Source: a virus. From it: a stretch of 27,941 nt of DNA. Shown here piece by piece: positions 1-27,941 of the stretch. The position numbers and the translations under genes were made by a program. The notes beneath the pieces were generated by a model that searched no databases, was not told the origin of the DNA, and saw only the letters and a program-made list of their open reading frames with translations. How positions within the stretch are numbered: position 1 is the stretch's first letter; every line of letters begins with the position of its first letter. Location: positions 1 through 27,941 of the IMG/VR virus record IMGVR_UViG_3300043427_003710; one strand, written 5' to 3'.

Positions 1-170
1 GGGCTGGCTCAATTTCAAGTACATCTAGGGTTTTGCAAATCGGCAATGATAATGCCGGCAACTTTCTCAATGGCTACATCGACGACCTTCGTATCACCAA
101 GGGCGTAGCCCGCTACACAGCCAACTTCACGCCACCGACCGAGCCTTTTCCCAACGGAGTGAACGGATGA
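1..170 (+). CDS. C-terminal end of a LamG/concanavalin-like tail protein (5' truncated)
   Basis: The reading frame is open from base 3 to a TGA at 168-170 and encodes 55 residues. They contain the pattern [20 protein letters not shown] followed by a Pro-rich end. This is the usual last strand and tail of laminin-G/concanavalin-like lectin domains in phage fibres and other virion proteins, where it forms part of a beta-sandwich that often binds glycans. The start lies outside the window, so total length and N-terminal function are unknown. The stop overlaps the ATG at 167 (ATGA), so translation may be coupled to the following mini-ORF. The domain type is fairly sure; placing it in the tail rests on its neighbours. 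Confidence 0.75.
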
Positions 171-220
171 CTTACCTCTTAACCACTGCCACTAATCACA
201 CCTGGAGGATGGTGCCATGA
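167..220 (+). CDS. 17-aa mini-ORF linking two tail genes by ATGA overlaps
   Basis: An ATG at 167-169 overlaps the stop of the upstream lectin gene. The frame runs 17 codons ([17 protein letters not shown]) to a TGA at 218-220, which overlaps the ATG of the next gene at 217. Both junctions are the four-base ATGA that typically couples translation. A GGAGG sequence at about 202-206 inside the mini-ORF also serves as ribosome binding site for the 217 gene. The peptide has no recognisable domain. It may be a true small protein, a leader that only carries ribosomes across the gap, or the relic of a longer gene. Confidence 0.4.
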
Positions 221-1077
221 GTTGGGTTATTACAGGCGTTAGCAAGCCTCCATTGCTGTTAGATACCTATTCCGGTGCCGCTGCCGCTTACAGCCTTCGC
301 AGCTTGAGCCTCGCTTATGGCGGGTCAGTTGTTCGTGTCAGGCGTTCCAGCGACAACACCGAACAAGACTTTACTGCTGCTCAGATTACGGATGGAACGC
401 TGACTACGTTCTGTGGTGCTGGTAACGGTTTTGTGCGGACTTGGTACGACCAGAGCGGAAATGGCAGAAACGCAACGCAAGCCACGACAGGCAACCAGCC
501 TCAGATTGTCAGCAATGGAACCTTGCTTACTGAAGGGTCAAAGCCTGTACTTAGTTTTATTGCTGCAAGCAATACTTATTTAACAGCAAACTCTCTCGCA
601 AGCGTTTACGCCGGGACAAATCAGCCCCTATCATCTTTTGCTGTTCTAAAAGGAACAAGGGCAAACGTTACCGAAGAATTATATGCTTTTGGAACTGCAG
701 GGTCTGGAATTGCAAGATACATTGTAATCCGGCGCAACGCGACTGGCCAGCATCGAGCAGTTACTAACGACGGAACCACTACGGTCAGCCTTTTGGGCGG
801 AACGACAAACACCGCCACTCATCTGCGCTCTGACATCAGGCCAGGTGCAACCCTTTCAACATTTGTCAATGGCACCGTCCTAGCAGACATTAACGCAGCC
901 AGCTTCTCTGTGGGCTCAGTTAGTCTCAATGAGTTTGACATAGGCAACTGGGCCCAAGGGGGCTACACGACTCCCTTTGATGGTAGATTTTTTGAGCTGA
1001 TATTTTACCCTTCTAGTCAATCAGCAAATCGCACCGCAATAGAGTCCAACATAAACTCCCACTACGCTATCTACTGA
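217..1077 (+). CDS. Lectin-fold tail protein, probable receptor-binding or fibre protein
   Basis: A 286-residue protein. Residues about 20-110 carry the pattern AYSLRSL...VVRVRRSSDN...FTAAQI...FCGAGNGFVRTWYDQSGNGRNA. I recognise this as the concanavalin-like region resembling the 'catalytic' fold of arabinofuranosidase B, common in phage and prophage surface proteins. The second half looks like the same jelly-roll continuing to a strand-rich end. It probably sits on the virion surface and binds host glycans; hydrolase activity is not implied. The start is supported by GGAGG 10 nt upstream and by ATGA coupling to the preceding mini-ORF. The gene is more AT-rich than the assembly genes downstream, as fits an exchangeable receptor-binding module. 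Confidence 0.7.
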   Translation: MSWVITGVSKPPLLLDTYSGAAAAYSLRSLSLAYGGSVVRVRRSSDNTEQDFTAAQITDGTLTTFCGAGNGFVRTWYDQSGNGRNATQATTGNQPQIVSNGTLLTEGSKPVLSFIAASNTYLTANSLASVYAGTNQPLSSFAVLKGTRANVTEELYAFGTAGSGIARYIVIRRNATGQHRAVTNDGTTTVSLLGGTTNTATHLRSDIRPGATLSTFVNGTVLADINAASFSVGSVSLNEFDIGNWAQGGYTTPFDGRFFELIFYPSSQSANRTAIESNINSHYAIY

Positions 1078-1187
1078 GCAGCCCTCGTAGTGTCCCCGGA
1101 AAAGAGATCGGCTTGATGTAGTATTGAGGTGGGCCAGCGCAGCGCCAACTGCCTGACCCGTGACCAGATCCACCGTTACTGGACCCA

Positions 1188-2069
1188 ATGACGCAAGCCT
1201 ACCCGGCGGGCACTGCCCTGCCCACGCTCCAAGATGCCTGGAGCATGTTCCTACAAGAGCGCAGCATCTCGCTCTCGCCAACCAGTCTCTGCACTGATTA
1301 CGCGCAGGCGACAAAGTGGCTCAATCGTTGCCCTGTTCACGACATCGAACAAGGGCGGCAAGTACTGATCTGGATGCTCCAGCAAAAGCCGGCCAAATCA
1401 GCCTGGCGCGTGTGTACGTTTGTGCGCAGCTTTTACAAGTGGGCAGCGTCTGAAGATATCGGCTTACTGGAGCGCAATCCTGTGGCCAACTTCAAGCTGC
1501 CCAAGCCACCGCAACAGGACAAGGATATTGTCGTGATTCCAAAGAGCGAAATAAACCTGATCCTGATTGCGCTGAAAGCAAAAAGCCATCACCGTGGCAC
1601 TGACTGGTCGCTGTATGCGGAGTTCATGCTGCAGACAGGAATGCGAACTGGTGAGGTCAGGGCCTTGAAGTGGTCTGACGTGGAGGAAAACCGAGTCCAC
1701 GTACACAGCAATTACACATTGACCCATGGCCATAAGAACAGCACAAAGACCAACAAGCGCCGATGGGTGCCGTTAAACCAGAGGGCTTTTGAGATCCTTG
1801 AGGAGGTGGACAAGTCGAGTGAATACATGTTCCCTTGGAACAGGTACGCCTTCCAATCTTTCTTTAGAGACAAGGTTGATCAACTTCACGCCGCAGGGCT
1901 TGTGAAACACCGCTACCGCCCATACGATCTCCGCCACGTGGCGATCAGCCGCTGGCTAGAAGCGGGGATTCCAGTGGCGCAGGTGGCCAACTGGGCAGGC
2001 AATACCAACGAAGTGGTTTGGCGCCACTACGCAAACAACACTCAGGAATATGAAATGCCAGTTCTATAA
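1188..2069 (+). CDS. int: Tyrosine recombinase / phage integrase
   Basis: A 293-residue protein with an N-terminal SAM-like core-binding region (about 10-105) and a C-terminal catalytic domain (about 115-293). Visible catalytic positions are R153 (TGMRTGEVRAL), a beta-hairpin lysine near K187, R249 in PYDLRH and the nucleophile Y281 in WRHYAN. Two usual histidines are replaced: the first of HxxR is Y246, and the His of the LGH box is N272 (AGN). Such substitutions occur in the family, so activity is plausible but unproven. It would catalyse site-specific integration or excision through a 3'-phosphotyrosine. The gene lies between tail genes and a late motif, has its own terminator, and shows no clear Shine-Dalgarno. 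An in-frame TGA at 1161 makes ATG 1188 the natural start. No excisionase or repressor is adjacent. Confidence 0.93.
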   Translation: MTQAYPAGTALPTLQDAWSMFLQERSISLSPTSLCTDYAQATKWLNRCPVHDIEQGRQVLIWMLQQKPAKSAWRVCTFVRSFYKWAASEDIGLLERNPVANFKLPKPPQQDKDIVVIPKSEINLILIALKAKSHHRGTDWSLYAEFMLQTGMRTGEVRALKWSDVEENRVHVHSNYTLTHGHKNSTKTNKRRWVPLNQRAFEILEEVDKSSEYMFPWNRYAFQSFFRDKVDQLHAAGLVKHRYRPYDLRHVAISRWLEAGIPVAQVANWAGNTNEVVWRHYANNTQEYEMPVL

Positions 2070-2078
2070 GCCTCTACT

Positions 2079-2110
2079 GCCGGGTGCTGCGCCAACAGCC
2101 CCGGCTTTTT
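2079..2110 (+). terminator. Rho-independent terminator after the integrase gene
   Basis: GCCGGG (2079-2084) pairs with CCCGGC (2100-2105) and GCTG (2086-2089) pairs with CAGC (2096-2099). A single bulged T lies at 2085 and the loop is CGCCAA; five T residues follow (2106-2110). It begins 9 nt after the integrase stop and separates the integrase from the next late unit. Confidence 0.85.
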
Positions 2111-2120
2111 GCTGCTGGAA

Positions 2121-2143
2121 CGGGAACCTAGGTGTGTACACAC
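2121..2143 (+). promoter_or_regulatory. Late start-associated motif copy 1, with a GTGTGTACACAC palindrome
   Basis: CGGGAACCTAGGTGTGTAC lies just after the integrase terminator, and its CTAGG core ends 20 nt before the ATG at 2153. It matches the element repeated before other virion genes (5219, 11582, 14911, 16046 and others). The copy also contains a perfect 12-bp palindrome, GTGTGTACACAC, at 2132-2143. I read it as a promoter, possibly with an operator; no -35 box is apparent. Confidence 0.6.
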
Positions 2144-2152
2144 AACCGTGCC

Positions 2153-2293
2153 ATGGCCGTCAAAGCAAAGGCAGGCTCCGCTGGAACGCGCATCCTGTTT
2201 ACGCCCGGTAAACCCAAGCGGGTCCGCCAAGGTCAGGGCCAGCACTCCAAACCGAACCACGGCCGAAAGCCGTACCGCGGCCAGGGCAAGTAG
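2153..2293 (+). CDS. Small basic phage protein (46 aa)
   Basis: ATG 2153 to TAG 2291-2293 encodes 46 residues: MAVKAKAGSAGTRILFTPGK, then a Lys/Arg/Gln/Gly-rich tail ending YRGQGK. I recall similar short basic proteins near the capsid and connector genes of cyanophages; their function is unknown to me. The composition suggests nucleic-acid binding or an RNA- or DNA-associated role, which is inference. It is preceded by a late motif at 20 nt and followed by another late motif before the next gene, so it may form its own short unit. A 73-residue frame over the same bases (2109-2330) looks like a shadow. Confidence 0.7.
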   Translation: MAVKAKAGSAGTRILFTPGKPKRVRQGQGQHSKPNHGRKPYRGQGK

Positions 2294-2304
2294 CTGGAAC
2301 GACC

Positions 2305-2324
2305 ACGGGAAAACTAGGGTAACG
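2305..2324 (+). promoter_or_regulatory. Late start-associated motif copy 2
   Basis: ACGGGAAAACTAGGGTAACG, with the CTAGG core at 2314-2318, lies 16 nt before ATG 2335. No Shine-Dalgarno separates it from the start codon. It has the same layout as the other copies. Confidence 0.62.
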
Positions 2325-2334
2325 GTCTAGTCTC

Positions 2335-2904
2335 ATGCCCGCTTCGATTACGGCCACGGTCGGCAGCGCCTCGGCCAACTCCTACCTGTCGATCGCGGCT
2401 GCGGACACCCTCGCCGAGACCATGCTCGGCACCCTGGCGTGGACCACCGCCACCACCGACCAGAAGACCCGCGCCCTCATCACCGCCACCCGCGGCCTCG
2501 ACACCCTCACCTGGATCGGCAGTCCTGCAAGCACGACGCAAGCCTTGGACTGGCCCCGCTCCGACGTGGAGTGTGACGGCGTCGAGTACCCCGACGACGA
2601 GATCCCCGAGCAAATCCAGTACAGCACCTTCGACCTCGCCAACGCCCTCCTCACCACCCCCACCCTCCTCCAAAGCAGCACCGGCACCGCCGCCGAGATC
2701 GTCCCAGGTGTCCCCAACCGCGACCTGGCACGCCTCAAACTCGACGTCATGGAGCTGGAGTGGCGCACCGACGTCTCCTCCGCCTCCCAAGCAATCGTCA
2801 GCCCCCTCTCCGCCCTCCCCCACCTCGCCACCATCCTGGGCTGCCTGACCACCAGCACCATCCCCGGTGGCACGGGCAAAATCATGGCCCGCGTCCGCAG
2901 TTAA
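2335..2904 (+). CDS. DnaT-like head-completion / head-tail adaptor protein
   Basis: A 189-residue protein with the pattern ALITATRGLDTLTWIGSP...QALDWPRSDVECDG (about residues 45-85). This resembles the phage 'DnaT-like ssDNA-binding' family found between major capsid and tail genes. Despite the family name, position and length match head-completion or adaptor proteins that sit under the portal. A helical middle (IPEQIQYSTFDLANALL) is typical of connector proteins. It is the first gene after a late motif and is followed by the sigma-like gene at 2956. The family assignment is moderately sure and the adaptor role is inferred from position. Confidence 0.7.
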   Translation: MPASITATVGSASANSYLSIAAADTLAETMLGTLAWTTATTDQKTRALITATRGLDTLTWIGSPASTTQALDWPRSDVECDGVEYPDDEIPEQIQYSTFDLANALLTTPTLLQSSTGTAAEIVPGVPNRDLARLKLDVMELEWRTDVSSASQAIVSPLSALPHLATILGCLTTSTIPGGTGKIMARVRS

Positions 2905-2955
2905 CACCCAACGTGGCAAACTGCAGCCCATAAGCGCGGCCTGTAGGCTGTGACT

Positions 2956-3489
2956 ATGGCCGCAGCAAGCCCCACAAAACCCAAGCGCACCCGCACGGGC
3001 TACCTCGCAACCCCCCTCACCCGCGAGGAGCAGCGCAGCGTTGGAGCGCTGTACCGCCAACACGGAGGCCTCATCGCACTGATGGGCCGCAAGATGTGCC
3101 GCAAATACCGCTTCCTCCGCAAAGAGGACATCTACAGCAGCATCGATATCGCCTTCATCAAAACCTGCCGCGCCTGGAACCCCGCCAAAGGCACCTTCTC
3201 CACCCTCCTCACCGTTTTCTCCGAAGGCGAGATCCGCCACTTCATCCGCGACCACAACTGGGAAATCAAGGCGCCCGCGGCAGTCAGAACCATGGGCCAA
3301 CAAGCCCGCTACATGCTCCGCGACGGCAAAACCCGCTCCGAAGTCCTCCTCGCCCTCAACACCACCGAGGAAAAACTCAAGCTCGCCCTCACCGCCACCG
3401 AGTCCATCGACCACGAAATCAAAGACTTCAACCTCCACCTCTGCCCCCGCCCCACCCCGATGGAACTCCTGGAGGAAACAGGCATCTAG
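2956..3489 (+). CDS. Small sigma-70-like protein lacking region 4 (candidate late sigma factor)
   Basis: A 177-residue protein from ATG 2956; a GTG two codons earlier at 2950 is possible. Residues about 55-110 read EDIYSSIDIAFIKTCRAWNP, then a KGTFSTLLTVFSEGEIRHFIRD stretch and KAPAAVRTM. This matches sigma region 2 of the SigB/SigF type: acidic start, FxPxKGxFST, GEIRxFxRDHxW, then basic-Pro. Residues about 115-145 (GKTRSEVLLALNTTEEKLKL) resemble region 3. Only about 30 residues follow, with no region 4 helix-turn-helix, so a -35 element would not be read. Known parallels for truncated phage sigma factors include T4 gp55. The gene lies among virion genes whose upstream motifs lack -35 boxes, which suggests it directs RNA polymerase to them; this is inference. 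A degenerate motif copy (CTGTAGGCTGTGAC, 2941-2954) precedes it. Confidence 0.65.
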   Translation: MAAASPTKPKRTRTGYLATPLTREEQRSVGALYRQHGGLIALMGRKMCRKYRFLRKEDIYSSIDIAFIKTCRAWNPAKGTFSTLLTVFSEGEIRHFIRDHNWEIKAPAAVRTMGQQARYMLRDGKTRSEVLLALNTTEEKLKLALTATESIDHEIKDFNLHLCPRPTPMELLEETGI

Positions 3490-3492
3490 CAC

Positions 3493-3513
3493 GCGGGCAA
3501 ACTAGGGTATAAC
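3493..3513 (+). promoter_or_regulatory. Late start-associated motif copy 3
   Basis: Bases 3493-3513 contain GCGGGCAAACTAGGGTATAAC, split here as GCGGGCAAA-CTAGGG-TATAAC. TATAAC (3508-3513) is the best -10-like match of the set. Seventeen bases upstream is TCTAGC, unlike a -35 box. The CTAGG core ends 22 nt before ATG 3529 of the tail-tube gene, with no Shine-Dalgarno between. Confidence 0.65.
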
Positions 3514-3528
3514 GATTGCGCCCTAGGC

Positions 3529-4290
3529 ATGGCTACCGGTTCCTTTTTCGCTAGCCTCGGCTACAAGATGTACGTGAAGCTGGGCAGTTCCGCCAGCAGC
3601 ATCCCGACCACATCGGCTGGCATGACCCGCATCCTGTCGCTGGACAACACCGGCATCCAGGGCACCTCCGAGTCGACCTCTGTCGTCGACTACGACTCCG
3701 AGCAGGGCTTCCAGTCCAACCTCATCACGAGCCAGAGCTACAGCATCCCCTGCTCAATGAACCTCGACGTCACCGACGGTGGCTACGAGATCCTCAAGAA
3801 GGCCGCCATCAACGCCGCCTCTGGCACCCTCCTGGAGTGGTACCGCGAAACCCCCGTAACTGACGCCTCCGGCGACAACCCCGAAGTCCACTCCGGCCTC
3901 GCCCAAATTGGCGATTTCTCCGAGGACATCACCGCCGGCAACATCGCCAAGGTGACCTTCACCCTGACCGGCTACGGCGTCTACTACTTCTTCCCCCAGG
4001 GCAACCCCATCGCCACCCTGACCGTCACCACCGCTGGCTCGGGCCTGACCCCCGCCACCTACAGCGGCGTGGCCCTGATCTCCGTCAACCCCGCTACCGG
4101 CATCTGCTCCGGCAAAGGTGCCACCGCTGACATCGTCGTCGCCGCCGGCGGCACCGTCACCGCAGCCCCCACCATCGTCGCCGGTGGCACCAACTACGCA
4201 GTCGGCCACATCCTCACCGTCGGCGCCGGCACCGTCGGCGACGCTGGCGCGGACGTCCGGCCCACCTTCACCGTTGCCACCGTCTCCTGA
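3529..4290 (+). CDS. Major tail tube protein with a C-terminal decoration domain
   Basis: A 253-residue protein. The N-terminal two thirds (GYKMYVKLGSS...TRILSLDNTGIQGTSES...VVDYDSEQGFQSN...MNLDVTDGGYEILKKA...TGYGVYYF) fits a siphovirus tail-tube subunit that stacks as hexamers around the tape measure. From about residue 165 a glycine/threonine-rich segment (ATLTVTTAGSGLTPATYSGV, later ATADIVVAAGGTVTAAPTIV and GGTNYAVGHILTV) resembles beta-sandwich decoration domains often appended to phage tail-tube proteins. The gene has its own late motif upstream and a strong terminator downstream, as expected for a highly expressed structural protein. The expected chaperone gene does not follow; inverted genes lie before the tape measure instead. 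Confidence 0.82.
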   Translation: MATGSFFASLGYKMYVKLGSSASSIPTTSAGMTRILSLDNTGIQGTSESTSVVDYDSEQGFQSNLITSQSYSIPCSMNLDVTDGGYEILKKAAINAASGTLLEWYRETPVTDASGDNPEVHSGLAQIGDFSEDITAGNIAKVTFTLTGYGVYYFFPQGNPIATLTVTTAGSGLTPATYSGVALISVNPATGICSGKGATADIVVAAGGTVTAAPTIVAGGTNYAVGHILTVGAGTVGDAGADVRPTFTVATVS

Positions 4291-4318
4291 TAACGGCAGA
4301 CTCAACCCGTCCCCACCC

Positions 4319-4344
4319 AACCCCGCCCACCAGCGGGGTTTTTT
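4319..4344 (+). terminator. Strong terminator after the tail-tube gene, between convergent genes
   Basis: AACCCCGC (4319-4326) pairs with GCGGGGTT (4333-4340) around a CCACCA loop, followed by a T run to 4344. It ends + strand transcription of the tail-tube unit before the inverted genes. On the minus strand the hairpin also lies just beyond the stop of the 4354-4788 gene, but there only two T follow the stem, so termination in that direction should be weaker. Confidence 0.9.
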
Positions 4345-4353
4345 ATTGCACCC

Positions 4354-4788
4354 CTACCTCGTAACCCGCCACCTCTCCGCAAACAGCTCCAGCGCCGGCA
4401 ACGCCTGGTACGTCGCATCAATCCAGTTCCTCGCAACCTGCGGAGGCTGCACCGATTCCCCAAAGCTGTTCGTGTAGCTTCCGTACCTGCCCACAGCCAC
4501 GTTCAGCGCATAAGGCGCCTGCCATGTAATAGTCATCGCGTTGTTCTGCACCTGTGGCTCCTGGCGCGACTGCAGCAGCGTCCCACTGTCCACGATGTCC
4601 CGCGGAGACCCAACCACCTCCCGACTGAACCGCCGCACTGTCTGGTTTGGCCAAAACCACTTCACACTCGTAATCTGCCGATCTGCCTCAGCCGCGTAGA
4701 TCGGTCCGAGCTGCTGCAACACCTTCTCCGTCCGAGCCAGCAGCTTCTCGGCATTCCACTCTTTCAGCTGGAGCGACACCTGTGCCAT
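4354..4788 (-). CDS. HK97 gp10-like neck / tail-completion protein (inverted)
   Basis: A 144-residue protein. Residues about 60-105 (SPRDIVDSGTLLQSRQEPQV, then MTITWQAPYALNVAVGRYG) show the pattern of HK97 gp10-like neck proteins: IVDSGxLxxS, then vxWxxPYAxxVxxG. A C-terminal NWIDATYQAL helix follows. Such proteins sit at the head-tail interface and complete the neck or tail terminator. The ATG at 4788 overlaps the stop of the 4788-5183 gene (ATGA), so the two are co-translated. Both run against the surrounding virion genes and end just short of a terminator hairpin shared with the convergent tail-tube gene. The role is inferred from motif and neighbours. Confidence 0.72.
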   Translation of the reverse strand: MAQVSLQLKEWNAEKLLARTEKVLQQLGPIYAAEADRQITSVKWFWPNQTVRRFSREVVGSPRDIVDSGTLLQSRQEPQVQNNAMTITWQAPYALNVAVGRYGSYTNSFGESVQPPQVARNWIDATYQALPALELFAERWRVTR

Positions 4789-5183
4789 CAGGTCTGCTTC
4801 CGCGACACCAACCGAATCTTCGGCCCCAGCGCCGAGGCAAGCGTACCCCCCAGCAACCCACTGGTCCCATACGGCAGCCGCGCCTCCAGCACCTCACAAT
4901 CCACAGCCCCCTGGCCCGCAAACACCAGGCTGCCAGACGTACCAGCGATCACCCGAGCATCCAACCCCCCAGCACTCGTCACATACCCCTCAAACAAAGT
5001 GGTGACCTGGTTCACCCCCGGATACACCACCTCATTGACGCTCTCGCCCTTGAGGTAGGCACTGACCACGACCGTCGTCGTGTTGGGCACCACGTTCCCC
5101 GTATCGGGGTCCACCGTGGTCCCAGCCGCCGTCACCGTGAACGTGACCGTCGCATTATCCAGTGCTGCCAGCGCAGTTGCCAC
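4788..5183 (-). CDS. Head-tail joining-type protein (inverted)
   Basis: A 131-residue protein with a GTG start at 5183 (VATALAALDNATVTFTVTAAG). It is rich in Thr, Val and Gly, with alternating beta-strand patterns (NTTTVVVSAYLKG, VTTLFEGYVTS, CEVLEARLPYG). I do not recognise a named family. Its size, beta content and ATGA coupling to the HK97 gp10-like gene suggest a head-closure or stopper-type connector. A late motif on the minus strand (5200-5218) lies 22 nt before its start, the same spacing as for + strand genes, which supports the GTG. The upstream spacer separates it divergently from the tape-measure gene. Confidence 0.65.
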   Translation of the reverse strand: MATALAALDNATVTFTVTAAGTTVDPDTGNVVPNTTTVVVSAYLKGESVNEVVYPGVNQVTTLFEGYVTSAGGLDARVIAGTSGSLVFAGQGAVDCEVLEARLPYGTSGLLGGTLASALGPKIRLVSRKQT

Positions 5184-5199
5184 AGATCGCTGGTACGCC

Positions 5200-5218
5200 T
5201 ACACACCTAGTTTTCCTC
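5200..5218 (-). promoter_or_regulatory. Late start-associated motif copy on the minus strand
   Basis: Read on the minus strand, bases 5218-5200 give GAGGAAAACTAGGTGTGTA, almost the same as the + strand copy at 2121. The CTAGG core ends 22 nt before the GTG at 5183. It faces away from the + strand copy at 5219-5237, so the two make a compact divergent pair. Its orientation follows the inverted genes, which argues that the motif is functional. Confidence 0.65.
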
Positions 5219-5237
5219 AGGCAACCTAGGGTATAGG
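5219..5237 (+). promoter_or_regulatory. Late start-associated motif before the tape-measure gene
   Basis: AGGCAACCTAGGGTATAGG has its CTAGG core ending 24 nt before GTG 5255. The -10-like TATAGG is at 5232-5237. No -35 box is visible; upstream is the AT-rich end of the divergent minus-strand copy. Confidence 0.63.
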
Positions 5238-5254
5238 CGGCACCGACATCCCCC

Positions 5255-7417
5255 GTGGCAGAGGAAAATCTCGGCACAGCCGTCCTAAGTATTGTTGTTG
5301 ATAGCAAAGGGCTAGAACAATCCCTAACTAAAGCTAAACAACAGATACAAAAAACATCCAGAGAGTTACAACGTAGCTTAACTGCTGCTCCCATAAACCC
5401 TGTAACAGGACGCACGGCGCGCAGCGAAAGAAACGATCCTATTCGGGCTGCGATACAACAACGCCGTGCAGATCAGCGTGCTCTGCAAACTGCCTCTGGT
5501 TCAGGACTTGGCAGTTTTTTACGCGATGTACGCCAGCGCGAAGAAGGTGAAAAGCGTATCGCCGCTGAACGCGCCAAAGGTTACAAGCAGGCAGAGTTTG
5601 CAGAAAAAACACTGCAAGCTCTCACCGAAAAACGCGCTGGCGCGGCGGCCAAAGCAGCAGGCGGTGGCGGACTAAGAGGTCGCGTTAGTGGCGCCGTAAG
5701 CTCAGGTCTAATCGGCGGCGGCTTCCCCCTTCTTTTTGGTCAGGGCCCCGGTGCTGCCGCAGGCGGCCTGGTTGGCGGCTTAGCGGGCGGCGCACTAGGA
5801 GGAGGTTTCGGCTTCGGTGCCTCCATCGTTGGCACGATCCTCGGCGCTGTCGTAGACGAAGCCCTCACCAAAGGCAAAGCACTCGCCGCTGCCTTCGATG
5901 ACCCAATCGGAAAATTCAGCGAGCTCCAGCAGGCTGCGCTGTTGTCCAGCTCTGCTGTCGAGAAAAATATCTCGGCTCTGATCGAGCAAGGTCGCAACGC
6001 CGAAGCCGCTGCGCTGATTCAACTCGACATCGCACAGAGGTTCGGTGATACGGGCGAACTCGACAACCTACGCAGCGCCTACGACGAGCTGGGGCGCGCC
6101 TTCAGCCAGCTCAGCGTCATCACAGCCAAGTACGTAGCCGGTCCCCTCGCCGACTTCATCAGCAAACTTGCCTCAAGTTTCCAGGCTTTCTCATCTCGAA
6201 GTCTCTTTGAGGAACGCCTCGCTGGAGCATCTCCGCAAGTAGAGGCAGAAGCCCGTGCCCGTGTGCGCTCCGCTGCCGCCGAACTATCCGGCAGCGGGTT
6301 AAGTCTCGCCGAGGTAGCCAACAAGGCATACCAGCAGGGACTCAACCTACTCGACGAACGGCTAGGAAAAACCAAGGAAATTCAAGCCGTAGAACAAGCC
6401 CTCGCCACCGCCAAGCAGCGCCAGAACCAACTCGACAGCATTGCCACTGAACAAATCCAAGCGCAGGTAGCTGGCTACGACCTGTTGAACCTGCAGCTAG
6501 AGAAGCAGCGTATTGAAACCCAAAGGCTGCAGGATCTACAAGCAGCACCACCGGAACAAGCTGGTGGTATCAACCGCAAGGCGCTTCAAGAATCCACACG
6601 CATTGAAGCCGAGATAAACAATCTGTTGCAGGATCGGGCTGCTCAGCGCGGTCTTGAGGCGGCCCAAGACAGCATCAAGCTCCAGAGCATCAACAGGCAG
6701 ATCGCAGCAACGCAGGCGCTAGGCAAAGCTGAGCGCGGCGTGGCACGTGACACGCTCTCCACGGTCCAGGGAATCCAGGCTGGCATCGCTGCAGCACGGG
6801 ATCGGGAGCGCGAGATCGGTGCCCAGATCGGCGCAGCCCGCCTTCGCGGTGGCGACGCCGGCGAACAAGAAGCTGCCCGCCTCGTCAGCCAACAACGAAT
6901 CGCCGCCGTCGAAACCCGCCTGGAACTTGAAAAAGGCGCCCTCGCCCTCACCGAAGCCGGCGAGAAACTCCGCGACGACCTCCGCAACGCTGTCCTCGAT
7001 TTCACCCGCGTCCGCAGCGACCCCGAAGGCCTCAACCGCTTCCTCAGCCCCCAACAACGCCAGCGCCGCGAGGAGTTCGACTTCCAGATACTGCTGCCTC
7101 AATTCCGCCAAGCCCAAGGCCGCTTTACTCAGCTGACTGGTGCGCCCGCACCCGAGTTCCGCGGCCCCACCGCCGGCGTCAACGAAGCCATCCGAAGATT
7201 TATCGCCTCAGTCCAAGCCGAAGACCAAGTCACCCGCAACCTCGTCAATACCCAAGCCGCCCTAAACACAAACTTAAACGTCTACAGCCAGGTCGTGGCC
7301 CAACTAACCACGGTCACCGCAGCGCTGGCCAACAAAAACTGGGCCGTTAACGTGGCAGTCTCCGGAGGCGAAGCCGCTGTCTACGGCGACGCCGTAAACG
7401 GAGCCATCTCACCATGA
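5255..7417 (+). CDS. Tail tape-measure protein
   Basis: A 720-residue protein starting at GTG 5255. The N-terminus (about 1-130) is charged and helical. A Gly/Ala-rich hydrophobic stretch at about 145-205 (GGLVGGLAGGALGGGFGFGA) is typical of tape measures and their membrane-active segments. The rest (about 290-640) is long, Gln/Ala/Arg-rich coiled coil. The protein would set tail length (about 0.15 nm per residue in the family, hence roughly 0.1 micrometre) and occupy the tube lumen. It overlaps the next gene by ATGA at 7414. The first 300 bases are visibly more AT-rich than the 3' half, suggesting a mosaic N-terminus. Confidence comes from length, position and composition, not a catalytic motif. 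Confidence 0.88.
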   Translation: MAEENLGTAVLSIVVDSKGLEQSLTKAKQQIQKTSRELQRSLTAAPINPVTGRTARSERNDPIRAAIQQRRADQRALQTASGSGLGSFLRDVRQREEGEKRIAAERAKGYKQAEFAEKTLQALTEKRAGAAAKAAGGGGLRGRVSGAVSSGLIGGGFPLLFGQGPGAAAGGLVGGLAGGALGGGFGFGASIVGTILGAVVDEALTKGKALAAAFDDPIGKFSELQQAALLSSSAVEKNISALIEQGRNAEAAALIQLDIAQRFGDTGELDNLRSAYDELGRAFSQLSVITAKYVAGPLADFISKLASSFQAFSSRSLFEERLAGASPQVEAEARARVRSAAAELSGSGLSLAEVANKAYQQGLNLLDERLGKTKEIQAVEQALATAKQRQNQLDSIATEQIQAQVAGYDLLNLQLEKQRIETQRLQDLQAAPPEQAGGINRKALQESTRIEAEINNLLQDRAAQRGLEAAQDSIKLQSINRQIAATQALGKAERGVARDTLSTVQGIQAGIAAARDREREIGAQIGAARLRGGDAGEQEAARLVSQQRIAAVETRLELEKGALALTEAGEKLRDDLRNAVLDFTRVRSDPEGLNRFLSPQQRQRREEFDFQILLPQFRQAQGRFTQLTGAPAPEFRGPTAGVNEAIRRFIASVQAEDQVTRNLVNTQAALNTNLNVYSQVVAQLTTVTAALANKNWAVNVAVSGGEAAVYGDAVNGAISP

Positions 7418-8175
7418 CCATCACCATCGGCGGTTTCACCTGCCAGACCTTGACCGCCCAACCCTTCGGCTACGAAGGCGACGCCCGCTCCGGCCTCACC
7501 TCCCGCACATTTCAGATCAGCGGCCTACTCACCCCGACCCAGTGGCAGTCGCTGGTCAGCGTCTACAACACCTGGCGCGACACCCGCATCACCGACGCCG
7601 ACACCCTCAGCAGCGGCGTGGTTGGCACCACCATCGCCCTGACAGTCAACGCCAACGGCCTTAGCGTCACAGCACTTGCCTGCTGGTTCGCCGAGGCCCC
7701 AACCGGTGAGCAGGCCGGCGCCTACATCAACGCCAGCCTCACCCTCGTCGACGCCAACCAAGCCCTCGCCGTCCTACTCAAGGAACAAGAAAAATCCCGC
7801 CAAAGCACCGAGGCCACAACCCCCTCCCTTGGCACGATCACCTTTACCCGCGCCACCGGCACCAGCCCCATAGTCACCCTGACCGCCCCAATGGACACCC
7901 GCCAAGACGGGCCCACGGTCTCCCTAACCGCCACTGGCACCAGCTACGTCACCGGTCCCCTGATCGCCCACAAGATCCGCAACGTCGAGGGCTACATCAG
8001 CACCGGCACCTTCGCCGACCTACTGTCCTGGTACGACGAAACCATCGTCGCCGTACCCGCCGCCACCAGCTACTTCCCTATCACCGCCCCAACCGCCACA
8101 GCGGAAGTCATAATCACCGGCGGCGTTAAGGCCACTCGCTACAGCGTCACCCTGACCGTGCTCCAGATTCTCTGA
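7414..8175 (+). CDS. Distal-tail-like / minor tail protein
   Basis: A 253-residue protein (MTITIGGFTCQTLTAQPFGY) rich in beta strands, Thr and Ser. It contains FQISGLLTPTQWQSLVSVYNTWRD-like sequence at about residues 33-57 and two similar beta-rich halves. It starts within the tape-measure stop (ATGA) and its TGA overlaps the hub gene start, so three tail genes are translated in tandem. The slot directly after a tape measure normally holds the distal tail protein, which forms the ring joining tube to hub. I see no diagnostic motif, so the assignment is from position. Confidence 0.6.
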   Translation: MTITIGGFTCQTLTAQPFGYEGDARSGLTSRTFQISGLLTPTQWQSLVSVYNTWRDTRITDADTLSSGVVGTTIALTVNANGLSVTALACWFAEAPTGEQAGAYINASLTLVDANQALAVLLKEQEKSRQSTEATTPSLGTITFTRATGTSPIVTLTAPMDTRQDGPTVSLTATGTSYVTGPLIAHKIRNVEGYISTGTFADLLSWYDETIVAVPAATSYFPITAPTATAEVIITGGVKATRYSVTLTVLQIL

Positions 8176-11100
8176 TGGCCATTGACATCCGCGCCACGGT
8201 CACCTGCAGCCTTGGAACGCTCATCAGCGGCTCCATCAGCGACGACTACATCCAGGGCAGCGGCCTAGTCAAAACCAAGGGCAGCGTCGAAATCAGCGGC
8301 ACCATCACCCCCGCGATTGGTACGGTCGTCACCTTCAGCTACACCAAAGGCGGCGTCACCCGCAGCATCCCCCGCAAGCTGCGCGTCATGAGCAGCTTCG
8401 CCGACCCCTTCCGCCGCACCACGAAAGTCGAGCTCGGCTGCAAGCTCACCTACCTCAGCGATCTCCAAGAACCTGTCGACTGGACCGCCTTCGACGACCC
8501 GGAAAACGCCACCTACACCGAAGACGACGCCCGCATCGTCACCCTGCCCATCCGCGCCTCCAGCGCAATGGACAAGTGCCTTACCGAACTCGGCATCACC
8601 GCCAGCAGCAACCCCCTAACCAACAAATTCTCAGTCACCAACTTTGACTTCGGCGGCGGCTACGTCCAGGTCCTCAACGACCTCCTCGTCTCTGAGTCCT
8701 ACTGCGGCTACCTCGACACCAGCGAAGTGCTCCAGGTCTTCGCCCTAGACCAAGACGCTGGCACGGGCCCCGTCTTCACCTCCGCCGACATCGTCGATCT
8801 CGGCCCCATCGGCGTTGGTGCGCTCCCGGGAGAAGCCGTAACAGTCAGCTACTCCACCCTCAAACTCAAACAACCCGACCCCGCCGACAACGACCCCAAC
8901 TCAGAAGCTGCACAAACCCGCCTCTGGGAACGCAATAAAACTATAGCCACCGATCTCACCTATTACGTCGGTGATCAACGCTTCACAGGAAGCGAAATTA
9001 CCGAAACAATCACGACTTACAGTAGAATTGCAGGCTCAGATTTACCCGTCAAAAGAATTACAACAGAATCCGCCAACGCCGCAAAAATAGCCGGCAGCAT
9101 CGGTACAGCCTACGTAAATAACGGCCTCGGTTTTAACAACGCATTTGTAAACACACGTGTAGAAGAGGAGTACATAACGTACGATTCCGAAGGCAACAAA
9201 GTAACAAGCGACACTTACGTATACGAACAGGCTTTAACTGTTTTTGGCAGTCTAAGCCTCACCTACGTATTCTCTGACATTGACTTTGTTAGCTTTAATT
9301 TTGTACTTGTGCCTAGCGGACGGGTAGAACAAACCTACAGCACAATCGGAACGGCTCAACAAGAAGTAACTTCGACATACGTCTTGTGGCCATTTACACT
9401 CTCCGGTCAACAAGCCGTCGCTGAATACAGCGAACAGCTACAGACAGCATCAGCTGTTACAGATTTTGTTAACGGCGTTAGCAGCTCTGGCCTGGTCCAC
9501 GAACGCACAACCACAAGCATCAACACAGTTGGAACGATCAATGGCCGTCCCAGTGACCTGAACAACGCCACTTACGCAAAAGGCGGCGACCCCAACAACG
9601 GCTGGCGCACTGACAGCCAAGCAAGCCTGGAACTGGCCGTCGGTAGCGCCACAGCCCAGCGCCGCATCGAGCTGTCGATGCCCTACGCACCAGACGACAC
9701 CTTCAGCGGCCCCACCGGTGGTCCGTTCACCGCCACCGCCAGCGACGCCCCCGCCAAAGCCAACCGCTACGGCCGCGTCCAAAACCGCCTCCTGCTCGGC
9801 AACCGCAGCGGCATCAACCTCCAGCTTGCACCCGAAAAGCTCCCCGCCGCCCCTTACTCCCCGCTCTACGTCCAAGCCAACGGCCTGACCGCCCTGTACC
9901 GCGCCAACGGCACCAACTGGGCCTTCGACAGCAATGGCATTGTCTGCTCAGTCGACGCCCTGTTCTGGGCCGCTGTCGGCGGCACTGGCACGTTCTGGTT
10001 CCCCGTCGCCCCAGGCATCACCACCCTCCCCACCACCCCGGCCATCGTCGATGGCACGATGACCCCCACCACCACAGTCCTCCCCTACAACGAAACCGCC
10101 GTCTACGACGGTGTCCTCCACACCCGCCTCGACGTAACCAAATTCGAGTACAGCCTGACCCTGCTAACCGTAATACCCACGTTCATCCTCCAAATAGACA
10201 CACAAGCTTTCAACATCAGACTGCTGGACGCCGACAGCAACAGCTTCACCACCACAGGCCAAGCCGCTGCCCTGGTACGCCGCTACCGTCTGATCTCCGC
10301 TGCAACCAGCTTCGTTACGACAGGCTTCAGCGCAGGCAGTGTCCGCACCTTTGCCATCGGCAGCAACGTCGGCACCTTCACCCTCACCGGCCAAGACAGC
10401 GCACTGGTCTACCAGCGCAACCCAATGCCCGCCGACCTCGGCACCTTCACCCTGAGTGGACAGGACGCCACCTTCACCAAAGGCCAAATCATGGCCGCCG
10501 AGGTAGGCACCTTCACCCTCACCGGCCAAGACACTGATCTACGCAAAACAGCAATAATTACAGCCGACCTTGGTACGTTTAGTCTGACCGGGCAAACAGC
10601 AGACCTTGTATACGCACAAAGCCAGACGGCCATCCTTTACTACCAGGGTAATGGCTCTACACAATCAATTACGGGAGCCGGATTTGAGCCAGGTTTTGTG
10701 GCGCTTAAGCGGCGAGGCTTTAACGGCACACACGGCTGGTTCGACATTGTAAGAGGTGCAACTAAATACATTGCACCAGGCCAAGTGCTTCAGGAGACTA
10801 CAGATGCAGACAGCCTTACCAGTTTTGACGCCGATGGTTTTACTTTAGGTACTAGTGGCATTTTCAATCAAAATAGTGGCGCGGTAACAGGTACATGGCT
10901 GGCTTGGTGTCTCGCCAAAGGATCAACGCCAGCTAATAACACTAACGGTACTGTGACAACAAATGTCAGCAGTAACACTTCAGCAGAATACAGTATATTT
11001 ACTTACACAGGTGTGGGTAATACTAGTAAGACACTTGGCCACGGATTAACAGGCGCACCAGACCTTGTGTTGATTAAACGCAGAGGCAGCACTAATTCTT

Positions 11101-11579
11101 CTCTTGTGGGCGGCACTATAATAGGCAACGAACTTTACTACGATCTCAACCAGACAACTGCCACCGCAACAAGTAGTGTATTTGTATATCAAAGCTTTAG
11201 TTCTACTCTTATTTCTGTTGGCAGCACTCTTTCACAGGATGGTCAAGACTATATGGGATGGGCGTTTAAAGCTAAGAGTGGTAGCAGCAACATCGCTGAT
11301 TTTACCGGAGACGGCACCACCACATATTCTGTCTCTCTTGGCTACACACCGAAAGTTCTAATACTTAAAAACACTTCAACTACTGCAGGTGATTGGCTAC
11401 TTTGTTACAGACCTTCAGGTGGAACTGGGTACGTAAATACTGTATCTTTTAACAAAACTGATGAGGAGTCTACCAGCACTACGGTTCAATTCACCGGCAC
11501 AGGCTTTAGCGTGGATGTCGGCGGCCCGGGTAACATAAGCGGTGGCGCTACCCGCGCCCTCTACTTCGCTATGAAGTGA
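8175..11579 (+). CDS. Large tail hub / tip protein with C-terminal repeats and fibre domains
   Basis: A 1134-residue protein. The N-terminal 400 residues (MAIDIRATVTCSLGTLISGS, CYS-poor beta-rich segments, then AMDKCLTELGI and YVQVLNDLLVSESYCGYLDT at about 135-180) look like a baseplate-hub domain. At about 730-815 lies a run of 22-23-residue repeats with the core GTFTLTGQD. From about 815 to the end is a fibre-type region beginning ILYYQGNGSTQSITGAGFEP and ending RALYFAMK. It resembles DUF7483 domains of phage surface proteins and appears to hold about two copies. The protein therefore combines structural attachment with a surface-exposed adhesion end. DNA of about 8930-9480 and 10540-11560 is clearly AT-richer than the rest, indicating module exchange. 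Confidence 0.75.
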   Translation: MAIDIRATVTCSLGTLISGSISDDYIQGSGLVKTKGSVEISGTITPAIGTVVTFSYTKGGVTRSIPRKLRVMSSFADPFRRTTKVELGCKLTYLSDLQEPVDWTAFDDPENATYTEDDARIVTLPIRASSAMDKCLTELGITASSNPLTNKFSVTNFDFGGGYVQVLNDLLVSESYCGYLDTSEVLQVFALDQDAGTGPVFTSADIVDLGPIGVGALPGEAVTVSYSTLKLKQPDPADNDPNSEAAQTRLWERNKTIATDLTYYVGDQRFTGSEITETITTYSRIAGSDLPVKRITTESANAAKIAGSIGTAYVNNGLGFNNAFVNTRVEEEYITYDSEGNKVTSDTYVYEQALTVFGSLSLTYVFSDIDFVSFNFVLVPSGRVEQTYSTIGTAQQEVTSTYVLWPFTLSGQQAVAEYSEQLQTASAVTDFVNGVSSSGLVHERTTTSINTVGTINGRPSDLNNATYAKGGDPNNGWRTDSQASLELAVGSATAQRRIELSMPYAPDDTFSGPTGGPFTATASDAPAKANRYGRVQNRLLLGNRSGINLQLAPEKLPAAPYSPLYVQANGLTALYRANGTNWAFDSNGIVCSVDALFWAAVGGTGTFWFPVAPGITTLPTTPAIVDGTMTPTTTVLPYNETAVYDGVLHTRLDVTKFEYSLTLLTVIPTFILQIDTQAFNIRLLDADSNSFTTTGQAAALVRRYRLISAATSFVTTGFSAGSVRTFAIGSNVGTFTLTGQDSALVYQRNPMPADLGTFTLSGQDATFTKGQIMAAEVGTFTLTGQDTDLRKTAIITADLGTFSLTGQTADLVYAQSQTAILYYQGNGSTQSITGAGFEPGFVALKRRGFNGTHGWFDIVRGATKYIAPGQVLQETTDADSLTSFDADGFTLGTSGIFNQNSGAVTGTWLAWCLAKGSTPANNTNGTVTTNVSSNTSAEYSIFTYTGVGNTSKTLGHGLTGAPDLVLIKRRGSTNSSLVGGTIIGNELYYDLNQTTATATSSVFVYQSFSSTLISVGSTLSQDGQDYMGWAFKAKSGSSNIADFTGDGTTTYSVSLGYTPKVLILKNTSTTAGDWLLCYRPSGGTGYVNTVSFNKTDEESTSTTVQFTGTGFSVDVGGPGNISGGATRALYFAMK
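10371..10620 (+). repeat. In-frame 66-69 bp repeats encoding GTFTLTGQD units
   Basis: Four clear units start at 10371, 10440, 10506 and 10572 (spacings 69, 66 and 66 bp). They encode GTFTLTGQDS, GTFTLSGQDA, GTFTLTGQDT and GTFSLTGQTA, each followed by 12-13 variable residues. Two degenerate units precede them (from about 10240). They form a beta-repeat linker between hub and fibre ends of the protein and offer a route for length change by recombination. Confidence 0.85.
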
Positions 11580-11581
11580 CC

Positions 11582-11600
11582 ACGGAAACCTAGGTAAAGA
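11582..11600 (+). promoter_or_regulatory. Late start-associated motif before the 11612 gene
   Basis: ACGGAAACCTAGGTAAAGA begins a few bases after the hub gene stop. Its CTAGG core (11590-11594) ends 17 nt before ATG 11612. There is no Shine-Dalgarno between motif and start. Confidence 0.63.
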
Positions 11601-11611
11601 CCCTCTCCTGT

Positions 11612-12034
11612 ATGGCAGCCTTCAACAAGTTCAACAGCTTTGTCGAGGCCTTGGCCGAGAAGAAGCACGACCTTGGGGCCGACACCCTGAAGGTACTGCT
11701 GACCAACACCGCTCCAGTTGCCACCAACACCGTCAAGGCCAACCTCACCGAGATCACCGCGGCCAACGGCTACACCGCCGGCGGAGCCACCGCCAGCATT
11801 ACCAGCAGCTCCCAGACCAGCGGCACCTACAAGCTGGTGCTCGGCGATCCAGCCACCTGGACAGCCACCGGTGGCTCCATTGGCCCCTTCCGCTACGCGG
11901 TCCTCTACAACGACACAGCCGCCAACGACGAGCTGATCGGCTGGTGGGACTACGGCTCCAGCATTACCCTGGCCACCGGTGAGAGCTTTGCGGTCGACTT
12001 CGACCCCACCACCGGCGTCCTAACGATCGCCTGA
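11612..12034 (+). CDS. Small phage tail protein (140 aa)
   Basis: A 140-residue protein (MAAFNKFNSFVEALAEKKHD...TLKVLLTNTAPVATNTVKAN...ITAANGYTAGG...WTATGGSIGPFRYAVLYNDT...LIGWWDYGSSITLATGESF). This is a family I associate with the distal-tail region of many siphoviruses, in which the NGY-TAGG and FRYAVLYND patterns recur. It probably forms a beta-barrel tail-tip or fibre-attachment subunit; its biochemical role is not known to me. It is preceded by a late motif and followed after 3 bases by the 12038 gene, so 11612-14340 may be one unit with an extra site at 13726. Confidence 0.72.
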   Translation: MAAFNKFNSFVEALAEKKHDLGADTLKVLLTNTAPVATNTVKANLTEITAANGYTAGGATASITSSSQTSGTYKLVLGDPATWTATGGSIGPFRYAVLYNDTAANDELIGWWDYGSSITLATGESFAVDFDPTTGVLTIA

Positions 12035-12037
12035 TCC

Positions 12038-12442
12038 ATGGCCCTCACTGTAACCGTCAGCCAAAAAGAGCTGGAGCGCGTCGCCGCGTTGGCCTACGAA
12101 GGCGAGACCATCAAGATCATGCTCTGCAGCATCGGCGCGACCGGCTACACCGCCGAAACCACCGTCGCCAACTGGCAGAGCATCGAGAAGAGCGGCAACG
12201 GCTACGTCCGCTTCTCCCAGCTGATCGCCACTGGCGCGTATGACGCTGTCGACGCTCGCTACGAGATCCCCGCAATCGACGCCGCCTTCACCGCCACCGG
12301 CGCCGGCTACAGCTACGACCGCGTCGTGGTCTACGTCGATGGCGCCACCTACGTCCACAGCGTCATCACGGAGGACCCCAACATCACCCTCGCCCCCGGC
12401 CAAACACAGACCTACCGCGTCACCCTGTCAACCGACGACTAA
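12038..12442 (+). CDS. Hypothetical tail-associated protein (134 aa)
   Basis: A 134-residue protein (MALTVTVSQKELERVAALAY, EGETIKIMLCSIGATGYTAE, NGYVRFSQLIATGAYDAVDA, YSYDRVVVYVDGATYVHSVI, PGQTQTYRVTLSTDD). The layout resembles the preceding protein: short helix, beta strands, a GY-T turn, and an end where a value is displayed on strands. The two may be distant relatives from a duplication. It starts 3 bases after the 11612 gene stop. No named family is recognised; a role in the tail tip is suggested only by position. Confidence 0.65.
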   Translation: MALTVTVSQKELERVAALAYEGETIKIMLCSIGATGYTAETTVANWQSIEKSGNGYVRFSQLIATGAYDAVDARYEIPAIDAAFTATGAGYSYDRVVVYVDGATYVHSVITEDPNITLAPGQTQTYRVTLSTDD

Positions 12443-12451
12443 GGTGCTGCC

Positions 12452-13603
12452 ATGAGCACCAACATCAACATCGCAGTTGGCGACGCTGCTCTACTGAATC
12501 GGGCCAAGCGACAACAGCAGGCCAGCCGCCAAGCCCAACTGGAACGCGAATCCACCGCCCGCCTACAAGCACAATCACGCACTGCTGCCCTCGCCGCAAC
12601 CGGTAGAAACGCCGCCGCCGCTACAGCACAGAACACCACCGACGCAAAGACTCCTCAACTGGAGCGACGCCCTGCAGCAACAAGAGACGCAGGAGTCGGG
12701 TTCAACCTTGTCCCCTCCGCAGACTACGCATCGTTCGGCTTCAACGCATTAACACGAGGCATCAACGCCAAAACATTTACAAATATCATTGCATTCGATA
12801 CAGGAAACTACACAACATATTTCAGACCCGAGTACGCAGCAACTGGCGGCCCAGCCAACTCAAGCTATCTGCGCACACCAGTAGAAACCAGAGGCGCAAC
12901 CTACATACACGAACTCTATTACTACGTCAGCGACACACCTGGCACGCAAGGCATACGCATCGCTGATCCGGTTCGAATTCTTACTTCAAGCGGGGAAGTA
13001 CCAGCCCAGCAAATAAGAAAACCACTCCACAAATTAAAGTCATACACTGTAGAGTGCTACTTACAGGCAGGCGCAAACGGACCCGTCTCCGGAATAACCA
13101 ATATCCTCTGCAACACTCAATTCGATATCAAAACAGACACCCCCTCTACACCTGCGGTTAGACTGGTCAGAGGATTCCTAGTTTTTAACTCTGTAGGAAC
13201 TAACGCAAACACCTTCAGGCTGGAACTAAGAGGCGCAAACGAAATAGCAAAAGCAAACGTCTACTTCGGTTATGACGACCCCCTCAAGCCACCTGGCACG
13301 TACATCTGGCCCACCAAACTGGACTTCGGCGGCTGGTACCATGTCGCCTATGTCCGAAACAACAACGTAGAGTCCTTTTACTTTGAAGGGCAACTAATCG
13401 CAGCTCAGACATCAGATTTAAGTTTTCTAGCCGCTATACCAGACTCAGCCTTAACGGATGTGTACATCCAATTTCAGACAGGTGAGTTTGGTGTTACAGC
13501 CAACCCCATCCTGCGACCGGGCATACACGGCCTTAGGTTTACGAGTAGGGCCCTGTACAGCGGAAACTTTGTACCCCCACCCCAACTCACAACGCTTGGT
13601 TGA
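12452..13603 (+). CDS. Tail fibre-like protein with a C-terminal lectin domain
   Basis: A 383-residue protein. Residues 1-80 are helical, Gln/Ala/Arg-rich (RAKRQQQASRQAQLERESTA) and probably form a coiled-coil stalk. Residues about 90-383 form a beta-rich concanavalin/LamG-like domain: YTVECYLQAG, then GGWYHVAYVRNNNVESFYFEG, and the closing HGLRFTSRALYSGNFVPPP. These match the usual LamG motifs WhHvAyvr, yidG and glRitk-ARYtgnFtpP. It likely binds a surface glycan. An AAGG near the ATG may act as Shine-Dalgarno. From about 12720 the DNA becomes more AT-rich, marking an exchanged adhesin segment. Confidence 0.72.
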   Translation: MSTNINIAVGDAALLNRAKRQQQASRQAQLERESTARLQAQSRTAALAATGRNAAAATAQNTTDAKTPQLERRPAATRDAGVGFNLVPSADYASFGFNALTRGINAKTFTNIIAFDTGNYTTYFRPEYAATGGPANSSYLRTPVETRGATYIHELYYYVSDTPGTQGIRIADPVRILTSSGEVPAQQIRKPLHKLKSYTVECYLQAGANGPVSGITNILCNTQFDIKTDTPSTPAVRLVRGFLVFNSVGTNANTFRLELRGANEIAKANVYFGYDDPLKPPGTYIWPTKLDFGGWYHVAYVRNNNVESFYFEGQLIAAQTSDLSFLAAIPDSALTDVYIQFQTGEFGVTANPILRPGIHGLRFTSRALYSGNFVPPPQLTTLG

Positions 13604-13606
13604 CCG

Positions 13607-13729
13607 ATGAACCCCATCCCAGATCCACGCAAGCTGCTCACCCAGCTTCAAATCCAGACCCAAGCCAACCGCTATGCGCTGCTGCGCAGGCAATCAGACC
13701 AGAAGGTCATCACCTCTGTCAAGGGCTAG
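13607..13729 (+). CDS. Small hypothetical protein (40 aa) upstream of the chaperone
   Basis: ATG 13607, 3 bases after the fibre gene stop, to TAG 13727-13729 gives 40 residues: MNPIPDPRKLLTQLQIQTQA then NRYALLRRQSDQKVITSVKG. It has a Pro-rich start and an amphipathic helix. The tight spacing and coding-like sequence support it over the competing frame from 13600, which carries an unconvincing extension of the next gene. The stop codon lies inside a CTAGACTG element before the next gene, as happens again at 14922. Function unknown. Confidence 0.6.
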   Translation: MNPIPDPRKLLTQLQIQTQANRYALLRRQSDQKVITSVKG

Positions 13730-13746
13730 ACTGTCAGAAAAGACAG
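13726..13746 (+). promoter_or_regulatory. CTAGACTG element and small hairpin before the chaperone gene
   Basis: CTAGACTG (13726-13733) ends 19 nt before ATG 13753, the position occupied by CTAGG in the late motifs. It is shared with the element at 16372. CTGTC (13731-13735) can pair with GACAG (13742-13746) around AGAAAA, so the leader could also form a hairpin. Whether this is a variant promoter or an RNA structure is open. Confidence 0.4.
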
Positions 13747-13752
13747 CCTCGA

Positions 13753-14340
13753 ATGAAGGGCCTCACCTTTGTCTCCGCTCCAGCGCAGACCAAAACCCGC
13801 CGCCTTGGAACGCCTGCCAGCGGCATCATCGAGATGCCCGAGCTTGGCGGCCTGACCGTTGACGAGGCCGACACAATCCAAGAGCTGCTAGCCATGGAGG
13901 AAAGCAGCTTCGTCAAAGGCGCCCAGATCGCCGACGCCATCTCCAAAGAAGAGAAGATCAGCATCAGCGAAGCCTTCAACATCATCGAGGCTTCCATCAG
14001 CGGCCGCACCATGGAGGCCACCGCCGACGAGATCCGCTGCCGCCACGCCGCCCGCATCGAACAAGTCGCCAAGGTCTACACCGCCGCTGGTACGCGCAAC
14101 ATCCGCGCCACCGTCACCGCCCTGATCCGCCACCGCCAGAACCTTCCCGACTGGAGCATGGCCGACACCGGCACCCTCCACAAGACCCTCCGTGACGCCA
14201 TCTGGGAGCTGGCACAAGACGAGCAGATCGCCGAAGACATGCCCGCTTCCCCACCGACAGAAGAAGAGCTGGGAAAGCCGCAGCCGGACACCACCGACAG
14301 TCCCAAACGGACTGGGCGGAAATCTTCTGGGAACTCGTAG
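13753..14340 (+). CDS. Tail assembly chaperone, G-like (zero-frame product)
   Basis: A 195-residue protein from ATG 13753 (MKGLTFVSAPAQTKTRRLGT). An in-frame longer version from 13600 exists, but its extra 51 residues look non-coding and overlap the 40-aa gene. The body is helical and acidic (LTVDEADTIQELLAMEESSF, ISISEAFNIIEASISG), and the C-terminus is a hydrophilic linker (PPTEEELGKPQPDTTDSPKR). This fits the G-type chaperone that coats the tape measure during tail assembly and is absent from virions. The decisive feature is a GGGAAAG slippery heptamer at 14271-14277, in phase G-GGA-AAG, 21 codons before the TAG at 14338-14340. A -1 shift there enters the frame of the following ORF. Position is odd: about 6 kb after the tape-measure gene. 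Confidence 0.75.
   Translation: MKGLTFVSAPAQTKTRRLGTPASGIIEMPELGGLTVDEADTIQELLAMEESSFVKGAQIADAISKEEKISISEAFNIIEASISGRTMEATADEIRCRHAARIEQVAKVYTAAGTRNIRATVTALIRHRQNLPDWSMADTGTLHKTLRDAIWELAQDEQIAEDMPASPPTEEELGKPQPDTTDSPKRTGRKSSGNS
14271..14277 (+). other. Programmed -1 ribosomal frameshift site (GGGAAAG)
   Basis: GGGAAAG is the heptamer used by lambda gpG/gpGT. Here the zero frame reads GGA (14272-14274) AAG (14275-14277), so the -1 slip gives GGG AAA and continues with GCC at 14277. The -1 frame is then open to 14924. A 6-bp hairpin, CAGTCC-CAAAC-GGACTG, at 14298-14314 lies 20 nt downstream and might stimulate slipping, although the distance is longer than usual. Confidence 0.82.
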
Positions 14341-14924
14341 CCGCCTACCCCGGCCAATTCCACCGCGAAACCTATGGACGGGAACTGCGCTGCACCGTGC
14401 TGCGTGCGTGGCGCCAGCTCCACAAAATCCGCCGCGACCACGCCTCCCTCGCCGAACTCCCCATCGCGGCCCTCCAAGCCCTAACCGCCAACATCAACCG
14501 CGACCCCAAGAAGTCCAAGCCCTTCACCGCGCTTGACTTCGCCATGTTCCGCGAACGCGAATCCGACGACAAGGTGCTGAGCCCAGAAGTGGCAGCCACC
14601 GCACTCGCACTGCGAGCAGAGAAGAAGGACGCCCCGATCCTCCTCGCCGCCTGGGACAAGGTGCTCGCAAGCGCCACCGCAACCGCCCGCATCCCCGAGG
14701 TCCGCGCCCTCCACTCCGACGACAAACAAGTCTGGATCCTCTGCCCCACCTGGGAAGGTAAGAACGTCCGCGCCGGCCTCATCGCCGTCGGAGACCAAAT
14801 CTCCGGCCCCACCCTCCTCCGCGACGTGGATCGCCCCCTCACCACCTACACCCTCACCCTCCCAGACCGCCGCACCTTCGCCTGGCTCGAAACCGGACTC
14901 CTCATCACCGCGACGGAAATCTAG
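14277..14924 (+). CDS. T-like extension, translated as a G-T fusion by -1 frameshift
   Basis: The -1 frame from 14277 encodes 215 residues after the shift, making a 390-residue G-T fusion with 13753-14277. It reads AAAGHHRQSQ-TDWAEIFWELVAAYPGQF-HRETYGRELR, then ...LRAWRQLHKIRRDHASLAEL..., with a beta-rich C-terminus (KQVWILCPTWEG, YTLTLPDRRTFAWLETGLLI). Protein-like sequence is present well before the first usable start (GTG 14397), and overlaps the end of the zero-frame gene. This is the sign of a fusion, not of a separate gene. By analogy the T part recruits tail-tube subunits to the chaperone-coated tape measure. An independent start at GTG 14397 (175 aa) cannot be excluded. The stop TAG overlaps the next late motif. 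Confidence 0.72.
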   Translation, partial: AAAGHHRQSQTDWAEIFWELVAAYPGQFHRETYGRELRCTVLRAWRQLHKIRRDHASLAELPIAALQALTANINRDPKKSKPFTALDFAMFRERESDDKVLSPEVAATALALRAEKKDAPILLAAWDKVLASATATARIPEVRALHSDDKQVWILCPTWEGKNVRAGLIAVGDQISGPTLLRDVDRPLTTYTLTLPDRRTFAWLETGLLITATEI

Positions 14925-14930
14925 GTACAT
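14911..14930 (+). promoter_or_regulatory. Late start-associated motif overlapping the T stop codon
   Basis: CGACGGAAATCTAGGTACAT contains the TAG stop of the preceding frame (14922-14924) within its CTAGG core. The core ends 22 nt before GTG 14948. It is nearly identical to the copy at 16046-16064. Confidence 0.63.
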
Positions 14931-14947
14931 AGTGCTGCGCAGGGTTT

Positions 14948-16033
14948 GTGAACGTCCTTGAACTGCGCACCGAGCTGGCATCCCTGCTCAGCGCAAGCCT
15001 CGGCACCTACACCCTGCCCAACGGCTCCACCACGCCAGCCATCGCCGTGCGCTCCAGCGGCGAGTCTCTACCCGCTGGAACGACCGTCACCGGCCTAGAA
15101 GTCGTCATAATCCGCGACCCAAACCTCACCCCAATCCCCCAGTACGCCGAACCAGGCGCCCTACGCACCTGGACCGTCTTCCTTGTCGACTGGAGCGACG
15201 CGGTCGATCTAGAACCGATCGCCGCCTACATCATCGAGGCCTACGCCGGCACCGCCGTCTCCCCGGTCGCCGTCCCTAAAGGCACTGGTCCGCAAAACCA
15301 AATGCGGATCACGATCCAGTCCAACGCAGTCCCGCCCAGCGGCTTCCCCGCCTACGACCCAGTCCGCTTCCCCACCGTCTCCGCCCTCGGCTTCACCCTC
15401 GACGCCGGCATCACTCCCACCACCGGCCAACTCACCTGGAACGTTGACGAGGGCACCCTCGAACTCGGCAAAGCCGGCGGCGTCAGCAACTACCTCGGCC
15501 AAGAGACGATGGTGCTCTGCCGCAACAACAGCAACTCCGTCACCATCCCCAAGGGCACCGCCGTCATGTTCGCTGGCACAGTCGGCGCCAGCGGCCGCCT
15601 CAAAGTCGCGCCCATGGTCAGCGACGGCACCCTGCCTGGCTACGTCTTCTTCGGTGTCACCGATCAAGCCATCGCCGGCGCCGCCGACGGCTACGTCACC
15701 ACCTTCGGCAAAATCCGCGGCATCAACACCAACGCTTATATCGACGGCGACATCCTCTGGTGCAACCCCGCCACACCCGGCGGCTTCACCAAAGTCGAAC
15801 CCCAAGCACCCAACCTGAAGCTCGCCGTCGCTGCCGTGGTACGCGCCACCAACAACGGCACCATCTTCGTCCGCTCCACCGCAGGCGCCCGCCTCCAAGA
15901 CCTCCACGATGTCGAGGCCAACGGAACCAAAGACAACGGCGACACCCTTGAGTGGGTCGCCGCCAACAACCGCTGGCAAGCCACAGATCGCCTCACCCTC
16001 CTCGAAGCCCGAGTCACCGCCCTCGAAGCCTGA
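14948..16033 (+). CDS. Tail fibre-like structural protein (361 aa)
   Basis: A 361-residue protein from GTG 14948. Residues 1-130 (MNVLELRTELASLLSASLGT, ...GLEVVIIRDPNLTPIPQYAE, ...RTWTVFLVDWSD) resemble a minor tail or attachment domain. Residues about 155-320 (TWNVDEGTLELGKAGG, QETMVLCRNNSNSVTIPKGT, VFFGVTDQAIAGAADGYVTT, GDILWCNPATPGGFTK) match a capsid/tail-fibre beta module I have seen in phage surface proteins. The end (TDRLTLLEARVTALEA) is a short heptad coiled coil, as in trimeric fibres. It probably forms a side or tail fibre. It is preceded and followed by late motifs and so appears to be its own transcription unit. Confidence 0.68.
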   Translation: MNVLELRTELASLLSASLGTYTLPNGSTTPAIAVRSSGESLPAGTTVTGLEVVIIRDPNLTPIPQYAEPGALRTWTVFLVDWSDAVDLEPIAAYIIEAYAGTAVSPVAVPKGTGPQNQMRITIQSNAVPPSGFPAYDPVRFPTVSALGFTLDAGITPTTGQLTWNVDEGTLELGKAGGVSNYLGQETMVLCRNNSNSVTIPKGTAVMFAGTVGASGRLKVAPMVSDGTLPGYVFFGVTDQAIAGAADGYVTTFGKIRGINTNAYIDGDILWCNPATPGGFTKVEPQAPNLKLAVAAVVRATNNGTIFVRSTAGARLQDLHDVEANGTKDNGDTLEWVAANNRWQATDRLTLLEARVTALEA

Positions 16034-16045
16034 GTTCACAATCCT

Positions 16046-16064
16046 TACGGAAATCTAGGTATAG
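16046..16064 (+). promoter_or_regulatory. Late start-associated motif before the lysis cassette
   Basis: TACGGAAATCTAGGTATAG lies 12 nt after the fibre gene stop. Its CTAGG core (16055-16059) ends 19 nt before GTG 16079. It would drive the lysis genes together with other late units. Confidence 0.64.
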
Positions 16065-16078
16065 ATGCCCACTGGTTC

Positions 16079-16351
16079 GTGATTGAGGTTATCGCCGCGG
16101 TAGCCGGCGCGTCTATCTCAGTCGCAGCCATGGCCTCCATGGGCTTCTCGCGGAAAAATGACGAGGCGAGAGATGCCGTGGTGCGTTTGACTTCGGCCGT
16201 CGAGCACATAGCCCAGCAGCTGGAGATTTTGCATGGGGACATGCGCGAAGAAAGACGGGAGACCTTCGGCCGCCTAAACGGCGTCGAACAGCGAGTCAGC
16301 AAACTCGAAGCCATTCCCCCCTGGGACGGCAGCAACAGGCGCACCTCTTAA
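16079..16351 (+). CDS. Small membrane protein with a coiled coil, lysis cassette
   Basis: A 90-residue protein from GTG 16079. Residues 2-22 (IEVIAAVAGASISVAAMASM) form one hydrophobic segment. Residues about 27-80 are a charged helix with heptads (VVRLTSAVEHIAQQLEILHG, RRETFGRLNGVEQRVSKLEA), and the end is polar. One N-terminal membrane anchor plus a coiled coil is seen in phage lysis and holin-associated proteins. Position directly before a second membrane protein and the endolysin supports a lysis role, but holin, antiholin and spanin-like functions cannot be told apart here. Confidence 0.65.
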   Translation: MIEVIAAVAGASISVAAMASMGFSRKNDEARDAVVRLTSAVEHIAQQLEILHGDMREERRETFGRLNGVEQRVSKLEAIPPWDGSNRRTS

Positions 16352-16371
16352 TACCCTGAAGCCATAGCAGA

Positions 16372-16379
16372 CTAGACTG
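16372..16379 (+). promoter_or_regulatory. CTAGACTG element before the small holin-like gene
   Basis: CTAGACTG at 16372-16379 is identical to the element at 13726 and ends 17 nt before GTG 16397 (23 nt before GTG 16403). The position matches that of the CTAGG motifs, so it may be a weaker variant. Confidence 0.35.
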
Positions 16380-16396
16380 CAGACTCAACCGCGCAC

Positions 16397-16543
16397 GTGT
16401 CCGTGGAATTTCTGTCTCACCCCGCCTTCTGGATCATCGTCGCTGCAGCCAGCGAGCTGATCGCACTTTCCCCACTTAAAAGCAACAGCATCATCCAACT
16501 GGTAATCAAGGCTCTGTACTCTCTTAAGCCGGGAAAGCGCTGA
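16397..16543 (+). CDS. Very small holin-like membrane protein (46-48 aa)
   Basis: GTG 16397 (or GTG 16403) to TGA 16541-16543 encodes 48 or 46 residues. VEFLSHPAFWIIVAAASELI contains a hydrophobic helix (about residues 7-23), followed by ALSPLKSNSIIQLVIKALYS and a basic end LKPGKR. Short single-span proteins of this type are common beside endolysins in cyanophages. Size, single membrane helix and basic C-terminus suit a pinholin or small holin; function is inferred from context. Confidence 0.62.
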   Translation: MSVEFLSHPAFWIIVAAASELIALSPLKSNSIIQLVIKALYSLKPGKR

Positions 16544-16572
16544 AGCCGAACGTCACCGGCACCGGCCCTGCA

Positions 16573-16803
16573 GTGGTCACACTGTTCAGCACCAGGCCGC
16601 GTGACGCCGAGGCAAGACAATTCATCAACGAACACAAGACCCTGGCGTCGATCGACCAACAGGTCGACGCCTGGCACGAAGCACAGCCAGAGCCGCCAGC
16701 CCCAGTCATCGTCGAACACCCAATCGACGACACCGTACAGACAGGCGAAAGCCGCCTGCTCGGCGGTGGCATGAGCATCCACGCACCTTGGAAACGTGAC
16801 TAA
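16573..16803 (+). CDS. Hypothetical protein in the lysis cassette (76 aa)
   Basis: GTG 16573 is the first standard start after an in-frame TAA at 16525. It yields 76 residues: MVTLFSTRPRDAEARQFINE, then HKTLASIDQQVDAWHEAQPE, a Pro-rich middle and GGGMSIHAPWKRD. A helix of about 25 residues is followed by a probably disordered linker. No signal peptide, lipobox or membrane helix is seen, so a spanin is unlikely. It overlaps the endolysin start by 8 bases, indicating co-translation. Family unknown. Confidence 0.55.
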   Translation: MVTLFSTRPRDAEARQFINEHKTLASIDQQVDAWHEAQPEPPAPVIVEHPIDDTVQTGESRLLGGGMSIHAPWKRD

Positions 16804-17866
16804 ACAGCCAGTCCGGCTTCTCGACCTGTGCCGTTTCTACAAACACGGCACGCCCCACCAGATGGCCGCCATCAGCGAGCTAGAAGACGCAATCCTCAAA
16901 GCCAACCCAAACCTGCTGGACCGCGACCAACCCTGGTTCAAAACCTGGAGCCAAGGCGGCAAGCAGCCCGAACCGATCTACCTGGCCCCCTCAGAAAAAA
17001 TCATCCGCGAATTCGAGGGCTGCCACCTCACCGCATACCTCTGCCCCGCAAACATCCCAACGATCGGCTGGGGCACGACCAACGTCAACAGCGCCCCGGT
17101 GCGAATGGGCGACAAAATCTCCCAAGCCCTAGCCGACGAGCTGCTGCGCACCGAAATCCACCGCATCGCCGCCAAGCTGCACCAGTTAATCCCTGCTTCT
17201 GCCAAATGGGGCGCCAACCAACAGGCTGCGCTGATCTCCTGGGCCTACAACGTGGGTGTCGGAGCCGTTGAAGACAGCACCCTCCGCCGCCGAATCAACG
17301 CAGGCGAAGCCGCCCCAGTCGTGGTCCGCGAAGAACTCCCCCGCTGGAACAAAGGCGACGGCAAAGTCCTCCCCGGCCTAAGCCGCCGCCGCGCCGCTGA
17401 AGTCGCACTGTTCACGGGCACCAGCTGGGTAACGAAGCCGTCGATCCAAAAGCTGACCCCTGGCGCGCCCTTCTCCACGCTCATCACCCCAAACATCACC
17501 TACGGCGAGCTGACACTCAACCAGGAGCGGCGCCGCTTCACGAACCAGGGTCAGTGCGACATCGCCACCGAAATCTGCACCTTCATCGAGAAAGCTCGCA
17601 CACAATTCGGCAACAAACCACTCGTCATCACCAGCGGACCCAGACCAGAAAAGGTGAACCAAGAGGTCAACGGCGCCAAAGACTCCGAACACCTCTACAA
17701 ACCTGGCTCTGGCGCCATCGACTGGTACATCCAGGGCGTACCCGTAAAGACCGTCCAGGACTGGTGCGTGAAAAACTGGCCCTACTCCACCGGCCTTGGC
17801 GCGCCAAAGGGCTTTATTCACACAGGGATTCGCACCGGTAGACCCAAGGTCGTCTGGACCTACTGA
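16796..17866 (+). CDS. Two-domain endolysin: T4-type lysozyme plus M15-like peptidase
   Basis: A 356-residue protein from GTG 16796. Residues about 62-210 form a GH24 lysozyme domain: FEG with E74, YLCPANIPTIGWGTT with C83 and T89, and WAYNVGVGA (150-157). The spacing E-9-x-6-T equals that of T4 lysozyme E11-D20-T26, with Cys in place of the Asp, a known variant in the family. Residues about 240-356 resemble M15A/DUF882 peptidases: VITSGPRP (277-284), SEHLYKPGSGAIDWY with H299 and D309 as likely Zn ligands, and GFIHTGIR with H342. The enzyme would cut both glycan strands and stem peptides. There is no signal peptide, so release should depend on the holin-like proteins upstream. It ends convergently with the 17860 gene. 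Confidence 0.88.
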   Translation: MTKQPVRLLDLCRFYKHGTPHQMAAISELEDAILKANPNLLDRDQPWFKTWSQGGKQPEPIYLAPSEKIIREFEGCHLTAYLCPANIPTIGWGTTNVNSAPVRMGDKISQALADELLRTEIHRIAAKLHQLIPASAKWGANQQAALISWAYNVGVGAVEDSTLRRRINAGEAAPVVVREELPRWNKGDGKVLPGLSRRRAAEVALFTGTSWVTKPSIQKLTPGAPFSTLITPNITYGELTLNQERRRFTNQGQCDIATEICTFIEKARTQFGNKPLVITSGPRPEKVNQEVNGAKDSEHLYKPGSGAIDWYIQGVPVKTVQDWCVKNWPYSTGLGAPKGFIHTGIRTGRPKVVWTY

Positions 17867-18012
17867 GGCGACACCGTATAGGCCGCCCGCGCCATGTGAT
17901 ACCAGCACCAGGCCTGCCAGTCCTGACGATGCCGCCTAACCATCCCCGCGTAAGTAACCTCCCACATACCGCCCTGATCGTCAGCAATGAACGTGATGGT
18001 CGGTGCTGCCAT
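17860..18012 (-). CDS. Small hypothetical protein (50 aa)
   Basis: ATG at 18012 to TAG at 17860-17862 gives 50 residues: MAAPTITFIADDQGGMWEVT, then YAGMVRRHRQDWQAWCWYHM and ARAAYTVSPQ. A longer upstream frame exists, but its extra sequence is antisense to the 18047 gene. The protein is Trp-rich with an amphipathic helix and looks like a conserved small phage protein, though I cannot name it. It overlaps the endolysin stop by 7 bases on the opposite strand. It is the promoter-distal end of the minus-strand cluster. Confidence 0.6.
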   Translation of the reverse strand: MAAPTITFIADDQGGMWEVTYAGMVRRHRQDWQAWCWYHMARAAYTVSPQ

Positions 18013-18046
18013 GGCTAGTCTCTGCGGGTAGAAGGTTGCGGCGGCC

Positions 18047-18322
18047 ATGGCCCTTTCCGAGTGGTTGATCCCAAAGCCCTCACTGAGTGCCCAAGCGCAG
18101 CTACGCCACAACGTCGACACCCTGCGCCAACACGGCTCCTCCGACCCCCACGGAACAACAGAACTGGCCTGCTCCTTGATGCACCAGCTGATGCTCAAGG
18201 ACACCCTACTGCGTCAAGCCATCCACCACATCAGCGCCCTGGAACTGCAACAGCTCCTAACGGAAAGCCCCCACCGCCCTGGGCCGTGGCGCCGGCTGCT
18301 GCGGTTTCTGTGGCCTACTTAA
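18047..18322 (+). CDS. Hypothetical helical protein (91 aa), convergent with sigma
   Basis: ATG 18047 to TAA at 18320-18322 gives 91 residues: MALSEWLIPKPSLSAQAQLR, then HNVDTLRQHGSSDPHGTTEL, ACSLMHQLMLKDTLLRQAIH and HISALELQQLLTESPHRP. It has strong amphipathic helices and protein-like composition, so I prefer it to other frames here. Its 3' end overlaps the sigma gene by 66 bases on the opposite strand. It is the only convincing + strand gene downstream of the endolysin. A GCTAGTCT at 18013-18020 could be a promoter element, but the evidence is weak. Function unknown. Confidence 0.55.
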   Translation: MALSEWLIPKPSLSAQAQLRHNVDTLRQHGSSDPHGTTELACSLMHQLMLKDTLLRQAIHHISALELQQLLTESPHRPGPWRRLLRFLWPT

Positions 18323-19189
18323 GTAAAACCGCATCTTCCGCTGCGCCTGATCCACCACCTGACGCACCCGCTCCCGACTAATCCCGTTGTCCCGCCCAAT
18401 ATCAACGTACGTCTCCTCCGGAGCGCCACCCAACCCCCACCGCCGCTCCACGAAACTCCGCTCCTTCGGCGTCAACACCCCCAAAGCCACCTCTACCGCA
18501 TCCACCGTCTCCTGCATCTGGGCCTTATCCATCGACTCCACACCGTCAGGATCCATAGGATCCGAAATCAAATCCAGAATTGAACTCCCGTCCCCACCCA
18601 GCGTCAGCACATCCAACGACGACACATACTTCCCCCGATTCAAAAACATCCGCACCTCCTCCACTGGAACGTCAAACGCCTTCGCCATCTCCTCAGTCGT
18701 CGGCATCCGCTGCAGCTCCTGACTGAGCTCCCTCACCCGACGATTCCAGTTGGTGCCCATATCCGCAATCTTGCCCGGCAGCCGGATATACCGCTCCTTA
18801 GCCGTGATGGCACGCGCCATCGACTGCCTGATCCACCAGTACGCATAGGTCGAAAACTTGTACCCCCGCCCTGGATCGAACCTGCGCACCGCCACCATCA
18901 ACCCAATATTCCCCTCCTGCACCAGGTCCATCAAATCCATGTGCTCCAGCACGCCCACGTACTTCTTCGCCGCCGAAACCACCAGCCGCAGATTCGACTT
19001 CACAAACCTGTCCAGGGCCCGCTGCCCAATCCTCACCTCCTTCTTCTCCTGGAACGTCAGCTCCCGGCCAGCCTCCTCCAGCTCAACCATTCGCCGCACC
19101 TTGCGTCCCAGGTCAATCTCCTGCTCCGGCGTCAGCAGCGGCACCGTCCCGATGCTGTCCAGATACGTGCTGATCCCTGATCGTGCCAT
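18257..19189 (-). CDS. Full-length sigma-70 family RNA polymerase sigma factor
   Basis: A 310-residue protein resembling cyanobacterial group-2 sigma factors. Region 1.2 is at about 3-35 (STYLDSIGTVPLLTPEQEID). Region 2 is at about 60-130 (RFVKSNLRLVVSAAKKYVGV, DLVQEGNIGLMVAVRRFDPG, YKFSTYAYWWIRQSMARAIT). Region 3 is at about 135-215. Region 4 is at about 235-290 (LTPKERSFVERRWGLGG and the helix-turn-helix YVDIGRDNGISRERVRQVVD). It lacks the long region 1.1 of primary sigma factors and ends in a Pro/Arg-rich tail. AAGGA just before ATG 19189 supports the start. Being in the replication-side cluster, it probably reprogrammes host RNA polymerase early or in mid infection. Its stop lies inside the convergent 18047 gene. 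Confidence 0.93.
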   Translation of the reverse strand: MARSGISTYLDSIGTVPLLTPEQEIDLGRKVRRMVELEEAGRELTFQEKKEVRIGQRALDRFVKSNLRLVVSAAKKYVGVLEHMDLMDLVQEGNIGLMVAVRRFDPGRGYKFSTYAYWWIRQSMARAITAKERYIRLPGKIADMGTNWNRRVRELSQELQRMPTTEEMAKAFDVPVEEVRMFLNRGKYVSSLDVLTLGGDGSSILDLISDPMDPDGVESMDKAQMQETVDAVEVALGVLTPKERSFVERRWGLGGAPEETYVDIGRDNGISRERVRQVVDQAQRKMRFYLSRPQKPQQPAPRPRAVGAFR

Positions 19190-19361
19190 CGTCCTTGCGG
19201 TTGTTAAGTTTTGTCAAAAGTTCAGCGCCCCCAGTGAAAGAGCACTGGAGTGCAGCAGCCCGAAGCGCCGCCTCCATCCGCTCCTCGGCGTGGAGCGTTC
19301 TGCCGGCCAGGCGATGGTCCCAATAGGCATCCATCGCCACGCGGACAATGTCGCCGCTCAT
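19113..19361 (-). CDS. Hypothetical protein (82 aa) between dcd and sigma
   Basis: ATG 19361 overlaps the TGA of the dCTP deaminase gene (ATGA), supporting this start. It encodes MSGDIVRVAMDAYWDHRLAG, then RTLHAEERMEAALRAAALQC and a C-terminus low in structure (GQHRDGAAADAGAGD). The last 77 bases overlap the sigma gene in another frame. The first 50 residues look genuine and helical; the tail may be tolerated read-through coding. No family recognised. Confidence 0.5.
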   Translation of the reverse strand: MSGDIVRVAMDAYWDHRLAGRTLHAEERMEAALRAAALQCSFTGGAELLTKLNNRKDDGTIRDQHVSGQHRDGAAADAGAGD

Positions 19362-19876
19362 GCCGCCACTTTGCTGGGCATAACCGTGAAATCGCCGTTG
19401 TAGTGGCCGGTTATCGCGTAGCTGCGATCCGGCACCTGCGACATCCGACTAAAGACCATCTGCCCAATCTTCATACCAGGCCACAACGGTATCGGGTGGA
19501 ACTTCCTCAGGGAGTGCAGCTCCATTGTCAGGCGGCTGTGATTCCACCCTGGATCGCAGAACCCACAGAGGCTGTGGCTGATCCCCGAGCGTCCCCGGCT
19601 GCTTTTCAAGATGAACTGGGCCGCCAGCTCCTCCGGCAGATGGAAAACCTCCACCGTCTCGGCCAGCACAAACTCGCCCGGCTTCAACAGGTACGGATGC
19701 TCTACGCACCGATCCGCAATCGAAAACCGCTGCAGCTCCAGGTCCTGGGGCGTCTCCACCATCAGGTGACTACCCAGCCGCACGTCCAACGAAGCCGGCC
19801 CCACCAACCGCTCGTCAAACGGCTCCACCATCCCGGCCCGGCAATAGGCCGCGATCTCAACATCACTCAAAACCAT
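19358..19876 (-). CDS. dcd: dCTP deaminase / dUTPase-family enzyme
   Basis: A 172-residue protein from ATG 19876. A 24-residue longer reading exists, but it is low quality and overlaps the next gene. Family motifs are VGPASLDVRLGS (about 28-39), LKSSRGRSGI (about 90-99), CGFCDPGWNHSRLTMEL (about 103-119, with the catalytic Glu in MEL) and a C-terminal GHYNGDFTVMPSK. The enzyme would turn dCTP into dUTP, and in bifunctional members on to dUMP, feeding dTTP synthesis and lowering dCTP. The motif order is intact, but mono- versus bifunctional activity cannot be decided. It is coupled to its neighbours by short overlaps and lies with DNA polymerase in the same cluster. Confidence 0.87.
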   Translation of the reverse strand: MVLSDVEIAAYCRAGMVEPFDERLVGPASLDVRLGSHLMVETPQDLELQRFSIADRCVEHPYLLKPGEFVLAETVEVFHLPEELAAQFILKSSRGRSGISHSLCGFCDPGWNHSRLTMELHSLRKFHPIPLWPGMKIGQMVFSRMSQVPDRSYAITGHYNGDFTVMPSKVAA

Positions 19877-19877
19877 G

Positions 19878-20048
19878 TCAGTCGTTGGTAGCGGTGGGTT
19901 CTTCGTACTCGCGGTACAGCTCCACCAGCGCCAGCACGTGGGACGCAAACGCCACCATGTTGACCCCGGTCTGCTTGTTCAACGGCGCCATGGGGAAAGA
20001 GTCCTTCCACCACTCCTGGAGCGCCATCTCGATCTGCGTGTCAGTCAT
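19878..20048 (-). CDS. Small hypothetical protein (56 aa)
   Basis: ATG 20048 to TGA 19878-19880 encodes 56 residues: MTDTQIEMALQEWWKDSFPM, APLNKQTGVNMVAFASHVLA and LVELYREYEEPTATND. The start overlaps the previous stop (ATGA at 20048), which argues against the 18-residue longer form. It is an acidic helical protein of unknown function. Only one base separates its stop from the dcd start (TGACATG). Confidence 0.65.
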   Translation of the reverse strand: MTDTQIEMALQEWWKDSFPMAPLNKQTGVNMVAFASHVLALVELYREYEEPTATND

Positions 20049-20227
20049 CACAGTGCCGGCTCCTCGTTCATGGCTGCAGCCTTGCTGTTCAGCACAGCCC
20101 ACTCCCTGTAAAGCCCCGTATAGGTGTCGTGGAACGGATGGTCCTTCCGGTCTCGCCCAGCAGCCCTATAAAGCTGCTCCAAGAACTCAACCTTGGCCTG
20201 CTCCTGGCTCGGATGGCAATCTTTCAT
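20048..20227 (-). CDS. Small hypothetical protein (59 aa)
   Basis: ATG 20227 overlaps the previous gene's TGA (ATGA), giving 59 residues: MKDCHPSQEQAKVEFLEQLY, RAAGRDRKDHPFHDTYTGLY and REWAVLNSKAAAMNEEPAL. It contains helices with an EFLEQLYRAAGR pattern and an HPFHDTYTGL motif that I recall from small cyanophage proteins. No function can be given. Confidence 0.65.
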   Translation of the reverse strand: MKDCHPSQEQAKVEFLEQLYRAAGRDRKDHPFHDTYTGLYREWAVLNSKAAAMNEEPAL

Positions 20228-20472
20228 GCGCTGGCACCTTCGTAAGCGTTCCAGCTTGACGGATGGTCGGCCTCCTTGGCGACGTGAATCCACGCCGTTT
20301 CCTTGAAGAATTGTGTCGCCAGTCGCGCCACCTCCACGGCCTTGTCGTGGCTAACCCAAGACCCCGCATCCTCCTGCTTGATCGTCAGCCGAATCCCAGA
20401 TCCAGCCAAGCCGTAGCTCGCTGCAATCCACTGTTCCCCAACCTTGATCGAGTAGCGCGTCACCGCTGCCAC
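20224..20472 (-). CDS. Small hypothetical protein (82 aa)
   Basis: ATG 20472 to TGA 20224-20226, 82 residues: MAAVTRYSIKVGEQWIAASY, GLAGSGIRLTIKQEDAGSWV and SHDKAVEVARLATQFFKETA. A beta-rich first half is followed by one helix. GGAGG near the ATG gives a good ribosome binding site. It is the first gene of a coupled chain (20472 to 18257) and has a candidate sigma-70-type promoter upstream. Function unknown. Confidence 0.65.
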   Translation of the reverse strand: MAAVTRYSIKVGEQWIAASYGLAGSGIRLTIKQEDAGSWVSHDKAVEVARLATQFFKETAWIHVAKEADHPSSWNAYEGASA

Positions 20473-20490
20473 CTCCGAAACAACGGTCTT

Positions 20491-20519
20491 ACTCTACTAG
20501 ATAAGAAGCCGTGAGTCAG
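20491..20519 (-). promoter_or_regulatory. Candidate early promoter before the 20472 gene
   Basis: On the minus strand, CTGACT (20519-20514) and TAGAGT (20496-20491) are separated by 17 bases. They resemble -35 and -10 boxes and match the better promoter at 24048-24077. The site faces the 20472 gene, whose start is 18 nt beyond the -10. Confidence 0.45.
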
Positions 20520-20544
20520 ACTGCGTAACAAACCAGCGTAAGTC

Positions 20545-20802
20545 TCATGAGTCCAATTCCCTGGAGCGCATTCGGCCTTGCACTCGCCGCCGCACTGATT
20601 CAGCCCACAGCTCCGCATCCGCCTCTTCCGCCGCCTTGTAGTCATCCGGCGGCAAAGCCGTCTGCAGCCCCAAGTACACCAAGTCCCGGATCAGCGCCGT
20701 CACCTTCTTCCCCCGCTTGGCGGCCAGCTCCTCCAGCAGCGTGTACCTATTCAGATCCAGCAGCAACTGGCAGTACCACTTATGACCCTGACGGACTGGC
20801 AT
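20545..20802 (-). CDS. Ribbon-helix-helix-like DNA-binding protein (85 aa)
   Basis: An 85-residue protein (MPVRQGHKWYCQLLLDLNRY, TLLEELAAKRGKKVTALIRD, LVYLGLQTALPPDDYKAAEE, ADAELWAESVRRRVQGRMRS). A short strand (KWYCQLLLDL) followed by two helices (YTLLEELAAKRG and VTALIRDLVYLGL) is the ribbon-helix-helix arrangement seen in MetJ/Arc-type regulators. The acidic C-terminal helix could carry dimer or partner contacts. It probably binds operators as a dimer. It has its own candidate promoter upstream and the chain at 20472 downstream, so it may control early transcription. Confidence 0.7.
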   Translation of the reverse strand: MPVRQGHKWYCQLLLDLNRYTLLEELAAKRGKKVTALIRDLVYLGLQTALPPDDYKAAEEADAELWAESVRRRVQGRMRSRELDS

Positions 20803-20825
20803 GAACCTGGAACGATCTCCCCTCT

Positions 20826-20854
20826 AGTCTAACAGTCAGATACTACCCTGTTAG
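20826..20854 (-). promoter_or_regulatory. Candidate early promoter before the RHH-like gene
   Basis: Minus-strand CTAACA (20854-20849), a 17-base spacer and TAGACT (20831-20826) resemble a sigma-70 promoter, 23 nt before ATG 20802. GTTAGA and its near-repeat CTAACA flank the site and could be part of an operator. Confidence 0.45.
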
Positions 20855-20855
20855 C

Positions 20856-21032
20856 TCACCAGCGGACATCCGCATCCACCCGCTTCTGCCAAGCAGTCGC
20901 CTGAGCCCTTCGGGCCGATCCCCGCTGCTTCGAGCACCCCCGCCTGACGTCCCAGGCCCACTCAAGAAACATGGCCGCCCGCTGCAGATCCGCGGTCGTA
21001 GCCCGCTGGATCGCAGCCGACAGCCGCCTCAT
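20856..21032 (-). CDS. Small basic hypothetical protein (58 aa)
   Basis: ATG 21032 (or GTG 21035) to TGA at 20856-20858 gives 58 residues: MRRLSAAIQRATTADLQRAA, MFLEWAWDVRRGCSKQRGSA and RRAQATAWQKRVDADVRW. It is helical and Arg-rich. A longer frame to 21176 overlaps the real 21052-21216 gene and is unlikely. Composition is coding-like, but no family is recognised. Confidence 0.5.
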   Translation of the reverse strand: MRRLSAAIQRATTADLQRAAMFLEWAWDVRRGCSKQRGSARRAQATAWQKRVDADVRW

Positions 21033-21051
21033 CACAATCTGCCGCCCCGTC

Positions 21052-21216
21052 TCAACCCTCGTCCCACTGCTCGTCGCGGTTGACCCTGACAACTCGCCAA
21101 TCCGGATACAGCTCCAGGGCAGCATAGAGAACCTGCCTTGGGTCGTCCCCCACAAACCCCACCGTCTCCAGCCCACCGCTAGGCCGCTGGAACGTAACTG
21201 CGTAGATGTCGGTCAT
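21052..21216 (-). CDS. Small hypothetical protein coupled to DNA polymerase (54 aa)
   Basis: ATG 21216 overlaps the polymerase TGA (ATGA at 21213-21216), and the frame runs to TGA 21052-21054. It encodes 54 residues: MTDIYAVTFQRPSGGLETVG, FVGDDPRQVLYAALELYPDW and RVVRVNRDEQWDEG. The alternating strand-helix-strand layout looks like a compact folded domain. It is too short for most gene callers, but the coupling and residue pattern are convincing. It may act with the polymerase; there is no direct evidence. Confidence 0.65.
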   Translation of the reverse strand: MTDIYAVTFQRPSGGLETVGFVGDDPRQVLYAALELYPDWRVVRVNRDEQWDEG

Positions 21217-23048
21217 TTGGCAGTGTCCCAGCTGTCGCCAATCCCAGCCTCAGCCAGCGCTGGCACGTCCCCAAGCCACTCCTGTTCCGCCTCCTGCATC
21301 GTCTCAGTCAAAGTCTGGGCCCACTCCTCGGCGTGTTCCTCCCTGACTAACAGGATACATTCGTCATGCACCACGCCCGCAAGCTTGACCACATCTTCGG
21401 TGGCCTTGCGAAGCTTCGGCCACAGCTTCCCCAACGCCCGCTTCATCACCGCCGCACCAGCCCCCTGGATCGGAGTGTTGCACCGCGTCGTCAGCTTGTT
21501 GTTCTCCCCCGGCAAGAACCGCCGCAGCCCAGAGTGCCGAATCCACACCGCCGCATTTCTGCCACTGGAACGATTCGCCGCACCAGCCGCCGCCTGCTGC
21601 CACTCATGAATCCCTACATAGGCCGCGTGGAACTTGTCACGGATCTGGGCCGCCTCCTCCAAAGTCATCTGAATCCCAGTCGCACCCGCGTAATTCCGCA
21701 GCCCCTTGGCACCTGAGCCGAAGAGCAGACCGAAGTTGGCGCTCTTGGCGATCTGCCGCTGCTCCTTAGTAACTTCATCCTCCCCAACCCCATAAATCTG
21801 CATCGCAGTCAGGGTGTGCAGGTCCTTGTCCTCCTGGAACGCCCGGATCATCAGGTCGTCGCCAGCTTCAGCCGCCGCCAGCCGCAGCTCCATCTGCGCG
21901 TAATCCGCGACCACCAGCTTCCACCCCTGTGGAGCCTGCACACACGCCCGAAACCTCTGATCCCTCGGCACCTGCTGCAAATTGGGACCCATGCAACTCA
22001 TCCGCCCTGTATCCGCCCCCAGCTGCATGTAGCTGGCACGAATGAACCCATCGCTGGCCTGGTGCTTCAGCAGCGACTCAGCCATCTGACGGCGTTTCTC
22101 CACCCGCTTCCACGCCAGATACTGCGACACCACCGCATGATCCGCGGCGTACTCCTTCAACGCTGCCTTGCTGGCACTGGGCTTACCGTCCGCATCCACC
22201 GGAACCTCGCCCAGCAGCGCTGTAAACACGCTCTTCAGCTGGTGCGGACTGTTGATGTTGAACCCCGCAGGCTTCTTCGTCCCAGCCCGGACAGACCCTT
22301 CAGCCTTGACGCGCAGGTTCAACGAGCCATCAGCTTCACGGGGCAGCTTGGCATTCGGCGGCAACGCCTCATCCAGCGCAACGATGAACTCACCTCCCAG
22401 TCTCTTGTTGTCCTCCCCCAGCTGGTCCAGCAGCTCCTCCAGGCTCTGCCGATCAAACGGCAACCCGGTGCGCCACAACTGCGCCATGGCCGGCAACGCC
22501 GCACACTCCAGGTACCACGCCTTGTGCAGCCCGCCGTCCGCCATCCGGTGCTGGATCGGCTCATACAGCTCCATCAACAGCTGCACGTCGTACGCCGCGT
22601 AGGCGATCTGCTCAGCCCGCAGCTCTGGTGCGCTCCAGTCGCTGGCCTGCTCCTCCTTGCTGATCTCTTTGCTCAGGTATCGCTTCACCACCGGCTGCAG
22701 ACCATTCCTGATATTGGGCAACCCGTTGGTGAGCACCCGACTGGCGAGCATCGTGCAGAGCACCTTCCCCCTGGGATACAGCCCATGCTCCTGGAGCCAC
22801 CCCAAATCAAACACAGCGTTGTGGGCCACCCACTCCCGCTCGGTGTCGAAGAACTCCCTCAGCACGTCCCAGTCGCCATCCTGCAGATCCCAGCAGTCAA
22901 TGACGATGGGCACCGAGTCAAACGTGTGGAGCTGCAGCAACCGCAACCCCCCGAGCACCGGCTGCAACCCGGTCGTCTCACAGTCAAAGAACACCGTGTC
23001 CGCCTCAGTCAGCCGCGGCAGGTGCTTCAGCCCCTTCAAGTAATTCAT
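21213..23048 (-). CDS. polA: DNA polymerase I family (family A) with 3'-5' exonuclease
   Basis: A 611-residue protein from ATG 23048; the 27-residue longer reading is non-coding in appearance. The 3'-5' exonuclease domain has FDCETT (D22, E24), HNAVFD (D81) and YAAYD (Y150, D154). The polymerase domain has motif A VVADYAQMELRL (D382), motif B RQIAKSANFGLLFG (R431, K435, F439, F443) and motif C VVHDECILLV (H561, D562). No 5'-3' exonuclease domain is present, as usual in phage enzymes. F439 equals E. coli F762; F443 replaces the usual Tyr at 766. It should replicate the phage genome with the primase/helicase encoded at 25563-27941. It is coupled to the 54-aa gene downstream. Confidence 0.96.
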   Translation of the reverse strand: MNYLKGLKHLPRLTEADTVFFDCETTGLQPVLGGLRLLQLHTFDSVPIVIDCWDLQDGDWDVLREFFDTEREWVAHNAVFDLGWLQEHGLYPRGKVLCTMLASRVLTNGLPNIRNGLQPVVKRYLSKEISKEEQASDWSAPELRAEQIAYAAYDVQLLMELYEPIQHRMADGGLHKAWYLECAALPAMAQLWRTGLPFDRQSLEELLDQLGEDNKRLGGEFIVALDEALPPNAKLPREADGSLNLRVKAEGSVRAGTKKPAGFNINSPHQLKSVFTALLGEVPVDADGKPSASKAALKEYAADHAVVSQYLAWKRVEKRRQMAESLLKHQASDGFIRASYMQLGADTGRMSCMGPNLQQVPRDQRFRACVQAPQGWKLVVADYAQMELRLAAAEAGDDLMIRAFQEDKDLHTLTAMQIYGVGEDEVTKEQRQIAKSANFGLLFGSGAKGLRNYAGATGIQMTLEEAAQIRDKFHAAYVGIHEWQQAAAGAANRSSGRNAAVWIRHSGLRRFLPGENNKLTTRCNTPIQGAGAAVMKRALGKLWPKLRKATEDVVKLAGVVHDECILLVREEHAEEWAQTLTETMQEAEQEWLGDVPALAEAGIGDSWDTAK

Positions 23049-23082
23049 TGCTTGGTGTAGCGAGTAGTGGTGGTCTTTGATC

Positions 23083-23424
23083 TCAGTACGGAAAAAGCGC
23101 CAAGTACACGTCCCTGTAGTGCGACCCATTCCGAATCTTCTGGATCGCTTGGCGCGTCACCCCGTACTTCTCTGCCAGCTGGTACGTGCTGAGATCCGAC
23201 ATCAGAATCTCAGCTGCCTCGTAGTTGGTCAGGCTGCGCCTGTCCGCCTTCGGGCTGTACTCCAGCTTCTTCTGCGGCCCACGTGGCGGCCGCTCATTCT
23301 CCTGGTACACGGTCCAGCGGTGACTGCACCGCTGGCACTTGTACCTCCTGTAGCGTGTCCCATCCAGCCTGAGGCGTGACTCAACGATGTACGCCTCAAA
23401 CTTCCCGCATTCAACGCAATTCAC
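23083..23424 (-). CDS. Zinc-ribbon plus helix-turn-helix DNA-binding protein
   Basis: A 113-residue protein from GTG 23424. The N-terminus holds two CxxC knuckles (NCVECGKFEAY and YKCQRCSHRW), a zinc ribbon like that of NrdR-type regulators. The C-terminal part has a helix-turn-helix (STYQLAEKYGVTRQAIQKIR) and ends NGSHYRDVYLALFPY. It may be a transcription regulator or a homing-endonuclease-like DNA-binding protein without nuclease; no HNH or GIY motif is visible. It overlaps the DUF6378-like gene by 14 bases and precedes the polymerase by 34 bases, suggesting co-transcription. Confidence 0.75.
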   Translation of the reverse strand: MNCVECGKFEAYIVESRLRLDGTRYRRYKCQRCSHRWTVYQENERPPRGPQKKLEYSPKADRRSLTNYEAAEILMSDLSTYQLAEKYGVTRQAIQKIRNGSHYRDVYLALFPY

Positions 23425-23689
23425 CGTTTAATCGATCCGCTACAAGTTGGGCATAGCCGGCAATGTCGTGCCAGCTGTCGGCATAGTCAGGATCACCATT
23501 AACGATCCGGCCAATCTTGTGGCAGATCATGTCAAGAGCCTCCTGCTGGTCCGCATCGAGTGATTTCTTGCGAACCTCCAGCTCCTGAGAAATGACCTGC
23601 TTAAGGCGCATCGTCACGATGGCATGTTCTAGGAAAATGCCGTACCGATTCCCACGCTCCTGGAGCGTAACCGTAACATTGTCAGTCAT
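23411..23689 (-). CDS. DUF6378-like protein (92 aa)
   Basis: A 92-residue protein whose pattern ERGNRYGIFLEHAIVTMRLK, QEALDMICHKIGRIVNGDPD, YADSWHDIAGYAQLVADRL matches the DUF6378 family as I know it. It is common in phages and helical, with conserved H, K, R, D and W positions resembling MazG-like all-alpha NTP pyrophosphohydrolases. That similarity is suggestive only. The ATG at 23689 overlaps the previous stop (ATGA). Its setting in a replication and nucleotide cluster would fit nucleotide metabolism. Confidence 0.8.
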   Translation of the reverse strand: MTDNVTVTLQERGNRYGIFLEHAIVTMRLKQVISQELEVRKKSLDADQQEALDMICHKIGRIVNGDPDYADSWHDIAGYAQLVADRLNGELR

Positions 23690-24024
23690 ACTTTGACCTT
23701 CTTGTACAGTTCGCCCCTTGAAATCTTAAACACAGTGGAGTAAGAAACAGCGTACTTACGAGACACCGCAGCCTTGGTAATACCAGAACTCAGGGCCTCT
23801 CTAATCTGCTGCACCTGCTCAGCTGTAAGCCGCTTGGCACGCTTTGCTTTCTTGGCTGATCGCCGCGTAACTTTACGAACCACAGGATCAGCAGTAGGAG
23901 CAGCTTTGGTTTTAGTCGGCGCTGGTGCGTCAAGGGAGATGTGGTGTGATTTCTCAAGCGTATCGAGAATCTCTTTGGCCAGAGCTTGAACTCTTGTGGC
24001 CTGTTCAGCAGTGAGAAGAAGCAT
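23686..24024 (-). CDS. Helix-turn-helix DNA-binding protein (112 aa)
   Basis: A 112-residue protein. An N-terminal helix (LLLTAEQATRVQALAKEILD) is followed by a Pro/Thr/Lys-rich linker and a strongly basic stretch (about 52-67). The C-terminal helix-turn-helix (LTAEQVQQIREALSSGITKA, then AVSRKYAVSYSTVFKISRGE) resembles resolvase-type or CENP-B-like HTH motifs. No catalytic domain is present, so it is likely a regulator. It is the first gene of the polymerase unit and has the best sigma-70-like promoter of the window just upstream (24048-24077). The AT-richer coding sequence differs from its neighbours and may reflect transfer. Confidence 0.75.
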   Translation of the reverse strand: MLLLTAEQATRVQALAKEILDTLEKSHHISLDAPAPTKTKAAPTADPVVRKVTRRSAKKAKRAKRLTAEQVQQIREALSSGITKAAVSRKYAVSYSTVFKISRGELYKKVKV

Positions 24025-24047
24025 GATGGAAATGGTTGTACGTTGTT

Positions 24048-24077
24048 AGTCTAGTGCAAAGGCAGGCGGTCAGTCAA
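24048..24077 (-). promoter_or_regulatory. Sigma-70-type early promoter of the polymerase unit
   Basis: On the minus strand, TTGACT (24077-24072), an 18-base spacer and TAGACT (24053-24048) form a good -35/-10 pair. A second TTGACA-like box lies 9 bases further upstream. It is 23 nt from ATG 24024 and overlaps the 3' end of the 24070 gene. Confidence 0.65.
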
Positions 24078-24318
24078 CAGTGTCAAAACTCGCCGCCTTA
24101 TCCAGTTCCGTGGCGATGGCGAGGAGTTCGTTACAAGCCCAAATAACGCCCTCGTCTTCATCACAGCCTGTATAGGGGCTGCCCATGCTTAGGTGATCGT
24201 TAACAGCTCGCAGGGCGGCGGCGATAGCAGGTAGGTAGTGCCAGTCATCCGGCTTGCCGCTGGCAGCTCGGTTGAACTCCCAGAAGACGGCTTGCGCGGC
24301 GGGAGAGAGGTCAGTCAT
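24070..24318 (-). CDS. Small hypothetical protein (82 aa)
   Basis: ATG 24318 overlaps the preceding stop by 8 bases and encodes 82 residues: MTDLSPAAQAVFWEFNRAAS, GKPDDWHYLPAIAAALRAVN, then an acidic GCDEDEGVIWACNELLAIAT. The DLSPAAQAV start is a recurrent form in cyanobacterial and cyanophage small proteins of unknown role. A longer reading to 24360 is unlikely because of the overlap layout. Confidence 0.65.
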   Translation of the reverse strand: MTDLSPAAQAVFWEFNRAASGKPDDWHYLPAIAAALRAVNDHLSMGSPYTGCDEDEGVIWACNELLAIATELDKAASFDTVD

Positions 24319-24655
24319 TGGGCAGGGCCTCCAGGGCGCGGCGTACAATCGCCCAATCATCTTGTGTTTCTTCTCCAGCCATCATCCGATTGTGGGCATT
24401 TAATGCCTGCTCCTTCAAACTCGGCGGCTTGGGGCGGCGGGCGGAGCGGAGATCTTCCACAGCCTCGTGTTCGTATTTGAACCACCCTTCGCTGACAAGC
24501 CACTCACAACACGCTTCCAGCTCCTGGTCGGCGCCGTATTGGGCGGCCAAGCGCACCAGCTCGTAAGCGCTGATTTCAGGTTCATCAGGACATCCGAATA
24601 GTTGCTCGCACCACTGCTGCACCAGCTCCGGCGGTGGGGTGATGGGGTTAGTCAT
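24311..24655 (-). CDS. Hypothetical protein of the MTNPITPPPELVQ family (114 aa)
   Basis: ATG 24655 encodes MTNPITPPPELVQQWCEQLF, later YELVRLAAQYGADQELEACC, EWLVSEGWF and a Lys/Arg-rich segment, 114 residues. The N-terminal TPPPELVQ pattern is one I associate with many phages and genomes of picocyanobacteria. The AAQYGADQELEACCEWL helix recurs with it. Function is unknown. It overlaps both neighbours by 8 bases, so it is translated as part of the 25146-24070 chain. Confidence 0.75.
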   Translation of the reverse strand: MTNPITPPPELVQQWCEQLFGCPDEPEISAYELVRLAAQYGADQELEACCEWLVSEGWFKYEHEAVEDLRSARRPKPPSLKEQALNAHNRMMAGEETQDDWAIVRRALEALPND

Positions 24656-24893
24656 TACCAACCACCTCCCAGTTGTCGATGCGGTCAGCGATGAGGCGGC
24701 TCATCTCTTTATCAGTGGCCGGGATTCGGTCGTCATCACAAAAGAGGAAGGAGCCTCTGCACACGGCAGGCCCCCATTCAGGTGGATCGAACTCCGTCTG
24801 CTGGCGCGTAAGCACCATGTCATCAACCAAAGCCTCGACAACAAGACGGTCCCCATGAAAAGACAGATCGTGAATCTCAATGACATCACTCAT
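24648..24893 (-). CDS. Small hypothetical protein (81 aa)
   Basis: ATG 24893 (a TTG two codons earlier is less likely) encodes MSDVIEIHDLSFHGDRLVVE, ALVDDMVLTRQQTEFDPPEW and GPAVCRGSFLFCDDDRIPAT, 81 residues. It is beta-rich and acidic, with a PPEWGPA turn like that in phage proteins. It overlaps the upstream stop by 8 bases and the downstream start by 8. No family is recognised. Confidence 0.62.
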   Translation of the reverse strand: MSDVIEIHDLSFHGDRLVVEALVDDMVLTRQQTEFDPPEWGPAVCRGSFLFCDDDRIPATDKEMSRLIADRIDNWEVVGND

Positions 24894-25146
24894 GGCCAAC
24901 CACCGCAGTTTTATCGGACTGGTGCGACTTGATGCTTTGTGCCAAGGCCTCCATGTACACGTCCCAGCTCATCTTCAGGAACTGCTCCATGTCCTCTAGG
25001 ACCTGCAGCTGGTACGAGTCGTACTCGCTTGAGCAGCCAAGCTGCTCGCTTCTGTAAATACGGTCTTGAATGCAGAACTGCGCCCAGCGCACAGCTCCGT
25101 GCCAAGGGGTGAGTTTGTCGTTAGGCAGGCTGGTGTGGGTAGCCAT
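24886..25146 (-). CDS. Hypothetical protein (86 aa)
   Basis: An 86-residue protein: MATHTSLPNDKLTPWHGAVR, WAQFCIQDRIYRSEQLGCSS, EYDSYQLQVLEDMEQFLKMS and WDVYMEALAQSIKSHQ. Mostly helical. AAAGGAGGACC before ATG 25146 is the strongest Shine-Dalgarno in the window. It starts the four-gene chain 25146-24070. A TTAGGGTAAG (minus strand, near 25176-25167) lies 24 nt upstream, similar to the late element, and the inverted repeat at 25207-25221 lies further up. Function unknown. Confidence 0.7.
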   Translation of the reverse strand: MATHTSLPNDKLTPWHGAVRWAQFCIQDRIYRSEQLGCSSEYDSYQLQVLEDMEQFLKMSWDVYMEALAQSIKSHQSDKTAVVGHE

Positions 25147-25206
25147 GGTCCTCCTTTAGGAACTCGCTTACCCTAACAGAGTACAGAGAAACCGCGCCAC
25201 GAGGTC

Positions 25207-25221
25207 GTTACATCCTGTAAC
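25207..25221. promoter_or_regulatory. Inverted repeat GTTACA-TCC-TGTAAC, possible operator
   Basis: A perfect 6-bp inverted repeat with a 3-base spacer lies in the 81-base gap between the 25228 and 25146 genes. It is too short and lacks a T run for a terminator, and it sits about 60 nt before the strongly initiated 25146 gene. It could bind one of the phage's small DNA-binding proteins. Confidence 0.45.
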
Positions 25222-25227
25222 AACCGC

Positions 25228-25572
25228 CTAAGCGTTGACCAGTCCGATCTCCTCTGGGTCGAAGGAGCAGATCATCGTCACATCCACGCCCTGCCTCAGG
25301 GCCTCATTGACGATGTGGTCAAGCACCACCATCGCCTCGTGGTTCGCATCGAGCCTCGCCTCCTCCACGTGGCGCACACAGCCGTTCTTGTACCAGCTGA
25401 GGCGGACGATCGCTAGCAGGTCCTCAGGGATCACCCCGTTGTAGACGGCCAACGTGGGACGCCTAGGCGGTCTCGGTTTGGACTCAGATTGCGTCGCCAC
25501 TGGTGCGCTCCACAGGAACCAAAAGAGGGCCCGCCGCAGCAGGCCCCCGAACAGGGTACGAATCAATCCCAC
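25228..25572 (-). CDS. Hypothetical protein with an N-terminal membrane segment (114 aa)
   Basis: GTG 25572, overlapping the primase/helicase stop by 10 bases, encodes 114 residues. Residues 3-25 (LIRTLFGGLLRRALFWFLWS) are hydrophobic with two Arg and could be a membrane anchor or amphipathic helix. The rest is soluble: LAVYNGVIPEDLLAIVRLSW, VEEARLDANHEAMVVLDHIV and MICSFDPEEIGLVNA. The order suggests a membrane-tethered soluble domain. No family is recognised; co-translation with the helicase is likely. Confidence 0.6.
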   Translation of the reverse strand: MGLIRTLFGGLLRRALFWFLWSAPVATQSESKPRPPRRPTLAVYNGVIPEDLLAIVRLSWYKNGCVRHVEEARLDANHEAMVVLDHIVNEALRQGVDVTMICSFDPEEIGLVNA

Positions 25573-27941
25573 GCCTGGGACGCCGCATCCATCAGCTTCC
25601 TCAACTCACCAGGCGTCCTGGTTTTCCTTGGGGATATATGCAAATCCTGTCCCACCTGACCAGATCCATTGGTATCACTGGTTTCTTGAGTGGGACAGGG
25701 GGTAGGCGTGTCCCCCTTGATTTGCCCACCCAGAACCGCAACCTCGTCAGACGTTCCAGGTGATACAAAACTCCCCTCTTTCGTGTGGGACACCCCACCA
25801 CCCTGTCCCACTTTACTTTCCAGTCCACCACTAGGTTTTCCCCCACTGGGACACATATTCACACACATATCACGCGAGAGAACAGCAAGGTACATTTTCG
25901 GGGCAGAACCGGAACCCCTGGTACGTGGAGCAACCTGCGGCTCAACCAGCCCCCTCGACACCAACCGCTGGAGCGCCTTCCTGATCGCGGCCACGCTCCC
26001 CCCACACAGAGGATCCGAGGCAAGGTCAGAACGGGTCAGCGCCCTGGGATGCGCCGACCGCAGCCGCTGGAGCACCCGATCCACCACCGACGCCGGGCTG
26101 GCGCTGTCCGCATCCGGATCCACGTAGTCCGCCATCGAGAACGTCAGGTCCGCCTCCAGCTTCATCAGCAACCTGGAGCCATCCCGCCCAGCCCGCGACT
26201 TCTCCACCGTGATAAGCCGCGCATTGGCCCCCACACGCTCCACCAAGCCCTTGTCCGGCCTCCTCAGGCTCCATACCTCATCCACCGCATCCCGGATCGC
26301 CGTGGAGCCCCTGAAACCCCCCGTCTTGTTCGCGTGATGCACCAGCAGGATCGTGCAGCCCGGAAACAGCCGCCCATTGTTGTTGCTCAGCCAGTAGATC
26401 GGCCCCGCAAACTCCTTCTTGTTCTCATCAAACGCCGACCCCCTGGAGCACCCAGTGATCGAGTCGATAATCACCAGCTTCGGCCGGTGCTTCTCAATCA
26501 GCTTCACAAACCGGTAGTACCAGTTCAGATCCCACCCCATCACCACAGTCACCGGATCCCCTGGCTCGAACTCCAAATCCCGCATCTGCTGCTGCACCTG
26601 CACCTCGCTCTGGTCCCCATTCAGGATCAACACCGACCCCTTCTCCACCGGCACCAAATCCCCCCGCACCTGGAACGGCAAGCCCCGCGCCACATGCTTC
26701 GCCAGCGTCCACGCCGACACCGACTTCCCATCCCCACCAGCTCCGTGGATCATCACCGTCCCAGGGCACGGCAACAGATCCGGAATCAAATACTCAAAGT
26801 TCAGCTCCTTGCTCAGCAGCGAATCCATCGGAATCTCATCCTCCTGTTGTTCGTACTGCATCTGGCTGATCAGCAGCCGCTCCAGCCCCCCGGCATCCCG
26901 ATACCCCGCCTCCAGCGCCAGCGCATTCATCTTGTGCGCCATCTCCGCCGGGTTATCCAGGTTCTGCAACTCCTTGGCACGCTGAATCACCTCGTCGTAA
27001 TCGAGGTGAACCTGCCGAATCTTCTGGACCTTCTCTGCTTCGACCTCGTCAAGCGTCTTCCGGCTGGACTCCTGAAATCGCTGCCTCCCTGGGTCGTACT
27101 CATCCGCCAGAAAAATCAGGCTCCCCAACCCCTTGTTGTTGGCACGCCCCACCCTTCCCAGGATGTGCGCCCACTTCGCCTCACACGGGTTCCCACTCTC
27201 CCAGTCCTGCTCAAACGCCGGATCCTCCGCACTCCACGCACTCCACAACACCAACCCCTTCTCATTCGGCAGCGCCTCCGCCACCATCGCCCCCACACTC
27301 CACCAAAAGTCCTCCGTCCCCCTCCCAAGGTGCGGCAGCACCGCCAAACAATCCCTCACCAGCTCCGCAACCTCATCCTCAGTCCTCCCCGAAAAGTCCA
27401 ACCCCTTCCGGTTCTTCACAAACCCCCCACTAACTGGAGCGTCCGCCTCCTTCGCCAACCGCATCTCCGCCAGCAACCAGTCCGGCGCCACGGGGATCTC
27501 CTCAAAGGACCCGCTCACAAGCCTGTAGAAGCCCCCTGGAGCGCTCCCATCGCTGCTACCCGGATACTCACCCCCAATCACCCCCTGCATCCCCCACAGG
27601 ACCTCGTAGCCCGCTCCTGTGACCTTCCCGCTAATCCCCTTCACCTTGGAGCGCTGCTCCTCAGGCACCCGAAACACAAACTTCGCCGCATTCTTCTTGG
27701 TGCTCTCCACCATCGGCGCCCCCTGGAGCGTGTTCCCCCAGCGCTTACGCAGCAACGCCAAGTTCGCATCCACATCCAGAATCACCAGCCCGTCACTGCG
27801 GATCCCGGTGAACAACCCCACCGCCTTAAACACCTCCGGCCGCTGCTCAATCAGCAGCGCAACATCCGCCGGCGACAGCTTCGCGTGGTGCGCCTTCTCA
27901 TATGGCGCCTTCCCCGAACTCACATCCTGGTGCTTCCCAAA
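25563..27941 (-). CDS. Primase-polymerase / RepA-like helicase fusion (5' end outside the window)
   Basis: The frame is open to the window edge; 792 residues are visible, and numbering here is from the codon at 27923. The primase-polymerase-like N-terminus has GLFTGIRSDGLVILDVDANL (D50, D52) and AKFVFRVPEE. The helicase part has Walker A GAGGDGKS (394-401), Walker B KLVIIDSIT (D487) and LLVHHANKTGGFRGSTAIRD (about 526-545), typical of RepA/AAA_25 hexameric ATPases. Residues about 613-665 form a winged-helix-like segment. The last 100 are a Gly/Ser/Pro/Thr-rich tail. It should unwind DNA and make primers for the family-A polymerase. The GTG at 27923 is probably not the true start, because the domain normally begins further upstream. 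Confidence 0.88.
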   Translation of the reverse strand, partial: FGKHQDVSSGKAPYEKAHHAKLSPADVALLIEQRPEVFKAVGLFTGIRSDGLVILDVDANLALLRKRWGNTLQGAPMVESTKKNAAKFVFRVPEEQRSKVKGISGKVTGAGYEVLWGMQGVIGGEYPGSSDGSAPGGFYRLVSGSFEEIPVAPDWLLAEMRLAKEADAPVSGGFVKNRKGLDFSGRTEDEVAELVRDCLAVLPHLGRGTEDFWWSVGAMVAEALPNEKGLVLWSAWSAEDPAFEQDWESGNPCEAKWAHILGRVGRANNKGLGSLIFLADEYDPGRQRFQESSRKTLDEVEAEKVQKIRQVHLDYDEVIQRAKELQNLDNPAEMAHKMNALALEAGYRDAGGLERLLISQMQYEQQEDEIPMDSLLSKELNFEYLIPDLLPCPGTVMIHGAGGDGKSVSAWTLAKHVARGLPFQVRGDLVPVEKGSVLILNGDQSEVQVQQQMRDLEFEPGDPVTVVMGWDLNWYYRFVKLIEKHRPKLVIIDSITGCSRGSAFDENKKEFAGPIYWLSNNNGRLFPGCTILLVHHANKTGGFRGSTAIRDAVDEVWSLRRPDKGLVERVGANARLITVEKSRAGRDGSRLLMKLEADLTFSMADYVDPDADSASPASVVDRVLQRLRSAHPRALTRSDLASDPLCGGSVAAIRKALQRLVSRGLVEPQVAPRTRGSGSAPKMYLAVLSRDMCVNMCPSGGKPSGGLESKVGQGGGVSHTKEGSFVSPGTSDEVAVLGGQIKGDTPTPCPTQETSDTNGSGQVGQDLHISPRKTRTPGELRKLMDAASQAWD

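Follow-up and report, generated by a model that had tools for sequence, protein, structure and literature searches.

Phage T4 encodes a sigma factor, gp55, that consists of region 2 and a short helical extension, has no region 4, and reads late promoters reduced to a -10 element (TATAAATA), a sequence unlike the phage motif described below. It makes use of two partners, the co-activator gp33, which binds the flap, and the sliding clamp gp45 (PMC7892883). The gp36 protein of phage phiEco32 likewise shows no homology to region 4, and its single-element middle and late promoters place the transcription start 6-8 bp downstream (PMC8948821). In cyanobacteria, SigF promoters carry two elements, GGTAA at -12 and TAGGC at -32 (PMC2758279). 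A group-3 sigma factor of the cyanophage P-SS2 was described in 2009 as likely recognizing a particular regulon, and its promoter was not given (PMC2784084).

Compared with these systems, the protein encoded by ORF 2956..3489(+) of the window (the whole 27,941-nucleotide stretch analyzed here, positions 1 to 27,941 of IMG/VR virus record IMGVR_UViG_3300043427_003710) is a sigma factor of the SigB/SigF type that comprises regions 2 and 3 and lacks region 4. The reading frame is open throughout, with the 177 residues counted from the ATG and a further in-frame GTG at 2950. General libraries gave region 2 a weak score (Pfam Sigma70_r2, with E = 3e-4 and 21 bits at a cut-off of 24 bits, which two relatives exceeded), whereas profiles made for phages or for the subfamily recognized it clearly. 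The sigma factor profile PHROG 351 aligned to residues 31-156 at 2e-12, and the NCBIfam SigB/SigF/SigG profile (TIGR02980, SigBFG) was the top match at 1.3e-6, as it was for two relatives, with scores far below the curated full-length cut-off. Against solved structures, the family profile matched S. aureus SigB (8x6g, residues 31-150, 2.7e-6) and a further sigma factor (1l0o, 0.0045). In two AlphaFold models (pLDDT 71 and 74), residues 23-100 fold into a region-2 bundle and residues 108-147 into a region 3 of three helices; a short helix (168-174) follows at the C-terminus, and neither model contains a region-4 HTH. The presence of region 3 is indicated both by this three-helix domain and by the profile alignment to SigB, which reaches residue 150. 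The best structural neighbors found by Foldseek were sigma factors, with modest E-values (no better than 0.003 in the PDB or than 3.2e-4 among viral models), as expected for a two-domain helical model of middling confidence. Taken together, the profile and fold searches pointed to the SigB/SigF/sigma28 type. T4 gp55 was not among the fold matches, which is still compatible with a shared fold. Both the fold and the sequence are therefore those of sigma-70 superfamily region 2, and the proposals of the first-pass annotation (a SigB/SigF-type region 2, a region 3-like part, an end before region 4, and a sigma rather than a non-sigma fold) were borne out.

Truncation does not account for the missing region 4, because the viral relatives stop at the same conserved tail (..CPRPTPW..LE). 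These relatives, collected as 43 loci through a search with the sigma protein plus further loci through a search with the tail gene, encode proteins of about equal length, and all those translated end, like the window protein, some 25-30 residues past region 3 in a common pattern (H..F.LH.CPRPTPW..LE). This tail lies outside the sigma domains and could be a docking site. Wherever a relative locus covers this part, the tail-tube gene comes immediately after the sigma gene, and a search for the sigma gene in about 85,000 bacterial genomes did not find it. The features of the locus are collected in Table 1.

Table 1. Features of the window and parts of the region-4-less sigma protein (aa, residue numbers of the protein)
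Feature	Position	Strand	Basis or context
Region-4-less SigF/SigB-type sigma factor, 177 aa	2956..3489	+	Profiles, AlphaFold models, relatives' translations
Sigma protein, N-terminal tail	aa 1-22		
Sigma protein, region 2	aa 23-100		
Sigma protein, region 3	aa 108-147		
Sigma protein, conserved C-terminal tail	aa 163-174		Ends CPRPTPMELLEE
Putative promoter of the sigma gene	2931..2955	+	TAGGCTG just before the start codon, TAnnCT -10-type hexamer
Full-length RpoD-like sigma, cyanobacterial group 1/2 type	18257..19189	-	Regions 1.2, 2, 3, 4; start of replication block
Late motif GGGAACCTAG	2122..2131	+	C of CTAG 25 nt before ATG of small basic ORF (about 2153-2293)
Late motif GGAAAACTAG	2308..2317	+	21 nt before ATG 2335, head-tail adaptor Ad1
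Late motif GGCAAACTAG(GGTATA)	3496..3505	+	27 nt before ATG 3529, tail tube-like protein
Late motif GGAAAACTAG	5207..5216	-	Before start 5183 of inverted gene 4788-5183
Late motif GGCAACCTAG(GGTATA)	5220..5229	+	29 nt before GTG 5255, tape-measure-like protein
Late motif GGAAACCTAG	11584..11593	+	22 nt before ATG 11612
Late motif GGAAATCTAG	14915..14924	+	27 nt before GTG 14948
Late motif GGAAATCTAG	16049..16058	+	24 nt before GTG 16079

The sigma gene is accompanied by a recurrent motif, GGNAAHCTAGG(n2)WA, which was obtained by unbiased discovery and whose orientation follows the gene on either strand. In a de novo EM search of 216 upstream regions from six records, the motif ranked top (LLR 280 vs 37 for shuffled sequences). 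In 395 kb of sequence from relatives, 101 copies of the strict form GGNAAHCTAG were counted, compared with 6.6 +/- 4.7 occurrences (maximum 31) for 300 column-permuted motifs, and the motif is thus not a product of chance. The logo was built from 155 non-redundant sites, which were thinned for relatedness and are not fully independent. By gene calls made with a custom script, 100 of the 117 sites of the relaxed form GGNAAHYTAG lie 7-40 nt before a predicted gene start, and the distances are bimodal, falling at 7-10 nt or at 19-40 nt (peak at 22) and hardly ever between; most motifs stand 19-36 nt from the start codon. A signal for translation initiation, such as a ribosome binding or start-associated sequence, would also sit just before start codons, and yet this explanation is scarcely credible for a motif whose distance to the start varies from 7 to 40 nt in two separate modes.

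Eight sites were found in the window, seven on the plus strand and one on the minus strand; the sites at 5207..5216(-) and 5220..5229(+) stand back to back, 3 bp apart. Across the relatives, minus-strand copies precede inverted connector genes, and 23 divergent pairs were counted with 0-17 bp between the motifs, some of them adjoining at 0-10 bp. The divergent copies occupy the stretch that separates the tape-measure gene from the inverted connector genes (e.g., L006 5001/5002 and L026 7684/7695). With "late" defined by gene content as virion and lysis genes, the motif precedes 52 of 161 genes in the late block vs 2 of 61 in the replication block (Fisher P = 1e-6), and about two thirds of late-block genes are without it, for which operons or other promoters are offered as explanations. 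A few sites are oddly placed, among them two convergent pairs (L049 15543-15574 and L053 9461-9490), in which two face-to-face copies upstream of a gene form an inverted repeat, possibly a hairpin or an operator. Between the integrase and head-tail adaptor genes of the window, a small, very basic ORF of 46 aa (about 2153-2293, +) has a late motif of its own. The GGGTAT seen in the window was also considered as a SigB-type -10 (GGGTAT), and this reading was dropped because the bases following CTAG vary in relatives.

The spacing of the motif was further examined for a transcription start. An A occurs 8 nt past the C of CTAG at 86 of 141 non-leaderless sites against a background of 21% (P = 3.5e-25), and two positions further on T is underrepresented. 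Certain genes have their start codon at this very place, 7-8 nt past the C of CTAG; these include relatives of the window gene at 14948 (L050/L051, L057, and L058), where the arrangement suggests leaderless late mRNAs. The bimodal spacing together with the A enrichment would place the transcription start such that the invariant A and T of the motif fall at -11 and -7. With the enriched A taken as +1, the motif would span -14 to -5 and its GG, at -14/-13, would occupy the place of an extended -10. In the canonical sigma70 -10 element, the bases flipped out are likewise the A at -11 and the T at -7.

EM searches upstream of the motif did not recover a -35 element that was both strong and positioned, nor was TAGGC or TTGACA enriched there at a fixed distance. 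What emerged was a dispersed GCTG-type signal (position sd about 11), which is likely coding sequence, and weak base preferences at -9 (and -1), counted upstream of the motif, slightly above the shuffled null. The bipartite promoter with a -32/-35 element, a trait of SigB/SigF/SigG, was accordingly not found here, in agreement with the earlier statement that the late motif shows no -35 box. The motif core GGNAA matches the GGTAA that cyanobacterial SigF reads at -12, whereas the TAGGC at -32 is missing in the phage; likewise, cyanobacterial SigF has region 4 and the window sigma does not. The phage motif that keeps -12 and loses -32 thereby parallels a protein that keeps regions 2-3 and loses region 4.

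Split sigma factors exist, as exemplified by RsoA/SigO, and the window protein could in principle be one half of a two-part sigma, giving regions 2 and 3 while another phage or host protein on the beta flap gives a region-4-like function or activation. The use of the flap-binding co-activator gp33 by the region-4-less gp55 (PMC7892883) and the conserved tail as a docking site would suit such an arrangement. We nonetheless consider it unlikely, as no positioned DNA element lies upstream of the motif for a partner to read and the divergent pairs 0-3 bp apart leave almost no private upstream DNA, an argument that covers DNA-reading partners only; a non-exhaustive search identified no partner gene.

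The link between the motif and the sigma gene was examined in isolates, namely those nearest by terminase plus other cyanosiphoviruses. Distant homologues of the window sigma are encoded by P-SS2 (ORF003) and S-CRES1 (gp20), which score 44.2 and 34.9 bits with the family profile (A1), and by S-CBS2 (gp77, 73% identical to S-CRES1 gp20 and 47% to P-SS2 ORF003); they have been described as SigF or type III sigma factors. The P-SS2 and S-CRES1 proteins, both of which were scanned, resemble the window sigma in having no Pfam region 4. The group-3 sigmas of these cyanosiphoviruses differ from it in their greater length (206-244 aa) and other C-termini, and their genes follow the terminase, whereas that of the window lies between Ad1 and the tail tube. 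Their motif is related to that of the window family but looser, and the relaxed fixed pattern GGNANNCTA was therefore used for cross-phage counts. This pattern precedes 23 of 100 genes in S-CBS2, 21 of 86 in S-CRES1, and 13 of 85 in P-SS2, compared with 0.8-0.9 in shuffled sequence, which amounts to a 16- to 28-fold enrichment in these three cultured phages. In KBS-S-2A, MED4-184, S-H1, S-CBS1, S-CBS3, and S-CBS4 (the last over its first 50 kb), it precedes no gene. All six of these controls are without a group-3 sigma, and KBS-S-2A, S-CBS1, and S-CBS3 encode an RpoD-like sigma; since the motif precedes no gene in these three, it follows the group-3 sigma. De novo searches recovered GGNANNCTA-type motifs in S-CBS2, S-CRES1, and P-SS2, stayed close to the shuffled level in KBS-S-2A and MED4-184, and gave a motif above shuffled with an unrelated pattern in S-H1. 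The co-occurrence draws on one uncultured clade, the S-CBS2/S-CRES pair, and P-SS2 as independent lineages, set against the six controls, and no relative carrying the motif without the gene was found. The pairing of gene and motif on which the first-pass annotation staked its reading thus holds across these phages.

These comparisons bear on two further explanations. The motif might be the promoter of another sigma, either the phage RpoD-like one, which the window does encode, or the host's own SigF, given that cyanobacterial SigF reads GGTAA at -12. Both versions are improbable, as the three controls with an RpoD-like and no group-3 sigma have no motif-preceded genes, and as the TAGGC at -32 that host SigF promoters have in addition shows no enrichment here. 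Equally improbable is a reading of the motif as a stoperator-like operator for a repressor or regulator, or as a recombination or processing site, with the sigma-like protein unrelated to it. Other temperate phages do have oriented operators in intergenic regions, and the integrase encoded in the window makes a repressor conceivable. The tight bimodal spacing and the A 8 nt downstream, however, fit a promoter rather than an operator, the relaxed motif recurs in three other cyanosiphoviruses with a group-3 sigma and precedes no gene in the six that have none, and the motif core equals the SigF -12 box.

The sigma gene itself does not appear to be read from the late motif, which was found upstream of it in none of 24 non-redundant families, the window included. 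In most of these families, TAnnCTG lies a few bases before the start codon; the EM search for this region was confined to its intergenic part, as the conserved end of the Ad1 gene otherwise dominates. For early genes in general, EM on 35 of them gave no promoter motif clearly above shuffled. Some early-gene upstream regions of S-CRES1 (L105) and S-CBS2 (L101/L110) carry GGTAnACTG or TAnACTG, possibly a host-type -10 with a sequence partly shared with the late motif. The full-length RpoD-like sigma of the window is probably an earlier-acting sigma; such a gene is also present in five longer relatives and in KBS-S-2A, S-CBS1, and S-CBS3. From this cyanobacterial RpoD-type sigma and the nearest terminases, the hosts are probably cyanobacteria. 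A cascade from host-type promoters to the region-4-less sigma and on to the late genes would fit these observations, with late timing suggested by gene content.

Overall, the explanation that we favor, and regard as very probable, is that a SigF-type late sigma directs host RNA polymerase to -10-only promoters in a manner analogous, not homologous, to gp55 and gp36. A SigF-type (group 3) sigma shortened to regions 2 and 3 would be made early or in mid infection, probably from a host-type TAnnCT -10 promoter rather than from its own motif, and would displace the host sigma on the cyanobacterial core RNA polymerase. Within GGNAAHCTAG, its region 2 would recognize A-11, C-8, and T-7 as a melted -10 element, and its region 3 would recognize an extended -10 in the GG at -14/-13. 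The start, in most cases an A, would fall about 8 nt past the C of CTAG, and the mRNAs would be leaderless or have leaders of roughly 12-28 nt. With region 4 gone, no -35 box would be needed, and promoters could be packed back to back. A bolder form of this proposal, which we put forward only tentatively, is that the protein acts as a stand-alone region 2-3 late sigma with core alone and no activator, that cyanosiphoviruses of both marine and fresh waters use the system, and that the tail replaces region 4 in polymerase docking.

Regarding precedent, the first-pass annotation had likened the system to T4 gp55 while calling the sequence a different type, and had suggested a new phage late-transcription system. 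The likeness is well founded, as both are phage-encoded and lack region 4 and a -35 element, and so is the distinction, since gp55 shows no detectable sequence homology (-0.2 bits with the A1 profile). The novelty is supported in part. phiEco32 gp36, which the A1 family profile does not match and whose consensus (tAATGTAtA) differs from the motif here, is a second precedent beside gp55 (PMC8948821), and the system extends beyond the window phage, as P-SS2, S-CBS2, and S-CRES1 carry the longer homologues. Our literature search, in papers accessible without subscription, found nothing on this motif, or on the absent region 4, in these phages, and the sigma and motif pair looks like an undescribed late-gene switch.

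The protein appears to be the third phage sigma without region 4 that is paired with a single-element promoter, after T4 gp55 and phiEco32 gp36. It has a recognizable ancestor in SigF, of whose promoter the -12 element is kept; if the proposal is true, region 4 and the -32 element were lost together. As exact start sites are predicted in cultured phages, the proposal is directly testable. The second sigma of cyanosiphoviruses has been known since 2009, in P-SS2, without its promoter, and the pair described here would, if true, amount to a candidate for the complete late-transcription system of siphoviruses that infect cyanobacteria.
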